From assembly GCA_021816625.1 (NCBI GenBank), contig JAKAXM010000003.1, forward strand, positions 62,001 through 126,000: a stretch of 64,000 nucleotides of DNA, in the 5' to 3' direction. The notes beneath the pieces are model-generated. The model searched no databases, was not told where the DNA came from, and saw nothing but the letters and a program-made list of their open reading frames with translations. Source of the DNA: Pseudomonadota bacterium (GTDB taxonomy: Bacteria; Pseudomonadota; Gammaproteobacteria; Acidiferrobacterales; Acidiferrobacteraceae). Below, piece after piece: positions 1 to 64,000 of this stretch (its first letter is position 1; each line of letters starts with the position of its first letter). The translations under genes were made by a program, and so were the position numbers.

Positions 1-410
1 CTGTCCCCACCGACGATGCACCGGGCGCGATCGGCGAGCCCAAGCATGGTGAGAACGCGGTGCGCCAGACGTTCGGGTTTATTCGTGACTACGCCCCAGC
101 AAAGCCCTGCCTGCGCGAGGCGGTCGAGGACGGCGACCATGCCCGGGGTCAGTTCCGTCGCCTGACCTATGATGCGCTCGTAATGGGCGAGAAACGCAAG
201 ACGAGCGGCTTCGTAGCCGGGCATGCCCGCCTCCATGCCAAGGCCCGTGCGCAAAAGCGCCGCGGTTCCGAGCGCAGTCGCAGCACGGACTTGTATGCGG
301 TCGACCGGTGGTTGTCCGGCCGGCCGCAGTGCGTCCAGGGCGAGGGCCAGGTCCGGCGCGGTATCGGCGAGCGTACCGTCGAGGTCGAATAGGATCAAGT
401 CGACCGTCAC
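1..410 (-). CDS. gph: Phosphoglycolate phosphatase (HAD family), 3' end beyond window
   Basis: HAD-superfamily phosphatase that would hydrolyse 2-phosphoglycolate in the cytoplasm. The visible 136 residues start at a GTG (408-410) that overlaps the ubiG stop by four bases. Motif I is FDLDGT with nucleophile Asp9 and Asp11. The cap region follows at about 15-85, and motif II with its helix is VVTNKPERLAHRVL (Thr109, Asn110, Lys111). Motifs III and IV lie outside the window, so the gene is cut by the edge and not broken. The ubiG-gph order is common in gammaproteobacteria. A related HAD sugar phosphatase is possible, but the context and the TNKP motif favour Gph. Confidence 0.88.
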   Translation of the reverse strand, partial: MTVDLILFDLDGTLADTAPDLALALDALRPAGQPPVDRIQVRAATALGTAALLRTGLGMEAGMPGYEAARLAFLAHYERIIGQATELTPGMVAVLDRLAQAGLCWGVVTNKPERLAHRVLTMLGLADRARCIVGGD

Positions 411-1117
411 GCGATCGGGCGCCGCGTGTAGGCCAGGTAGTTGACGTCCACATCCGACGCCAGGGTGTAGGACTCGATAATCGGCAAATACCGGACCCCG
501 CGCACGGAAAACCCGTCAAGCCCCGCTTGGCGACTCCAGGCCGCCAACTCTGAGGGACGAATGAAGCGTGCATACTCGTGTGTTCCCCGGGGCAGGAGTC
601 TAAGGACGTATTCGGCGCCCACTACTGCCATAAGCCAAGCCTTGGCGGTCCGGTTTATGGTCGAAAAGAAGACATGACCGCCCGGTTTCACAAGTTGTGC
701 ACATGCCTTTACGATGGACAGAGGGTCGGGTACGTGCTCGAGCATTTCGAGGCAGGTGATAATATCAAAGCTCTCCGGAGCGGATCTGGCTAAGTCCTCT
801 ACGGAGGTCTCGCGGTAGTCGATGGACAGGCCGTTTTCCGCCGCATGCAGGCGTGCGACGAGTAGGGCTTCATGGGCCAGGTCGATACCTGTGACATGTG
901 CGCCTGCCGTGGTCATGCCCTCGGAGAGCAAGCCACCGCCGCAGCCGACGTCCAGGACCACGGCCCCGGTGAGGTTCGCGCGTTCCTGAATGAACTTGAG
1001 GCGTAGCGGATTCATGCCATGGAGCGTCTTTAAGGGGCCGCTCGGATCCCACCACTGGGCCGCGATCGCCTCGAATCGCTCCAGTTCCTTGGGATCGGCA
1101 TTGGGCGTGGCCGTCAT
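407..1117 (-). CDS. ubiG: Ubiquinone biosynthesis O-methyltransferase
   Basis: Cytoplasmic SAM-dependent methyltransferase that performs both O-methylations of ubiquinone synthesis. The 236-residue product has the Rossmann motif I VLDVGCGGGLLSEG at about 55-68 and the UbiG-type beginning (FEAIAAQWWDPSGPLKTLHGMNPLRL). The ATG at 1117 is chosen over one 21 bases upstream because a GGAGGG ribosome site precedes it and the ATGA overlaps the mtaD stop. It sits between mtaD and gph with four-base overlaps on both sides, so the three are translationally coupled. Its by-product S-adenosylhomocysteine is a substrate of the mtaD family, which gives the operon a metabolic logic (inference). Confidence 0.95.
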   Translation of the reverse strand: MTATPNADPKELERFEAIAAQWWDPSGPLKTLHGMNPLRLKFIQERANLTGAVVLDVGCGGGLLSEGMTTAGAHVTGIDLAHEALLVARLHAAENGLSIDYRETSVEDLARSAPESFDIITCLEMLEHVPDPLSIVKACAQLVKPGGHVFFSTINRTAKAWLMAVVGAEYVLRLLPRGTHEYARFIRPSELAAWSRQAGLDGFSVRGVRYLPIIESYTLASDVDVNYLAYTRRPIA

Positions 1118-2436
1118 GATGTCCCTCCGTGGTCGCATGACCGGATCTTATCACGCCACAGGACCGCTCGTTGGAGGATAGCCCTTTCGTCCAGGGTCAG
1201 CGGTTTTCGATTTTGCATGAGTAGCTGTCCGGCGACCCACACATGACTGACTTGGTCGCGGCTGGCCGCGTAGACGATCTGCGACAAAGGATCGTAGACG
1301 GGCTGGGTGGCGGGCTTGTTCAAGTCGACTGCGATCACGTCGGCGCATTTGCCTGTGACTAGCGATCCGATGCTATCGGCAAGCCCCAGGGCGCGGGCGC
1401 CATTCAACGTCGCCATCTCGAGTGCCACCGGCGCCGGGACCGAAGTGGGGTCGCCGCTTAGGCCTTTGGCAAGCAGGGCGGCCGTGCGCATTTCCCCGAA
1501 CATGTCGAGATCGTTGTTGCTGGCCGCACCATCGGTGCCAAGCGCGACATTGACCCCTGCTTGGAGCAAGGCCGTTACGGGACAGATGCCGGCGGCGATC
1601 TTCAGATTCGACTCAGGGCAGTGGACCACGCTTACGCCACGCTCAGCGCACAGTCCGATCTCTTCGGTCGTAAGTTGGGTCATGTGCACGGCCATGAGGT
1701 TTGAGTGCATGATCCCGAGCCGATCAAGACGGGCGATAGGTCGTATCCCGTATTGTTGCTCCGAATGCGCAATCTCGCCCGGGGTTTCGTGGATATGCAT
1801 GTGAAGCCCGATATCGAGCTCGTCAGCATGGATCCGGATGCGGGCCAATGTCTCATCCGACACGGAGTAGGGCGCGTGCGGGGCGAGCAGCGGCCGGATC
1901 AGCGGGTTATGGCGCCACTTGTCACACAGGGCTACCCCCCGGCTCAAGTATTCTTCGGGGCTTTTCGCCCAGGCCGTCGGCACATCGATCACGACCAGTC
2001 CCAGTACCGAACGTAGACCCGCCGCCGTTACCATCCGCGCGGTGTCGTCTGCGAAGAAATACATGTCTGCAAAGCAGGTCGTGCCGCCCTTGATCATCTC
2101 GAGCGCGGCAAGGGCCGCACCATCGCGCGCGAAATCGCTGTTCACGAAACGGCCTTCCGCAGGCCAGATGTGTTCGTGGAGCCACTCCTGCAGCGGCAGA
2201 TCGTCGGCAAGGCCGCGAAACAGGGTCATGGCGGCGTGGGTGTGCGCGTTGACGAATCCGGGCAAGAGCGCGTGATGGGGTAGATCGATGGTCGTAGCGC
2301 AGGCCGGGGCCTCGTTTTGTGGCACGAGGCCTGCAATGCGGCCATCACGCACGAGTAATGCATGATCATGCAGTATGTGGCCGCGTGGCTCCACCGGTAT
2401 GATCCAAGGGGCCCGCAGGCATAGATCCACGTTCAT
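1114..2436 (-). CDS. mtaD: 5-methylthioadenosine/S-adenosylhomocysteine deaminase
   Basis: Amidohydrolase of the TRZ/ATZ family that deaminates methylthioadenosine or S-adenosylhomocysteine. Of 440 residues, the metal-binding NAHTH (His65, His67) follows a beta-sandwich N terminus. HMHIHET and LGTDGAASNND carry the further metal and catalytic residues. The C terminus returns to the composite beta domain. It lies 32 bases behind the ABC ATPase gene and overlaps ubiG by four bases. mtnA, another methionine-salvage gene, starts divergently 1.7 kb away. Exact substrate preference cannot be read from sequence; other TRZ/ATZ hydrolases share the fold. Confidence 0.88.
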   Translation of the reverse strand: MNVDLCLRAPWIIPVEPRGHILHDHALLVRDGRIAGLVPQNEAPACATTIDLPHHALLPGFVNAHTHAAMTLFRGLADDLPLQEWLHEHIWPAEGRFVNSDFARDGAALAALEMIKGGTTCFADMYFFADDTARMVTAAGLRSVLGLVVIDVPTAWAKSPEEYLSRGVALCDKWRHNPLIRPLLAPHAPYSVSDETLARIRIHADELDIGLHMHIHETPGEIAHSEQQYGIRPIARLDRLGIMHSNLMAVHMTQLTTEEIGLCAERGVSVVHCPESNLKIAAGICPVTALLQAGVNVALGTDGAASNNDLDMFGEMRTAALLAKGLSGDPTSVPAPVALEMATLNGARALGLADSIGSLVTGKCADVIAVDLNKPATQPVYDPLSQIVYAASRDQVSHVWVAGQLLMQNRKPLTLDERAILQRAVLWRDKIRSCDHGGTS

Positions 2437-2468
2437 GCGTCCTCTCAGTAAGTAGGTGGGGCGGCGCG

Positions 2469-3209
2469 CTAGCGGCTATGCACAGCCCTAGTCTTGAAGG
2501 TCCCAGACTCCACAACCCGGCCGTTCTCGAGCCGCACAAATGAGTTACAGAAGTCGCGGACCTGTTGCTCGTTGTGCGAGACCAAAACGATGCTCATGCC
2601 GTTACGGCGCAAGGAATCAATCTTGTCATGACACTTGTTTTGAAAGGCCGCGTCGCCCACCGCTAGGATCTCGTCTGCGAGCAGGACATCGGGTTCCAAG
2701 TGGACCGCGATGGAAAAGGCCAGTCGCATATACATGCCCGATGAATAATTCTTGACGGGCGTGTCGATGAAATGGGCGAGCTCCGAGAAATCCACGATGT
2801 CGTCAAAGCGTTTGCGCACGTCGCGGTTACGCAGGCCGTAGAGGCTTGCGTTCAGGAAGATGTTTTCTTCGCCGGTGAGCTCGGGATGGAAGCCGACTCC
2901 GAGTTCGATCAGGGGGGCCACTCGTCCGTGTGTCGTCACGCGTCCCGAGGTCGGCTTTAGGATCCCTGCGATGATTTGCAAAAGCGTGCTCTTGCCCGAA
3001 CCATTGCGCCCAAGGAGTCCGATTGCCTCGCCTTGGCGGACGGAAAACGATACGTCCGACAGCGCATGAAAATGTTCATGGCGCGGCCGCCACCGCTGCT
3101 TGAAGAGGCCTACGAAGCGGCGTTTGAGGCTGTCGACACGGTTATGGTGGAGGATAAACTCCTTCGAAACGTTCTCGACGCGCACGACCTCGTCTGGAAT
3201 ATTGCGCAT
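2469..3209 (-). CDS. Polysaccharide ABC exporter, ATP-binding subunit (Wzt/KpsT-like, short form)
   Basis: ATPase of an ABC-2 exporter that moves a lipid-linked or free polysaccharide across the inner membrane. Walker A is GRNGSGKS (67-74), the signature is YSSGMYMRL (155-163) and Walker B is VLLADE (175-180). With 246 residues it has only the nucleotide-binding domain. The C-terminal sugar-recognition domain of O-antigen Wzt proteins (normally over 400 residues) is absent, as in KpsT or TagH types. It follows its permease without a gap. No glycosyltransferase genes are nearby, so the cargo is unknown. Confidence 0.85.
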   Translation of the reverse strand: MRNIPDEVVRVENVSKEFILHHNRVDSLKRRFVGLFKQRWRPRHEHFHALSDVSFSVRQGEAIGLLGRNGSGKSTLLQIIAGILKPTSGRVTTHGRVAPLIELGVGFHPELTGEENIFLNASLYGLRNRDVRKRFDDIVDFSELAHFIDTPVKNYSSGMYMRLAFSIAVHLEPDVLLADEILAVGDAAFQNKCHDKIDSLRRNGMSIVLVSHNEQQVRDFCNSFVRLENGRVVESGTFKTRAVHSR

Positions 3210-4055
3210 CTACAGGTGCTCCACGAGCGAGTCCGCATGGCGGTTGAACACGAACAGCCCCGCGGTGAGGCTGAGCGCGGTCCACAGGAAGGCAAGCCCC
3301 GTGATGTGCCAGTCGGGGATATGACCGCTATAGAGGATGCCGCGGAATATGAGCACGTATTCGACGAGCGGGCTCAAGGCAAAGATATCGCGCAGATGGA
3401 CGGGGATGCGGTGATACTGATAGACGATCGGGGTCACCCAAAACAAAAATAGCAAAGATACGTCCACCAGATGTTTAAGGTCCCGAAACAGCACATTCAA
3501 GACCGAAAGGATCAGGGTGATACCGAAAGTAAAGGCCAAGAACATCAACAAGGCCAGCGGGTAGGCAAGGAGCGACAGATGGGCCTTGCCTCCCAGGAAA
3601 GGATACAGGATAAATAACAGCGCTATGGCGAGGAGCCACAGGACGACGTTGAAGGTGACCGCCGAAATCGGCACCAAGAGCCGCGGAAAGTAGATCTTTT
3701 TCACAAGACCCGCGTTGGCGATCAGGGTGTCGCAGCTTTGTCCCGTGATCTGGCTAAAAAGGTTCCAGTGCAGCAGGCCCGCCATCAGGTAGAGCGGGTA
3801 GTGCGGCATGCCGGCCTTAAAGACGTAGGCAAAGACAAAGATATAAAGGCCTATCATCACCAGGGGGTTGATGAGCGACCATAGAAAGCCGAGCGCCGCC
3901 CCTTGGTAGCGGACCTGGATGTCCTTGCGCACGAAATTCTTCAACATGTCGCTATACGCCAAAAGCGACCGTAGGCCGCCGCTCGGCGGCGACGCGAAGA
4001 TCCTGGGATGTCCGATAGTTTTTGGCATAGGGACCCGAAAAGAGACGGCGGCCAT
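3210..4055 (-). CDS. Polysaccharide ABC exporter, permease subunit (ABC-2 type)
   Basis: Inner-membrane permease partner of the adjacent ATPase. The 281 residues show the family opening (LKNFVRKDIQVRYQGAALGF, about 39-58) and about six hydrophobic segments, including LGFLWSLINPLVMIGLYIFV and the C-terminal WTALSLTAGLFVF. Its stop abuts the ATPase start (3210/3209), so the pair is certainly co-transcribed and probably co-translated. The gene heads the minus-strand operon running to gph and is divergent from mtnA with only 50 bases between them, so promoter elements of both must be packed there. Confidence 0.85.
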   Translation of the reverse strand: MAAVSFRVPMPKTIGHPRIFASPPSGGLRSLLAYSDMLKNFVRKDIQVRYQGAALGFLWSLINPLVMIGLYIFVFAYVFKAGMPHYPLYLMAGLLHWNLFSQITGQSCDTLIANAGLVKKIYFPRLLVPISAVTFNVVLWLLAIALLFILYPFLGGKAHLSLLAYPLALLMFLAFTFGITLILSVLNVLFRDLKHLVDVSLLFLFWVTPIVYQYHRIPVHLRDIFALSPLVEYVLIFRGILYSGHIPDWHITGLAFLWTALSLTAGLFVFNRHADSLVEHL

Positions 4056-4105
4056 GATACCATCATTCAGAGTGCTTGTATCTTGGCCTGCCGAGGGGGT
4101 TTTCT

Positions 4106-5173
4106 GTGCCGGACGTTCTCTATGATAAGGTGCGTGCCGTTGAACTGCGGGACGGCGCCGTCTATCTGCTCGATCAACGGGTGTTGCCGGGGACGCTGCG
4201 TCACGAGATCTGCCGGAGTGCGGCGGAGGTGGCAGCCGCCATTACCGCGATGGTCGTGCGGGGGGCGCCGGCGATCGGAGTGACCTCCGCCTATGGAGCG
4301 GTGCTGGCGGTGACTGCCGCCTACCGGCAAGCCGGAGGCGCGTGGCGCGCGCACGCGGCCCCCGAGTTCGCGCGACTGCGCGCGAGCCGACCGACGGCCG
4401 TCAATCTCGGCTGGGCCTTAGATGAGATGGAGCGGGCCCTACAGGCGGCCGGGACCGAGCCCCCGGGGCCCCTTGCGGAGGCGGCAGCACGGGCGTTGCA
4501 CGCCCACGACATCGATGCGAACCGGCGCATGGGCGCCTACGGCGCGGCCCTCTTGCCGGCCGGCGCACGGGTCCTTACCCACTGCAATACCGGAGCGCTG
4601 GCGACGGGCGGCTACGGCACGGCTCTGGGCGTGGTGCGGGCGGCGGCCGCCGCTCGAGGGATCGCCATGGTCTACGCCGATGAGACGCGTCCGTGGCTGC
4701 AAGGGGCACGGCTTACGGCTTGGGAGCTCATTGAGGAGGGTTTGCCCGTGACCGTACTCGCAGACAGCGCCGCGGCGGCCTTGCTGCGCGCAGGCCGTAT
4801 CGACGCCATCCTGGTCGGGGCGGACCGCATTGCCGCCAACGGAGACACCGCTAACAAGATCGGGACCTACGGCCTGGCCGTGTTGGCCCGTCATCATGGG
4901 GTCCCGTTCTATGTGGCCGCGCCCCTGAGTACCATCGATCCGCATACACGGGTCGGCAGCGACATCCCGATCGAGGAACGCGATGAGGCCGAACTCCTGC
5001 GTTGCCAGGGCGTCCTCCATAGCCCCGCTGGGGCGCGGGCCTGGAACCCTGTCTTTGATGTGACCCCCGCGAGCCTGGTGGATGCCCTGATCACGGAGCA
5101 GGGGGTGGTGGAACGTCCCGATACCCCGAAGATTGCCGCCCTGCTCGCGGCCGCGCACCCCGCGGCCTCCTAG
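4106..5173 (+). CDS. mtnA: S-methyl-5-thioribose-1-phosphate isomerase
   Basis: Cytoplasmic methionine-salvage enzyme converting methylthioribose-1-phosphate to methylthioribulose-1-phosphate. A GTG start at 4106 behind GAGGGG gives 355 residues and places the conserved residues at Cys160 (THCNTGALATGGYG) and Asp240 (VGADRIAANGDTANKIGTYG). This is the numbering known for the catalytic pair in the Bacillus subtilis enzyme, which supports this start over an in-frame ATG 30 bases upstream. The related eIF2B-like translation factors lack this combination. No other mtn genes are in the window, so the rest of the pathway is elsewhere or replaced. Confidence 0.93.
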   Translation: MPDVLYDKVRAVELRDGAVYLLDQRVLPGTLRHEICRSAAEVAAAITAMVVRGAPAIGVTSAYGAVLAVTAAYRQAGGAWRAHAAPEFARLRASRPTAVNLGWALDEMERALQAAGTEPPGPLAEAAARALHAHDIDANRRMGAYGAALLPAGARVLTHCNTGALATGGYGTALGVVRAAAAARGIAMVYADETRPWLQGARLTAWELIEEGLPVTVLADSAAAALLRAGRIDAILVGADRIAANGDTANKIGTYGLAVLARHHGVPFYVAAPLSTIDPHTRVGSDIPIEERDEAELLRCQGVLHSPAGARAWNPVFDVTPASLVDALITEQGVVERPDTPKIAALLAAAHPAAS

Positions 5174-5207
5174 TCCCTGCACCCGGCCGCGCCGGCGGCC
5201 TCTTGTG

Positions 5208-5264
5208 GCACCCCGATTGCCCTCGCGTCCCATCAGGGCGGCTGCGCCTGGGCAACCGGGGTGC
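5208..5264. terminator. Long imperfect inverted repeat behind mtnA
   Basis: Fifteen-base arms at 5208-5222 and 5250-5264 are complementary at 14 of 15 positions around a 27-base loop. A second hairpin (GGCCGC-gccg-GCGGCC, 5185-5200, then TCTT) precedes it. Together they could end mtnA transcription, although no long T tract follows. A structured leader for the cyo transcript is the alternative. Confidence 0.4.
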
Positions 5265-5306
5265 GGCGGCGCCTGTTCGGAGCCGTAATTAATCAGAGTT
5301 CGATAC

Positions 5307-5341
5307 TATAATAATTTATTAATGTCCCTGATCTATGTCAA
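5307..5341 (+). promoter_or_regulatory. Probable cyo promoter with FNR/Anr-like site
   Basis: A very AT-rich patch stands out in otherwise GC-rich sequence and contains a perfect TATAAT at 5307-5312; no good -35 element is seen 17 bases upstream. The palindrome CTGAT-CTAT-GTCAA at 5328-5341 matches 8 of 10 positions of the FNR/Anr consensus TTGAT-N4-ATCAA. It would be centred near +15 relative to a start deduced from the -10. That position favours repression under oxygen limitation, as known for cyo in Escherichia coli (inference). Confidence 0.45.
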
Positions 5342-5459
5342 AGTTCCGCTCATCTACTCCTTTTAGGATAGGCGCCGTCTAGGGGGGCGCCACGGGCGGA
5401 TTGGGCCGCAGAGCCGAAGTCAGACCCTCCTGGCTTGCAGCGATTGCTAAGGAGCGGAC

Positions 5460-6500
5460 ATGCGAGGTTTTTTGCGGTGGGGGCGAGCGCGGGCGGTGGA
5501 TTCTGGGGCCGGTGGCAGGTGGCCGCGAGGGCCGGCAGGGATTGGGGCGCGGCGCATCTTACGGTGGTTATGGCCGGGGACCCTGCTTACCGGTTGTGCG
5601 CCCGCCACCACGCGCGCCACTTTCTGGATGCTCGATCCTAAAGGTGTGATAGCGGCGACGCAGACCCATTATCTCGCGCTCGATGTCCTAGTCATGTTGT
5701 TCATTATCGTACCCACCGGAGCCTTGATCATAGGGATCATGCGCCGCTACCGCGGCGGACGCGGCGGCGCTTACGACGCCCACTGGGACCATTCCAATGC
5801 CATAGAGGCCGTCGTCTGGGGCATACCGATCATCACAGTCGGCATCCTGTCCTATTATTCCGTGAAGGCCATCTACGCCGTTGACCCGAATAGGCCCGCT
5901 GTCATAAGTCGCGCCGCGGCCGCCCATCCCGGTCGCCCCCCGCTCGATGTCGATGTGATATCGACAGACTGGCAGTGGGTCTTCCTCTACCCGCAGCAAC
6001 ATATCGCGACCGTCGACCGGTTGGTCGTGCCGGTCGGGACCCCCGTGCGTTTCCGGCTCACGTCGGCGACCGTCGTCAATGATTTTTATATCCCCCAGCT
6101 CGTCGGCATGATCGATGTCATGCCGGGCATGCGGGTGCGGCAGGCGTTGATCGCCTCGCGCCCGGGCACCTATGAGGGGTTTTCCGCGAATTACGCCGGT
6201 GCTGGCTTCTCCTGGATGGACTTCGAGACCCGGGCCGTGGGACGGGGGGTGTTTCGTGCTTGGGTGAAAAAGGTGCAAGGCGGGTCTCGGCGCCTCACCT
6301 ATGCGCAGTTCGAGCGCGTAGCCCGTCCGACCATCGATGTATCCGCGCATGTCTCGTATTACGCATGGGTCGAACCGGGACTCTTCCGTCATGTCGTGAC
6401 CGAGGTTCGCGACGGAAAGACCTATCCGACGCCCATGGCGATGACCGAGAACATGACCGCGTATTTACAGTCCCGCGCCGCTCAGGCGAGCGCGCACTGA
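5460..6500 (+). CDS. cyoA: Cytochrome bo3-type quinol oxidase subunit II
   Basis: Subunit II of a haem-copper terminal oxidase in the inner membrane. The 346-residue product has a lipobox LLTGC (Cys46) behind a long basic N terminus, two membrane helices (about 70-90 and 115-135) and a cupredoxin domain. The place where cytochrome c oxidases carry CuA ligands reads FSANYAGAGFSWMDF (about 240-254) without any Cys or His. The subunit therefore cannot hold CuA and should take electrons from quinol. AAGGAGCGG precedes the ATG. The long N-terminal extension before the lipobox makes a later start possible. Confidence 0.9.
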   Translation: MRGFLRWGRARAVDSGAGGRWPRGPAGIGARRILRWLWPGTLLTGCAPATTRATFWMLDPKGVIAATQTHYLALDVLVMLFIIVPTGALIIGIMRRYRGGRGGAYDAHWDHSNAIEAVVWGIPIITVGILSYYSVKAIYAVDPNRPAVISRAAAAHPGRPPLDVDVISTDWQWVFLYPQQHIATVDRLVVPVGTPVRFRLTSATVVNDFYIPQLVGMIDVMPGMRVRQALIASRPGTYEGFSANYAGAGFSWMDFETRAVGRGVFRAWVKKVQGGSRRLTYAQFERVARPTIDVSAHVSYYAWVEPGLFRHVVTEVRDGKTYPTPMAMTENMTAYLQSRAAQASAH

Positions 6501-6521
6501 ATCCAAGGAGAGACATAACGT

Positions 6522-8603
6522 ATGCTAGTACATATCGACGGCCCCTGGAGCCCGCTACTGGGCCGCTTGGCGCTCACCGAGATCCCCTATAAAAACCCCA
6601 TATTGGTCGGGACCTTCCTGTTCGCCGTGGTGCTGGCCGTGGTCCTCGTGGGCCTTACGACCTATTTCGGTTTCTGGCGCACGCTCTGGCGGGACTGGCT
6701 TACGAGCGTAGATCACAAGAAGATCGGTATCATGTATATCCTGATTGGCCTCGTGATGCTGTTCCGGGGCTTTATCGATGCCGTGATGATGCGGACCCAA
6801 CAGGCCATGGCGGTGGGTCCGCACTCGGCGGGTTACTTGGATGCCGTGCACGGCTACCTTACACCCTACCACTTCGACCAAATCTATACGGCTCACGGGA
6901 CCATCATGATCCTGTTTGCAGCCACCCCGCTCCTGGTTGGCATCATGAATATTCTGGTGCCGCTGCAGATCGGGGCGCGCGACATGGCGTATCCGTATCT
7001 GAACGCCGTTTCTTTGTGGCTCACGGCGGCGGGCGCTGCCTTGGTCATGGCCTCGCTCTTCATTGGCGACTTCGCCCATGCCGGATGGTTTGGCATCGTC
7101 CCGGTCATGGAGCTGCCCTATAGCCCCGGCGTGGGCGTCGACTATTGGATGTGGGCCTTCCAGTTAAGCAGTATCGGCACGACGCTCGGTGGCATCAATC
7201 TGCTTGCGACCATCGTCAAGATGCGCGCCCCCGGCATGACGTGGGGACGGCTACCGATCTTTACCTGGGCGTCTCTGAGCGCAAACCTCATAAGTCTCAC
7301 GACCTTTCCGGTCGTCACCGTGGCGCTTGCCTTGTTGGCCCTCGACCGCTATCTCGGAACCCACTTCTACACGGCCGGTCTGGGCGGCAATCTGATGTTA
7401 TACAACGACCTATTCTGGATATGGGGTCATCCGGAAGTGTACTTTGTCATACTGCCGGCGTTTGGCATGATCTCCGAGATCATACCGACATTTGCCGAAA
7501 AGCCGCTGTTTGGTTACATGGGCATGGTCGTCGCGTCGCTCGGAATCGCCGGCGTTTCCTGGGGGGTGTGGCTGCACCACTTCTTTACCATGGCCGCAGC
7601 CCCGGCCGTCAATGCCTTTTTCAGCATTACCACGATGGCCGTCGGGATCCCGACAGGCGTCAAGGTATTCAACTGGGCCTTCACGATGTTCCGGGGCCGC
7701 TTGCGCTTCGATCTACCCATGATGTGGGCATCAGCGGCCCTTTTCTTTCTGCTCGTGGGCGGGTTGACCGGCATGATGAACGCTTTTGCGACCAACGATT
7801 ACATGGTCCATAACAGCGTCTTCGTCGTCGCGCATTTCCATATGATGCTCCTGCTCATCGTCTATGCCATATTTGGCGGTGTCAATTACTGGTTCCCGAA
7901 GGTATTCGGGTTTCGTCTGGAGCAGCGCTTCGGCCGCATGTTCTTTTGGCTCTTCACGGCGGGAACGGCGGTGGTGTTCGTGCCCATGTTTACCTTGGGT
8001 TTCATGGGCATGACCCGGCGCCTTGACTACGTCGCATTTCCCCAATGGCAGCCGCTTTTGGATATCGAGGTCGTGGGTATCGTCATCTACGTACTCTCGG
8101 CGGCCTTTCTGGTTGCGCAGCTCTATGTGAGTCTGCGAGATCGTGCGCAAAACCGGGTCGGGGCGGATGCCTGGGGGACGTCGCGAAGCCTCGAATGGAT
8201 CACCCATTCACCGGTGCCCTTCTACAACTTTGCGGTGACGCCTGAGGTTCATGCCCGCGACGAGCGGAGTTGGCGGCACGAGCGCGGTCTCGATGACGCG
8301 GCGCCCGTTGTCTACGAAGATATCCACATGCCCTGTAAGACGGCTATCCCCCTGGGGCTGGGCGCCCTGGGGTTCGGGCTTGCCTTCGCGCTCGTCTGGC
8401 GCATCTGGTGGCTTGCCCTGCTCTGCAGTGGGGCGATCGTCGCCTTGATCGTGATCCGCGCCTTCATGACTGGCACGAGCTACACGATACCGGCGCGTGA
8501 CGTCGAAAAGATGGAGCATGATCGTAAGCGGGGTGCGGCCAAGCCGGCGCGGGCCCAGGTCCCGGGCGGTAGCCCGGCGCCGGTGCTGGGCGGGGGGACC
8601 TGA
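6522..8603 (+). CDS. cyoB: Cytochrome bo3-type quinol oxidase subunit I
   Basis: Catalytic subunit with the low-spin haem and the haem-copper centre, reducing oxygen to water and pumping protons. The 693 residues give about fifteen membrane helices, as in CyoB. Visible markers are HGTIMILF (haem ligand), WGHPEVY (CuB His, cross-linked Tyr and pump Glu), WLHHFFTM (CuB His pair), IPTGVKVFNW (K-channel) and AHFHMMLL (haem ligands). The C terminus keeps the CyoB-specific pattern FYNFAV...VHxRD and an IHMP segment. It starts 21 bases after cyoA behind AAGGAGAG. Sequence similarity to CyoB runs over the full length. Confidence 0.96.
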   Translation: MLVHIDGPWSPLLGRLALTEIPYKNPILVGTFLFAVVLAVVLVGLTTYFGFWRTLWRDWLTSVDHKKIGIMYILIGLVMLFRGFIDAVMMRTQQAMAVGPHSAGYLDAVHGYLTPYHFDQIYTAHGTIMILFAATPLLVGIMNILVPLQIGARDMAYPYLNAVSLWLTAAGAALVMASLFIGDFAHAGWFGIVPVMELPYSPGVGVDYWMWAFQLSSIGTTLGGINLLATIVKMRAPGMTWGRLPIFTWASLSANLISLTTFPVVTVALALLALDRYLGTHFYTAGLGGNLMLYNDLFWIWGHPEVYFVILPAFGMISEIIPTFAEKPLFGYMGMVVASLGIAGVSWGVWLHHFFTMAAAPAVNAFFSITTMAVGIPTGVKVFNWAFTMFRGRLRFDLPMMWASAALFFLLVGGLTGMMNAFATNDYMVHNSVFVVAHFHMMLLLIVYAIFGGVNYWFPKVFGFRLEQRFGRMFFWLFTAGTAVVFVPMFTLGFMGMTRRLDYVAFPQWQPLLDIEVVGIVIYVLSAAFLVAQLYVSLRDRAQNRVGADAWGTSRSLEWITHSPVPFYNFAVTPEVHARDERSWRHERGLDDAAPVVYEDIHMPCKTAIPLGLGALGFGLAFALVWRIWWLALLCSGAIVALIVIRAFMTGTSYTIPARDVEKMEHDRKRGAAKPARAQVPGGSPAPVLGGGT

Positions 8604-8651
8604 AATGCCGGGCCAAAGGTACATACGGTGTGCGTCATGGGGGGATTTAGG

Positions 8652-9287
8652 ATGAAGGGTGCAGCAGGGGAGACGGCGGGGGGTTTAGGGCCGGTCATGT
8701 GGAGACCGAATCACGGGTACGACGATGTGTCGACCAAAACCCTCGGTTTCTGGTTGTATATGTTAAGCGATGCCATGATGTTTACGGCATTGTTTGCCGC
8801 CTACGCCGTGCTTGGCCACGCCATGAACGCCGCCGGTGGTCCGTTGCCGGGCACGGTCGCCCATCCGACGCATGCCTTTACGGAGACGCTTTGGCTGTTT
8901 TCAAGCGTACTCGCCTACGGCGGAGCGATGATCGCCCTAAAGAAGGGCAACCGCGTCGGCGTCATGGCCGGTATCGCCGTGGCCTTGTTGGTTGCGCTTG
9001 GCTTTCTAGGCAGCGATCTACACGAGGTAACGCGTTTGTTCGCCGCGGGTGCAACTCCCGAACGCAGCGGCTATCTGTCAGCCTTCTTCGCGCTCGTTTT
9101 CTATCACGGCCTGCATGTCATAGTCGGCGTGGCTTGGATGCTGGTCATGCTCGGGCAGGTGGCGGTCTTTGGCTTGAGCGAGGCGGTGGTCTACCGCCTC
9201 CTGAACCTCCGCTTATTCTGGCATTTCCAGGCGGTTATGTGGGTATTCATGTTCACCTTCGTGTATTTGCGGGGCGCGATTATATGA
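8652..9287 (+). CDS. cyoC: Cytochrome bo3-type quinol oxidase subunit III
   Basis: Membrane subunit III (about 211 residues, five helices) that stabilises the oxidase. Diagnostic segments are KTLGFWLYMLSDAMMFTALFAAYAVL, FYHGLHVIVGVAWMLVM and the terminal LFWHFQAVMWVFMFTFVYLRGAII. The ATG at 8652 has a GGGGGG site seven bases before it; in-frame GTG 8628 and ATG 8637 are alternatives. The stop overlaps the cyoD start in an ATGA arrangement, so the two are translationally coupled. Confidence 0.94.
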   Translation: MKGAAGETAGGLGPVMWRPNHGYDDVSTKTLGFWLYMLSDAMMFTALFAAYAVLGHAMNAAGGPLPGTVAHPTHAFTETLWLFSSVLAYGGAMIALKKGNRVGVMAGIAVALLVALGFLGSDLHEVTRLFAAGATPERSGYLSAFFALVFYHGLHVIVGVAWMLVMLGQVAVFGLSEAVVYRLLNLRLFWHFQAVMWVFMFTFVYLRGAII

Positions 9288-9673
9288 CGGAAAGCAACCA
9301 TAGTACGTTTGAGCATCCCGAGGTCCAACTGGCCGGCACCGGTTATGTAGCGGCCTATGTCGCAGGGATCGCCTTGATGGGCCTGTCGCTTATGCTCGTG
9401 AAGGACCATGCCCTGGATCCCACGGCGCTTGGTATCGCGATTTCGGGTATCGCAGGGCTTGCTGCTTTGCTTCAATGTGTCCTGCTTCTGCACATGACCT
9501 TGTCGCGGACCCAGATATGGCAGACCGTGGCGCTCGTCTTGTTCGTACCGCTCTTCATTTTGACCATAGGGCTCACGTCCTGGATGTTCCATGGTCTCTA
9601 CCAGCGCACTATGCTCAGGCCCATTGCGGCAAGCCAGGCAATGGCGCCGGCCCCGCTCCGGGCACCACGCTAA
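9284..9673 (+). CDS. cyoD: Cytochrome bo3-type quinol oxidase subunit IV
   Basis: Small subunit IV of the oxidase, 129 residues with three membrane helices (about 20-38, 46-66 and 78-101). The LLHMTLSR loop after helix 2 and the VPLFILTIGLTSWMFHGL helix resemble CyoD. It overlaps cyoC by four bases and ends the operon. No cyoE (haem O synthase) follows, although it does in many bacteria; it must be elsewhere if the enzyme really is a bo3 type. Confidence 0.88.
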   Translation: MTESNHSTFEHPEVQLAGTGYVAAYVAGIALMGLSLMLVKDHALDPTALGIAISGIAGLAALLQCVLLLHMTLSRTQIWQTVALVLFVPLFILTIGLTSWMFHGLYQRTMLRPIAASQAMAPAPLRAPR

Positions 9674-10033
9674 GTATCGGGCCTGCCGCACGCGGGCCCG
9701 TGGGACCGGGCGGCCCCTCTGCGCTTCGAGTCCTTAAATTAAGGCCGGTCATGCGGGCGCCTTCGACGGGATGGGCGCCGCGGGACCGCTGGGAGCCCGG
9801 CGGAGGGCCCCCGCCCCTGTGTGAACAAGAGGGCCCTGGGCCGCGTCGGACGGGGCCACGCCGGACTTCGGGTGGCCGCTAGGTCAGGGACGCGGGGTCC
9901 GTACCGGCGGCGGGGCGGGTACACGCGGCTACCGGAGGCCCCGGTGTGCCGATCGATCGCGAGGCACGCCCTGCCTTGTGGGGCCCGCGCCCCCGTGGTA
10001 TGAGACTGCGAAGCTCAATTCGGGGATATCATC
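9674..10033. other. Intergenic region with a hairpin directly behind cyoD
   Basis: CGGGCC at 9678-9683 pairs with GGCCCG at 9695-9700 around a loop containing TGCCGCAC. It begins five bases after the cyoD stop and may end the transcript, though no T tract follows. A 13-base palindrome CCTTAAATTAAGG lies at 9732-9744. I see no gene and no clear promoter in the remaining GC-rich sequence. Confidence 0.4.
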
Positions 10034-10828
10034 GTGGGAGCGGTCGTGCTGGTCTATATGGGCCTGGGACTCGTTACCGGACTCTTGGCCGGCATGCTCG
10101 GGATCGGGGGCGGGAGCGTTATCGTGCCTGGGCTTTTTTTGGTCTTCACGAACCAAAGCCTGGCGCCGGGGCTCGCCATGAGGCTTGCGATCGGGACTTC
10201 GCTTGGTAGCGTACTCTTCACCTCGCTTGTAGCGACGCGGGCCCAGCACAAGCGGGGCGCGATCGATTGGCCCGTGGCCACGACCCTGGGGCTCGCAGCG
10301 CTCTTGGGGAGCTTGGCGAGCGGCTATTTGGCAGGTTTTTTATCCGGGCGCGTCTTGAAGTCCGCGTTCGGAGTATTTTTGGGGTTTGTGGGACTACAGA
10401 TCATGTTCGACTGGCGGCCAGCCGGCCACTGGCGCCTGCCGGCGCGCCCGCTGCTCTTTGCGGTCGGGCTCTTGATCGGGGCGGTGTCGGCCTTGCTTGG
10501 CATTGGCGGGGGCAGCCTTACGGTACCGTTCCTGACGGCGTGCCGCGTGGAGATGCGGCGGGCCATCGCCATATCCGCCACTCTGGGTGTGCCGATTGCC
10601 TTTTTTGGGGCAGGCGGCCTCATATGGTCGGGCCTACATCATCCCGGTCTGCCGCTTGGCACTGTCGGTTATATCGACCTTCCGGCGCTCGCGGCCCTCA
10701 CAGGCGTTGCCGTGTTGGTCGTGCCGTTCGGTGTGGGGCTTGCGCACCGCTTGCCGGTGGCGCAGCTGCGCCGGATCTTCGGTGGATTTTTGGTGGTGGT
10801 GGCGATACAAATGATCACGCTGTCCTAA
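10034..10828 (+). CDS. TauE/SafE-family anion permease (probable sulfite or organosulfonate exporter)
   Basis: Inner-membrane transporter of 264 residues with about eight helices in two repeated halves. Each half carries the family's glycine motif: GLLAGMLGIGGGSVIVP near residue 17 and GAVSALLGIGGGSLTVP near 155. Family members export sulfite, sulfoacetate or other small anions. The substrate here is inferred only from the family; in a sulfur oxidiser sulfite export would be plausible. The start is a GTG with a weak GGGGA site. It lies downstream of cyo but beyond a 360-base gap, so it probably has its own promoter. Confidence 0.8.
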   Translation: MGAVVLVYMGLGLVTGLLAGMLGIGGGSVIVPGLFLVFTNQSLAPGLAMRLAIGTSLGSVLFTSLVATRAQHKRGAIDWPVATTLGLAALLGSLASGYLAGFLSGRVLKSAFGVFLGFVGLQIMFDWRPAGHWRLPARPLLFAVGLLIGAVSALLGIGGGSLTVPFLTACRVEMRRAIAISATLGVPIAFFGAGGLIWSGLHHPGLPLGTVGYIDLPALAALTGVAVLVVPFGVGLAHRLPVAQLRRIFGGFLVVVAIQMITLS

Positions 10829-10918
10829 GGCAGGGGGGTACCACCGCCTGAGGTGCTAGGCGGCCGGTATGGCCGAGCCCGCGCGGCGGTTGGTATTTGC
10901 AAACGGAGGGATCTTGTT

Positions 10919-11569
10919 ATGGCAGGATGCTGCCCGACTGTCGGTTGTGGGATTGGCCGCTGCTTCTCACGTTTCTCGCGGCGTTACGTGCGACGTTACG
11001 AGCGCCATGGACTGGAGAGGACCCAGAGACAGTTGGTTGCGGGTCTGGGTGCTGCCGCGATCGCCGGGGCCTCCCTGCTCGAGATCGGGTCGGGCGTCGG
11101 CTACCTCCATCAGCAGCTGCTCGAACAGGGCGCTGCGACGGCGGTCGGCATCGATTTGTCCGAGGCGATGCTGGCCGAGGCGCAGGCACTGGCCCTGCGG
11201 CGCGGCCTGGCGGACCGTACGCGTTATGTGCACGGTGATTTTCACGAGATCGCCGGTACCGTCGAAGCCGCCGACATTACGATCCTGGATAAAGTGGTCT
11301 GCTGTTACCCTGATGCCGAAGGCCTTCTGGCCGACGCCGCAAGCCATAGCAAAGTCCTCTGCGCCCTCACGTTTCCCCGTGCCCATTGGGCCAATCGCCT
11401 CGGTGCGCGACTGGGGGTGGTGGCCTTACGTCTGGTGGGCAGCGCGTACCGTCCCTTCATCCATGATCCGGCCATGATTGCCGATCGTCTGCAGCGGGCC
11501 GGTTTCGAGCGGATCTTCGCGGCCCGTACCGCGTTTTGGCTGACGTGGGTCTATCGCCGAAGTGCTTAA
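10919..11569 (+). CDS. Class I SAM-dependent methyltransferase (BchM/UbiE-like)
   Basis: A 216-residue cytoplasmic methyltransferase. Motif I is LLEIGSGVGYLHQQLL (about 49-64) and the acidic end of beta 2 is VGIDLSEAML. The DKVVCCYPDAEGLL segment resembles the magnesium-protoporphyrin O-methyltransferase group. No other bacteriochlorophyll genes are present, so that specific role is unlikely and the substrate is unknown. The ATG at 10919 follows a GGAGGG site eight bases away; an earlier in-frame start lacks one. It converges on the GH15 gene with only two bases between the stops. Confidence 0.75.
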   Translation: MAGCCPTVGCGIGRCFSRFSRRYVRRYERHGLERTQRQLVAGLGAAAIAGASLLEIGSGVGYLHQQLLEQGAATAVGIDLSEAMLAEAQALALRRGLADRTRYVHGDFHEIAGTVEAADITILDKVVCCYPDAEGLLADAASHSKVLCALTFPRAHWANRLGARLGVVALRLVGSAYRPFIHDPAMIADRLQRAGFERIFAARTAFWLTWVYRRSA

Positions 11570-11571
11570 CC

Positions 11572-13395
11572 TTAAGGGTGCGTCCGGTTACGGGCCCGCT
11601 GGGCCGCGGGTCCGTTGCCGGCCAGGTTGTGGGCCGAGTTCACCAGTGCCACATGGGTAAAGGCCTGAGGAAAGTTGCCTATCAGGCGCTGTGTGCGCGG
11701 ATCGTACTCTTCCGAGAGCAGGCCTACCGGATTACAAAGGCCTGCCAGGCGCTTGAATAACGCCTCCGCCTCGTCACGGCGCCCCTGGAGGAGCCAGTTA
11801 TCGACCAGCCAGAAGGAGCAGGGCAGGAATATGCCCTCATTGCCGGGTAGCCCATCACACGCCTCCTCGGTCCGGTAGCGCATGACGAGGCCGTCGATCA
11901 TGAGTTCGGACTCGATAGCGGCGACAGTCCCGAGGATGCGAGCATCGGTGGGAGGCAAAAATCCCACGAGCGCCATCATGAGCAGGCTTGCATCCACGGC
12001 TTCCTTGCCGTAGCACTGGGTAAAGGAGTTTTTGCGGGCGCTGAAGCCCTTCGCGCAGACATCGGCATGGATCTGGTCGCGGATCATGGTCCAGCGCTTG
12101 ATGGGTGCCTTGAGGCGATAACGGGTCGCATCTTTCACGGCGCGGTCGAAGGCGACCCAGGCCATGACCTTCGAGTGCGTGAAGTGGGCGCGCCCGCCGC
12201 GAACCTCCCATATGCCATCGTCGGCTTGCTGCCAATGATCCTCGAGGAAGGCCATGATGGCCCGCTGGATGTCCCAGACGTGGGGTTCCGGATGAAGCCC
12301 CGCGCTACGTGCAAGATGCAACGAATCCATGAGTTCTCCATAGACGTCGAGCTGAAACTGATCAGCTGCGGCGTTGCCGACCCGTACGGGCCGCGCGCCC
12401 TCATAGCCAGATAGCCACGGGATCTCCCGCTCGCCGATCCAGCGTTCCCCCGCCACGCCGTATACGATCTGCAGGTCGGCTGGGTTTCCCGCGACGGCGC
12501 GCAAAAGCCACTCGCGCCACGCGGTGGCTTCACCGGTATAGCCGCTTGCAAGCAGTGCCCAGAGGGTGAAGGTCGCGTCTCGGACCCAACAATAGCGGTA
12601 ATCCCAGTTACGGACCCCCCCGAGTTCTTCGGGCAACGAGGTCGTGAGGGCAGCGGCAATGGCCCCGGTCGGCCGGCAGGTCAAGGCTTTAAGGGTGATC
12701 AGCGACCGCATGACAAGGTCACGCCAGGGGCCCTCATAGCTGCTGCGCGCGGCCCACTTGCGCCACCAATCCTCGGTGTCTTGCAGGGCTGCCATGGGGT
12801 CCGGGGCGGTATAGTGGGTGCGGTGCGTCGGTTGGTAACTGAGGTGGAACATCTCCTTTTGACCAGCGCCCACCGTAAAGCGGGCCACCGTGGTGTGATC
12901 CTTGCCCTGGATGGGTACCGAGGAGGCGAAATACAGGCTATCGGGCCCGGCTACGGCCAGCCGTACCGCACCTATGCGGCGCATCCAGGGCACCATGGAT
13001 CCGTAATAGAACCGGACTACCAGCGCCATTTCCATGTCAACGGTCCCGTCGAGCCCCTCCACGATGCGGATGAGGTGGCAGTGCTCCTCGGTCTCGTGGC
13101 TATTCATGGCCATGAAGTCGGTAAGCCGGACACGTCCGGTATGGGTCGTAAACTCGGTTTCGAGGACCAGGGTGTCCGGACGATAACGTTGTTCGACGTG
13201 ATATTCGGTGCGTGGGGCGATACGCCAATGACCGTTGTCGTGGCTGCCTAGCAGGGCCGCAAAGCAGGCCGCTGCGTCAATACGGGGCGGACAAAACCAA
13301 TCGATCGAGCCATTGGTACCAACCAGGGCCCCCGTGATCGTATTGCCGATCAAAGCGTAGTCCTCGATCCGGAGGGCGTCATGCAAGCGATCCAT
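11572..13395 (-). CDS. Glycoside hydrolase family 15 protein (glucoamylase/trehalase-like)
   Basis: A 607-residue enzyme of the bacterial GH15 group that hydrolyses alpha-glucans or trehalose. The N-terminal beta-sandwich opens with IEDYALIGNTITGALVGTNG and IDWFCPPRID. The (alpha/alpha)6 barrel starts near 225 and contains GGVRNWDYRYCWVRDATFTL and SGYEGARPVRVGNAAADQFQ, both strongly conserved in the family. There is no signal peptide, so a cytoplasmic role in storage-sugar turnover is likely. It is not in an obvious operon: the upstream neighbour is 60 bases away and is an exported cytochrome. Confidence 0.85.
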   Translation of the reverse strand: MDRLHDALRIEDYALIGNTITGALVGTNGSIDWFCPPRIDAAACFAALLGSHDNGHWRIAPRTEYHVEQRYRPDTLVLETEFTTHTGRVRLTDFMAMNSHETEEHCHLIRIVEGLDGTVDMEMALVVRFYYGSMVPWMRRIGAVRLAVAGPDSLYFASSVPIQGKDHTTVARFTVGAGQKEMFHLSYQPTHRTHYTAPDPMAALQDTEDWWRKWAARSSYEGPWRDLVMRSLITLKALTCRPTGAIAAALTTSLPEELGGVRNWDYRYCWVRDATFTLWALLASGYTGEATAWREWLLRAVAGNPADLQIVYGVAGERWIGEREIPWLSGYEGARPVRVGNAAADQFQLDVYGELMDSLHLARSAGLHPEPHVWDIQRAIMAFLEDHWQQADDGIWEVRGGRAHFTHSKVMAWVAFDRAVKDATRYRLKAPIKRWTMIRDQIHADVCAKGFSARKNSFTQCYGKEAVDASLLMMALVGFLPPTDARILGTVAAIESELMIDGLVMRYRTEEACDGLPGNEGIFLPCSFWLVDNWLLQGRRDEAEALFKRLAGLCNPVGLLSEEYDPRTQRLIGNFPQAFTHVALVNSAHNLAGNGPAAQRARNRTHP

Positions 13396-13458
13396 AGTGT
13401 CTCCCGTCAGGGCATCCTTTTGTCGATGTGATGAAGAACCCAGAGCGCTCCTACCATT

Positions 13459-14730
13459 TTATGGCGCACGACGCGTGTGGACTTGTTGGTGTGTGCGCAC
13501 GTCACGAGCCCCTGGCAGGCGATAGGCCCCTGGGCGCGGTTGCGCGCCGGGCACGGCGAGACGTTTCTGCCATAGGAGATAGGCGGACCGTTCGTCATGG
13601 GCGAGGGCTTCGCGTATTGCCGTACGGGCGCGGGGCGGTACGTGGTAGCGGGCGAGGTAGGCGCGGAAAAAACGTACATAGGCGGCATCGGGGTAGACCA
13701 CGATCGCCGCGTTCAGGGCGCGGGCGGCAGGGTTTTGGGGTACCCGGTATGGGATGACGCGGGTGGTGTCCGGGGGTAGGCGCGTATCGTAATACTGATG
13801 GCGGAGATCCAGGCTGATCCGGCGCCCGATAATCGCCGTACGGACGCTTTTAGGACAGACCCGCCCGGGGCAGCTCTGCCATATCGCGATCCTGACCTGC
13901 GGTGTCGTATAGGTGGGAAAGTCGTGGCCTACGCCCGTGTTCGTGATCGATAAGCGTGCCCTGAGGTCCCCGGTGGCCGTTCGTGGTGCGAACCGAAGGT
14001 GGATCGCCAGCGCGCGCCGGACAAATCGGGGGTTATGTATGCCGCGAAAACTGTGCTGGCCGTTGCGCATGTGGCAACTTTGGCAAGTAATATGGGCCGC
14101 CGCATAGGGGCTGTGGCGCCATTCATTGTAGGTGTTTTCGAGCAGCACGCCGTCGAGGCGCCGGCCGTTGCGATGAAATTGGTGACAGCTTATGCAAAAG
14201 CGGCTCTGCAAGAACCCACGGCGCGGGGTAAAGCCATTGTGGATGGCGCGGCCGGCCGCCAGATAGAGGGCCAACGGGGGACCAAAACGCTGGTAGAGCC
14301 GCACATGGCAATCTGCGCAACTCACGCCCTGGCGGGCCAGGGTGGCCAATGCCCCTCCGCGTAGATAGGCCCGCACCATCCGTCCCTGGCGCCCGGCCGG
14401 GGCATGGCAGGAAAGACAGCTATCGACGAAGCGCCAGTGGCGCAGTCCGGCGGCGGCGAGCTGCCCGATAACGCCAGGCCCCATGGCTTGGGCGTGCCGG
14501 CTCATACGCCACGCGCGGTACTGCGCAATGTGGCATTGCCCGCAGGCCTGCGCCGACAGGGCGGTCTCGAAGGCCGGCCAGTGGGGCCGCCCTGGCCCCC
14601 CTAGGACCAGCGGGCGCCGCCAGTAATGGCTGAGAAACGCCGTCGTCGGCAAGGCCCGGGCCGCTGGCGCGGCCAAGGCCCCGAGGGCCAGAAGCAGAAC
14701 ACATAGCGGCCCGGTAAAACCTGCCGGCAT
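13459..14730 (-). CDS. Exported pentahaem cytochrome c
   Basis: A 423-residue periplasmic protein with signal peptide MPAGFTGPLCVLLLALGALA and five CxxCH haem sites: Cys63-His67, Cys105-His109, Cys138-His142, Cys179-His183 and Cys216-His220. The haem half ends near 235. A C-terminal half of about 190 residues follows, with NTGVGHDFPTYTTPQVRI, a segment seen beside haem domains in cytochrome c-554-like multihaem proteins. The start at 14730 was chosen because the signal peptide begins there; an in-frame ATG lies 27 codons upstream. An electron-transfer role is certain in outline, but the partner is unknown. A small exported repeat protein precedes it on the same strand. Confidence 0.85.
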   Translation of the reverse strand: MPAGFTGPLCVLLLALGALAAPAARALPTTAFLSHYWRRPLVLGGPGRPHWPAFETALSAQACGQCHIAQYRAWRMSRHAQAMGPGVIGQLAAAGLRHWRFVDSCLSCHAPAGRQGRMVRAYLRGGALATLARQGVSCADCHVRLYQRFGPPLALYLAAGRAIHNGFTPRRGFLQSRFCISCHQFHRNGRRLDGVLLENTYNEWRHSPYAAAHITCQSCHMRNGQHSFRGIHNPRFVRRALAIHLRFAPRTATGDLRARLSITNTGVGHDFPTYTTPQVRIAIWQSCPGRVCPKSVRTAIIGRRISLDLRHQYYDTRLPPDTTRVIPYRVPQNPAARALNAAIVVYPDAAYVRFFRAYLARYHVPPRARTAIREALAHDERSAYLLWQKRLAVPGAQPRPGAYRLPGARDVRTHQQVHTRRAP

Positions 14731-14839
14731 CTTCCGTTTCCGGCCAGGGCGCCCAGAAGGAAGTCGCGCCTGGCCGGGCGGGATCAGGTGAGGCCGGGGA
14801 CACCAAGGCACGGTGTTACCACCAATGCCCAGATCGATT

Positions 14840-15079
14840 TTAGGAACCGCAAGCGTTTTTCATGCTGCCTTTCTTAGACTTATATGAGTTTTTCATGGTG
14901 CTGCCTTTGGAACCATAGCCGGATTTCTTCATGGCGTGGCCATTGGAACCACAGGCGTTACCCATGCTGGCGTGGCCATTGGAACCACAAGCGTTGGCCA
15001 TGCTCGCTTGCGCGGTTGTAAGGGCCACGGTGGCGGCCAAGGCGATTACGGTGTGTAGTGCGTATGTCGAAACTTTCAT
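14840..15079 (-). CDS. Small exported Cys/Lys/Gly repeat protein, unknown function
   Basis: A 79-residue product with a GAGGAG site before its ATG and a signal peptide (about 1-26, ending in TTAQA). The mature part consists almost entirely of five imperfect repeats of 8-12 residues: SMANACGSNGHA, SMGNACGSNGHA, MKKSGYGSKGS, TMKNSYKSKKG and SMKNACGS. Three repeats hold one Cys each and the first two also a His. The last three are rich in Lys. I do not recognise a family. Metal binding through Cys/His or a structural role on the cell surface are guesses. It lies 109 bases upstream of the pentahaem cytochrome on the same strand and may share its transcript. Confidence 0.65.
   Translation of the reverse strand: MKVSTYALHTVIALAATVALTTAQASMANACGSNGHASMGNACGSNGHAMKKSGYGSKGSTMKNSYKSKKGSMKNACGS
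14934..15005. repeat. Tandem duplication, 2 x 36 bp, inside the small exported protein
   Basis: Units 14934-14969 and 14970-15005 differ at only a few positions and encode the two CGSNGHA repeats. The near identity points to recent in-frame duplication or selection to keep both copies. Confidence 0.85.
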
Positions 15080-15507
15080 CGGCGACTCCTCAGGTGTAAG
15101 TAGGTCCGCAGCCATGATAACACCCTCCGCGGTTTGCGTACGGGGGCGTATCCCGGCGTCCCGCGCCGGCCGTCCCTCAGGTAGGGGTACCTGATCGGCG
15201 GGCGCGCAGGACATGGTCATCCCGTTTTGCACAAACGGCGGGAGCTCGGGCATGGCCGTCTGCTTCCTCAAAGGCTCATAGCGCTTCTCGCCACCCCCGG
15301 CATGACGGCGCCGGTTGCCGGCAGGCGGCGCGACCTCGCATGGGGTGCCCGGAAGCGTACGCTGCGCCTCGTGGGGCGGCCTCTCAGACGCGGCCTCCCC
15401 GTCCCGATGCCCGGCGACACCCGATGCCTAGGGCGCGAGTATCGCGGGCTTGGCGATGGCGGCGAGCCGCGGGTTCCGCCCGCCGCCGACCTTCTTGGGG
15501 ACCAGTC
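15080..15507. other. Intergenic region, no gene seen
   Basis: GC-rich sequence between the small repeat protein and the c-di-GMP protein, both on the minus strand. The part next to 15080 must hold the promoter and ribosome site of the repeat protein. Short GC-rich inverted repeats such as GCGCC...GGCGC (near 15310-15335) are visible. An open frame of 94 codons on the plus strand shows no recognisable features. Confidence 0.5.
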
Positions 15508-18060
15508 CTAGACCTGGGCTTGGCCCCGGGCTTCCCGCTGGAGGGCAGGGCGGCCAAAGTAGTAGCCCTGGCCCCAATCGACGTCGAGTTCTAGCAAGGT
15601 CTCGGCGACGGCCGCTGTTTCTATACCTTCCGCGACGGTGGTGATACCAAGATCGTGACCGAGCCTTGCGATATCACGCACGATGGCAGCCATGCGCGGC
15701 TCGTGAATGACCCGTTCGACAAGCTGTTTTTCTATTTTAAGGAAGGACACCGGGAAGTCGGCGAGATAGAGAAAGGACGAGTAGCCGCTACCAAAGTCAT
15801 CGAGGGCGACCCGAAATCCGTATTCGAGGAGCGGCTCGAGGTGGCGCTTGACGGCGTGACGATCCCGCAGCATGGCCCGTTCGGTAATTTCGATGACGAA
15901 AGGCATGCCGCAGTCGCCCGGAAGCCCGGCCCGTTGGCGCTGACCTTTGGCGTCGTTCAGGAGATTGGCGAGGGTGTGCGCCTGGGCAAGCAGGCCAGCT
16001 GAGGCATTGACGAAATGCAGTAGGGGCGCGCCGTGCGCACCGGCGCGGGCCACGCATCGGCGCATCGTAAGGTCGATGACTGCCTGATCGATGCGTTGCA
16101 GCTGCCCGAGATGGGCCGCGGCATCGACGAATTGGCCGGCCTCTAGGATCTGACCATCCGGCAGCACGAGCCGTGCGAGTGACTCGTCCGCGACGACTGT
16201 TCCCGTTTTCAGGGCGACTATGGGTTGGGCCGCCGCCACGATGCGACCATTGGTCAGGGCCTCCTCAATCTGGCCGCCGATCAGGAAAATGCTGGGATTG
16301 GTGCCGGCACGACGGACCCGGTTGCCGCCCTCTTGTTTGGCCTGGTAGAGGGCCGCGTCGGCAGAGGTCATGAGATCGGCTGCGCGCTTCCCGTCTTCGG
16401 GAAAGCAGGCAACCCCGACACTTGCCGTGACGCGCAGCTCACGTCCGCGGACGAGGATGGGGGTTTGTGCGAGCCGATGATTGATCCGTTCCATGGTTTG
16501 GAGGGCGGTTTGCGGTTCGGCGTCGGGTAAAAAACATAGAAATTCCTCGCCACCCCAGCGGCCTACGAGATCCCCTGCGCGTACGCCCGACCGCAGGATA
16601 TCGGCGGTGTGCATAAGGACCTCGTCACCGATGGTATGGCCGTAGGTGTCGTTTATGACCTTGAAGTGATCCAGGTCGATCAAGCCCAGGCAGTAGCTTC
16701 CTACCTGCCCCGGCCGCTGCGCGTGGCGCCGGGCCATGGCATCTTCAAGGACATTGCGCCGATAAAGGCCGGTCAGGATGTCGTGGTGGGCGAGGTAGGT
16801 GGCGCGTGACTCGGCGGCCTGTCGTCTTGCCTCCTGGTCGAATCCATCCAACGCAAACGAGATATCTTCGGCGATGCGTCGCAGCAAGTGTAAGAGTTTG
16901 TCGTCAAAGAAATTCGTCTCGTCGGAAAAGACGCACAGGGCGCCGTGGACGGCGCCGTCGCGCTTAAAGGGGAATGCCGCCGCTGAACCGGACCAGGATG
17001 TGCGGGGAGGTGACAAGCCTCCGGCTGGCGCCACCTCCATACCTTGCTCGATAACGGCCTCAGCGGCGCTGATCGCCGCCTGCGACAGGGCGAGGACGGT
17101 TGGGTCGGGGACCGCCGATCCCGGGATATTCTGGTCGCAATAGCGTGCCGCGATCTCGGAGGGGCCTGTGGGAGATCCGGCCGTTGTTATCGAGGCGCAG
17201 CGTAAATGGCCATAATCTACTGCAGTCCGGCATATACCCTCAAAGAGGGCCTGCGGCGTCGTCCGACAGGCGACGAGCTGATCCACCTGGCAAAGCGCCG
17301 AGTAAAAGTCGGTGACATGCTGTAGGCGCTCCTCGGACTCCTTGCGGTCGGTGATGTCGTGGCTTATCGCGACGTGATGGCTAATGGCGCCCGACTCATC
17401 GCGCACCACGCTGATCGTGAGCCATTGCGGAAAGATCTCGCCATTCTTACGCCGGTCCCATATCTCTCCTTGCCAATGGCCGCTTTCCAACACCGAGCGC
17501 CAAAGGGCGACGTAGAAGGCTTGGTCATGCCGGCCCGATTGCAGGAGGTTTGGAGATTTGCCGATCACCTCGTCTGCCGTGTAGCCCGTGAGGCGTTCAA
17601 AGGCTGGGTTTACGGCCACGATGCGGTTGGCGGCGTTCGTTACCATGATGGCCTGGATGCTGTTGTCGAAGACGGCTGCCGCCAGGTTCTCTTTGTAGGC
17701 CGCCTCGGTATGCCATGTCATGTCGCGCAACACGGCGACGTAGGCGCGCGCCGGTCCTTCGCACACCGCGCTGATACTCATGTCGCCCAGAAATGTGTCG
17801 TTTACCCCTCGCTGGAAAAAGGCGCTATAGCAGAGGCTGTCAGGTCGTGTGCTGTCAGGGTGCGGCCGGATCGATGCGCCGGTGCGCCAGTGGCGCAGGC
17901 TCATGCCGATCAGGGCCGACCGTTCGCAAGCCAGTGTCCGACAGGCCTCGTCGTTTGCGGCCTGAATGACCCCCTGCTCATCCAGGATAAAGACTGCGTC
18001 GGTGCTAAACGTCAGCAGGAACTCGAGCTTGCTACGCAGTTTGCCGTCCGGTTGCTGCAT
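15508..18060 (-). CDS. PAS-PAS-GAF-GGDEF-EAL cyclic-di-GMP protein
   Basis: An 850-residue soluble sensor that may make and degrade cyclic di-GMP. It has PAS 1 (about 8-115), PAS 2 (about 130-250, ending HDITDRKESE), GAF (about 255-420), GGDEF (about 430-595) and EAL (about 605-845). The diguanylate cyclase signature is intact (GRWGGEEF) and is preceded by an RAGD inhibitory-site motif. In the EAL domain the name motif reads ESL. EITERAM, DDFGSGYSS, VAEGIE and QGYYFGRP are kept, but the LKID position is LKIEK. Both activities are therefore possible, with the phosphodiesterase slightly atypical. No membrane segments are seen, so PAS/GAF ligands are sensed in the cytoplasm. Confidence 0.9.
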   Translation of the reverse strand: MQQPDGKLRSKLEFLLTFSTDAVFILDEQGVIQAANDEACRTLACERSALIGMSLRHWRTGASIRPHPDSTRPDSLCYSAFFQRGVNDTFLGDMSISAVCEGPARAYVAVLRDMTWHTEAAYKENLAAAVFDNSIQAIMVTNAANRIVAVNPAFERLTGYTADEVIGKSPNLLQSGRHDQAFYVALWRSVLESGHWQGEIWDRRKNGEIFPQWLTISVVRDESGAISHHVAISHDITDRKESEERLQHVTDFYSALCQVDQLVACRTTPQALFEGICRTAVDYGHLRCASITTAGSPTGPSEIAARYCDQNIPGSAVPDPTVLALSQAAISAAEAVIEQGMEVAPAGGLSPPRTSWSGSAAAFPFKRDGAVHGALCVFSDETNFFDDKLLHLLRRIAEDISFALDGFDQEARRQAAESRATYLAHHDILTGLYRRNVLEDAMARRHAQRPGQVGSYCLGLIDLDHFKVINDTYGHTIGDEVLMHTADILRSGVRAGDLVGRWGGEEFLCFLPDAEPQTALQTMERINHRLAQTPILVRGRELRVTASVGVACFPEDGKRAADLMTSADAALYQAKQEGGNRVRRAGTNPSIFLIGGQIEEALTNGRIVAAAQPIVALKTGTVVADESLARLVLPDGQILEAGQFVDAAAHLGQLQRIDQAVIDLTMRRCVARAGAHGAPLLHFVNASAGLLAQAHTLANLLNDAKGQRQRAGLPGDCGMPFVIEITERAMLRDRHAVKRHLEPLLEYGFRVALDDFGSGYSSFLYLADFPVSFLKIEKQLVERVIHEPRMAAIVRDIARLGHDLGITTVAEGIETAAVAETLLELDVDWGQGYYFGRPALQREARGQAQV

Positions 18061-18375
18061 AGGCCCCCCGTATAATTATCGCGCCCATCTGCGTGTTCGC
18101 AGCCATCACGTCCGGTCCGAAGCCGGCGCGACTTGGCACCCCGATCGGCAGTGGCCTAACCGATCCTGCCGCTTATGGCAGGTTTAAGTATAGACCTTCA
18201 GCTGTGTGCTGCGGCGCGCCGAGGACTCAGGGCATGCAGGGCCGACACCGTCCATGGTTCTGGCCCGGAAGGCCTAGCGTCGCCCGCTCCCCCTAGGATC
18301 TCGCCCAACCCCTGGGCGGCAATCCGCATGACCCGCTTCCCTCGTCGCCCGGAGTCATTTACAATGCCACGCTTT
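18061..18375. promoter_or_regulatory. Intergenic region; likely tRNA-Ala promoter at its end
   Basis: No gene is seen. TACAAT at 18360-18365, about seven bases before the expected transcript start, is a good -10 element for the tRNA. The -35 position (18337-18342, TTCCCT) is poor. Confidence 0.35.
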
Positions 18376-18451
<76 letters not shown>

Positions 18452-18789
18452 TTCAATCAATCGCTTACGATACACCACGGCCAAAGTGCTTCCGAGGTTG
18501 GTAACCTGGCGTTAACTTCAGGAGCCAAATACGGGGGCCTCTGGTTAGGGCGCGCTCCCTCCCTCCCAGAAGCGGGTTGGGGTCCCGGCGGCCGACCCTG
18601 CGGCGGACAGGGGAGGTGGTGTTGACCGCACCCGTGACATCAAGGCCCCGGCCGACGCGCGGGCTCGCGGGGCATCGAGGAACAGATGGGCCGCGAGGTC
18701 TTCGGCACCGAAGCCGAACACGCCCTTGGCCCGTTATCAGCGCGCGTTGTCTACCGGGACGCGTGGCGCGTCCGCAGGGTCCTGCGTCA

Positions 18790-18954
18790 TCATCGTACCA
18801 AGACGGTATGCTCGCCGAGGGCTATAGCGCGATCACTATTAAGCGCCGCCTGCTGCCTCTGTTCCGCCTCCATAAGATCATCTACCGAGGGGCCGGCGAA
18901 CTCGGAGCGCCCGACGTCGTAACGTACCCCCGCAAAGCTGTGCGGGCGCCATAA
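18790..18954 (+). pseudogene. Remnant of a tyrosine recombinase (core-binding domain)
   Basis: About 55 codons ending in a stop at 18954 contain LAEGYSAITIKRRLLPLFRLHK. This resembles the SAM-like core-binding domain of phage-type integrases (pattern GYS..TIKRRLSAL.RLH). No catalytic domain with the R-H-R-Y residues follows, and the reading frame upstream is not integrase-like. It lies 340 bases downstream of tRNA-Ala, in the position expected for an integrase of a tRNA-targeting island. The call rests on a short similarity recognised by eye. Confidence 0.4.
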
Positions 18955-19130
18955 GTCCTCCGCCGCCCTGCCGCAGAAAGCCGATGACCGGGTCTTCTGA
19001 AAAACCGATTCTTCCTATCCCCTTGCCGTTGGCAGATGGGGTCCTCAATCGGTGTGCTATCGAAAAGCGGAGGATAAGTCGTTCCCACCGAAGGACTTAC
19101 CCAGTTCAAGAGCCTGCCGCTCTCGGTGTG
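18955..19130. other. Rest of the tRNA-Ala to globin interval, no intact gene
   Basis: Together with 18452-18789 this forms about 500 bases without a supported gene around the integrase fragment. I compared the tRNA 3' end by eye with the block and its far edge near 24200-24546 and found no second copy that could mark an attachment site. Confidence 0.4.
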
Positions 19131-19158
19131 CAAAAAGCCGGCCCCTTTCGGGCCGGCT
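19131..19158 (-). terminator. Rho-independent terminator of the globin transcript
   Basis: AGCCGGCC (19136-19143) and GGCCGGCT (19151-19158) form a perfect eight-base stem with a seven-base loop. On the minus strand it is followed by TTTTTG. It lies 25 bases beyond the globin stop, so it ends the DUF3034-globin transcript. Confidence 0.85.
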
Positions 19159-19183
19159 CCAGAACGAACAATCCGAACATCCA

Positions 19184-19621
19184 TTAGCGAGTTACAATCT
19201 GAGACTCCATGGGCGCCAATTTAGAAAGAAGGTTGTTTTGGGCAGCAACCGGAATATGCTGACGGTCCATGCCCTTTATAAGATCCGAAACAAGGGCATT
19301 AAAGGCCGCTTCATTAACACCAAGGCCCCTATGGACGCTGGACATACTGGGGCCGGTGTAGGTGCATGGCCCACCTTCCTCCTGGCAAAACTGGTCAGTC
19401 AGAGCGGATTTAAGAGATGGAATATCTGTCGTGGCAAAATAATGCGATATGCGACTATCCGATAAGACGTAACCGACAAACCTATTAACGACTGCCCTGA
19501 TGCCGGCTTTCTCGCCAAATTGCTGGTAATACGTATTTTTGGCAAAGGCTGATGTAAAAGGTAAAAGCAAAGCTGCAACAACGGCGGCGCGACGGACAAA
19601 ACCTGTACGAACGGTACGCAT
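19184..19621 (-). CDS. Exported group 1 truncated haemoglobin
   Basis: A 145-residue globin with signal peptide (about 1-27, ending in SAFA), so it should act in the periplasm. The 2-on-2 fold is recognisable from YYQQFGEKAGIRAVVNRF, the GGPCTYTG loop and SSVHRGLGV, which supplies proximal His97. Aligned by eye with Mycobacterium TrHbN, the distal positions B10, E7 and E11 are Val49, Leu70 and Leu74, where TrHbN has Tyr, Leu and Gln. The pocket is thus apolar and unlike classic oxygen or NO-detoxifying forms. Cys79 and Cys86 could form a disulfide, in keeping with export. It follows the DUF3034 gene by 28 bases on the same transcript. Confidence 0.88.
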   Translation of the reverse strand: MRTVRTGFVRRAAVVAALLLPFTSAFAKNTYYQQFGEKAGIRAVVNRFVGYVLSDSRISHYFATTDIPSLKSALTDQFCQEEGGPCTYTGPSMSSVHRGLGVNEAAFNALVSDLIKGMDRQHIPVAAQNNLLSKLAPMESQIVTR

Positions 19622-19649
19622 AGCGGTCTCCTTTGAGAAAACGAATCAA

Positions 19650-20651
19650 CTAAAAGCTTGCCGTGATGGACGTGTATAAACCGGACTGGTTCGGGATAGT
19701 GGCGACCTGACCGAGCATCGCGTAAGCGAAAGTCACGGAGAAGTACTTGTTTGGTATATACGCAACGTACAGATCTTTCCACGCATTTGTCTTGCTGAGC
19801 GCATTTCCGGTCGGATTATTGCCCACGAGCTGATTTCGCGGCATCGCCCTGTACTCGCCACCAAGAACGACATGGCGGTTCAAAAATATGCCAGCCGAAA
19901 CCTCCGGCTCGTAATGATATCTGCTATTATTAAACCCTTCGAATCCGAGCAAACCGTTCTGATTAGCACGGGTCGCATCTACGTCGATGTCGAGTAATGT
20001 TGTGTGACCAAAAAGGCCATCAAGCCATATCTTGGTCGCTGCCAGATAATAGCTTGTACCCTGACTCTTGCTGCCTAGAACCCCGAGAAGGCTCGATCCT
20101 CCTCCAAATCCGAGGTTATCATTGCGGTGATACTGCACCCCTAGTGCAACCTGAGGGAGCCAGGTGTTCTGTTGATACACTGCATTACCAAACAAGCGGA
20201 CCTTAAGGCCTACGATGTCTTGACTCAAATCGGCCCCGTTCTGGAACGGGGCATTGCTGCCTGCGGGGGCACCTAATTCGGTGTCCAGGAAATTGGCCGT
20301 ATTACCGAGACCGAGCGTCTGCTTCGTCAGCGATATCTCAACACGATTAGCGATACCAACAGACCCCCCATACGCATTGAAGATGTAATTGGAGGTTGCC
20401 AGATTGGTATAAAATGCGGTGTATCCGATTTGCTCATTGTCTCCGTATCCGCCAATGAGGGCCCACGGAACAATGCCGCCCCCGGCGGCGCCACTGACCG
20501 TCGTAACGCCTCCTGTCCCTAATATCCTTCCTTCCCCAAAGACTCCGGCGTGTGCCTGACGCATACCCAAGGTCAAACTCCCCCCGACGATGGTGGCGAG
20601 CACGGCCAGCCCTACCGTGCCGCTTAGCACCTGAAGTGGTTTTTTTCTCAT
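19650..20651 (-). CDS. DUF3034 family protein, probable outer-membrane beta-barrel
   Basis: 333 residues with a long signal peptide (about 1-35, ending AHA). The mature protein has the DUF3034 pattern: glycine-rich start GRILGTGGVTTVSGAAGGGIVPWALIGGYG, then alternating hydrophobic strands such as VEISLTKQTLGLG, LFGHTTLLDIDVDATRANQN and HVVLGGEYRAMP, ending TSITASF. The terminal Phe and strand pattern suggest an outer-membrane barrel. The family's function is unknown. It is the first gene of the globin transcript and faces the ECF sigma gene across 247 bases, which suggests joint regulation. A GAGGAC ribosome site precedes the ATG. Confidence 0.82.
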   Translation of the reverse strand: MRKKPLQVLSGTVGLAVLATIVGGSLTLGMRQAHAGVFGEGRILGTGGVTTVSGAAGGGIVPWALIGGYGDNEQIGYTAFYTNLATSNYIFNAYGGSVGIANRVEISLTKQTLGLGNTANFLDTELGAPAGSNAPFQNGADLSQDIVGLKVRLFGNAVYQQNTWLPQVALGVQYHRNDNLGFGGGSSLLGVLGSKSQGTSYYLAATKIWLDGLFGHTTLLDIDVDATRANQNGLLGFEGFNNSRYHYEPEVSAGIFLNRHVVLGGEYRAMPRNQLVGNNPTGNALSKTNAWKDLYVAYIPNKYFSVTFAYAMLGQVATIPNQSGLYTSITASF

Positions 20652-20898
20652 CTCGAATGTCCTCAGCAGTTAAAGGCGCGATGTGGCCTGGTTGGCCCAA
20701 GAGGCCTTTCCCCCAGTCCGCCCCTCGATTACGCGTGAGGCCAGCTTTTAGATTCACGCACTATCAACTCAATTCGCAAACACACAACCGGCGCCTAGTT
20801 TTTGCTTCCGCAGCCGTTGACGCGGCCTACAAGGGCTTGCCCCAAGCAAGGCGGGTCTCTATGCTGATAACCCTTCTCACACCATAGGCCTATTCGGA
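20652..20898. promoter_or_regulatory. Divergent promoter region between DUF3034 and ECF sigma genes
   Basis: The 247-base interval must hold promoters in both directions. No convincing sigma-70 promoter is visible. The neighbouring sigma factor may read one or both promoters, as ECF factors commonly autoregulate (inference). Confidence 0.4.
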
Positions 20899-21465
20899 TT
20901 GTCTGAGCCTCTCGTCAGTGCCCCCGGCGCGGATGAAATACCGGAACTAATGGCCCGCATTCAAGACGGTAACCAATCTGCGCTCCACCAGTTGTATTCT
21001 TTAACGGCGCCGAAACTCTTTGCTGTCGCCCTACGTATAGTCAAGAGACGGGAGCTTGCGGAGGACGTGGTTCAAGACGCCTTTGTCCGTATTTGGCGGA
21101 ACTGTCGCGATTACAGCCCGGAAAAAGGATCCGTATGGGGATGGATTGCAACGATTGTGCGTAATGGGGCTATCGACTGCGTGCGTCGGGACCGGGAAAT
21201 TTTGGTGGATCCCGAGGAGAGCCTATGGGAACGCCCAGACCCGGGCGATGGGCCGCTGCGCACCATTTTGCGTCGTGAAGAGGCAAGAAGCATAAAAAGA
21301 TGCCTAGATCAACTACCGAAGGACCAACGGCAAGCGATTCTGGTAGCCTATTACGAAGGATATACTCACGACGCGATTGCCGAACGTCTCGGTGCCCCTT
21401 TAGGGACGATCAAGACATGGATACGTCGCGGTCTCTTACGCATTAAAGAGTGTCTGCAATCATGA
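20899..21465 (+). CDS. ECF-type RNA polymerase sigma factor (SigK/RskA group)
   Basis: A 188-residue alternative sigma factor. Region 2 runs about 25-95 (HQLYSLTAPKLFAVALRIVK, AEDVVQDAFVRIWRN) and region 4 about 125-185 (LPKDQRQAILVAYYEGYTHDAIAERL, LGTIKTWIRRGL). Region 3 is absent, as in ECF factors. It overlaps the anti-sigma gene in an ATGA arrangement, a common sign of stoichiometric production. The start is uncertain: TTG at 20899 gives the full length, while ATG at 20950 lacks 17 residues and keeps both domains. The likely regulon includes the divergent DUF3034-globin genes. Confidence 0.9.
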   Translation: MSEPLVSAPGADEIPELMARIQDGNQSALHQLYSLTAPKLFAVALRIVKRRELAEDVVQDAFVRIWRNCRDYSPEKGSVWGWIATIVRNGAIDCVRRDREILVDPEESLWERPDPGDGPLRTILRREEARSIKRCLDQLPKDQRQAILVAYYEGYTHDAIAERLGAPLGTIKTWIRRGLLRIKECLQS

Positions 21466-22160
21466 AGCTGGCAAATAAAGATCTACAGATCATGTTGGCC
21501 GGAGAGTATGTTGTAGGAACGCTGACAGGTCGGGCCCGCCGCCGCTTCGAAAGGCTCCTAAAAACACGCGTAGATCTCCGCGCCGCCGTGAAAGAATGGG
21601 AGCAAGACCTGTCACCCCTCACGCTCGACGTACAGCCTATGAGCCCACCCCCTGCGCTATGGGGAAAAATCGCCAAAGAAATCGGCGGCGATGGCGTTCG
21701 CACGAAGGCGCGCCAAAAGGTCAACATATGGCCGGGGATAGCCCTAGCCGCCAGCCTGACCGCCGCGACTTTTGCGGGTCTGTTTGCGGCCAATTTGAGC
21801 CGCCAGCAACAACCCCTTTACGTCGCCATCCTCGGAAGCAGCGCAAATCCAGCGTGGGTCATGACACTGGTCCACGGGGGCCGGACGCTCGACGTGTCTG
21901 CTGTCCATCCTATCCCCTCTAAAGGTCATAGCTATCAATTGTGGATGCTGCCGGGAAAAGGACAGCCACCTCAATCCCTAGGTCTCTTGCCGGTCCGAGC
22001 CGACTCCACCATTCATGTTAGGATTCCATCCAATCTCCGCCTGGCATCAGCTCAAGGGCTCGCAGTCAGCCTGGAGCCCCCCAAAGGCTCCCCTCTTGCA
22101 GGCCCGAGCGGTCCCGTCGTTTATCAGGCCGTCTGGCTGCATATCGTACAGTCCAGTTGA
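21462..22160 (+). CDS. RskA-family anti-sigma factor
   Basis: A membrane anti-sigma factor of 232 residues. The cytoplasmic N-terminal domain (1-88) begins with the AGEYVVGTLTGRARRRFERLL helix. A single membrane helix lies at about 90-111. The periplasmic RskA domain follows, ending in LAVSLEPPKGSPLAGPSGPVVYQ. There is no zinc HxxxCxxC motif, so it is not a ZAS redox sensor. The periplasmic domain would sense an envelope signal and release the sigma factor by proteolysis, as known for RskA. It is translationally coupled to the sigma gene. Confidence 0.9.
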   Translation: MKLANKDLQIMLAGEYVVGTLTGRARRRFERLLKTRVDLRAAVKEWEQDLSPLTLDVQPMSPPPALWGKIAKEIGGDGVRTKARQKVNIWPGIALAASLTAATFAGLFAANLSRQQQPLYVAILGSSANPAWVMTLVHGGRTLDVSAVHPIPSKGHSYQLWMLPGKGQPPQSLGLLPVRADSTIHVRIPSNLRLASAQGLAVSLEPPKGSPLAGPSGPVVYQAVWLHIVQSS

Positions 22161-22222
22161 ATCTAAAAACGTGCGCCCCCCCGTACTAAGGTCAGTCGTT
22201 CCGATCATTCATCAGGGGGGTT

Positions 22223-22507
22223 ATGGCTACGACGGCACCCACATTGCCTATCATAAGCGCGCAAGACGATGTCCATGTCAAGCGGCGCCGCGACTTTTTA
22301 AAGCAGCGTGGTGCATTAGGCTTTGCAACGATCGCCTTGGCCGTGAGAGGTCTGGGCCTGGATGAGCGCAGACCAAATCCGCGAGTACAGAAGCGTATAC
22401 CCCCGGCCAACGGGTGCTCGCAGGTGGGCCGGCCGGGCTCCCGTCGTCAGGGGTCCCCGAATTTACCGATCTTTTGGAAAAGCGGCCAGACGCACACCGA
22501 CGCTTGA
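22223..22507 (+). CDS. Short Tat-signal-like protein, probably frameshifted
   Basis: A strong AGGGGGG site precedes the ATG. The N terminus contains KRRRDFLKQ followed by a hydrophobic stretch (GALGFATIALAVRGLG), which matches a twin-arginine export signal with RRDFLK. After about residue 52 this frame turns into low-quality sequence and stops at 94 residues. A second frame stays open across the same DNA and gives a more protein-like end, GVPEFTDLLEKRPDAHRRLR, to a stop at 22540-22542. One frameshift would join them. Function is unknown. It follows the anti-sigma gene and may belong to the same transcript. Confidence 0.4.
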   Translation: MATTAPTLPIISAQDDVHVKRRRDFLKQRGALGFATIALAVRGLGLDERRPNPRVQKRIPPANGCSQVGRPGSRRQGSPNLPIFWKSGQTHTDA

Positions 22508-22705
22508 GGCAAATTTCTAATCGGCGGATCGAGATTCTATGAGGCGCGCAAAAAATCTGGTGCGATTGTCCTTAGCGTCGAATCAGCCAACCCGCAGCCG
22601 GGCACGATCCCCCGTCCCTATAGACGCTCGGCATAAAAGAGGGGCCTGCGGCGTGCGCGTCCCATGCATCAATTGCCTATACTCGCTCTAGGAAGGCCAT
22701 TCAAA

Positions 22706-24193
22706 ATGACAGCACTCATGGCGAAATCCGCTCAATCCGGTCTGAAACGCGATACAGATCTTGAGGGGTATGCCGACGCACGCATAATGCGTATGACGGA
22801 TATTGTGAGCGCAATCAGCTACGCGCTGGATCTCACAGAGGGGCAACCTCCAGGCCATTGTCTGCGGTGCTGCGCCATCGGCCTATCCGTTGGAAAATCT
22901 GTGGGTCTGACGCAAGGCCACTTATCCAATCTTTACTATACAATCCTTCTGAAAGACGCCGGCTGTAGCAGTAATGCGGCGCGGCTGTGGGAGCTTTACG
23001 GAGGCGATGACCGAGAGATAAAGAATGACTTTAAGACGACGGACTCTCAAAGTCTCGCCCAGATGGCTAAGTTCATTTTGCGACATGCCGGACCTGGTGA
23101 GGCGCTGAAACAACGTCTCAAGCGTGTTCTGCATATCACTTACCGCGGCCGCGACTTAGCCACGGAACTGGTCCGTAGCCGCTGCGAGCGCGGCGCAGAC
23201 ATCGCTCGCCAGTGCGGGTTTAATGACGCTGTAGCTTTAGGTATTCAATCCCTTGACGAACACTGGAACGGTAACGGGCGCCCTAATGGACTTCATGGCA
23301 TAACGATCCCTATAGAGGCACGCATTGCTTTACTGGCCCAGGTAGCGGACGTTTTCCACAGTGTAGGAGGTCCCGAGAGGGCCTTAAAGGAAATTCAAGG
23401 GCGCGCCGGAACCTGGTTCGATCCGGAACTTGTCGCCGCCTTCAAGATTCTCGCCAGACGCCCAGGCTTCTGGCAACCCCTCGTTTCCCCTAACATAGAG
23501 GAGCATGTGCGACGGCTAGAGCCGGAAACACACGTTGTTTTTGTTGACGAAAACCGGCTCGATACCATCGCTAATGCCTTCGCTCAGGTCGTAGACGCGA
23601 AAAGCACCTTTACGTCTGGCCATAGCCACAGAGTGGCCGCGTATGCCGATACAATCGCCCTACACAAAGGACTTGCTCCCAATAGGCGACGTTGGCTCAA
23701 ACGCGGCGCGCTCCTTCACGACGTTGGCAAGCTCGGTGTGAGTAACAGTATTTTAGATAAGCCCGGGCGGCTCACGGAGCGCGAATGGATCTCTGTTCGC
23801 GCGCACGCCCGCCTCTCGGAAGACATTATCGGGCGGATCGCGGCTCTTGCGGACATCGCCCCCATAGCTGGCGCTCATCATGAAAGACTTGACGGCAAGG
23901 GGTACCCACGCGGGCTTGCCAGTGACGCTATCGGTCTCGAAACCCGTATCATTACCGTAGCGGACATCTTCGATGCCCTGACGGCCCAGCGCCCTTACCG
24001 AGACGCCATGCCCCTACAGCAGGCCCTGGCCGTCATGACGGAGATGCGAGGGACGGCAATCGATGAGGGTTGCCTGGCCGCCCTAAAGGCGGCCCTTAGC
24101 GACGGCACAATCGCCCTTTCTCCCAGAAAAGAATGGGGGACGCAGGACGGGGCGGTCCTTCATTCCTCGGTGGCGCTCAAGGCGGCGAACTAA
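22706..24193 (+). CDS. Tandem HD-GYP protein, one degenerate and one intact domain
   Basis: A 495-residue protein probably hydrolysing cyclic di-GMP. The C-terminal HD-GYP domain (about 275-480) keeps all hallmarks: SGHSHRVA, LLHDVGKLG (His338, Asp339), HHERLDGKGYP (His391, His392) and TVADIFDALTAQRPYR. The N-terminal half is a second, degenerate copy: LLKDAGCSSNA replaces the HD motif and EHWNGNGRPNG the GYP motif. It could act as a sensory or dimerising part. The ATG at 22706 has an AGGAAGG site nine bases upstream; an ATG 14 codons earlier has none. It is the last gene of the AT-richer block. Confidence 0.87.
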   Translation: MTALMAKSAQSGLKRDTDLEGYADARIMRMTDIVSAISYALDLTEGQPPGHCLRCCAIGLSVGKSVGLTQGHLSNLYYTILLKDAGCSSNAARLWELYGGDDREIKNDFKTTDSQSLAQMAKFILRHAGPGEALKQRLKRVLHITYRGRDLATELVRSRCERGADIARQCGFNDAVALGIQSLDEHWNGNGRPNGLHGITIPIEARIALLAQVADVFHSVGGPERALKEIQGRAGTWFDPELVAAFKILARRPGFWQPLVSPNIEEHVRRLEPETHVVFVDENRLDTIANAFAQVVDAKSTFTSGHSHRVAAYADTIALHKGLAPNRRRWLKRGALLHDVGKLGVSNSILDKPGRLTEREWISVRAHARLSEDIIGRIAALADIAPIAGAHHERLDGKGYPRGLASDAIGLETRIITVADIFDALTAQRPYRDAMPLQQALAVMTEMRGTAIDEGCLAALKAALSDGTIALSPRKEWGTQDGAVLHSSVALKAAN

Positions 24194-24546
24194 GTCCGAG
24201 GGCCGCTTACGACGATCTTGGGCCGCGCCACTGATCAAGATCATAGACCCTCAACCGGCAGACCGGGTCGCACGCTGTGGCGAAGGGGCCTCTACGGCCC
24301 GCCACGTAACACGTTCAACCTATGAAATGAATGAGCGTCCGGCAAAACAACGCTGTTATAAGCACCCCGCCAAAGGCCCCCACAGGCATCCGCTGGCGCG
24401 CGTCTACCGCAACATTGGTAGACGCTTTGAAGTTCGGGTGTCGGACCTGGCGATCGAAGCGCCCGCAGGAAGCCTCGTCTCGAGGCGGCCCCGCAGGCAA
24501 GGTGTGTCGCTCAGACCGCGTTCGCGGGCTTCGCCCAGGTTGAGCC
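24194..24546. other. Intergenic region between convergent genes
   Basis: No gene is seen. A short hairpin GGGCC-tctac-GGCCC lies at 24286-24300 but lacks a T tract. The composition returns to high GC here, so this is the probable right edge of the accessory block. Confidence 0.4.
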
Positions 24547-27000
24547 CTAAAACTTCGTGCTCAGGGACACCTCGAAGGATCGGGGCGCGCCCGGCTCGCT
24601 GAGCAGTTGTCCGGCCACTCCGTAATACCCGCCGCTGCTTATGTATTCGTAGGCGTTGTATTGCTTATTGAGCAGGTTGTAGATGCCAACACTGATGTTG
24701 ACTCGGTGCACATCAGCACCCAGATCACTGTGGCCTACGGCAATCTTCAGGGCCGCGTTCCAGATCCCGAATGGCGGAAGTTTTTGTCTTGTGGGTGCAT
24801 TGGTGTTGTTGTTGTATATGTCCTGGGCACCCGTGTATTGCCACCAGAGGCTTGGGGTATAAACGACACCGCTTTGGTACATGGCGTAGGATGCCCCAAT
24901 ATTGGCGGTCTCCGCTGGCACGTTCGACACCGGAAGACCGTCGTAGGATCCTCCGCTGGGCGTTGTATATTGCGAATACCGAGCGCGTTCGAAACTTACG
25001 TTGGCGAACACGTGTAGCGTGTAGATGGGATTGTCATCGGCGTAGATGTTGACGCCGCTGAAGCGCGACGATCCCGATGCGAAGAGGCTATAAAGGTGGC
25101 TTACCACCGGTATTGGTATGATCTCATTCGTGTCATCGAGATTGTAGTAGTTGGCTCCGAATGCGGCGTTCTTCAGGAGCCCATCGTGGCGCACATAACC
25201 TTTCAGGCCGACCTGGTACTGCGTGGACTTCTGAGGTGCCAGCGAACTTGCCAATAGGTGGGCGTAGGTGCCGGTGGCGCCGGCGGGCGCTTTGTATGCC
25301 GTCGAATAATTGGCATAGAGCGCCAGACCTTTTGTGAGTTGCCAGTTAGCGCCGAGCGATGGCTCAAGTTCACTGAACGTAGTCGATGAGTTCGGTGCAT
25401 TGTTGCCCCCGGTGCCGTCACCGTTTGTGCCGATCTGGTCTGTTACGTTGATCGGGAATTCCGACGCGGCGTTATTGACGAAATTGGTCTGGAAGCTCAC
25501 GACGCGGATGCCCGGGGTTATGCGCAGGGCGCGCAGGGGCTGGATGTCGTCTTGAATAAAGGCAGCGAGATCCGTCATATAAAGGTAGGAGTCGTGGTAA
25601 TGGCTGGGCAGCGACATGCTGTAGTTGACCGCCTGCCCATTGACCGTCGCGTTGCTGCCGGCGTTGGGCCCATAGGCATATTGGGCAGGCAGGGCGGGGT
25701 TGTAGAACTCGAGAAGCGAGGCATACTTGCTGGTTAAGTAATATCCGCCAGTCGAGATATCGTTGTAGGGGGCGCGGATATCGAAGTACAGCTTGTCGCC
25801 ATAAGTGTCGCTGGTCGTGTAGTAATACTGATCGAGGACGTTGTTGTTGTTGCCGTAGTTGTCGTAGTGCAGGTGCTCTCTATGGCCGTAACGGTACCAT
25901 ATGAGGTTATGCATGGTAATGTCCTGCGACACGTGCGACACGAATCGCGAGTAGAGTAACTCGGTGCTGACGATGCTCTGCTTCCAGTATTCGCTGTACG
26001 GCAAGGTTGTGTAGAACCCGGTCGTCTGCTGGCTATAGAGTGGCCCCGGATTCACCGCACCGGTCGCGGGATTGACGCCATTGACGGTAACGTTCGGATT
26101 TGGGCTTACCGGAATGGGCAGGGGCCGATAGGATTCGGCGCGGGCGTCGTAGGCCCCAAAGCTTACATGGCCGCCATGAAAGGTTTTGCGGAATTTGGCG
26201 TAGTAGGCATGGTTTTTTGAGGGGTTGTCGAACCCGTAACCATGGAGGTAGTTACCGTCGCCCTTGGTGACGCCACCGGCCACGACCCCGGACCAACCGT
26301 CGCCCATTGTGCCTGTCTGGACGCGGAAATTTTCTCCGTAAGTGCCGAAGCTTCCGGCAAACGCCCCAATGGTCGCACTGAAATGCCGGCTGGGCTGGAT
26401 GGGGCTTAGGTTCACGGCCCCTCCGATGTTGTTGTACCAGCGGTTTACCGCGTAACCCGGCCCGTAGGTTACGGACATGGCCTGTATCAAGGAAAGCTGC
26501 GGGACTTCGGAGGCCTGCCAGACCGTGTAGGCGGGATCTATCATCGGTACGCCGTCGAAGGTCACCATGACCGTGCCGTCATTGGCATTGCCGGCGATAT
26601 TGCCCCAGCCGGTCTTCATACCGTTGATACTGATGCTAGAGCGCGGCGCGCCGGTAACGCCTTCGGCCATGACATTCACCCCCGGCGCGACGGCGAGCGC
26701 CTGGGCGGCTCCGTTTGCGGGACCTGCGACTGCCATCTGCTTTTTGCCGATCACCTTGATCGACTGGGTGGACTTGAAGACCTGTTTTTTTGTAGGCGTC
26801 CCCTCCAGCGTATTCAAGGCGCGCGAACCCGCCGAGACGTTGCCGACGTTGATGGGGGTGGCGCCGGACTGTGGGGCGGCGGTGCTGGTTTGAGTGGCGG
26901 CCTTGGCGGCCGCGGTTGCGCACAGGAAGGCGAGCGCAAAAAGGTGTAGCGCAGGACGTGGGGTAAGGGCCTTGCGATCGCCGCGGGGTGTTACGGGCAT
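24547..27000 (-). CDS. TonB-dependent outer-membrane receptor
   Basis: An 817-residue receptor for uptake of a bound substrate across the outer membrane. It has a signal peptide to about residue 34, a plug domain (about 75-190, with GAPRSSISINGMKTGWGN, VMVTFDGVPM and the GPGYAVNRWYNNIGGAVNLS end) and a 22-strand barrel finishing in SFEVSLSTKF. The barrel is rich in Tyr, Asn and Gly and poor in charge. The ATG at 27000 follows AGGAGA; an ATG 15 codons earlier would overlap the upstream gene. The preceding regulator gene on the same strand probably controls it. Substrate cannot be named, and a metal-siderophore or other organic ligand is possible. Confidence 0.9.
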   Translation of the reverse strand: MPVTPRGDRKALTPRPALHLFALAFLCATAAAKAATQTSTAAPQSGATPINVGNVSAGSRALNTLEGTPTKKQVFKSTQSIKVIGKKQMAVAGPANGAAQALAVAPGVNVMAEGVTGAPRSSISINGMKTGWGNIAGNANDGTVMVTFDGVPMIDPAYTVWQASEVPQLSLIQAMSVTYGPGYAVNRWYNNIGGAVNLSPIQPSRHFSATIGAFAGSFGTYGENFRVQTGTMGDGWSGVVAGGVTKGDGNYLHGYGFDNPSKNHAYYAKFRKTFHGGHVSFGAYDARAESYRPLPIPVSPNPNVTVNGVNPATGAVNPGPLYSQQTTGFYTTLPYSEYWKQSIVSTELLYSRFVSHVSQDITMHNLIWYRYGHREHLHYDNYGNNNNVLDQYYYTTSDTYGDKLYFDIRAPYNDISTGGYYLTSKYASLLEFYNPALPAQYAYGPNAGSNATVNGQAVNYSMSLPSHYHDSYLYMTDLAAFIQDDIQPLRALRITPGIRVVSFQTNFVNNAASEFPINVTDQIGTNGDGTGGNNAPNSSTTFSELEPSLGANWQLTKGLALYANYSTAYKAPAGATGTYAHLLASSLAPQKSTQYQVGLKGYVRHDGLLKNAAFGANYYNLDDTNEIIPIPVVSHLYSLFASGSSRFSGVNIYADDNPIYTLHVFANVSFERARYSQYTTPSGGSYDGLPVSNVPAETANIGASYAMYQSGVVYTPSLWWQYTGAQDIYNNNTNAPTRQKLPPFGIWNAALKIAVGHSDLGADVHRVNISVGIYNLLNKQYNAYEYISSGGYYGVAGQLLSEPGAPRSFEVSLSTKF

Positions 27001-27041
27001 GACGGAATCTCCTGGGTCAAGGTGAAGGGATGTGCTCGGAT

Positions 27042-27857
27042 TCATTTACGGCGGACGCTCGCGCGCGCCGGGACGAGGCCCGGGGACATGGGCGGGGCGG
27101 CCGCGATGGCGTAGCGATAACCAAGGCGATGCACAGTTTCGATGCAATCGGGGAGTCCGGCATCCCGTAGACGTTTACGCAGTCGCGAGACACAAATGGT
27201 GAGCGCGCCGGGGGTCATAGGTTGCGTACCGGTAAGGCCAGAGCACAGACGTTCGGTCGTTAGAAGCTTGCCCGGACTGCGTGCGAGCTCGTGCAGAATG
27301 CAGAACTGACGCGGCGACAGGGCCAGGCGTTTGTCTCCGACCCGAATCTGGGCGATCAGGGGATCGATCCATAGACCGTTGGGGTCGGGGGCCGGTGGAA
27401 GGCCGGCGTCTTTACTTAAGTCCGTGGGCGCTTGGATGATCTGCGACAGGCCCCGCACCATGTCCGGCACATTGATGGGTACGGGGACAAATAGGGCGGC
27501 GCCCGCCACCAAGGCCATGGCGGCATGCTGAGGGGGACCTATCAGGATGACGGGCAGGGTGCCGGAGGTAGGTCCCGAGGGGCGCGGGCTTACGGCGGGG
27601 ATCCGATCGGTAATGACGGCGCTCGCGCCTAGCGCATGTGCGGCACGGTCGATATAGCGCAAACCCGGGATACGGTGACAGGTCCAGCCGATGCTGGTGA
27701 CGGCGTGGACGCACGGTAGGGCCAGACGGTTTGCGACACACAATAAGACTACGGGGCGTGCCGGGCGCTGGCCCCGTTTCTTCTGGATGGCGGCGGCCAC
27801 GAGCTTAATGCGGCAGATGGCCGTATGGATGAAAAGTGGTAGAAGACACATGCCCAA
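27042..27857 (-). CDS. Orphan OmpR-type winged-helix regulator with atypical receiver
   Basis: DNA-binding regulator of up to 271 residues; the true start is uncertain. The C-terminal winged helix (about 165-255) is clear: LALSPRQFCILHELARSPGKLLTTERL and ISRLRKRL-type ending with IETVHRLGYRYAI. The N-terminal part (about 35-145) follows the strand order of a receiver domain (PVVLLCVANR, SAVITDRIPAV, LPVILIGPP, LFVPVPINVPDMVRGL). It lacks the acidic pair after strand 1 and the lysine after strand 5 needed for phosphorylation. No histidine kinase is adjacent. It lies 41 bases upstream of the TonB receptor and probably shares its transcript, so ligand-dependent control is more likely than a two-component scheme. 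Confidence 0.72.
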   Translation of the reverse strand: MGMCLLPLFIHTAICRIKLVAAAIQKKRGQRPARPVVLLCVANRLALPCVHAVTSIGWTCHRIPGLRYIDRAAHALGASAVITDRIPAVSPRPSGPTSGTLPVILIGPPQHAAMALVAGAALFVPVPINVPDMVRGLSQIIQAPTDLSKDAGLPPAPDPNGLWIDPLIAQIRVGDKRLALSPRQFCILHELARSPGKLLTTERLCSGLTGTQPMTPGALTICVSRLRKRLRDAGLPDCIETVHRLGYRYAIAAAPPMSPGLVPARASVRRK

Positions 27858-28970
27858 AACCCCAGTCGGTGGCGACGTTAAGTACGCCGAGTAAAAGACC
27901 CTGCGGGCGACGGGGTCGCGACGTCCGCAGCCGCTTGCGCCCGGAAGTGTATGAGCGGGTGATGACGGCCCGGTGAAAAAAACCTTTCAATGGGCCCGAG
28001 GGGCATCCGGGGAGGGGAGGCGGGTCACGCCCCGCGGGGTGAGTAAGGGGCTGGCCTATCCGCCCCCAGATTATCGCGACCGAATCCGGCGTAGGAGCCG
28101 TGCGGGTCGTATCCGCGCCCCCAGAAAGAGGACCCCGGACCGACCCCGACGTGAAGACCGTGGCCCCACCATAATGGCCAGGGCGTTTCCATCGGCCCGC
28201 CCCGGGGGATGTAAGGCGTTCGGGGTCACCCCCGATCCTGCTGCGGGTGGACACAGTGTGCCGCACAGGGGATCGGGCGGGCGCTAGCCGCGGTAAACCC
28301 TTATGGCCGCGCGTCGCCCGATGGCCCTGCGATGCAAGTGGGGTCGCACGGCGGGCAGAGCCGGTCCATATGGCGGGACCCGTGTCGGGTGGTACATGGC
28401 CCCTTAAGTCGCGGGTCGTCATCCCACGGTCCCCAAGCCCGCTCTGGCGGCCGGGTCGGCCCGAGGTGTGGTCTGGCGTGTGGAAGCTTATGCGTGCACA
28501 GCTGCGCGAACGATGCCTTGACGGGCGTGCCGGGCTTGCGCGGGCAAGGAGGGGGCGCGGTTTACTCCTTGCGGGGGCGGCCCCCGCCGTTTTGTGGCCC
28601 CGGGCCTTAGTGCGCCGCTTTGGCATAGCGTGCGCAGCCCAGGCTCGCCGAGTGTCGCACTGCGGACGTAGGATGGCTCTCCGGGACGGCATGTCCGTGC
28701 CTGCGGTAGGGTGGAGGCAGCATGCCGTAGGGGACGGCCAGGGCGTGACCTTGTCCGGTCTTTTTGTCGTGGGAGGGCTTGCGCGATCCGGGGCGTCCTG
28801 GGGCCATGGGGATGCTGTGGCGGGCGCGGGACAGGCCACACGCGCGCGTGTGGCCTGTGTGCCCACGAACCGTGGCGGCATCGCGGTGCCTGATCGATGC
28901 CTGGACGCGGTGTTTGGTACCGTGGAAGCGGGCCGGTCTTGATGGTGTCTTAAAGGCCAAAGGAGGGGCT
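27858..28970. other. 1.1-kb GC-rich region without a convincing gene
   Basis: Long frames exist on both strands (358 and 231 codons) but are products of high GC: they are rich in Arg, Pro, Gly and Trp and show no domain. A two-step hairpin lies at 27967-27996 (GGCCC/GGGCC enclosing TGAAA/TTTCA), about 110 bases upstream of the regulator. A perfect 28-base palindrome lies at 28831-28858. A promoter for the regulator-receptor pair must sit near 27860-28000. A decayed gene or a non-coding RNA cannot be excluded. Confidence 0.45.
28831..28858. repeat. Perfect 28-bp palindrome
   Basis: The half-site ACAGGCCACACGCG is followed at once by its exact reverse complement. No T tract follows on either strand, so a terminator is unlikely. 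It lies 113 bases before the ADP-ribosylglycohydrolase start. Confidence 0.8.
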
Positions 28971-30266
28971 ATGAGCGCGAAAAGTAAGGATAGGCGACTG
29001 GGGTCCGGGTCCGGGGCGCCTAAGATCCTCGCGTCCCCCACCCCGTGCTGCGTCCCGCATATGATGCGGCACGATCAAAGCCGCGTCCTCGCCGGTAATC
29101 CGCGAACGCGCCGGTCGGGTAGCGCGCGGCGTGCGAAACAAAAGGCGCAAGCGGCAGCGCGGCTGCGTTCGCAGTTCGTAGGCTGCCTGCTGGGTGGCGC
29201 CATCGGCGACGCGCTGGGCGCCCCGGTCGAGTTCATGAGTCAAGCCGAGATCATTGCGCGTTTCGGGCCCGCCGGCATAACCGACTTCGCGCCGGCCTAT
29301 GGGCGCCTGGGCGCCATTACCGACGACACGCAAATGACGCTTTTTACGGCCGAAGGCCTGATTCGAGCCCATGTGCGGTTCGCTGATCGTGGGCTTGCAA
29401 ACATCGACGGCATGCTGGCGGCGGCCTATAGGCGGTGGCTATGCACCCAGGCCGGACAGGCGGCGTGCGCGTCTCGCAAGCGTGATCTCAGTGGCTGGCT
29501 GATGGCGCACCCCGAACTGCATCATCGCCGCGGTCCGGGTGCAACCTGCCTTAGCGCGATCGGCGCCATGGATGTGCTGGGTGCGCCGGCTGCCAATGAT
29601 AGCAAGGGTTGTGGCGGCGTCATGCGTATCGCCCCCGTGGGTCTCCTGAACGGCCAGGGCGGCGATCCGCCGGCCGTGACCATGGATCTCGCCAAACGCG
29701 CCGCGGCCCTCACGCACGGTCATCCGACCGGTTCCATCGCCGCCAGCGCCTTGGCGGTTTTGATCGCAGATCTCGTCAACGGTCGCGACCTTGGCGCAGG
29801 GCTCGCCACTGTCCATGCTTGTCTCGATCAGGAGCCGGCCGGCGCAGAAACGCGCGCGGCGCTCGCCGTGGCCGAAGAACTGGCCCGGACCTCACCGGGG
29901 GACCCGGTGGCCGCGATCGGACAGATCGGTCAGGGATGGGTCGCCGAAGAAGCCCTTGCTATCGGTGTTTACTGCGCGCTCACGGCCCGCGATTTCGCTG
30001 ACGGCGTGATCCGCGCGGTCAATCACGACGGCGACTCGGATTCTACGGGCTCGATCACAGGCCAGATCCTCGGGACACTATGGGGACGTGCGGCGATCCC
30101 AGAAGCCTTCCTGGCACCGCTTGAGTTGCGTGATGTGATCGAAGAGATGGCCTGCGATCTCGCGGAATGTCGCAGCTGGCCGATCGTAGACCATGATAAT
30201 GTCGGCCGCCGCCGCCCCGACCCTGTATTCCGGGAGCGCGTATGGGCCAAATATCCCGGTAACTGA
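28971..30266 (+). CDS. ADP-ribosylglycohydrolase family protein
   Basis: A 431-residue enzyme of the DraG/ARH fold, which removes ADP-ribose from proteins or related compounds using two magnesium ions. Metal-binding motifs are visible: GDALGAP (79-85), TDDTQMTL (Asp118, Asp119, Thr120) and NHDGDSDSTGSITGQI near 355. The first 66 residues are a basic, low-complexity extension (RRSGSARRAKQKAQAAARLR) not needed for the fold. The ATG at 28971 has AGGAGGGGCT directly before it; Met31 or Met32 is the alternative. No ADP-ribosyltransferase or nitrogenase gene is nearby, so the target is unknown. Confidence 0.88.
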   Translation: MSAKSKDRRLGSGSGAPKILASPTPCCVPHMMRHDQSRVLAGNPRTRRSGSARRAKQKAQAAARLRSQFVGCLLGGAIGDALGAPVEFMSQAEIIARFGPAGITDFAPAYGRLGAITDDTQMTLFTAEGLIRAHVRFADRGLANIDGMLAAAYRRWLCTQAGQAACASRKRDLSGWLMAHPELHHRRGPGATCLSAIGAMDVLGAPAANDSKGCGGVMRIAPVGLLNGQGGDPPAVTMDLAKRAAALTHGHPTGSIAASALAVLIADLVNGRDLGAGLATVHACLDQEPAGAETRAALAVAEELARTSPGDPVAAIGQIGQGWVAEEALAIGVYCALTARDFADGVIRAVNHDGDSDSTGSITGQILGTLWGRAAIPEAFLAPLELRDVIEEMACDLAECRSWPIVDHDNVGRRRPDPVFRERVWAKYPGN

Positions 30267-30897
30267 TCAGGCACGCAAGACCGCTTCCCTTCCACGCCGT
30301 CTGACAAGCGCTGCGCTCTGCCGCAGCCCCTCACTCAAAGTCCATGTTGTAAACACGTCGATAAGCGGTAGCCGTGCAGCCTCCAAAATACCTGTTCGCG
30401 CTCATACAACAGATCCCACAGACGTGCCTTTTTCAAACCCTAAGAAAATAAAAAGCTAAGACCGCGTCATTATCGTTTCGATATCACACATTGTATAAAG
30501 TAAAATTTAGACTATAGGACACTAAAAGACATGACATAAAAAATGATATTTCGTAGCGGAAATCCCGATTGCCAGTCCGCAAACCGCCAGTAAACGCCGT
30601 TGTCTCTCCAAGTATCCTGGCACCGCATAGTAAGGTTGTAACGAATATCCAGGTCGCTTGGAGCCTTTTTAAGCCGTACGTAATGAGCGCTCGTGCCAGT
30701 CGCGCGCCAACGCCAAGCGCGCTCGCGTCGTGGGTTCCCGGGAATAAACGGCATGTTTCTTGAACGCAAGCGGCCCCGTCTGTCATAATACGAGACCGCC
30801 GTCACAACGGCGCCGTGCCATCCTACTTAGGTCCGACTTATGCGGGCTCAAGAGTGCTATACGATGGCTGCGCACGGAAGAGCATAAGGAGAGAGAC
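30267..30897. other. Intergenic region with an AT-rich core
   Basis: Roughly 30440-30560 is strikingly AT-rich compared with the surroundings. Two overlapping minus-strand frames of about 100 codons cross the interval (30484-30786 and 30512-30805). Neither has a recognisable motif or a good ribosome site. The last part must hold the promoter of the small membrane protein and perhaps of the gsp operon. Confidence 0.4.
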
Positions 30898-31356
30898 ATG
30901 AAAACAGATAGACATGTTTCGCGACGTCTCGGGGGACGCGCGTTACGGGAATGCGGTCTTCTGCAATCTTCTCATTATCGTCTGCCGTGGGCGCTGGGGG
31001 CGCTCGCGACGGTAAGCCTCATCGGGGCTACCATGGCGACTAGTGTGTGGAAGGATGCCGCGACCAAGGCAAGTGTAGGGGCGGCGAGCGCAACCCGCAT
31101 CGTTTTGACGGCGAATACGACGCCGCCCGCCCTCTGGTCTAACGCCTGGCTGGGACGCCGACCTTACCGTGCGGTTGCATTTCACGGTTTACGGCGTTTT
31201 GCGACGGGTTTTAGCCTTATCATGCCGCATAGACCGCGCACGCTTGGGCAGGAATTCATGCGCGTCGCGCCCGAGATCTCGGTGCGCTTTGTGCGCTTCA
31301 AGGATGCTGTTTCAAGCAAAGTGAGGCGGGCGTTCGCTACCGAATCAGGATTTTAG
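30898..31356 (+). CDS. Small single-pass membrane protein, unknown function
   Basis: A 152-residue product starting at an ATG with AAGGAGAG eight bases upstream. A basic N terminus (about 1-30) is followed by one hydrophobic segment, LPWALGALATVSLIGATMAT (about 29-48). The rest is basic and Phe/Arg-rich, with theoretical periplasmic placement. I recognise no family. It lies about 150 bases before gspC in the same direction and could be the first gene of the secretion operon, but no role in type II secretion can be inferred from its sequence. Confidence 0.5.
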   Translation: MKTDRHVSRRLGGRALRECGLLQSSHYRLPWALGALATVSLIGATMATSVWKDAATKASVGAASATRIVLTANTTPPALWSNAWLGRRPYRAVAFHGLRRFATGFSLIMPHRPRTLGQEFMRVAPEISVRFVRFKDAVSSKVRRAFATESGF

Positions 31357-31504
31357 GGCGAAAGGCGACCTGCCATTGGCCGGGCAGCGCGGGCCTTTTA
31401 TCCGCAAGCTAAAGGGGTAAAACAGCGCTGCGGGCGGCGTCGGGCATTGGTTTGTCCGGATGGCCTCGGTATCGACCTCCGAAAATCCGGGATGGGGGTT
31501 TAGC

Positions 31505-32410
31505 GTGGCGGATGGTTATAATGCGCCGATGCACATGGAGCAATGGGAACGAAGCGGAATGTCGTGGCAGGTCTTGGGCGGACGTCTTCTGACGAGCGCC
31601 GCAAAGCCCAAGGCCGCGCGGGCGATCAACACAGCAGCCGTTATCGTCGTGGCCGGCGTTCTGGCACATTGGACCTGGAGTGTGTTTACGCCACCGCAGG
31701 CCTTGCAAGCGCCGGGCGTGATCCGGGCATCGGCGGCCCGTCCGCGTCTTGCCGTCTTACTTTCGCACCACCTGTTTGGCCGGTCCAAGGTGACGAGGCT
31801 TGCCGGGATCCCTGTGAGCCATCTCGCGCTTACCCTATCGGGTTTGGTAGCCGGAACGCCGGGTGTGGCGCTGATTGCGACGCCCGGGGCAGGCGTGCGG
31901 CCTTATGTGGTGGGTACGCACATCGCACCCGGGGTCGTGCTGGCCGCCGTGACGCGGGGGCGTGCGATCCTGCGCCAGAACGGACGGCTCGAGAGCCTGC
32001 TCCTTTATCCGGCCAAGGCGGCGGTAGGACCGGCGCCGGGCCCAGGTGCACCGCCGCCGCCTGTAGCCCAGCCCCCCGCTACGGGGCCGGCTGTGCCGCC
32101 GACCGCGACCATAACGATCGCCCCATCTGTGGTGAGCGCATTTGGTGGCGTGTCGACAGCGGAGCTGCGCTCGTGGCTGGTACCTGGGCCTGAGGGCGGC
32201 GTACTCGTAAAACAGGCTCCCGCGCAGCCGTTTGCAAGCCTTGGCTTAAAGCGCGGAGATATCATCGAAGAAATCAACGGGCGCCCCGTTAATTCGCTGG
32301 GATCGGCGATTAGTGCCTACGTGGCGGGGGCCAAGAGCGGTGGGGTCACAGTGGATGTGGCGCGCGGCGGACACATGAAGGTCTTGCGGTATCGGTTGCA
32401 AGGCCCATGA
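31505..32410 (+). CDS. gspC: Type II secretion system protein C
   Basis: Inner-membrane clamp protein linking the platform to the secretin. About 301 residues: one membrane helix (about 40-58, INTAAVIVVAGVLAHWTWS), the homology-region domain (LFGRSKV to LESLLLYP, with LSGLVAG and GVRPYVVGTHIAPGVVLAAV), a proline/alanine linker and a C-terminal PDZ-like domain (LRSWLVPGPEGGVLV to LRYRLQ). The start is uncertain. GTG 31505 follows GATGGGGG and is preferred; ATG 31460 and ATG 31529 are in frame. First gene of a complete gspC-N set. Confidence 0.87.
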   Translation: MADGYNAPMHMEQWERSGMSWQVLGGRLLTSAAKPKAARAINTAAVIVVAGVLAHWTWSVFTPPQALQAPGVIRASAARPRLAVLLSHHLFGRSKVTRLAGIPVSHLALTLSGLVAGTPGVALIATPGAGVRPYVVGTHIAPGVVLAAVTRGRAILRQNGRLESLLLYPAKAAVGPAPGPGAPPPPVAQPPATGPAVPPTATITIAPSVVSAFGGVSTAELRSWLVPGPEGGVLVKQAPAQPFASLGLKRGDIIEEINGRPVNSLGSAISAYVAGAKSGGVTVDVARGGHMKVLRYRLQGP

Positions 32411-32453
32411 ACCCGTCGGCAGGACGAGTTCCAATTCTAAGGACAGAATACCC

Positions 32454-34697
32454 ATGGGGAATTTGCTGCGTAGCCGGTTTTGGGCTGGGCTTGGTGTCAC
32501 GTTTTTGGTGGGCGCGATATGCGCCCCGGCATGGGCGGCCAACGGGCCTATAGCCGCGCCTGGCGATCATCCCGTCATCGGTGCACATACCCATCGGGCA
32601 CCCCCACCGCCTGCCCACCCCGTCTTGAGTGCGAGCGCGCCGGTAGCGACAGGCGCCATGGCTCGCACGGGCGCGGCCGTAGTCAGTACCTCCCATCGTC
32701 TCCCGCCTGGGGAGATGCTGTTTAATTTCGATAACGCTAATATCCGTGCAGTCATTCGGACCATGGCCGAACTCACGGGCAAGAACTTCTTGATCGACCC
32801 TCGGGTGCAGGGCAAGGTGACGATCGTATCGGCACAGCCCGTCTCATTAAGTGCCGCCTACGCTATCTTTTTGAGCGCCCTCAAGGCGCAGGGCTTTACC
32901 GCCGTTACAGGCCCGGGGGGTGTCGTCAAGGTTCTGCCGCAGGCCAATGCCCGTCAAGCGGCACCGGTGAGCGCGCGCTGGCCTCACGGGGGTGATCAAC
33001 TCGTCACCCAGGTGATCTCTATTCAAGCGGGACAGGCCGCCCAGATCATGCCGCTTTTGCGCCCGCTCATGTCGAGCGCCGGTATCATATCGGTCTACGC
33101 GCCCACCAACACCCTGATCGTCACCGATTACGCAGACAATATCCGCAGGCTTTTGCGTATCGTCGGGAACATTCAGGCTGCCGTACGCGCCCCCATCGCT
33201 ATCGTGCCGCTGCACTACGCCTCGGCAGTCGACGTCGCCAATCTGCTCGTACGTTTAGGCGAGGCCGAACTCCCTGGGGCGTCGGGAACGCCGACCGGTA
33301 ACTACAGCCCGGTCTTTATCGTGCCGGATACCCGCACAAACAGCCTACTCGTGCGTACTCGAAGCAAAAGAAGGCTCGAATTGATCGAGTCGCTCGTGCG
33401 TAAACTTGACGTCCAGAGTGCAAGCGGTGGCACGACCCATGTGGTCTATCTCCGCAATGCACGGGCCAGCAAGCTCGCAAAGATACTTCGTGGCCTTTTG
33501 CAAGGCGAGGCAAGGGCCGCAACAAAATTGCCCGTAACGCCCATCGTTCCTGTAGCGCTGCCGGGAGCCCCATCGCGCGGCCCGGCGGTCTCATCAAAAG
33601 CGATAAAGTCTTCTCTTGTTCAGGCCGATCCTTCCATTAATGCGCTAATTATCAACGCACCAAATGCCGTGTATGATAACCTGCGTGGCGTTATCGCAAA
33701 GCTCGACATACGGCGTGCACAGGTGTTCGTGCAGGCCTTGATTGCCGAAGTGACGACCAACGACGAGGCTGAGCTCGGTGTGCAATGGGCAGGTGCGGCG
33801 CCTGTCGGCGCAAGTGGCGCGGTCGGCGGCATAACGAACTTCCCCGTCACCGGATCCGGTATCGTATCGACTGCGACTACGCCGTCTAATTTGGCAAGTG
33901 AGGCCGGCTTGGCGCTTGGATTCGTAAGTGGATCGGTGACGCTTGCCGGAGGTCAGAAGGTCATAGGCTTATCGGCCCTCGCGCGTGCTTTGCAATCTGT
34001 CTCTGGTGTCAACGTCCTTTCGACCCCGGACCTGCTCACGCTCGACAACACAGAAGCGAAGATCATGGTGGGCCAGAATGTCCCATTCGTCACAGGAAGC
34101 TATTCGACGGGTGGCGCACTAGGGACGGCCGCCGTCAATCCATTTCAGACGGTGGAGCGCAAGAACGTCGGTCTTACGCTCAAGATCAAGCCGCAGATCA
34201 CGGCCGGTAGTAACGTGAAAATGCAGATATACGAGGATGTTTCCAGTATCGCTCCCAATATAAGTGGTGCCATAGATCTTATTACCAACCGGCGTGAACT
34301 TAAGACCACGGTCATTGTGGCCAATGGAAAGACGATCGTTCTGGGTGGGCTCATCGATGATGACGTCGAAAACACATGGCAGGGTGTCCCGTTGCTAGAT
34401 GAGATCCCCCTCATTGGGGATCTGTTCCGGTATCGTCAGAGGGTTAAGAAGAAAACCAATCTGATGATCTTTCTTAAGCCGGTCATTGTCCGTAATAGCG
34501 CCGAGAGCGCTGGGTTTACGGCTTCGCGCTACGCTTTCATGCGGGCGGAGGAGGAGGCTATGAGGTATTCGCATTCGGTGGTGCTGCCCAATTATGCAGA
34601 GCCGCGCTTACCCCCGCTGCATGAGGGAAGCGCGCCTGCGGCCAAGGCTGCGCCGGCGGCGGCCACAGCCAATGTGACCGGGGGTGGTCATGGTTGA
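32454..34697 (+). CDS. gspD: Type II secretion system secretin
   Basis: Outer-membrane channel of the secretion system, 747 residues. It has a signal peptide (about 1-28), an N0 domain (LFNFDNANIRAVIRTMAELTGKNFLIDPRVQGKVTI), three N1-N3 repeats with typical LIVTDYADNIRRL, LLVRTRSKRRLELIESLVRKLD and ALIINAPNAVYDNLRGVIAKLD. The secretin core from about 430 includes VLSTPDLLTLDNTEAKIMVGQNVPFVTGSY in pieces and PLLDEIPLIGDLFRYR near 642-657. The segment before N0 (about 30-80) is a His/Pro/Ala-rich extension. No pilotin-type S-domain is obvious at the C terminus, which is Ala/Pro-rich. It overlaps gspE by eight bases. Confidence 0.95.
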   Translation: MGNLLRSRFWAGLGVTFLVGAICAPAWAANGPIAAPGDHPVIGAHTHRAPPPPAHPVLSASAPVATGAMARTGAAVVSTSHRLPPGEMLFNFDNANIRAVIRTMAELTGKNFLIDPRVQGKVTIVSAQPVSLSAAYAIFLSALKAQGFTAVTGPGGVVKVLPQANARQAAPVSARWPHGGDQLVTQVISIQAGQAAQIMPLLRPLMSSAGIISVYAPTNTLIVTDYADNIRRLLRIVGNIQAAVRAPIAIVPLHYASAVDVANLLVRLGEAELPGASGTPTGNYSPVFIVPDTRTNSLLVRTRSKRRLELIESLVRKLDVQSASGGTTHVVYLRNARASKLAKILRGLLQGEARAATKLPVTPIVPVALPGAPSRGPAVSSKAIKSSLVQADPSINALIINAPNAVYDNLRGVIAKLDIRRAQVFVQALIAEVTTNDEAELGVQWAGAAPVGASGAVGGITNFPVTGSGIVSTATTPSNLASEAGLALGFVSGSVTLAGGQKVIGLSALARALQSVSGVNVLSTPDLLTLDNTEAKIMVGQNVPFVTGSYSTGGALGTAAVNPFQTVERKNVGLTLKIKPQITAGSNVKMQIYEDVSSIAPNISGAIDLITNRRELKTTVIVANGKTIVLGGLIDDDVENTWQGVPLLDEIPLIGDLFRYRQRVKKKTNLMIFLKPVIVRNSAESAGFTASRYAFMRAEEEAMRYSHSVVLPNYAEPRLPPLHEGSAPAAKAAPAAATANVTGGGHG

Positions 34698-36138
34698 ACT
34701 CGTGGAGCGACCGTTGGATAAGGAGTGGATCAGTAAGCTCCCTTATCATTTCGCGAAACGCTATGGCGTCATGAGTGTCGGCATGGTGGGTGACGAGGTA
34801 GAGATCTGGCAGCGCGCCCAAGTGTCGGGGGCGGTACTGGCCGAGCTCGAGCGGGTCTTGCGCCGGCCCTTGCGCCTTAGCACGGTGGGAGAGGAGGTAT
34901 TCCTTGCAGCCTTGAATACGGGTTACGCCCGCGACATGTCGCAGGCCCAGCAGATCATGGGCGACCTCGACGACAAGCTCGATCTGGCCGAGCTTGCCCA
35001 ACATCTGCCCAAGACCCAGGATCTTTTGGAGAGTGAGGGTGATGCGCCGGTAGTGCGGCTTATCAATGCCCTGCTGACCCAGGCCGTGCGCGAGCAGGCC
35101 TCGGATATCCACATCGAGGCCTTCGAGACGCGCTCGCTCGTACGGTTTCGCGTAGACGGGGTGCTGCGGGACGTCATAGAGCCCCAGAAGGCTGCGCACG
35201 GCGTGCTTGTTTCGCGCATCAAGATCATGTCGCGCCTCGATATCGCCGAGAAACGCCTGCCCCAGGACGGCCGTATCACGCTGCGCTTGGCCGGACGCCC
35301 CATCGATGTGCGCGTGTCGACGGTGCCGACCGCCCACGGCGAGCGGGTGGTCATGCGGCTTCTCGATAAGCAGGCCGGCCGCTTGAACTTGGGTGGCCTT
35401 GGGCTGCCGGCGGACACCTTGAGCGCTCTGCGTGGGCTCATAGGCCAGCCGCATGGGATATTTCTGGTCACGGGTCCGACCGGGTCGGGTAAGACCACCA
35501 CGCTCTACTCGGTCTTGAGCGAACTTGATACTCACGCCGCCAATATCATGACGGTGGAGGACCCGGTGGAGTACGAGCTCGACGGGGTGGGGCAGATTCA
35601 AGTGAACCCCAAGATCGACCTCACCTTCGCCCGGGCGTTGCGCTCCATCCTGCGCCAGGATCCGGATATCGTCATGATCGGCGAGATCCGCGACCTCGAA
35701 ACGGCGCAGATCGCAGTCCAGGCAAGTCTTACCGGGCATCTCGTGCTCGCCACCTTGCACACGAACGACGCCGTAGGCGCCGTCACGCGTCTCGTGGATA
35801 TGGGAATAGAGCCATTTTTGGTGGCCTCGACGCTTTTGGGGGTGCTTGCACAGCGTCTCGTGCGCACGCTGTGCGGCGAGTGCCATGGCCGCGCCCAGTC
35901 GGCAGGCGCGACCTGTGCGGCGTGCGGCTCGACGGGGTTTCAGGGCCGCACGGGGATCTACGAGCTGTTGACTGTAGATGAGGCCCTGAAGGGCTTGATT
36001 CACGATAAGGCGGCCGAGGCTAGGATTCGGGAGGTCGCGGTTGGTCAGGGTCTGCGCACCCTGTACCAGGACGGTCTGCGGGTCGTCGCCGAAGGCCGGA
36101 CCAGCATGGAAGAGGTCCTGCGCGTGTCCCGCGACTGA
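34690..36138 (+). CDS. gspE: Type II secretion system ATPase
   Basis: Cytoplasmic motor, 482 residues. The N1E-like domain is followed by the N2E domain (ASDIHIEAFETRSLVRFRVDG, about 138-158) and the RecA-like domain with Walker A GPTGSGKTT (262-270, Lys268). An Asp box (TVEDPVEYEL), Walker B (DPDIVMIGEIRD) and His box (LATLHTND) follow. The zinc-binding C-module has Cys395, Cys398, Cys409 and Cys412 with a shorter spacing between pairs than usual. The ATG at 34690 sits behind GGGGGTGG; a GTG six bases upstream is in frame. Overlap with gspD implies coupled translation. Confidence 0.95.
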   Translation: MVELVERPLDKEWISKLPYHFAKRYGVMSVGMVGDEVEIWQRAQVSGAVLAELERVLRRPLRLSTVGEEVFLAALNTGYARDMSQAQQIMGDLDDKLDLAELAQHLPKTQDLLESEGDAPVVRLINALLTQAVREQASDIHIEAFETRSLVRFRVDGVLRDVIEPQKAAHGVLVSRIKIMSRLDIAEKRLPQDGRITLRLAGRPIDVRVSTVPTAHGERVVMRLLDKQAGRLNLGGLGLPADTLSALRGLIGQPHGIFLVTGPTGSGKTTTLYSVLSELDTHAANIMTVEDPVEYELDGVGQIQVNPKIDLTFARALRSILRQDPDIVMIGEIRDLETAQIAVQASLTGHLVLATLHTNDAVGAVTRLVDMGIEPFLVASTLLGVLAQRLVRTLCGECHGRAQSAGATCAACGSTGFQGRTGIYELLTVDEALKGLIHDKAAEARIREVAVGQGLRTLYQDGLRVVAEGRTSMEEVLRVSRD

Positions 36139-36140
36139 TC

Positions 36141-37352
36141 ATGGCGGCATTCGAGTATGAGGCACTAGACAGCGAAGGCCGGCCCGTAAAAGGCGTCATG
36201 GAGGGTGATGCCGAGCGTCGGGTCCGGGGCCTGTTGCGCGAGAAAGGTTTTATCCCGGTCAAGGTCGCAGCCATTGAAAAGGAGCGCACGGAGCGCCGGC
36301 CGTTCCGTTTTCAAAGTGGCCTCAAGGCCGCTGAGCTCGCGCTTCTGACCCGGCAGTTCGCGACGCTCGTGCGCGCGGGACTCCCCATAGAGGAATGTTT
36401 GCAGGCGCTGACCGAGCAGAGCGAATCGGCGCGCGTGCGCAAGATTCTGGCGGCCGTGCGCACCAAGGTCCGCGAAGGGCAGCCCCTAGCACATGCCTTG
36501 GGCGAATTTCCGGGGTCGTTTCCCCCGCTCTTTCGGCATCTGGTAGAGGCCGGTGAGCAGTCGGGAAAGCTTCCGATCATCCTCGAGCGGCTTGCCGATT
36601 ATACCGAGCAACGCCAGGCCTTGACGCAAAAGATATGGGTCGCCTTTTTATATCCGGCCCTCGTGACTATCGTGGCGGTCGCCATTGTCGGTGGTCTGCT
36701 CGTCTATGTGGTACCACAGATCGCCCAGGTCTTTGTCGATAGCGGGGCGCCCCTGCCCTGGGCGACGCGGACCTTGATTGCGATCAGTCATATCGCAAAG
36801 CAAGGCGGGATCTTGTGGCCTGCGGGCTTCCTCGCTCTTTTGCTCGGGGGGCGGCTCCTGCTGCGTAACCGGGAACGGCGTATCGCCTGGCAGCGTTTAT
36901 TGCTCCGCGTCCCCTTGCTCGGCCGCCTCATTCGCAGCCTCAACGCTGCGCGTCTGGCGAGCACGCTCGGCATCCTGACGAGCTCAGGGATCCCGCTTTT
37001 GAGCGCGCTCGAGACCGCCTTGCAGGTCGTCACTAATCTGCCGATGCAGATGGCAGTCGAGGAAGCCAAACAGCAGGTCCGCGAGGGTGGTTCGCTGGCT
37101 CGCGCCCTCGGCAAGGCCAAGCTGTTCCCTCCGCTGGTGGTCCACCTGATCGGCAGCGGCGAGGCCAGCGGGTCCTTGGATGCCATGCTGGCGCGTGCCG
37201 CAGAGGCCCAGACCCGTGAGCTCGAAGGCTTCGTGACGGCGCTTACAAGCCTCATAGAGCCGGTACTCATACTGGTCATGGGTGGCATGGTGCTCTTTAT
37301 CGTGCTCGCCATACTCTTGCCGATATTCGATATGAATCAATTGATAAAGTGA
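36141..37352 (+). CDS. gspF: Type II secretion system inner-membrane platform protein
   Basis: Platform protein, 403 residues with the two repeated T2SSF domains (about 70-195 and 272-395). Each ends in a membrane segment, and three helices are visible (about 168-190, 220-240 and 375-398). Conserved motifs are LALLTRQFATLVRAGLPIEECL and LASTLGILTSSGIPLLSALE. Two bases separate it from gspE, and its stop overlaps the preferred gspG region closely. It receives the piston force from GspE, as known for the family. Confidence 0.95.
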   Translation: MAAFEYEALDSEGRPVKGVMEGDAERRVRGLLREKGFIPVKVAAIEKERTERRPFRFQSGLKAAELALLTRQFATLVRAGLPIEECLQALTEQSESARVRKILAAVRTKVREGQPLAHALGEFPGSFPPLFRHLVEAGEQSGKLPIILERLADYTEQRQALTQKIWVAFLYPALVTIVAVAIVGGLLVYVVPQIAQVFVDSGAPLPWATRTLIAISHIAKQGGILWPAGFLALLLGGRLLLRNRERRIAWQRLLLRVPLLGRLIRSLNAARLASTLGILTSSGIPLLSALETALQVVTNLPMQMAVEEAKQQVREGGSLARALGKAKLFPPLVVHLIGSGEASGSLDAMLARAAEAQTRELEGFVTALTSLIEPVLILVMGGMVLFIVLAILLPIFDMNQLIK

Positions 37353-37357
37353 GTCTT

Positions 37358-37783
37358 ATGCCTATACGGAACCGGTCGCGCGGCTTTACCCTCATCGAGG
37401 TCATGGTGGTCATGGTGATCATCGGTATATTGGCTGCGGTCATCGTGCCGAAGATCATGAATCGGCCGAATCAGGCGCGGATCGTCGCTGCCAAAAACGA
37501 CATACGCTCGATCATGAGCGCGCTCAAGCTTTATCGTCTCGATAACGGTCAATACCCAACCCAGCAGCAGGGTCTTAAGGCCCTCGTGCAGAAGCCGACA
37601 TCTGGGCCTGCCGCCCCCAATTGGCGGACGGGCGGCTATCTTCCGCGGATCCCCATAGATCCGTGGGGGCGCCCCTACCAGTACTTGAATCCCGGCATAC
37701 ATGGCCGCGTGGATGTCTTTAGCTATGGGCCTCATGGTCAGGGGCATGGCATGAAAGGCGTCATCGGATCATGGCAGCTATAG
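37358..37783 (+). CDS. gspG: Major pseudopilin GspG with altered calcium site
   Basis: Main pseudopilin subunit, 141 residues. The prepilin leader MPIRNRSRG is cut before FTLIEVMVVMVIIGILAAVIVP (Glu at +5). The globular part keeps DNGQYPTQQQGLKALV and DPWGRPYQYLNPG. Family members bind calcium near the C terminus through Asp residues in a GADGQ...ADIGNW-like segment. Here the corresponding stretch is GPHGQGHGMKGVIGSW (124-139), with no acidic residue. ATG 37358 is preferred; GTG 37349 overlaps the gspF stop and is possible. Confidence 0.95.
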   Translation: MPIRNRSRGFTLIEVMVVMVIIGILAAVIVPKIMNRPNQARIVAAKNDIRSIMSALKLYRLDNGQYPTQQQGLKALVQKPTSGPAAPNWRTGGYLPRIPIDPWGRPYQYLNPGIHGRVDVFSYGPHGQGHGMKGVIGSWQL

Positions 37784-38229
37784 GGCGCAACGGCGGCTTT
37801 ACCCTGTTTGAGATCCTCGTCATCTTGGCGCTGATCGGCATCATGCTCGGCGTCATTGCGCCGCGCTTGAGCCGTGATGTCGGCGTTTCGGCGCGCCGGG
37901 AAGGGCTGCGCCTCGTGGGGCTTTTAAAGGCCGCGCGCAGTCAGGCGATCGTGACGGGTCGCCCGTACCGGGTCGATTTCACGGCGCATGGTTACGATTT
38001 CGCGACACTGGGTCGCCACGGTCATTTCCGGCCCGCGAAGGGCAGTTTGTTTCGGGCGCGCCGCTTGCCGGCCGGGGCCCGCATCGCGGGGTTAGGCAAG
38101 CACCATGCCGTGATCTTCACGGCCAGCGGACTGGGCTCAGCCTTCCATATCAGAGTGGTGACGGCACACGGTGATTTCCTCCTCAAGGGAGACGGGAATG
38201 GACACGTCCAGGGCGTGGCGCACGGCTAA
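37771..38229 (+). CDS. gspH: Minor pseudopilin H
   Basis: 152 residues with leader MAAIGRNGG and mature start FTLFEILVILALIGIMLGVIAP. The GspH/FimT domain follows, including LLKAARSQAIVTGRPYRVDF, VIFTASGLGSAFHIRV and a final LLKGDGNGHV. It overlaps gspG by 13 bases. It is part of the pseudopilus tip assembly known from GspH-I-J-K. Confidence 0.9.
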   Translation: MAAIGRNGGFTLFEILVILALIGIMLGVIAPRLSRDVGVSARREGLRLVGLLKAARSQAIVTGRPYRVDFTAHGYDFATLGRHGHFRPAKGSLFRARRLPAGARIAGLGKHHAVIFTASGLGSAFHIRVVTAHGDFLLKGDGNGHVQGVAHG

Positions 38230-38584
38230 GGTGGGCGGTTTCACACTGCTTGAGGTCCTTATCGCGCTGTTCATTCTGGCCATTGCGTTGGCGGCCGTCA
38301 TGAGAAACCTGACGGGCGCCATCACGACCACGGGCGCGCTTCGGGAGCGCACGATGGCCTTATGGGTGGCCGAGAACCGGCTCACCCAGGTTGCGACCGT
38401 GATTCATTGGCCGGGCCTGGGCCGCCGGATTACCGAGGCCCGCGAGGATGGCCGGCGATTCCGTGTCGTTACGCACGTGCTGGCGACCGCGGTGCCGCAG
38501 GTGCGGCGTGTGCAGATCACGGTGGCGCGCTCTGGTCGCCATCACAGCCTTATGCGCCTGGTCGGCTTTGTGCGTAAGCCATGA
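38198..38584 (+). CDS. gspI: Minor pseudopilin I
   Basis: 128 residues with leader MDTSRAWRTAKVGG and mature start FTLLEVLIALFILAIALAAVMR. The conserved WVAENRLTQV segment of GspI is at about 58-67. An AAGGGAGACGGG site precedes the ATG at 38198, which lies inside the gspH end; an in-frame ATG nine codons upstream is less likely. GspI nucleates the pseudopilus tip with GspJ and GspK. Confidence 0.9.
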   Translation: MDTSRAWRTAKVGGFTLLEVLIALFILAIALAAVMRNLTGAITTTGALRERTMALWVAENRLTQVATVIHWPGLGRRITEAREDGRRFRVVTHVLATAVPQVRRVQITVARSGRHHSLMRLVGFVRKP

Positions 38585-39174
38585 GGCGGCCATGCGGTTT
38601 TACCCTGCTTGAGATGCTGGTGGCGATCGCCATCTTCGCCATTGTCGGTGCGATCGCCTATACCGGGCTCGATCGGGCGTTGGCGATCCGGGCGCAGCTG
38701 CATAGTGTGCGGTTACGTTGGCAGGCGCGGGGCTTGGCTTATTACCGGCTCGCCAACGATCTCGCCCAGGCGCGTGCCCGCCCGGTGCGCGACGGGGCGG
38801 GCACGCTCTTGCCGGCCTTCGTGGTGCGGCGCATGGGGCGCGGGCTGCGCCTCAATTTCACGACGGGCGGCACGCCGTCTTTTCAGTCGCGGCCGGCCAG
38901 CAATCTGCGGCGCGTCGATTACACGGTCATGCGGGGTCAACTGATTTGGCGGCGGTGGGCCGTCCTTGATCGGGCCCCCGGTGAGCGACGGGTCAAAGAG
39001 GTCTTGATGCGCGGGGTGCGCACGTGGCAAATCCGCTTGCTTGCGTCCAATGGGCTCTCTATCCGCAGCTGGCCCCTTGCCGGCCAGCCGGCTGCGGATC
39101 CGAGCGCCGTGAAGGTGGTGCTTACGCTCCAAGACGGACGCCACCTGCGCTGGTTTTTCCCGGTGGGCCGATGA
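38581..39174 (+). CDS. gspJ: Minor pseudopilin J
   Basis: 197 residues with a short leader MRRPCG and mature start FTLLEMLVAIAIFAIVGAIAYTGL. The GspJ domain carries DLAQARARPVRDG and LRRVDYTVMRGQLIWRRW. The start forms an ATGA overlap with gspI, and the stop forms one with gspK, so all three tip pseudopilins are translationally coupled. Confidence 0.9.
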   Translation: MRRPCGFTLLEMLVAIAIFAIVGAIAYTGLDRALAIRAQLHSVRLRWQARGLAYYRLANDLAQARARPVRDGAGTLLPAFVVRRMGRGLRLNFTTGGTPSFQSRPASNLRRVDYTVMRGQLIWRRWAVLDRAPGERRVKEVLMRGVRTWQIRLLASNGLSIRSWPLAGQPAADPSAVKVVLTLQDGRHLRWFFPVGR

Positions 39175-40106
39175 GACGCCAACGAGGTCTTGCGTTGATC
39201 GTGGCCTTACTGGTGGTGGCCCTGACGGCGGTAATCGCGAGCGCCCTCATGCGCGGCGAGTCGCTCTGGTTCAAGGAGGCCAGCAACATCCGCGCGCTGT
39301 CTGAGGCCCGGGCGGCCACGGATGGGGCCTTCCGACTGGCAGCCATCGAATTGACTGAGGAGGGTCGCCACGACCCGATCGACAGCCTGACCGAACGCTG
39401 GGCCCAGCCCTTGCCACGCTTCCCTGTCGCAGGTGGCGTGGTCCATGCCCGGCTCCTCGATGCCGAGGGACGGTTCAACGTAAACGATCTCGTGGTGGCC
39501 GGGCAGCCGGTGCCGGCGGCGGTTGCAATGTTTACGCGCTTGCTTGGGTTTGTCGGGCTCGATCCGGCCTTGGCGCAGGCAGTGGTCGCCTGGGAAACCC
39601 CGCCCGGTTCCCCCGGCGGCGGTTTCGATGCCGTCTATCTCGGCCAACGGACACCCTACCGGGCCGGTCGCCAACCCTTGAGTGGGGTGAGTGAATTGCG
39701 TCTCGTGAGGGGCTTTAACGCCAAGATGGTGCATGATCTGCGGCCCTATATAACGGCCCTACCGCTCGCGACGCCCATCAATATCGATACCGCCCCGGCC
39801 CTGGTGCTGGCGGCCTTGTGCCCGGGCCTGACCCTGAAGGAGGCGCAGACCCTGGGTAATGAGGCCCTCCAGAACCCGTTTGCGAGCGAGGCGGCGTTTC
39901 AGGCGGCCTTGCCGCATGGGGTCGTGCCCGCTTACCAGGCCGGGGTCCAGAGCAATTATTTTTTGGCGCACGTGACAGCCCGTTTCGGTGGCCTCGTCGC
40001 GCGGCGACGGGCCCTTTTGTATCGTGCCGCCCGGGGTCAGCCGACCGTAATTTTATGGCAGGAGGCGCTATGGGATCATCGTCATATCAAGCGCGGGCAC
40101 ACCTAA
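39171..40106 (+). CDS. gspK: Minor pseudopilin K
   Basis: 311 residues. The leader MRRQRG precedes LALIVALLVVALTAVIASALM and, as known for GspK, Glu at +5 is missing (Val). The large alpha domain inserted in the pilin fold is present: FNVNDLV at about 103 and the DPALAQAVVAWETPPGSPGG and INIDTAPALVLAALCPGL segments. The start at 39171 overlaps the gspJ stop by four bases; an upstream in-frame start inside gspJ has no leader and is rejected. Confidence 0.92.
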   Translation: MRRQRGLALIVALLVVALTAVIASALMRGESLWFKEASNIRALSEARAATDGAFRLAAIELTEEGRHDPIDSLTERWAQPLPRFPVAGGVVHARLLDAEGRFNVNDLVVAGQPVPAAVAMFTRLLGFVGLDPALAQAVVAWETPPGSPGGGFDAVYLGQRTPYRAGRQPLSGVSELRLVRGFNAKMVHDLRPYITALPLATPINIDTAPALVLAALCPGLTLKEAQTLGNEALQNPFASEAAFQAALPHGVVPAYQAGVQSNYFLAHVTARFGGLVARRRALLYRAARGQPTVILWQEALWDHRHIKRGHT

Positions 40107-40114
40107 GGGGTCTT

Positions 40115-41395
40115 ATGCGGGTAGGCATCGGCAAACGCCCCAATGGGGGCGGCGAGATGGCAAAGTGGCGCGACCGGGCCCAAGGCTGGCTCCGTGCCCC
40201 CGGGGCGGCGCCGTGGGACCTCTTCGTCGCACCCGATTTCCCGGAGGATCCGATCGTCGATTGGCGCGGACCGGACGGGCAGTGGGGCCGTGGCGCCTTG
40301 CGGGATCTACCAGAGGCGGCGCGCCGCAGCCCGCTGCGGGTCTGGACACCGGCGGTCGAGACCTTGCTTACGGTCGCCCAGTGGCCGGGTCGCGGACGCG
40401 GCAAGCTGGCCCAAGCCCTGCCCTATCTCCTCGAGGAACAGTTGTTGGCCGACCCCGAGGCGCTGGCCTTCTCGTATCGGGATACCCCAGCGGGCATCTT
40501 TGTGGCCGTGACCGCGAAGGATCGCCTGGCCGCCTGGCGCGCCGCCCTCGATGCCGAGCGTCTGACGGCGACCTTGTGCCCGGTCACGCTGGCCTTGCCC
40601 TGGCGTCCGGGGACCTGGTCTTGCCGTTTTGCTGATGGCCAATGGGCGGTGCGTACCGGGACATTCAGTGGCTTTGGGGCCGCAGGCCAGCTGACGCGGA
40701 TCCCGGCGGTCTTTCGACAGGCCCTGGAGGAGGCTCGCAAAGGCGCAGCCGGCGCGGTCGAAGGTCTCACGCTCTTTGGGGGTGATGAGGCCTTGCGCCG
40801 CTTACTCGAAGCCGAGCTCGGGGTACCGGTCGTCCCCGACCAGCGGCCGCTCGCCGCGGGTGAGACGCCGGCCTTTAGACTCGGCGAGACGGGCGGGACG
40901 GTCGGTGCCACGGGCCGGGCAGCCTTGCGGGCCTTGCGTCCCGCCTTTGCTGCGATTGCCCTGCTCATCGTATTGGGGTTTGCGCACACCCTCTTTCAGT
41001 GGGTTCGGCTTGGGCATGCCGAGGCGCGGATGCAGGCGCGCATGACCGCGCTCTTTACCGAGAGTTTCCCAAACGCCCCCGTGCTCGACCCAGCCGCCCA
41101 GATGCGCCGCGGTGTGGCCAAGCTTGCCGCCGCCACCGGTGGTGCAGGCGAGGGTTTTCTCGCGATCACGACCGTGGCGAGCCCCGCCTTGGCGGCCCTT
41201 GCGCAGGGCGCGCTGACGCGTCTTAGCTACCGCCATGGGGTCTTGCGCTGTGCCGTGCGTGTGGCCGATTTCGGCGCTTTGACCACCTTGAAGCGGAATC
41301 TGATGCGGGCTGGCCTCGCGGTGCGGGTCTCCCATGTCATGAGCCATCAAGGGGGGGTGCAGGCCTTGGTGAGCGTGACGCGGAGGTCCTCATGA
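40115..41395 (+). CDS. gspL: Type II secretion system protein L
   Basis: Bitopic protein that docks the ATPase to the platform, about 426 residues. The cytoplasmic actin-like half (about 25-260) includes LPYLLEEQLLADPEALAFSY. One membrane helix lies at about 283-302 (FAAIALLIVLGFAHTLFQWV), and the periplasmic ferredoxin-like part ends the chain. ATG 40115 is preferred because AAGGGG lies four bases upstream; ATG 40157 (MAKWRD) is the alternative. The stop overlaps gspM by four bases. Confidence 0.85.
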   Translation: MRVGIGKRPNGGGEMAKWRDRAQGWLRAPGAAPWDLFVAPDFPEDPIVDWRGPDGQWGRGALRDLPEAARRSPLRVWTPAVETLLTVAQWPGRGRGKLAQALPYLLEEQLLADPEALAFSYRDTPAGIFVAVTAKDRLAAWRAALDAERLTATLCPVTLALPWRPGTWSCRFADGQWAVRTGTFSGFGAAGQLTRIPAVFRQALEEARKGAAGAVEGLTLFGGDEALRRLLEAELGVPVVPDQRPLAAGETPAFRLGETGGTVGATGRAALRALRPAFAAIALLIVLGFAHTLFQWVRLGHAEARMQARMTALFTESFPNAPVLDPAAQMRRGVAKLAAATGGAGEGFLAITTVASPALAALAQGALTRLSYRHGVLRCAVRVADFGALTTLKRNLMRAGLAVRVSHVMSHQGGVQALVSVTRRSS

Positions 41396-41895
41396 ATAGG
41401 GCATCAGGCCTGTGGTTGCGGGGGCAGACTTTGTGGTTGGAACGCAGCGACAAGGAGCGGCGCGCGGCCCTATTCGCAGCCTTGGTCGTCGTGCCCTTGC
41501 TCTTTTATCTGCTGGTGTGGCGGCCGCTCGCGATGCGCGTTGCCCATTGGGAGCATGTCTTGCCCCGCCAGCGCGCGGAGTTGGTCACCATGCGCCATGA
41601 GGCCGCTCTGATCCGTTCGCTGCGGGCTCGCGGTGGCCATGCGCCGACCGGCACGGATCTTTTGAGCTTCATAGAGCAGCACGCACAGACCGCCGGGATT
41701 GCGGGAACCTTGAGCGAGCTGTCGCCGCGGGGATCGCGCAAGGCGGAGGCGGTCTTTAGCCGGGTGCCGTTCAACGCCCTGGTGCGTTTTCTGGCCGGGC
41801 TCGGCGCGCGCGGGGTCGTGGCGGCCCGCGTCGAACTCACGCCCGCGGGGGCGGGTTTAGTGAGCGGATCTGTCGCTCTGGCGACGAGGGTATGA
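41392..41895 (+). CDS. gspM: Type II secretion system protein M
   Basis: 167-residue partner of GspL. A cytoplasmic stub with KERRAALFAALVVVPLLFYLLVWRPL forms the single membrane helix (about 22-43), followed by a coiled region and a small periplasmic ferredoxin-like domain (LLSFIEQHAQTAGIAG to the end). Four-base overlaps at both ends place it firmly between gspL and gspN. Confidence 0.88.
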   Translation: MNRASGLWLRGQTLWLERSDKERRAALFAALVVVPLLFYLLVWRPLAMRVAHWEHVLPRQRAELVTMRHEAALIRSLRARGGHAPTGTDLLSFIEQHAQTAGIAGTLSELSPRGSRKAEAVFSRVPFNALVRFLAGLGARGVVAARVELTPAGAGLVSGSVALATRV

Positions 41896-42632
41896 ACCGC
41901 ACGGCGCTCTATGTCCTGGGGGCGGGCGCGGCCTACGCGGTTTTCTTGGTCGCGACGGCGCCTGCGCGTCTCGCCCGTCCTTATTGGGATCGGGACCTGC
42001 CCGATGGCCTGCGCGTGGTGCAGGTGCATGGGACCATCTGGTCAGGGGGGTTCACGCTCCTGGCGCCGGCCGCCGCTGCGCCCTTGAGCCGCGTCCATTT
42101 CCGATTCGCGATCGGGCCGCTCATGCACGGCCGGTTCGGTTACGTCGTGGATCTATCGGGTCCTGTGCACGGTCACCTCACCGCGGCGTTCGGGTCACAG
42201 ACGACGGCGCTCACAGACCTTGCCGTCTCCCTTCCGGCGGCCCGGCTCGCGGCCTTCGTGCCGGCGGCGCAAGACTTTGGGCCAGGCGGCGTCCTGACCG
42301 TGCGATCCCCGGGCCTGGTATGGGGTCCCCGTCCTGCGGGCCACGGTACGCTGATCTGGCAGGACGCCACCCTCGTGAGCGCCCCGGTCAACCCGCTTGG
42401 GACCTATGTGGCCCACTTTGTGGTGGCAACGCCCGCCGCCTCCTACCAGATAGACACGCAGGAGGGTCGCCTCGTCGTCCGCGGCCGCGGCCGCTACCGC
42501 CTGACCCCCGGTACCTTGTCGTTCCGGGGCCGGGTGCAGGCCCATGGCCTGCGGCTCCAGGGGCTCATCCAGAATATCGGCAGCCCGGATGGGCATGGTG
42601 GCCGCCGGGTGGTCTTCCGGAGCCCCCTCTAA
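41892..42632 (+). CDS. gspN: Type II secretion system protein N
   Basis: 246 residues with one N-terminal membrane helix (about 5-25) and a periplasmic T2SSN domain. Recognisable parts are VQVHGTIWSGGFTLLAP and, near the end, GTLSFRGRVQAHGLRLQGLIQNIGSP and HGGRRVVFRSPL. GspN is absent from many type II systems, and its role is unclear even where studied. It ends the operon and converges on the COG2509 gene with 26 bases between the stops. Confidence 0.85.
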   Translation: MNRTALYVLGAGAAYAVFLVATAPARLARPYWDRDLPDGLRVVQVHGTIWSGGFTLLAPAAAAPLSRVHFRFAIGPLMHGRFGYVVDLSGPVHGHLTAAFGSQTTALTDLAVSLPAARLAAFVPAAQDFGPGGVLTVRSPGLVWGPRPAGHGTLIWQDATLVSAPVNPLGTYVAHFVVATPAASYQIDTQEGRLVVRGRGRYRLTPGTLSFRGRVQAHGLRLQGLIQNIGSPDGHGGRRVVFRSPL

Positions 42633-42658
42633 AGACTCGTAGGGGCTTGGGCCGGTGC

Positions 42659-44272
42659 TTAGCGCGTCTTCTGTCCGGCTCGGAGCGCTCGGGCCACGGC
42701 CTCAGCGGCCTTTATGCCATCCACGGCCGCCGAGAGGATGCCCCCGGCATAACCGGCGCCCTCGCCCGTCGGGTAGAGCCCGCGCGTATTGCGGCTTTCA
42801 TGGTCATCGTTGCGCGTGATGCGGATCGGTGACGAGGTGCGGGTCTCGACCCCGGTCAGGACGGCATCCGGTAGGGCGAAACCGGTGACCTTGCGAGCAA
42901 AGGCCGGCAGCGCCTCGCGCAGGGCGTGATCGATGGGTTCGGGCAGGATCTGATGGAGGTCCGTCCATTGAACCCCGGGTTGGTAGGAAGGGATGACCTC
43001 TCCCGGTCCCGTGCTGACGCGCCCGGCCAAGAAATCTTCCAGCCGTTGGGCGGGGGCCTCGTAGGTCCCGCCTCCGAGCCGGAAGGCCTGCTCCTCGAGA
43101 CGCTGTTGATATCGCACCCCCGCCAAGGCGTCCCCCGGAAAGTCGGCGGGACTCACGCCGACGACGATCGCGCTATTGGCGTTGCGCTCATTGCGTGAGT
43201 ACTGACTCATGCCATTGGTCACGACACGCCCGACCTCTGAGGTGGCGGCCACAACGGTGCCGCCCGGGCACATGCAGAAGCTGTAGGCCGAACGGTGACG
43301 GCCCCCATGATGGGCGAGCTTGTAGTCGGCGGCGCCCAGCAAGGGGTGGCCGGCATGGCGCCCGAAGCGCGCGCGGTCGATCAGGGACTGCGGGTGTTCG
43401 ATGCGCAGCCCCACCGCAAAGGGCTTGGCCTCGATAAAGACGCCGCGTTCCGCGAGCATCGCGAAGGTATCGCGGGCGCTGTGTCCGATCGCGAGGATGA
43501 CGTGGCGGGCCTCCAGCTGGCGGCCGTCGGCCAGGGTCAGCCCTTGGATGGTGCCCCCCGTACGGTCGATGTCGACGACCCGGCTCTGAAATGCGATGGT
43601 TCCCCCGAGCGCCTCTATGGTCGCGCGCATGCGCTCTACGACGCCTACGAGCCTAAAGGTGCCGATATGGGGTTTGCTGATGGTGAGGATTTCCGGGGGC
43701 GCGCCCGCCTGCACGAACTCCTCGAGGACCTTGCGGCCATAGTGGTGGGGGTCGCTGATTTGGCTATGCAGCTTGCCGTCGGAAAAGGTGCCGGCACCGC
43801 CTTCCCCGAACTGCACATTGGACTCCGGGTCGAGGGTCCGCCGTCGCCACAGGGCGAAGGTGTCCTGGGTCCGTTCCCGCACGGGTTTGCCGCGCTCGAG
43901 GATGAGGGGGCACAGGCCCATTTGCGCCAATACGAGTCCGGCGAAGAGGCCCGCCGGCCCGAGGCCGATCACGATCGGGCGCGGCGCGGGCGGCCGGGGT
44001 GCCCGCCAAGGGAGGCGGTAACGGGTGTCCGGCGGCGTGCCGATCCGGGGGTTTCCGCGGTGGCGCTCCTGCAAGGCGCGGTCCCGGCGCGTGCTGACAT
44101 CGAGTGTGTAGACGATGACGATATGGTCGGCGTGGCGGGCGTCATAGCCCCGCCGGGCGACGCGATAGGACAGGAGGTCGGCGCGGGGGATCCGTAAGGC
44201 CCGGCAGATCGCGTCAGCGAGATCGTCGGGGGTATGCGCAAGCGGCAACCGGACTTCCATCAAGCGTAACAT
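42659..44272 (-). CDS. COG2509-type FAD-dependent dehydrogenase
   Basis: 537-residue flavoprotein of unknown substrate. An N-terminal domain (about 1-95) begins LRLMEVRLPLAHTPDDLADAICRALRI. The FAD Rossmann motif PIVIGLGPAGLFAGLVLAQMG is at about 99-119. NVQFGEGGAGTFSDGKLHSQI and SFCMCPGGTVVAATSEVGRVVTNGMSQYSRN are hallmarks of this conserved but uncharacterised family, and YPTGEGAGYAGGI closes the FAD site. It is divergent from the iron-sulfur flavoprotein across 373 bases and alone on its strand. Confidence 0.85.
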   Translation of the reverse strand: MLRLMEVRLPLAHTPDDLADAICRALRIPRADLLSYRVARRGYDARHADHIVIVYTLDVSTRRDRALQERHRGNPRIGTPPDTRYRLPWRAPRPPAPRPIVIGLGPAGLFAGLVLAQMGLCPLILERGKPVRERTQDTFALWRRRTLDPESNVQFGEGGAGTFSDGKLHSQISDPHHYGRKVLEEFVQAGAPPEILTISKPHIGTFRLVGVVERMRATIEALGGTIAFQSRVVDIDRTGGTIQGLTLADGRQLEARHVILAIGHSARDTFAMLAERGVFIEAKPFAVGLRIEHPQSLIDRARFGRHAGHPLLGAADYKLAHHGGRHRSAYSFCMCPGGTVVAATSEVGRVVTNGMSQYSRNERNANSAIVVGVSPADFPGDALAGVRYQQRLEEQAFRLGGGTYEAPAQRLEDFLAGRVSTGPGEVIPSYQPGVQWTDLHQILPEPIDHALREALPAFARKVTGFALPDAVLTGVETRTSSPIRITRNDDHESRNTRGLYPTGEGAGYAGGILSAAVDGIKAAEAVARALRAGQKTR

Positions 44273-44645
44273 GGGTTATCCATCGTAAAGGGCGAGCGCG
44301 GGGCAGGGCGCCACGGCTGGCCGGTACGGACGCGCCGCCTGCCTGCGCACTGTAACCGATTTTAAGGCCCCGCGCCTGATGTCGGCCCTCTGGGGGCGGA
44401 TCGACGACCGCGCCGGTTGGGGTCGGCCGGTCCGCGTGACGCAGTCCCGGCAGGCCCGGGGCCGTTTTTGTGACGCGCCCTCGATTTCGGGTTATCTTAA
44501 GGGCCCCTGCCGCACGGGGCCCGGCGCGCATTCCGGGGGCGTAGTCCCCGGGGCGGACACCAGGCGCAGACGATGGCGACGGAGCGCCGCCGGCGCCCGC
44601 GGATCGATTTTTGGGAAACACAAACAGCCAATTCGGGGCCGAATC
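44273..44645. promoter_or_regulatory. Divergent intergenic region with a strong hairpin
   Basis: The region must hold promoters for both flavoprotein genes. GGGCCCC (44501-44507) and GGGGCCC (44516-44522) form a perfect seven-base stem around the loop TGCCGCAC. The same loop core occurs behind cyoD (9678-9700), and TCCCGCAC occurs behind pilC (50645-50666). An in-frame start for the plus-strand gene exists at 44379 but would add an unlike, basic extension. Confidence 0.45.
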
Positions 44646-47600
44646 ATGTCAGTAGAGCAGAAAACAGAAGGAGCGCCCGCACCGGCTGCGCACCCGCCGT
44701 TACGCTTGGCGCGTGACTGGCGTTATCAGGATCTCTTCGAGTCCGAAGGCCTAGCCCGCCTTGACGGCGAGTTTCTAGACCACGTCGGCGCCCTCGATCC
44801 GGATCTAGCCGACCAGATCCGGCGTTTCCGGGCAGGCGAGACGCCGCCGACCGCGCTTTTGCAGAGCACCTTGCTTCTGGCCATCGCACCCCATATCGAA
44901 TCGTTCATAGCCGAGCTCTTTCAGATCGAGCCCGCCGTTTCGGCGCTACGCCGAGCGACTGTGGGTCACGACAGCGTCATGCAATTCAAAAAGCAGTTCG
45001 TGCAGCGGCGCGCGCGCCGTTATCGCGGCGATTTCCCGCAGAGTTTTGCGGATCTGAGCGCCTGGCTTGCCGACGAGGCCAGCAAGCGGGGGCTGCCCGT
45101 TACCGATCGCGAGTGGGCGATCGCCTGTTTGGGCGAGGAGTGGCTCGCCGATGAAAAGCAGTATGAGACCGAGATAACGCGTCTCACCCAATGGTGCGCC
45201 CTCATCTTGAATGACGGCGACATCGGGGCCCAGTTCGCCGCGTGGGCAAGCTTTCAATTGCCCGACCGGGTCGACCATACCCATCTCGTCGCGGTCAATC
45301 GGGTCGAGCGTTACGGGGTAGACATGGCCGAAGGGCCCGCCGGGGGTTTCCGGCGCCGCGATGGCTTCCATTTGACCGATGGGCGCATGGATGCGCGCCA
45401 TGTGCAAAGCGAGGTGCATTACTGTCTCTATTGCCACGATCACGACGGGGATTTCTGCTCCAAGGGCTTTCCCGAGAAAAAGGGCGTTCCGGAGCTTGGC
45501 TTCAAGGTCGATCCGCTGGGGGTGACGCTCACGGGCTGTCCGCTCGAAGAGAAGATCTCGGAGATGAACCTGCTGCGTCGGGATGGCCTTAGTATCGCGG
45601 CGCTCGCCATGGTGATGCTCGACAATCCCATGGTCCCGGCCACTGGGCATCGCATCTGCAACGACTGCATGAAGGGCTGCATCTATCAAAAGCAGGATCC
45701 CGTCAATATTCCCGAGATCGAAACCCGGGTCCTGACCGATGTCTTGCACCTGCCCTGGGGTGTGGAGATCTACGATCTCCTGTTGCGCTGGAACCCCTTG
45801 CTGCAGACCGCTTATCTCCCTAAGCCCGATAACGGCCACAAGGTGCTGGTTGTGGGCATGGGGCCGGCCGGCTTTACGATGGCTCATTATCTAAGCCGCG
45901 AGGGCTGCACGGTTCTCGGCATCGATGGTTTAAAGATCGAGCCCTTGCCCGCCGACATCGTTACTAAGCCCGTGTTCTCGTGGACATCCCTCACAGAAGA
46001 CCTCGATGAGCGCGTCCTGCTCGGTTTCGGGGGTGTTGCCGAGTACGGGATCACGGTGCGGTGGGACAAGAATTTCTTGAAATTGATCTATCTGAGTCTC
46101 GCGCGGCGGCGGCGGGTCCGTATCACGGGCGGTGTGCGGTTTGGCGGCACAATCACAGTCGATGACGCCTGGGAACTCGGCTTTGATCATATCTGTATCG
46201 CGACCGGCGCGGGGCTACCGCGGGTCGTGCCGATGACCCATAGTCTTGCACGCGGCATGCGTCAGGCGAGCGATTTCCTGATGGCCTTGCAGCTTACAGG
46301 TGCTGGCAAGGACACGAGCCTTGCGAACCTCCAGGTGCGGCTGCCCGCGGTGGTGGTCGGCGGCGGTCTGACCGCCGTGGATACCGCGACTGAGGTCCAG
46401 ACGTATTACATCAAACAGGTCAGCAAGATCCTGACGCGTTATGAGGCCATGGTGGCGGAGGGGGGGGCCGCGGCCCTGCGCCAGGGCATGCCACCCGAAG
46501 ACGAGGCGATCTTGGAGGAGTTTCTGGCACACGGACGCGCGGTGCGTGCCGAGCGGGAGCGGGCGCAGGCCGCCGGCGAGGCGCCGAATTTCATTCCCCT
46601 TCTGCGCTCGTGGGGCGGCGTGACACTCGCTTACCGTAAGGGCATGAACAATTCCCCGGCCTATACCCGCAACCACGAGGAATTGACCAAGGCCCTGGAG
46701 GAGGGGCTCTACTATGCCGAGGGCCTAGATCCGGTGCGCGCCGAGCTCGATGGCTACGGTCATGTGCAGACCTTGGTCGCCCGGCGTATGCGGGAGGTCG
46801 AGGGGCGCTGGGTGACGAGCGATCAGGAGGTGCGTCTGCCCGCGCGCAGCGTGCTGATTGCGGCGGGGACCGTACCCAATACCATCTATGAACGCGAATA
46901 CCCGGGTACCTTCGTCTTGGACGGCAATCACTTCGAGGGGCATGTGGCCCACGGGGATCGCTTGCAAGCGGTGCAGGTCGCCGCGCATTGCAAGGCCCCG
47001 GAGACGGGGCCTTTCACCTCCTACGAGAAGGGGGCCTATCGCATCAGCTTCCTCGGCGATACCCACGCCGCCTTCCATGGGAGCGTCGTCAAGGCGGTCG
47101 CCTCGAGTAAGGTCGCCTTCCCCCAGATCATGGCGGTCCTTGCCGCCGGTCCCGAGCCGTCGCTACAGGAGACGCCCGCTGCGTTTCTCGAGCGTATGGC
47201 CACCTTGCTCGAGCCCCGGGTGGTAGCGGTCAATAGGAACAACCCGGCGGTCGCCGAACTCTGGATCAAGGCCCCTATGGCCGCGCGGAACTTCCGTCCC
47301 GGACAGTTTTTTCGTCTCCAGACCTTCGAATCGCATAGCCGCATTGTGCGGGGGACGCGTCTGCAGGTCCCCGTCATCACGGTAAGTGGCACCGGGGTCG
47401 AGGACGACCGGGTACGGCTCATGGTGCTGCAATGGGGCGCAGGCGCGCGCGTGGCCGGCGCCCTGGAGCCGGGCGACCCGCTCATCCTGATGGGCCCTAC
47501 GGGGTCCCCGACCGAGATCCCTACCGGCCAGACGGTGCTGGTCGTCGCTGGGCGTTGGGGGGCTGCGGTCATGCTCGACATCGGCCCCGCGCTGCGCGCG

Positions 47601-48194
47601 GCCGGCAACCGGGTGCTCTATGTGGCGGCCTTTGCCCAGGCCGCGGAGCTCGATAATCAAGCAGGGCTCGAGGCGGCCGCCGATCAGATCCTCTGGTGCA
47701 CGGCGCGTGGCCCGCGGATCGTCGCCCGTCGCCCCCAGGACCGGTCGGTGGAGGCTACCGACATGGTGGCCTTGTTGTCCCAATATGCCGCCGGGGGATT
47801 GGATCTGCCGGCCGAGGCGCTGGCGCTAAAGACCGTCGATCGGATCCTCGTCATGGGATCCACAGGGCTTTTGAAGGCCTTTCAGACGGCCCTGCATGCT
47901 GAGTTGCAGCCGGTATTCAAGCCGGATGTGAAGGCGATCGCCACGGTGGGCAGCCCCATGCAGTGCATGATGAAGGGGGTGTGTGCCCAGTGTCTGCAGT
48001 GGCAGATCGATCCTGCTACCGGGCTACGCACGCGCGCCGTCTTCTCGTGCGCTGAGCAGGATCAGCCGCTCGCCTGGGTCGATCTCGAGAATCTCGCGGC
48101 CCGCCAGAGCCAGAACCGGCTCTCGGAGCGCCTGAGCAATCAATGGTTGACCGCGGTGTTGGCCGCAGCCGGGGCGCGTCAGTCGGGGGCCTGA
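44646..48194 (+). CDS. Large iron-sulfur flavoprotein: GltD-like oxidoreductase fused to PyrK-like reductase module
   Basis: A 1182-residue cytoplasmic fusion. Residues 1-250 form an all-helical-looking domain I do not recognise. A Cys-rich part follows (Cys260, 263, 271, 298, 338, 341, 345), enough for two [4Fe-4S] clusters as in GltD-type proteins. FAD and NAD(P) Rossmann motifs are VLVVGMGPAGFTMAHYL (about 399-415) and AVVVGGGLTAVDTATEV (about 567-583). From about 850 the chain resembles the dihydroorotate dehydrogenase electron-transfer subunit: RNFRPGQFFRLQ for flavin, VLVVAGRWGAAVM for NAD, and Cys1107, 1113, 1116 and 1135 for [2Fe-2S]. Electrons probably pass between NAD(P)H, flavins and an unknown acceptor; flavin-based bifurcation is possible but unproven. 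No operon partner. Confidence 0.8.
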   Translation: MSVEQKTEGAPAPAAHPPLRLARDWRYQDLFESEGLARLDGEFLDHVGALDPDLADQIRRFRAGETPPTALLQSTLLLAIAPHIESFIAELFQIEPAVSALRRATVGHDSVMQFKKQFVQRRARRYRGDFPQSFADLSAWLADEASKRGLPVTDREWAIACLGEEWLADEKQYETEITRLTQWCALILNDGDIGAQFAAWASFQLPDRVDHTHLVAVNRVERYGVDMAEGPAGGFRRRDGFHLTDGRMDARHVQSEVHYCLYCHDHDGDFCSKGFPEKKGVPELGFKVDPLGVTLTGCPLEEKISEMNLLRRDGLSIAALAMVMLDNPMVPATGHRICNDCMKGCIYQKQDPVNIPEIETRVLTDVLHLPWGVEIYDLLLRWNPLLQTAYLPKPDNGHKVLVVGMGPAGFTMAHYLSREGCTVLGIDGLKIEPLPADIVTKPVFSWTSLTEDLDERVLLGFGGVAEYGITVRWDKNFLKLIYLSLARRRRVRITGGVRFGGTITVDDAWELGFDHICIATGAGLPRVVPMTHSLARGMRQASDFLMALQLTGAGKDTSLANLQVRLPAVVVGGGLTAVDTATEVQTYYIKQVSKILTRYEAMVAEGGAAALRQGMPPEDEAILEEFLAHGRAVRAERERAQAAGEAPNFIPLLRSWGGVTLAYRKGMNNSPAYTRNHEELTKALEEGLYYAEGLDPVRAELDGYGHVQTLVARRMREVEGRWVTSDQEVRLPARSVLIAAGTVPNTIYEREYPGTFVLDGNHFEGHVAHGDRLQAVQVAAHCKAPETGPFTSYEKGAYRISFLGDTHAAFHGSVVKAVASSKVAFPQIMAVLAAGPEPSLQETPAAFLERMATLLEPRVVAVNRNNPAVAELWIKAPMAARNFRPGQFFRLQTFESHSRIVRGTRLQVPVITVSGTGVEDDRVRLMVLQWGAGARVAGALEPGDPLILMGPTGSPTEIPTGQTVLVVAGRWGAAVMLDIGPALRAAGNRVLYVAAFAQAAELDNQAGLEAAADQILWCTARGPRIVARRPQDRSVEATDMVALLSQYAAGGLDLPAEALALKTVDRILVMGSTGLLKAFQTALHAELQPVFKPDVKAIATVGSPMQCMMKGVCAQCLQWQIDPATGLRTRAVFSCAEQDQPLAWVDLENLAARQSQNRLSERLSNQWLTAVLAAAGARQSGA

Positions 48195-48218
48195 CCGAGT
48201 TGCCCCGCGTCCCCGGTT

Positions 48219-49139
48219 TCAGGGCCTAAGGCCATGGCGCCAGTCGCGCCGGCATTGCTCCCCGAGCCTCGCGGCGGCGCGACCGCGGAGGATGATACCG
48301 ACCTCACGGTTGCGGGTAAGGCTCGTCGGGCTTAAGTTTTCGGAGCCGATGAACGCCTGCTGAGTGCTGCTTATGAGCTTTGCGTGGAGATACGGATGGC
48401 GCAGGGTGCGGATGTGGACCCCATAGCTCTCTACACGTCGCGCAACCCGGCGATCATAGCGGCTGAGCCGCGCGGGCAGCAGTAGGTCGATCTTCGCTCC
48501 GCGGGCACGCAAAGCCGCCAGCACCTGTCGATCTCGCCCGAGCTCCTCCGATTCCACACACACAGGCCCCGGCACACGCAAGGCCCGTACCAGCGCCTCG
48601 GTCGCCCCGGGTGCCAGGACGAGCACGCGCCGGGGCCCTGCGCCCGCCTGCGCGCCGTGCCAGTCGGCGGTAAAGACGGCGCGCAGGGCCTGGGCGATGG
48701 GCCGGTCATATCCGGTCCAGAGGTATTCCCGGTTCTTGTGAAAGGCGGCCCACGTCATATTGGCCGTGCCGATCTCGCTGCGCATCCCCGATACCATGTA
48801 CTTCGCGTGATCAAAGACATAGCGGCTGCTAAAGCGCCGCGGCGCGGCATGGACTATGGCCCCGGTCGCGCGTAGACGCGCCAGTTCCCCGTGTGGCCGG
48901 CGCCCATAGGGGTGGCGGGCGATGATGATGCGCACGCGCACGCCCCGCCGGACGGCATCGCGGATCGCCGCCAAGACCACGCGGTCTGTCATGAGGTAGG
49001 TGTTGATGTCGAGGGCGCCGCGCGCATCTTGTATGAAACGCACGATGGGTGCGACTCCCGCCTGGGGTTCGATGGCAAGCATGGGTTCAAAAGGGTGGTG
49101 GCCAGGCGCTAGTCCAACCGAAAAGTCGGGATCTGGCAA
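48219..49139 (-). CDS. Phospholipase D-like domain protein
   Basis: About 306 residues with two HKD-type half-sites: HAKYMVSG...IGTANMTW (about 119-135) and LHAKLISSTQQAFIGSENLS (about 254-273). Both keep His, Lys and the following Asn/Glu pattern of single-chain PLD enzymes. No signal peptide is visible. Substrates could be phospholipid or nucleic acid. The listed start is TTG; ATG 49082 would shorten the protein by 19 residues without loss of a motif. It converges on the large flavoprotein gene, and no operon is apparent. Confidence 0.8.
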   Translation of the reverse strand: MPDPDFSVGLAPGHHPFEPMLAIEPQAGVAPIVRFIQDARGALDINTYLMTDRVVLAAIRDAVRRGVRVRIIIARHPYGRRPHGELARLRATGAIVHAAPRRFSSRYVFDHAKYMVSGMRSEIGTANMTWAAFHKNREYLWTGYDRPIAQALRAVFTADWHGAQAGAGPRRVLVLAPGATEALVRALRVPGPVCVESEELGRDRQVLAALRARGAKIDLLLPARLSRYDRRVARRVESYGVHIRTLRHPYLHAKLISSTQQAFIGSENLSPTSLTRNREVGIILRGRAAARLGEQCRRDWRHGLRP

Positions 49140-49342
49140 GACGGCACGGGTAGGCAGCCGCGTTGGTCGGTGGCCGCCCCCGGATGTCGCGCGACGGCGT
49201 GTGCCTCGCTCGGATGACGGGCCCCACCTTGCCGTCTGGGCGCTTACGGTCTACGGTAACTGTTAAGGTCGGCGCGGGATGGGTCGGGTCGGTATGAGCC
49301 CGGCGTCTCGGAATGCGCGCCGTTGATGGCGAGGGGATGACT

Positions 49343-50620
49343 ATGGCAACGGCGGTTAAGGCGGGGTCTCAGGCGGCGCCCAAGAAAAAGGCAGGCCCCA
49401 AGGCTGCGGTCTTTCTGTGGCAGGCGCGCCCCGCCGGAGATGCCAAGGCCGCCATCCAGAGGGGCGAAATGGAGGGGGTGTCGGTCGCCTTCGTACGCGC
49501 CATGCTCCGCAAGCGCGGCCTCGACGTGATCTCGGTCAAGAAGAAGCCCACGCCCTTGTTTTCGGGGATGGGGTCGATCAAAGAGGCCAATATCGTGGTC
49601 ATGATCCGCCAGCTCTCGACCATGATCAATGCCGGCGTCCCCATGGTGCAGGCCTTCGAGCTGCTCGCCACCGCAAGCGAGAGCAAGGCCATGAAGGCCA
49701 TGCTCGAGGGCATACTGACCCCGATCAAGGACGGCGAGCGGGTGGCCGACGCCTTTAACCGTTACCCCAAGTATTTCAACCGCCTGTTTGTCTCTTTGCT
49801 GGCGGCCGGTGACCAGGGCGGTATCCTGGACACCATTTTGCTCAGGCTCGCTGACTATCGCGAAAAGACGCTCGCCCTGCAAAAGAAGATCCGTTCGGCG
49901 ATGATCTATCCGGCCTCCATCATCACCGTCATGCTGCTTGTGACGGCGATCTTGATGATCTTCGTGATCCCGGTCTTTGCGCACCTTTTTGACAGTTTTG
50001 GCGCGACGCTGCCGGCGCTTACGCAGATGGTCATCGACATATCGAACTGGATGCGCGGGCACTGGTATCTCGTGGTCTTCATCCCCATCGCGGTGGTGTG
50101 GGCCTTCCTCATGGCCTACCGCAAGAGTTTCGGTTTTCGGACCCAGGTCGATCGCATAGCACTCAAGTTGCCGATCATGGGCGATGTCGTCTTGAAGGGA
50201 TCGGTAGCGCGTTTCATGCGCACGCTCGCGACCATGCAGGCCGCCGGCGTCCCCATCAACGAGGCCCTGGAGACCCTATCGCGGATTTCCAACAACGTAA
50301 TTATCGAGCGATCTGTGAATGCGGCCCGGGAACGGGTGCTGGAAGGCGGATTCATCACCGATTCCTTGAAGGAGACGGGGGTGTTCCCGCCCATGGCCGT
50401 GCATATGCTGGCCATCGGCGAACAGACGGGCGCAATCGAGGTTATGGCCGAGAAGGTCGCCGATTTCTACGAAGGGGAGGTGAGTGAGACTGTCGCCCGC
50501 ATGTCGACCCTCATGGAGCCGATCATCATGGTGGTCCTTGGCATCATCGTGGGTACCCTCGTAGTGGCGATGTATATGCCCATCTTCGAGCTAGGGGCGG
50601 TCGTAACCCACAGCGGCTAG
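49343..50620 (+). CDS. pilC: Type IV pilus inner-membrane platform protein
   Basis: 425-residue homologue of GspF serving the type IV pilus. A basic N terminus and GVSVAFVRAMLRKRGLDVISVKKK are followed by two T2SSF domains (about 90-215 and 292-415) and three helices. VMIRQLSTMINAGVPMVQAFELL and FMRTLATMQAAGVPINEALETL are the paired motifs. The ATG at 49343 has GAGGGG six bases before it; ATGs at 49313 and 49337 are in frame. pilB and pilD, which often flank pilC, are absent. The minor pilin genes follow after a hairpin. Confidence 0.93.
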   Translation: MATAVKAGSQAAPKKKAGPKAAVFLWQARPAGDAKAAIQRGEMEGVSVAFVRAMLRKRGLDVISVKKKPTPLFSGMGSIKEANIVVMIRQLSTMINAGVPMVQAFELLATASESKAMKAMLEGILTPIKDGERVADAFNRYPKYFNRLFVSLLAAGDQGGILDTILLRLADYREKTLALQKKIRSAMIYPASIITVMLLVTAILMIFVIPVFAHLFDSFGATLPALTQMVIDISNWMRGHWYLVVFIPIAVVWAFLMAYRKSFGFRTQVDRIALKLPIMGDVVLKGSVARFMRTLATMQAAGVPINEALETLSRISNNVIIERSVNAARERVLEGGFITDSLKETGVFPPMAVHMLAIGEQTGAIEVMAEKVADFYEGEVSETVARMSTLMEPIIMVVLGIIVGTLVVAMYMPIFELGAVVTHSG

Positions 50621-50643
50621 GGTCTCATACCCGAGGGGGCCGC

Positions 50644-50667
50644 GAAGGGCCTCCCGCACGGCCCTTT
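50644..50667 (+). terminator. Hairpin behind pilC
   Basis: AAGGGCC (50645-50651) pairs perfectly with GGCCCTT (50660-50666) around TCCCGCAC, and TTTGT follows the right arm. It starts 25 bases after the pilC stop and is a fair intrinsic terminator. Confidence 0.6.
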
Positions 50668-50848
50668 GTCCCGGGCAGGGTCAGGCCTGGCGTTTGTACC
50701 CTGCAAGTCCTGCCCGGCGACCGGCCGTGGCGGGAGAGACCCCCGATTCCGGGCCCCGCGTGACCCACCCGCGATTTGGCAAATACGCATTTCTGTGCTA
50801 GACCTCATGAAGGTAGAGGCGGCCTGTGAGTGCGCCGCGGAGGAGACC

Positions 50849-51598
50849 ATGGGTCATAGAGTCGGGGCGGGCCCAGTCGCCGTCAGGGGGGAGATCCGTC
50901 CCCGCGGGGGGTATGCGCGGAGGGGGGCGCCCGTGGCGGCGCCGGCCCATCAGGACATATCAACGGGCGATCGCCAGTCGCCCGGTCATAGGGTGCGGCG
51001 GACGCCGTCTGCGGGACGCGCCCGGCGCGGCCAGACGGGCGTGACGCTCGTGGAGCTCATGGTCGTCATCGCCATAGGCGCGATTGCAACCGCAGTCGCT
51101 TTGCCCCTCATGTCGCAGTGGGTCGCCAACGGCCATATCCAGAGCGCGGCCGCCTATTTCCAGCAGAATTTGCAGTGGGCGCGGGCGTATGCCTTGCGCA
51201 GCGATCAAGGCGTCGAGGTCGACGTAACCAGCCAGATCGTCCAGGGACAGCGGACCTGCGCCTGGTCGATGGCCCTCTATCAGCCCCCCCCGCAGCAACC
51301 CCTGGCGATTAGCAGTGCACCCGCGATGACCGCGAACGAGTTCGCTAAGCGGTTTCCGAACGTCTCGTGCGCGGTGTCGGCGCTGCCGGCCATGCCGATC
51401 ACGATGCAACCTGACGGTACGATCATCGTGGCGGCTGCGGGGGCCGGGGCCCCGAGCCCTGCTAACGGCTACGTGGCGTTTGCGGCCAATACCAATGCCG
51501 TCCGCTATGCGTCCTGGCTTGTCAAATATTACGGGGCGGGTGAGTTGCGTTCCTGCGTCCCGGCCGCCATAGGTGCCACCACATGCGTACTCCAGTGA
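50849..51598 (+). CDS. fimT: Minor pilin FimT/FimU (GspH-like)
   Basis: Pilin-like protein with cleavage site RRGQTG before VTLVELMVVIAIGAIATAVALP (Glu at +5). The GspH-type domain carries FQQNLQWARAYALRSDQGVEVDV, and four cysteines lie in the globular part. ATG 50849 behind GGAGGAG would give an unusually long leader of about 64 residues. GTG 50993 would give a 16-residue leader but has no good ribosome site. It heads the minor pilin operon fimT-pilV-pilW-pilX-pilY1, which primes pilus assembly in related bacteria. Confidence 0.8.
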   Translation: MGHRVGAGPVAVRGEIRPRGGYARRGAPVAAPAHQDISTGDRQSPGHRVRRTPSAGRARRGQTGVTLVELMVVIAIGAIATAVALPLMSQWVANGHIQSAAAYFQQNLQWARAYALRSDQGVEVDVTSQIVQGQRTCAWSMALYQPPPQQPLAISSAPAMTANEFAKRFPNVSCAVSALPAMPITMQPDGTIIVAAAGAGAPSPANGYVAFAANTNAVRYASWLVKYYGAGELRSCVPAAIGATTCVLQ

Positions 51599-52065
51599 TC
51601 ATGCGGGGCCGGGGAGTCGCGGAGGCCCGCGCGCGTGGGTTTACCCTGATCGAAAACATGGTGGCCTTGGCCGTATTCGCGATCGGTATGATGGGGGTCG
51701 TCTACCTGTATCTCAATGGCCTGGGCCTGTCTCAGAAGAGCCAGGGCCTTAGCCAGGCCAATATCGCCATGCAGGAGATCATCGGCATGATGCGCGCCGA
51801 CGGTAACGAGGCGCTGCTCTACAACGGGGTCGCCACCCGTAGCGCGGCGTTACCTCCGAGCGGCACATTGGCGGCCGCCAATGTGGCGACCTGGATGCAG
51901 GACTTGCGGGCCCTGCCGGGGGTGGGCGCCCAGCAGGGCGGCTCGGGGACGATCCAGGTACAGCCCATCAATCCCGTGTCCAAGCTCTGCCCCTGTCAGG
52001 CCAACGTGCAGATTCAATGGGGCGCCGGGAATGTTTACCAGGTACAGACCGATGTCGACTACTAG
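51583..52065 (+). CDS. pilV: Minor pilin PilV
   Basis: 160 residues with cleavage at ARARG before FTLIENMVALAVFAIGMMGVVYLYL (Glu at +5). The body is Ala/Gly/Gln-rich and has a CPC pair near the C terminus (PVSKLCPCQANVQIQW). ATG 51583 overlaps fimT by 16 bases, and ATG 51601 is the alternative. It overlaps pilW by 14 bases. Confidence 0.85.
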   Translation: MRTPVIMRGRGVAEARARGFTLIENMVALAVFAIGMMGVVYLYLNGLGLSQKSQGLSQANIAMQEIIGMMRADGNEALLYNGVATRSAALPPSGTLAAANVATWMQDLRALPGVGAQQGGSGTIQVQPINPVSKLCPCQANVQIQWGAGNVYQVQTDVDY

Positions 52066-53245
52066 ACGCCCGCTTGGTTTTACCTTGGTCGAGATGCTGG
52101 TGGCGCTGGCCGTGTCGGCCTTGGCGGCCATCGGGATTTATAGCGCCTTTAGCAGCACGGGGCATGTACTGACGGAGGTCAAGAGCCAGGACAATGCCTG
52201 GCAGCAGGGGCGTTCGGCCTTGACTGCCATCACGCAGGCGGTGGAGTCAGCCGGGTATGGATTGCCCATGACCCTATGCGGCTCGATCGTAAGCGCCAAC
52301 CCAACCGGCGGCACCTTCTCCCTGGCACCGGTTACCGTGACGGCCCCCCAGCCGGCAGCCCTCGCGACCTACGACCCCGCGAGTTCACCCATCAATGCCG
52401 GCGTCACGACCGATGAATTGACGACGGTTACGGGCAGCGGCTATTTCGGGTCCGCGCCCACGACCCATATCGTAAGCCCCCCGGGGGCCAGCACGACGGC
52501 GTCGACCGTGACCGTGAATAATCCCTCGCTCTTGGCGCCCAACGACATGTTCTTGGTGGCGCTCCCCAACGGCAGCTGCCTTTTGGGGCAGATCACGAAC
52601 ATCGGGGGCCATGCCAATGTCGGATTCACTCACGGTGGCAGTGCTTACAATCTACCGCAAGGGTTTGCCGCGCTCGATCCTGCGGTGACCTCGAATCAGT
52701 TGCAGGGGGCGGGCTTCGTCGATCTGGGTTCCGGTTTCACGATCGATCAGTTTTTCATAAGCTACCGTGCGCCTGGCGGCAATACCCCCCAAAATCCCAA
52801 TAGCGTACCGTCTTTGTACATGCTTCAGTACACGCCCGCGGCGGGGCTTCCCGGCAATCCCGCCCCCGTGCCCGAACTCGTCGCACGCGGCGTGGTTGAC
52901 ATGCAAGTTGAACTGGGTTACGGGTCGGGAGGTTCGGTGGCCTTTTTCGCGCCGCCCAACGGGTCGCCGCCACCGGGTGCCAACGGTGCCCTCATGACGC
53001 CCGCCAACGTCCTCGCCGTGAAGGTGGCCTTGCTCGTGCGCAGCACGCGCACCACCCCAGGGGCGGGCACTGTCGCTGGCGGCCGGATTGCGCTCATGGG
53101 GGGCGCTGCCCCGGCCTTCTATGTCGTGCCCCAGGCGCTGCCCGCCAATAATACGACGGGCTGCCTGCTGGGTGACTGCAGTCATTACACCTATCACGTC
53201 TTTAAGACCGTGATCCCCGTCCGGAACGTGATATGGGGACAATAG
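52052..53245 (+). CDS. pilW: Minor pilin PilW
   Basis: 397 residues with leader MSTTRRPLG and mature start FTLVEMLVALAVSALAAIGIY (Glu at +5). DNAWQQGRSALTAITQAVESAGYGL is the standard PilW start of the globular part. The long body is Gly/Pro/Thr-rich and ends in HYTYHVFKTVIPVRNVIWGQ, the PilW C-terminal signature. The frame continues upstream without a stop, but the leader fixes the start at 52052. Confidence 0.9.
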   Translation: MSTTRRPLGFTLVEMLVALAVSALAAIGIYSAFSSTGHVLTEVKSQDNAWQQGRSALTAITQAVESAGYGLPMTLCGSIVSANPTGGTFSLAPVTVTAPQPAALATYDPASSPINAGVTTDELTTVTGSGYFGSAPTTHIVSPPGASTTASTVTVNNPSLLAPNDMFLVALPNGSCLLGQITNIGGHANVGFTHGGSAYNLPQGFAALDPAVTSNQLQGAGFVDLGSGFTIDQFFISYRAPGGNTPQNPNSVPSLYMLQYTPAAGLPGNPAPVPELVARGVVDMQVELGYGSGGSVAFFAPPNGSPPPGANGALMTPANVLAVKVALLVRSTRTTPGAGTVAGGRIALMGGAAPAFYVVPQALPANNTTGCLLGDCSHYTYHVFKTVIPVRNVIWGQ

Positions 53246-53247
53246 CC

Positions 53248-53832
53248 ATGCGCCGTCGCCCCTCTTTGCGCCATGACCAACGCGGGATCACCTTGATGCT
53301 CGCGATCATGGTGCTGCTTGCGATCACCTTCTCGGCCTTTGGGCTCATGTATTATGCCCGCTATGATTCCGCCGTATCCTCCAATGGGGCTTTGAATGCC
53401 GCAGCCCTTGAGGCGAGCGATATCGGGCTCCAGGCGGCGAGTACCGCGCTCGAGGGTCTTGGCGGCTATCCCGAGACCATGAACATGGGCCCCTACCCCT
53501 GGTGGGATACGAATCTACCGCTTTCGCCCTCCGGGGTGCCGGCCCCCGGCGACCCGCAGAACGCCACCAACTGGACGTTCTGGCAAAACTGCGCCACGGC
53601 CAAGACCTGCGCGCAGATCCTCGTGCCGTTTGCGGGCCGCAATCTCCTCGTGGAATATGTGATCGAGCCTACCGGCCTGCGGCCGCAGGTCCTAAACGGG
53701 TCGCAGGTGCTCGCCGGCAGCGGCGGCCCGACGACGACGTACCGGCTTTACGATGCTTTCGTGAATGTGGCGGGCGGGGCGGGGAGTAATTTCCATCTCA
53801 CCGTCGAAGCGGCGCTGCGCAAGGGAGGGTAG
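53248..53832 (+). CDS. pilX: Minor pilin PilX
   Basis: About 194 residues. The leader MRRRPSLRHDQRG precedes ITLMLAIMVLLAITFSAFGLMYYA and, as in PilX, Glu at +5 is missing. NAAALEASDIGLQAASTALEGL follows the hydrophobic helix. A CATAKTC pair lies in the globular part. ATG 53248 lies two bases after the pilW stop; ATG 53233 inside pilW is the alternative. Four bases separate it from the pilY1 transcript segment. Confidence 0.82.
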   Translation: MRRRPSLRHDQRGITLMLAIMVLLAITFSAFGLMYYARYDSAVSSNGALNAAALEASDIGLQAASTALEGLGGYPETMNMGPYPWWDTNLPLSPSGVPAPGDPQNATNWTFWQNCATAKTCAQILVPFAGRNLLVEYVIEPTGLRPQVLNGSQVLAGSGGPTTTYRLYDAFVNVAGGAGSNFHLTVEAALRKGG

Positions 53833-53836
53833 GACT

Positions 53837-56800
53837 ATGGTGACGCGCGATGGAGCGAGGGGGTTTGGGCGATTCGTGGCCCGGCTCGCAGGTCTCGGAT
53901 GCGGGGCGCTGCTCGCCATGAGCCTCGGGCATGCGACCACCCTTACCGCGGGCCAAGAGCCGCAAATTCTGATCATTATCGACAACTCGCAGGGCATGGC
54001 TGGCGATCTGCAAGGGGCGATCATGACCGGATCGGGGACGGTCGCCGCGAATGCCGGGCCCTTAACGCCACCGTCGACCCCGCCGCTTGCCTGGCCCTCG
54101 CCCGTCTGCTACCCCCTGACGGGCGGATATAGCCCACGCATGCAGACCCAGCTTGCTTATAACGGCAGCACCTGTCCGGCGGGCTATGCCCCTTATACGG
54201 TCAGCAACGGGGGTGCCGAACAGGACAACTCCGAGTCCATGATCAATATCGCCGAACAGAGCCTGTGGGACGAGTTTAATAACGCCTCCAATGCCAACAC
54301 CTTTCAGGTGGGGCTCATGGACTATGCGACCGCCGGTACACCCACAGTCTATCCGACCTGGGTGTACTACATGAGCAACAACGACACGCTGAACACCAAT
54401 AACCAGATTACGGCCTATGGCGCGTTTCAATTCGGGACCGCCGCGGTCTCGCCGTCGACCACGAACCCCGTTGCCGCGTACAACCCGTGTTATCAATCGA
54501 CCAGTGCCGCCTGTCATGCGATCGCCAGGGTCATGGGGGCCGCGGTGACGGCCGATCCCTATCTGTATATGAACGCGACGTCTGATGACCCGGAGATCAA
54601 TGACGTCCTCTATGCCTTCAACGGTCTGCCCGACAACATCCTGACCTACGGCGGCCCAAGTCCCTACCCTCCTTCGTACACGCTGACGCAGTATGAGGAT
54701 CAGATCGTCAATAACGCGCCCCTCTACGAGACCTATCAACGCTCCACGGGGGGCGTCAGGGCCACCTCGCCTACGAGCGCCGGTTATGCCCCTTATAGTG
54801 GTCAGGTGTGGTATGCCCGGCGCGGGTCGGCTTACGATGGAATGCCGGTGACGAGTGAAAATCCGATAAGTCCGCCCTCGGGCGTGACCGGGACGTGGGG
54901 GCAGGGCGATCTGCTCGTGCCGGTGGCCCCGTTTGCCCAGTCACTCGCCGCGATCAACAGCAATCTTGCCGCCGAGGAGTTTCCGGCCGGTAGCGGCATC
55001 GTCGCAGGCTCCGAGTACGCGCCCATGGCAGGCGCCCTGCAGAGCGCGCTCAGCTACTTTACGGGTCCCGACGGCCCGACGCCCACCTGTGCCCACAAAT
55101 ATGTGATCCTGATCACAGACGGCCAGCCGACCATGGGCCTCCAAGGGCATGTCTATCCGCCCTTAGGGAGTGCGGCGGCGACCACCTATGGCGAGACGGC
55201 GCAGAACGATCAGGCCGTGAATGAAGCCATTACGGCGGTCACGAATCTCGCGAAGAATACCGCCAACGGCACGGGCCCGATCAAGACCTACGTCCTGGGC
55301 GTGGGGCCCAACATCAACTGCCCGCCGTCGGATACGACCTGTCCCGCCGAAGCGGCCGCCGGCTATACCGTCTTGCAGGAATTGGCCCAGGCGGGCGGCA
55401 CGCAGCAGGCCTATAGCGCCCAAAGCCCGACGCAGTTTCAGCAGGCCTTCGGGGCCATCCTGAATAACATCGAAGGTCAGGTGTTGACTAGCAACGCCGG
55501 GTCGAGCAGCAACCTCACGACCAACGCCCTGGAGTATGCGGCGAGCAGCACCCCGGCCCTGGGGGAGGGCAACCTCACCGCCTACGCCGTCCAGCCGAAC
55601 GGTAACGTCGCGTCGACCGCCTCCTGGGATGTCGAGAGCCTCACTGCCTTGAATCCCCAGGTGCGCCAAACGAACCTGTATTCGACAGGGCCTGCCACCG
55701 CGACCAATCCTTACCCCATAACGAATTTTATGAGTATGGACGCCGCGGCCTTTGGGACCTTGCCTACGGGTCTAACCGTAAGCGATATCGAGAACTACAC
55801 CGTCAATCCGAATTATCAAGGCGGCACCTATCTCGGGGGGCGCGGCGCGTCTTGGTATATCGGCATCACCTCGCCCTTGCAGCCGGTCGTCGTTGGGCCG
55901 CCCAGCGATGGCAATCTTTTGTCTTATACGAGCTACGATAGTTTTGCCCAGCAGGAGAATACCCGGGAGCCGCTTGCATTGTTTGGGGACAACGACGGCT
56001 TCCTGTATGCGGTCGATGCCACGACCGGGGCACTGGTCTGGGGCTGGATGCCCCGGCCTCTGGTGGCGTCCTTGCAGAACTACTCGACCTTCTGGCAGAA
56101 CGGGAATATGAGCGAGGGCGTGCGCGCCGTCGACGCCGAAGATGCCAACGGGGCCTGGTGGACCTATCTCGTCGGCATCGGCGGCGGGGGCAGCATCCAG
56201 TATGCGCTGCAATTGAATACCGGTGGCAGCAACGGGTCGGCCCAGGCGCAGCTCGCCCAACAGGCGTGGGAGGTCGACAACCCCAACGCCACCGAGCCCA
56301 ATCCGGGCGTCCCCGTGATCATTCGTGAATTGCCGGCGCAGGCTACCGGCAATCCCGTGGCCTATCTTGCCACGGTATTGTCGGTTACGAGTGGCAGCAC
56401 GGCGAGCTCCGTCCTCGACCTCACCGATGTGGGTACGGGTGTGCTGACGAGCTACACACTTCCGTTTGCGGCCACGACCCAACCGTATCTCGATCTCAAT
56501 GGGAATATCTTTATCGGCGATAGCGCCTCCAATGTCTGGGAGGCGCCGATCTTTACGGCGAACGGAAGTTTCTCGTCATTCTCGCGCACAGCGACCTGGA
56601 CGCCCTTGAACAGTAGCGCAGCCGACCCGGCGTCCGCTAACTTCGGCACCACCACGACCAGTACGGGCGGGGCGTCGGCGCTGGTGACGATCAGTGGCGC
56701 TTATTATAACGGTATCGAGTATCTGAGCCTGCAGACCGCAACACGCCTGACTATGCTGCAAGACGGCGCACAGGGTTGGCAGCCCCTGTGGACAACCGCT

Positions 56801-57334
56801 GCAAACACAGGCGATGCCTGGAACGCCACAACCGGCAGCTATCAGGCGAATAGCGCTGTGGCCAGCCTACCCGCTAATGCCGTCATCACCGACAGCCCGC
56901 TCATCACCAACGCCGCTGTGGTGTTGCCGGTCACGGTACCGCCGTCCGACGCCGATACCGACACCAACAACCCGGATTCGCCGACCAATGCCGAGGCCTG
57001 CGCGACCCCCAGTGCCTGGCTTTATTTTTACTCGCTGCCCACGGGCGTATTTCCGGCGTATACCTTCCAGGATATGCAGGGTAATTTCCTGACCGGGCCG
57101 GTGGAGGTCGGATCGGGGACCGCCTTCACGCCGGCTCTGGCCATGTTCGATGGCCAATTGCGCCTGCAGACCGCGGCCTCCCTGGGGCCTGCCCCTGCCA
57201 GTGGAGGGGGTGGGGGGGGTGGGGGCGGTGGGGGTACGGGTGGCAATGGGCCGCCGCCGTTGGGTCAGGCCCTGGCCGGTGCCGGTCCCGCGGCCGAGGG
57301 GCCGGCCGGCTGGCGCGAGGTCTTTCTGCCGTAA
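53837..57334 (+). CDS. pilY1: Type IV pilus tip adhesin PilY1
   Basis: 1165-residue exported protein that caps the pilus and can act as adhesin and mechanosensor. Signal peptide to about 33. The von Willebrand A part (about 45-590) starts ILIIIDNSQGM, where the metal-site pattern DxSxS reads Asp49, Ser51, Gly53. KYVILITDGQPTMGLQG and QELAQAGGTQQAYSA follow. The C-terminal beta-propeller begins EPLALFGDNDGFLYAVDATTGALVWGWMP in pieces near 710. A DADTDTNNPD segment (Asp1038, 1040, 1042, 1047) resembles the propeller's calcium loop. Near the C terminus a glycine run (about 1123-1138) is encoded by G tracts. Confidence 0.92.
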   Translation: MVTRDGARGFGRFVARLAGLGCGALLAMSLGHATTLTAGQEPQILIIIDNSQGMAGDLQGAIMTGSGTVAANAGPLTPPSTPPLAWPSPVCYPLTGGYSPRMQTQLAYNGSTCPAGYAPYTVSNGGAEQDNSESMINIAEQSLWDEFNNASNANTFQVGLMDYATAGTPTVYPTWVYYMSNNDTLNTNNQITAYGAFQFGTAAVSPSTTNPVAAYNPCYQSTSAACHAIARVMGAAVTADPYLYMNATSDDPEINDVLYAFNGLPDNILTYGGPSPYPPSYTLTQYEDQIVNNAPLYETYQRSTGGVRATSPTSAGYAPYSGQVWYARRGSAYDGMPVTSENPISPPSGVTGTWGQGDLLVPVAPFAQSLAAINSNLAAEEFPAGSGIVAGSEYAPMAGALQSALSYFTGPDGPTPTCAHKYVILITDGQPTMGLQGHVYPPLGSAAATTYGETAQNDQAVNEAITAVTNLAKNTANGTGPIKTYVLGVGPNINCPPSDTTCPAEAAAGYTVLQELAQAGGTQQAYSAQSPTQFQQAFGAILNNIEGQVLTSNAGSSSNLTTNALEYAASSTPALGEGNLTAYAVQPNGNVASTASWDVESLTALNPQVRQTNLYSTGPATATNPYPITNFMSMDAAAFGTLPTGLTVSDIENYTVNPNYQGGTYLGGRGASWYIGITSPLQPVVVGPPSDGNLLSYTSYDSFAQQENTREPLALFGDNDGFLYAVDATTGALVWGWMPRPLVASLQNYSTFWQNGNMSEGVRAVDAEDANGAWWTYLVGIGGGGSIQYALQLNTGGSNGSAQAQLAQQAWEVDNPNATEPNPGVPVIIRELPAQATGNPVAYLATVLSVTSGSTASSVLDLTDVGTGVLTSYTLPFAATTQPYLDLNGNIFIGDSASNVWEAPIFTANGSFSSFSRTATWTPLNSSAADPASANFGTTTTSTGGASALVTISGAYYNGIEYLSLQTATRLTMLQDGAQGWQPLWTTAANTGDAWNATTGSYQANSAVASLPANAVITDSPLITNAAVVLPVTVPPSDADTDTNNPDSPTNAEACATPSAWLYFYSLPTGVFPAYTFQDMQGNFLTGPVEVGSGTAFTPALAMFDGQLRLQTAASLGPAPASGGGGGGGGGGGTGGNGPPPLGQALAGAGPAAEGPAGWREVFLP

Positions 57335-57362
57335 GCGGTGGACTGTACGATGGGAGTCTTGT

Positions 57363-57385
57363 GGGCGGATCGTATGGATCCGCCC
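57363..57385. terminator. Hairpin between convergent pilY1 and pilR
   Basis: GGGCGGATC (57363-57371) and GATCCGCCC (57377-57385) form a perfect nine-base stem around GTATG. No T tract follows on either side. The location between two convergent genes suggests a bidirectional terminator. Confidence 0.5.
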
Positions 57386-57412
57386 GGGGCGGCCGTCCCC
57401 GCCTCGGCGGAC

Positions 57413-58783
57413 TTACTCGATGCCGAGTTTCTCGAGCTTGTAGCGTAAGGCCCGGAAGGTGATGCCGAGCTCGCGGGCGGCGGCGGTCTTGTTCTGGTGC
57501 GTATCGCGCAAGGCCTTCTCGATCGCGGCCCGCTCGACTTGCGCCAGGTGCTCCTCGAGCGACTGCTCGCCCGTGTAATCCTGCGCCTCGAAGGGCGTCA
57601 GCGGCACCTCGGTCGGATCGCCGCGCAGGATCTCAGGTCCCGCGAGGTTCAAGGGCAGCCGCAGATCGGCCACGTCGATCTCGCTCCCCTCGCACAAGGT
57701 CAGCGCGCGCTCCATGATGTTCTCAAGCTCGCGGACGTTCCCCGGGAAGGCATACTTCTTTAAGGCCGCAATGGCCCCCGCCGTGAGCGGCAGCGGCCGT
57801 CCGGCGGCGAGTTTGGCCGCAAGATGTTCGGCCAAGGCCGGAATGTCCTCGGGCCGCTCGCGCAAGGGTGGTATGACAAGCTCGATCACGTTCAGGCGGT
57901 AATAGAGGTCCTGCCGGAAGGCGCCCGTGTGCACCAGGTCGTGGAGGTTCTTGTGGGTCGCAGACAGGATGCGGACATCCACCGGGATCTCCTGCTGACT
58001 GCCCACCGGACGCACCGCCTTTTCCTGGATCGCTCGCAGGAGCTTGACCTGCATGGCGACCGGGAGATCCCCGACCTCGTCTAAGAATAGGGTCCCGCCG
58101 CTTGCGGTCTTGAAGAGCCCTTCCTTGTCGTTGAAGGCGCCCGTGAAGCTGCCCTTTTTGTGGCCAAAGAATTCGCTTTCCATCAATTGCTCGGGGATGG
58201 CCCCGCAGTTGACGGCCACAAAGGGGCGGCCGCTGCGGGGGCCGAGGTCATGGATCAGCCGGGCCGCGAGCTCCTTACCGGTGCCCGATTCCCCGCTGAT
58301 GTAGACCGGGGCCTGGCCGCGCGCCAAGCGCTCGATCAAGGCGCGCACGGCCTTCATCGCCTGCGATTGGCCGAGGAGCTTGGCGGCCGCGCTCGTGCCG
58401 TCACTCGGGGCCTGTTTCGAGACGTTCAAGGCGCTGCGCACGAGTGTCCGCAATTCGTTGATGTTGAGCGGCTTACACACGAAATCAAAGGCGCCGCCCT
58501 TGAGGGCGGCGATGGCGGTCTCCATGCTCCCATGGGCCGTGATCACGGCCACCGGCAGCCCCCGATGGCGCTCTTCGATGTAGCGGACGATGTCGAGGCC
58601 GTCGCCATCAGGGAGCCGCATGTCGGTAAGACACAGATCGAAGCGGTATTCCTCGAGCAAGGCAAAGGCGGAGGCCACGTCGCCTGCGGAGCGGGTCTCG
58701 AGATTCATGCGCCCAAGCGTGAGCTCCAGCAGCGCCCGGATATCGGATTCGTCGTCGATGATGAGGACTTGGGGGACGGTCAT
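57413..58783 (-). CDS. pilR: Type IV pilus sigma-54-dependent response regulator
   Basis: 456-residue NtrC-family activator. The receiver (about 5-115) has Asp10, Asp11 and phosphorylatable Asp54 (CLTDMRLPDG). The AAA+ domain has Walker A GESGTGKE (164-171), the sigma-54 contact loop as GSFTGA (211-216, usual for PilR) and Walker B GGTLFLDEVGDL. The Fis-type helix-turn-helix ends the chain (KTAAARELGITFRALRYKLEKLGIE). It overlaps pilS by four bases. The known target is the major pilin gene, which is not in the window. Confidence 0.94.
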   Translation of the reverse strand: MTVPQVLIIDDESDIRALLELTLGRMNLETRSAGDVASAFALLEEYRFDLCLTDMRLPDGDGLDIVRYIEERHRGLPVAVITAHGSMETAIAALKGGAFDFVCKPLNINELRTLVRSALNVSKQAPSDGTSAAAKLLGQSQAMKAVRALIERLARGQAPVYISGESGTGKELAARLIHDLGPRSGRPFVAVNCGAIPEQLMESEFFGHKKGSFTGAFNDKEGLFKTASGGTLFLDEVGDLPVAMQVKLLRAIQEKAVRPVGSQQEIPVDVRILSATHKNLHDLVHTGAFRQDLYYRLNVIELVIPPLRERPEDIPALAEHLAAKLAAGRPLPLTAGAIAALKKYAFPGNVRELENIMERALTLCEGSEIDVADLRLPLNLAGPEILRGDPTEVPLTPFEAQDYTGEQSLEEHLAQVERAAIEKALRDTHQNKTAAARELGITFRALRYKLEKLGIE

Positions 58784-60429
58784 GAGGAGATTGGGGCTTC
58801 CAGGCAGTCATTGAGGCGCCCGAAGGTCAGCCGAAAGCGGCAGCCACCGGTCGTTTTACAGTAATCCAGTCGGCCCCCATTGGCCTCCGCAAGCTCGCGC
58901 GCGATATAGAGGCCGAGGCCCGTACCCCGGGTCGTGGTCGTAAAAAACGGGTCGAAGATCCGCTCGGCGATATTGTCCTTGATGCCCTGCCCCCAGTCGA
59001 TGACGTCCAGGAAGCTGTGCCCCTCGCTATCGGCGCCGATCAGCATCTTCACGACCGCGCTGTCCTGGAAGGGGGGGCTGTTTTTCAGGGAGTTGTGGCA
59101 CAGATTATTCACGATCTGAAAGAGATGGTCTGTATCAAAACACACGGTCTGGGGCCGCTCGATCACGAGGCCCAGGGCCTGGATAGGGACGTTTAGGGCG
59201 GTCGCCAAGGCCGGCAGTGTCTCGCCAAGCCAGGCGTGCAAGTCGAAACGGCTTGCCGTTGTGCGGTCGCGCCGGCCGAGCTGCAAGACGTTTTCCACGA
59301 TCGTATTCATGCGCCGGCCTTGATCATCGATAATGGCCGCGAGACTGCCGATCTCGCTCTCCCGGTCGGTACTTTCGAGGAGCAGTTGCGCGGCGTGGGT
59401 GATCGCACTCAACGGATTTCTGATCTCATGGGCGATGCCGGCCGTGAGCCGCGCAAGGCCCGACATCTTCATCTGCTGGGCCTGTTGTTTCAGGATGGCG
59501 GTGTCTTCGAGGAAGACGACCGTGCCGGCCGTCGTGTCCCGCCCCAAGGTCTTAAAGCGCGGCAGGAGGGTGTAGCCGGTCGGTGATACAAAGAGTCGCC
59601 GACCGGTTTGGCCCTCGCGCTGCGCGACCCATTGTTCATAAAGTGCCGGGGCGACGGTGCGCAAAAGCAGGCGGCCCGGCGTCTCGGGCAGGCCCAGATA
59701 GGTGCTGGCCGTCTTGTTGGTAAGGTGGATGTAGCCGCCGTTGTCGATGACCAACACCCCGGATTGCAGGTGCTGGACGATCTGTTCGTTTAAGCGCGCC
59801 ATCTGGCGCAGGTCGATCTCCTGCTTTTCGGCCAGGGCCTCGGTGTGGCGGAGCCGGTCGGCGACGAGGTGGGCGAGGCTCGCCGTGGCAAAGAGCACGA
59901 GCCCAAAGAGCCCGACCTGGGAATAACTGCTGGGTAAACCGCTCTGGGAGCCCGTCAGGTACGGCCAGGCGCGTTCCAGCAGGATGCCTATGGTGGTAAG
60001 GGCCGCAAAGAATATCGTGAGGCGGCGGTTCAGCAAAAAGCTCGTGCCCGCCGTCGACACAAGCAGCAGGGTGCCGGTCCCGCTCGCAAGCCCACCGCTT
60101 GCGTGCATGAGCAGTATGAGGCCCACGACGTCGCAGAACGCAAACACCGCCGCCTGGGTCTCAAAGTCCCCGAGCCGTCGCCGGGTGGTGTCGATGGCGA
60201 CGAGGTAGACACCGGCGTAGAGGAGTGCGACAACTAGAAAGAGCCGCGGGTCGGTGCTCGCAAAGGGCGCAAGCGATCCCGCCCACAGACCGGCGATACA
60301 GGCGAGCAATGCCAGTGCCAGACGGTAGGCGTTGAAGTAGCTTAGTAAGAGCCAGTTTTGTTCGCGGACCAACAGGGGCGTCTCGACGCCGTCCAGGGCC
60401 AGGTCCAGGGCATGATTACTCGCGCTCAT
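58780..60429 (-). CDS. pilS: Type IV pilus sensor histidine kinase
   Basis: 549-residue partner of PilR. The N terminus has six membrane helices (about 35-185), followed by a cytoplasmic PAS domain (about 210-320, LQSGVLVIDNGGYIHLTNKTAS). The H-box is LTAGIAHEIRNPLSAITHAAQ (His about 334), and the ATPase domain has NNLCHNSLKNS, DWGQGI and RGTGLGLYIARELAEANGG. In Pseudomonas PilS senses pilin in the membrane; whether the same holds here is an inference. Confidence 0.93.
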   Translation of the reverse strand: MSASNHALDLALDGVETPLLVREQNWLLLSYFNAYRLALALLACIAGLWAGSLAPFASTDPRLFLVVALLYAGVYLVAIDTTRRRLGDFETQAAVFAFCDVVGLILLMHASGGLASGTGTLLLVSTAGTSFLLNRRLTIFFAALTTIGILLERAWPYLTGSQSGLPSSYSQVGLFGLVLFATASLAHLVADRLRHTEALAEKQEIDLRQMARLNEQIVQHLQSGVLVIDNGGYIHLTNKTASTYLGLPETPGRLLLRTVAPALYEQWVAQREGQTGRRLFVSPTGYTLLPRFKTLGRDTTAGTVVFLEDTAILKQQAQQMKMSGLARLTAGIAHEIRNPLSAITHAAQLLLESTDRESEIGSLAAIIDDQGRRMNTIVENVLQLGRRDRTTASRFDLHAWLGETLPALATALNVPIQALGLVIERPQTVCFDTDHLFQIVNNLCHNSLKNSPPFQDSAVVKMLIGADSEGHSFLDVIDWGQGIKDNIAERIFDPFFTTTTRGTGLGLYIARELAEANGGRLDYCKTTGGCRFRLTFGRLNDCLEAPISS

Positions 60430-60469
60430 AGGCTCTGGATTAGCACAGATTTGGGCTTATAGCAAAGTC

Positions 60470-60733
60470 TCAGCGCCCGGCGGCAAGGTCCCGGTGCTCG
60501 GCGCAGCAATAGCTTGACTGATGGGGTCCGGAGACGGATTCGGAACGCGGGACGTATAGCCCGCAATGGCCACAGGAGACCATGTCGCCCGCTACCCGCA
60601 CCCGCCTGCGAACGGTGGCTGGCCGGGGTGGCGGCGTCCGGTATCCAGGCCGCGGTTTGAGGGTCCGCCGCATGAACCAGATGGCCGCCCCTATTACCAG
60701 AAGATCGAACAGGAGCTTCACGGGTATCGGCAA
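60470..60733 (-). CDS. PP0621-family zinc-ribbon-like membrane protein
   Basis: 87 residues: one membrane helix (VKLLFDLLVIGAAIWFMRRTL), a proline/arginine-rich linker and a small metal-binding end with MVSCGHCGLYVPRSESV and YCCAEHRDL. The four-Cys/His arrangement suggests zinc. The family is regularly found beside pilS in gammaproteobacteria and has no known function. It is upstream of pilS on the same strand with 40 bases between, so it probably shares the transcript. Confidence 0.8.
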   Translation of the reverse strand: MPIPVKLLFDLLVIGAAIWFMRRTLKPRPGYRTPPPRPATVRRRVRVAGDMVSCGHCGLYVPRSESVSGPHQSSYCCAEHRDLAAGR

Positions 60734-60745
60734 GGTCCTCTGAAT

Positions 60746-60822
60746 TGGTCGGGGTGAGAGGATTCGAACCTCCGGCCCCTAGCTCCCGAAGCTAGTGCTC
60801 TACCAGGCTGAGCTACACCCCG
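60746..60822 (-). tRNA. tRNA-Pro(CGG)
   Basis: Acceptor CGGGGTG pairs with CACCCCG, and the anticodon stem CTAGC/GCTAG closes TTCGGGA with anticodon CGG. The T arm is CGGAGGTTCGAATCCTCTC-like and CCA is encoded. It lies between ispB and the PP0621 gene on the same strand. Confidence 0.95.
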
Positions 60823-60848
60823 CGACACACCGTTCCCGCGGACCTGAC

Positions 60849-61847
60849 TCAATGGTCCCGGTGAACGGAAAAATAGGCCAAATCCAGCAATGCTTGCTTA
60901 TATGGGGAGTCGGGCAGGGGTGTAAGTGCCGCCCGCGCCAAGTCGGCCTCGCCCTCGGCCCGTGCGGCAGTGTACGCGATCGCCTGGGTGGATTCAATGG
61001 CGGCCACCACCCCAGCGATCTGTTCCAGGCCCCCTTGCTCGATGGCGCTGCGCACCAGGGCGCGCTCGGCGGCGGTACCGGTACGCAACACATGGATCAG
61101 CGGCAAGGTCGTCTTGCCTTCCGCCAGATCGTCGCCGATGTTTTTGCCAAGCCGTGCGTTGTCGCGGCCGTAGTCCAGGGCGTCGTCTATCAACTGAAAC
61201 GCGGTGCCGAGGTGCCGGCCGTAGGCCGCGAGCAGGGGCTCGGCGGCTGGGCTCGCGCCCAAGACCCCGCCCAGTTCGGCCGCTGCCTCGAAGAGTTTGG
61301 CGGTTTTGCTGCGTATCACGGCCAGGTACTGCGCCTCTTCGATATCGGGGTCATTGCAGTTGATGAGCTGCATCACCTCGCCTTCGGCGATCGTGTTCGT
61401 TGCCTTGGCCAGGATCTCCATGACACGCAGGTTCTGGATCTCGACCATCATCTCGAAGGCCCGCGAGTACAGGAAGTCACCCACCAGGACACTCGCCTCA
61501 TTACCAAATACCGCGTTGGCGCTCGCGCGGCCGCGCCGCAAACCGGAACCGTCGACGACGTCATCGTGGAGCAGCGTTGCGGTATGGATGAACTCGATCA
61601 CGGTTGCGAGGACCACGTGGGCCTGCCCTGTGTAGCCGAGGGCCTTGGCGGCGAGCAGTAGGACCGCCGGACGCAGGCGTTTACCGCCACTTTGGATGAT
61701 ATAACGGCCGAGTTGATTTATCAGTACAATGTCGGAATCCAGCCGTTTCCCGATCTCGCGATCCACGGCCGCGCTCTCGTTTCTAATGAGGGCATGGATG
61801 TCGTCGAGGTCCAGGGCGGGCGGGCTGACAGCTACAGGCGTAGACAT
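60849..61847 (-). CDS. ispB: Octaprenyl diphosphate synthase
   Basis: 332-residue trans-prenyltransferase that makes the C40 side chain of ubiquinone. GGKRLRP (54-60) and the first Asp-rich motif LLHDDVVDGSGLRRG (Asp95, Asp96, Asp99) bind the allylic substrate. The second motif is FQLIDDALDYGRD near 217. Chain length cannot be read with certainty; the context (divergent from rplU-rpmA-obgE) is that of ispB in gammaproteobacteria. Together with ubiG it points to ubiquinone as the quinone of this organism. Confidence 0.94.
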   Translation of the reverse strand: MSTPVAVSPPALDLDDIHALIRNESAAVDREIGKRLDSDIVLINQLGRYIIQSGGKRLRPAVLLLAAKALGYTGQAHVVLATVIEFIHTATLLHDDVVDGSGLRRGRASANAVFGNEASVLVGDFLYSRAFEMMVEIQNLRVMEILAKATNTIAEGEVMQLINCNDPDIEEAQYLAVIRSKTAKLFEAAAELGGVLGASPAAEPLLAAYGRHLGTAFQLIDDALDYGRDNARLGKNIGDDLAEGKTTLPLIHVLRTGTAAERALVRSAIEQGGLEQIAGVVAAIESTQAIAYTAARAEGEADLARAALTPLPDSPYKQALLDLAYFSVHRDH

Positions 61848-61937
61848 AACTCCCCCTCACGCAAGCGCCGTCATGCTCTTCTGGAAGACGCGCGCTGTCA
61901 AGCGACCGACCAGCGGTCCCCGGCTCCCACGGCTGCA

Positions 61938-61966
61938 TTGACCGTGCCGGGCAAAGTCACTAGAAT
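61938..61966 (+). promoter_or_regulatory. Sigma-70 promoter of the rplU operon
   Basis: TTGACC at 61938-61943 and TAGAAT at 61961-61966 are separated by exactly 17 bases, five of six and five of six matches to consensus. It is about 100 bases before rplU and directed towards it. Confidence 0.75.
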
Positions 61967-62071
61967 TGCCCGTTTTAACGAGGCCGGCAACGACCCTTAG
62001 GGTGAGTGCATCCCCTGACAGGTCGATGGCACGGGCCTTTTTGAAGTTGCCTGGGAGATTCAAGGAAAATT

Positions 62072-62404
62072 ATGTACGCGGTGATCGAGACGGGTGGTAA
62101 GCAGTATCGGGTGGCGGTGGGGGAGACGGTTCGCGTCGAGACCTTGCCCGCCGAGGTTGGCCAGGACGTGACCTTGGGCAAGGTTTTGTTGATCGCCGAT
62201 GCCGCGGGTGTCCGGGTCGGCGCCCCGGCGCTGCCGGAGACCGTCACCGCGCGCGTCGAGAGCCACGGCCGTGGCGAGAAGATCCGGATCTTCAAGATGC
62301 GCCGGCGCAAACATTACCGTAAGCACGCAGGACATCGTCAAAACTATACCGAACTGAAGATCCTGACCATTGCGGGCAAGGGCGAAGAATCGGCGCAGGC
62401 GTAA
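62072..62404 (+). CDS. rplU: 50S ribosomal protein L21
   Basis: 110 residues, a near-complete match to the family: [20 protein letters not shown] at the start, [16 protein letters not shown] in the middle and the basic [23 protein letters not shown] stretch near the end. It binds 23S rRNA. It is followed by rpmA after nine bases. The C-terminal tail is short. Confidence 0.98.
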
Positions 62405-62413
62405 GGAGCAGTC

Positions 62414-64000
<1,587 letters not shown>

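Follow-up and report, generated by a model that had tools for sequence, protein, structure and literature searches.

Group 1 truncated haemoglobins include mycobacterial HbN, a known NO dioxygenase in which Tyr B10 and Gln E11 stabilise the bound O2. In Mycobacterium tuberculosis, the anti-sigma factor RskA keeps its neighbouring sigma factor bound and inhibited until proteolysis releases it (PMC7509140). Relatives of both systems face each other in the window (the whole 64,000-nucleotide stretch of DNA that was analysed, part of a 2.19 Mb draft genome, presumably of an Acidiferrobacter-like acidophile), where an exported globin is encoded beside a DUF3034 protein. We consider it probable that this DUF3034-globin operon is a copy of a conserved envelope module, coupled here to an ECF sigma/RskA-type pair.

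The globin and DUF3034 genes lie in tandem with a gap of 28 bp, and the globin gene is followed by a strong intrinsic terminator with an 11-pair stem and a U-tract (-23 kcal/mol, z -3.9), which was not listed by the consensus scan. Regions 2 and 4 are the sole domains of the sigma factor, and its gene overlaps that of the anti-sigma factor by 16 bp. Hydropathy indicated a single transmembrane segment at about residues 96-114 of the anti-sigma factor, with the RskA_C domain behind it, and this C-terminal domain is predicted to be periplasmic. No sigma-70 promoter emerged from the consensus scan of the region; the sigma operon may nevertheless have a housekeeping-type promoter, missed by that scan, whose boxes and spacing are retained in three genus members. 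The first-pass annotation had described two gene pairs, a signal-peptide globin and a signal-peptide DUF3034 protein on one transcript with a clear terminator and, divergent from them, a coupled ECF sigma/RskA-type pair. Both pairs were confirmed; the picture had missed a ferritin-like gene of the ECF module, of which the window retains a remnant.

Table 1. Coordinates of the locus features in the window
Feature	Position	Strand	Basis
Intrinsic terminator of the DUF3034-globin transcript	19134-19160	minus	RNA fold and U-tract
Exported group 1 truncated haemoglobin	19184-19621	minus	Pfam Bac_globin PF01152, E 1.6e-11
DUF3034 protein	19650-20651	minus	PF11231, E 1e-88
Candidate ECF promoter, TGAATCT-N16-CGTA	20730-20756	minus	78 bp upstream of DUF3034 start codon
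Possible housekeeping-type promoter of sigma operon, TTGCCC-N17-TATGCT	20837-20865	plus	tentative assignment
ECF sigma factor, TTG start	20899-21465	plus	Sigma70_r2 and r4_2; TIGR02937
RskA-type anti-sigma factor	21450-22160	plus	PF10099 (RskA_C), E 6e-18; hydropathy
Second candidate ECF promoter, TGAATCT-N17-CGTA	22158-22185	plus	overlaps anti-sigma stop codon
Remnant of Tat-exported ferritin-like gene	22223-22345	plus	61% identity to L046 ferritin N-terminus

Pairing of DUF3034 with an exported globin

We searched PF11231 in four genome samples and read the surroundings of the matches. The exported globin adjoined DUF3034 in 56 of the 66 loci outside the window's own family. For an independent test, we built a profile from 12 DUF3034-linked globins and applied it to the 398 Pseudomonadota genomes that had been searched for DUF3034; its scores separated cleanly, with at least 121 bits for the exported subfamily and at most 88 bits for all others. 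The exported subfamily was present in all 39 genomes with DUF3034 and in 2 of the 359 others (Fisher p ~5e-52, a value not corrected for kinship of the genomes). The two exceptions were G625 (L198 and L227) and G453. The pairing is far above chance and is kept across the phylum Pseudomonadota. These counts bear out the earlier proposal that the exported globin and an outer-membrane-type protein form a unit, and the outcome that would have spoken against it, that DUF3034 and such globins rarely occur together elsewhere, fails decisively. Literature searches on truncated globins that are exported, on DUF3034 together with globin and on RskA together with ferritin, in sources that covered few subscription journals, returned nothing relevant; one paper named DUF3034 a single time, in a legend about retrons. 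The pairing is thus not described in the papers searched.

An exported cupredoxin-like protein, annotated as 'methylamine utilization protein' in named records, was encoded near DUF3034-globin in 46 loci, typically together with a membrane Cache-HAMP-GGDEF-EAL protein. In the cupredoxin-like protein, two His, one Cys and one Met (in the order His, Cys, His, Met) are invariant and might together make up a type 1 copper site. Since the cupredoxin and the Cache-GGDEF-EAL protein are the usual neighbours, a c-di-GMP output appears to be the norm for the module. No cupredoxin of the module's family was found in the window genome.

The globin of the window begins with MRTVRTGFVRRAAVVAALLLPFTSAFA followed by K, by sequence a clear signal peptide, and the globins of L044-L046 are alike in kind. 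Its closest solved relatives in the PDB were HbN-type group 1 truncated haemoglobins, and its structure model reached a pLDDT of 53. It has a Cys79/Cys86 pair, the proximal His97 (F8), and apolar residues at B10, E7 and E11. A residue comparison of 59 DUF3034-linked globins showed that the F8 His and the C-x6-C pair are each conserved in 58 of them, and that in nearly all of them B10 is L, V, I or M and E11 is L, I or F, with an aliphatic residue or Phe at E7 as well. Nearly every one starts, as judged by sequence, with a signal peptide or a lipobox. The PF01152 domain and the proximal F8 His place these globins in group 1, and the Tyr-B10/Gln-E11 distal pocket of HbN, which they lack, is typical of that group and not required for membership. 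The cytoplasmic paralogue in the window genome (L081) lacks the Cys pair and carries Tyr-B10 and Gln-E11. By these sequence features, the DUF3034-linked globins are a distinct and seemingly envelope-adapted subfamily. Cys79 and Cys86 probably form a disulfide, and the apolar pocket would be expected to stabilise O2 weakly.

The DUF3034 protein of the window matched PF11231 over its full length with 297.7 bits, against a curated cut-off of 25. It carries a signal peptide and ends in SITASF; the last residue is F, Y or W in 73 of 81 relatives. A signal peptide combined with a C-terminal aromatic residue is the usual signature of outer-membrane proteins, and this signature points to the outer membrane, where the protein would be inserted as a probable barrel. 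AlphaFold2, run on four close sequences only, gave a pLDDT of 25, and a PDB sequence search with DUF3034 returned chance matches only.

DUF3034 was also seen in other surroundings. A paralogue without globin lies directly downstream of a Proton_antipo_M and DabA pair, a DabBA inorganic-carbon transporter (L048:3515-7674, with equivalents in L047, L049, L050 and L052; all five are other genus members). In further families (L054-L056, L074, L076 and L077), DUF3034 lies near a Pyr_redox_2 flavoprotein with a weak sulfide dehydrogenase match, and the barrel family therefore seems to be reused with several envelope systems.

The ECF/RskA version and its candidate promoter

Adjacency of the ECF/RskA pair to DUF3034 is shared by the window with two sister genomes (L044 and L046) and also with G107 and G730, which belong to other families; in a third sister, G282, the same genes are apparently split over two contigs. 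G107 has an apparent operon of DUF3034, globin, cupredoxin, sigma and anti-sigma genes with the ferritin-like gene divergent, and the order in G730 is sigma, anti-sigma, ferritin, cytochrome c, DUF3034 and globin. Between families, identity among the sigma factors of the module is no more than 34-45%. A quick tree of DUF3034 placed the window clade with its genus paralogues, apart from G107, G730 and G732. We therefore rejected a single origin for the ECF-linked loci; the ECF link arose or was acquired at least twice. Because it adjoins DUF3034 in a handful of lineages only, the ECF/RskA pair is not needed for the module generally. It is a lineage variant, which together with a Tat-exported ferritin-like protein takes the place of the cupredoxin/GGDEF-EAL arm here and, independently, elsewhere.

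An alignment of the intergenic regions of the window, L044 and L046 revealed conservation of the GAATCY-N16-CGTA type upstream of DUF3034, from which we derived the motif TGAATCY-N16/17-CGTA; the choice of 16 or 17 as spacing was permitted only after the data had been seen. The window copy before DUF3034 is conserved in L046 and, with one change, in L044. The motif also precedes DUF3034 in the unrelated G107 and G732, the ferritin gene in G278, G282, G732, G107 and G635 (with N17 in G107 and in G635, which has no DUF3034), and the sigma gene itself in G732, where the sigma-anti-ferritin and DUF3034-globin genes are on different contigs. In L046, a copy with N16 stands in the same place as the second candidate promoter of the window, upstream of an intact ferritin gene.

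Across the whole of eight genomes, TGAATCY-N16-CGTA had few matches. Both exact matches in G278 and all three in G732 were upstream of DUF3034, ferritin or sigma, and two further exact matches in G000 had no convincing target gene. The loci examined, 2.95 million strand-bases in all, contained eight matches, seven of them at DUF3034, ferritin or sigma targets; the chance of the motif per 300-bp promoter region is ~1e-4. In G730, a variant match (TGACATCC) stood before the sigma gene only, and the cupredoxin gene of that genome had no motif upstream. None of the GGDEF-EAL-type loci had the strict motif upstream of DUF3034.

These data are good evidence that the motif marks a regulon which includes DUF3034-globin and ferritin and which extends, in some genomes, to the sigma gene itself. 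From its co-occurrence with the genes and its layout, we infer that the ECF factor of this locus reads the motif. Control of DUF3034-globin by the sigma factor, which the first-pass annotation had proposed, appears well supported, if not proven, because the same motif precedes DUF3034-globin, ferritin and sigma in unrelated genomes, even where these genes are unlinked. That proposal is supported in that the motif lies inside the divergent intergenic region (20652-20898) and at targets in unrelated genomes, and it needs narrowing in that the ECF/RskA link is only a lineage variant.

The ferritin-like protein (PF13668), which by sequence carries a twin-arginine signal, is the product of the third gene of the ECF module. 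The window keeps approximately its first 41 codons, after which homology ends, with the promoter motif still in place before them, and no intact copy was found in the window genome at E 1e-15. Having neither the cupredoxin nor an intact ferritin, the window's own module may therefore be partly decayed. Among the 398 Pseudomonadota genomes, the ferritin-like gene was present in 5, compared with 39 for DUF3034. In a 120-genome sample of the order of G107, DUF3034 occurred in 6 of 10 genomes with the ferritin and in 8 of 110 without it (p 1e-4). Related ferritins in L241-L245 and L201 were left out of the supporting evidence, since the ECF gene that precedes them is a different one and has no RskA hit with it; some relatives have cytochrome c genes next to them. 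In G625, a ferritin-like gene and an ECF-RskA pair are arranged divergently, and an ATCC-N16-CGTA site is present.

Possible function and comparison with known systems

In the reading we prefer, the envelope module would consist of an exported haem globin, probably braced by a disulfide, and a protein that is probably an outer-membrane barrel. Most bacteria would couple it, via the exported cupredoxin-like protein, to the membrane Cache-GGDEF-EAL c-di-GMP protein, and the window lineage would couple it to the ECF sigma/RskA-type pair instead. An envelope signal would relieve the anti-sigma factor, and the freed sigma factor would transcribe DUF3034-globin, as well as the Tat-exported ferritin-like gene where it is intact, from TGAATCY-N16/17-CGTA promoters. 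The globin might perhaps sense or handle a diatomic gas or a redox-active ligand in the periplasm; the first-pass annotation had suggested NO, sulfide or another haem ligand. More tentatively, and with rather more doubt than belief on our side, the globin, the cupredoxin-like protein and the barrel could make up a phylum-wide envelope receptor that reads a periplasmic ligand through an exported, disulfide-braced globin whose distal pocket does not suit O2 storage, and that has swappable outputs, c-di-GMP through Cache-GGDEF-EAL in most bacteria and RskA/ECF in a few.

The ECF pair could instead be a mere neighbour, with another regulator binding the TGAATC motif or with c-di-GMP signalling controlling DUF3034-globin, for example through the PAS-GGDEF-EAL protein encoded at 15508-18060. 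Most DUF3034-globin loci indeed have no ECF gene and adjoin GGDEF-EAL, and the window locus itself is flanked by a GGDEF-EAL protein and an HD-GYP-type protein. However, the motif has the layout of an ECF promoter and precedes the ferritin gene in the DUF3034-free G635 and, in G732, the sigma gene itself. We set aside the PAS-GGDEF-EAL gene as the usual c-di-GMP partner, as its sensors are PAS/GAF and not Cache-HAMP and its position is not conserved in the sisters. We regard the mere-neighbour explanation as unlikely.

As for function, our first choice is that the module senses or handles a diatomic or redox ligand in the envelope; two rivals rank behind it. The globin may be a periplasmic NO dioxygenase or peroxidase that receives electrons from the cupredoxin or cytochrome c, given the group 1 precedent of HbN and the exported redox proteins of these two kinds encoded beside the globin in many genomes. 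The apolar residues at B10 and E11 in nearly all 59 globins, in place of Tyr and Gln, argue against a standard NO dioxygenase, as does the missing cupredoxin of the window genome, and we give this enzyme reading a low probability, similar to that of the mere-neighbour explanation. Less probable still is a module for iron or haem, in which the globin would be the haem carrier, the barrel a channel and the ferritin-like protein an iron store. The ferritin-like gene shares the promoter motif, and a TonB-dependent receptor is encoded nearby at 24547-27045. Such a receptor, however, had no conserved link to the module in the loci examined, the ferritin-like gene is much rarer than DUF3034, and the globin keeps its proximal His and globin core.

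DUF3034, a large family of unknown function, thereby gains an almost obligate partner and a probable compartment, and a truncated globin subfamily is identified that appears adapted to life outside the cytoplasm, in the periplasm or at the outer membrane. Two alternative, testable regulators are named for the module. If the regulator swap is real, comparing the two versions would reveal the signal of the module. The ECF version would offer a simple reporter through its TGAATC-N16-CGTA promoter.

Compared with known systems, the window's DUF3034 protein is a full-length member of a family without assigned function (PF11231). The operons of DUF3034, group 1 truncated haemoglobin, 'methylamine utilization protein' and EAL on Caballeronia and Novosphingobium plasmids contain the same globin and DUF3034 tandem; however, their regulatory arm is GGDEF-EAL and not ECF/RskA, and they have the cupredoxin-like protein absent from the window genome. 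The module globin shares the fold family, the proximal F8 His and the GGP-x-x-Y-x-G region with group 1 truncated haemoglobins such as HbN and cyanoglobin (PF01152), but differs from them in its signal peptide or lipobox, its C-x6-C pair, its apolar B10, E7 and E11 in place of Tyr/Gln, and its tie to DUF3034. As in SigK/RskA of M. tuberculosis (ECF19; PMC7406223, PMC7509140), an ECF sigma factor is paired with a membrane RskA_C anti-sigma factor. The window sigma factor scored 142.7 bits against the SigK model (NCBIfam PRK09646), below the cut-off of 226, and the regulon of the module, as judged by the motif, would differ in comprising the globin, the barrel and the ferritin-like protein.
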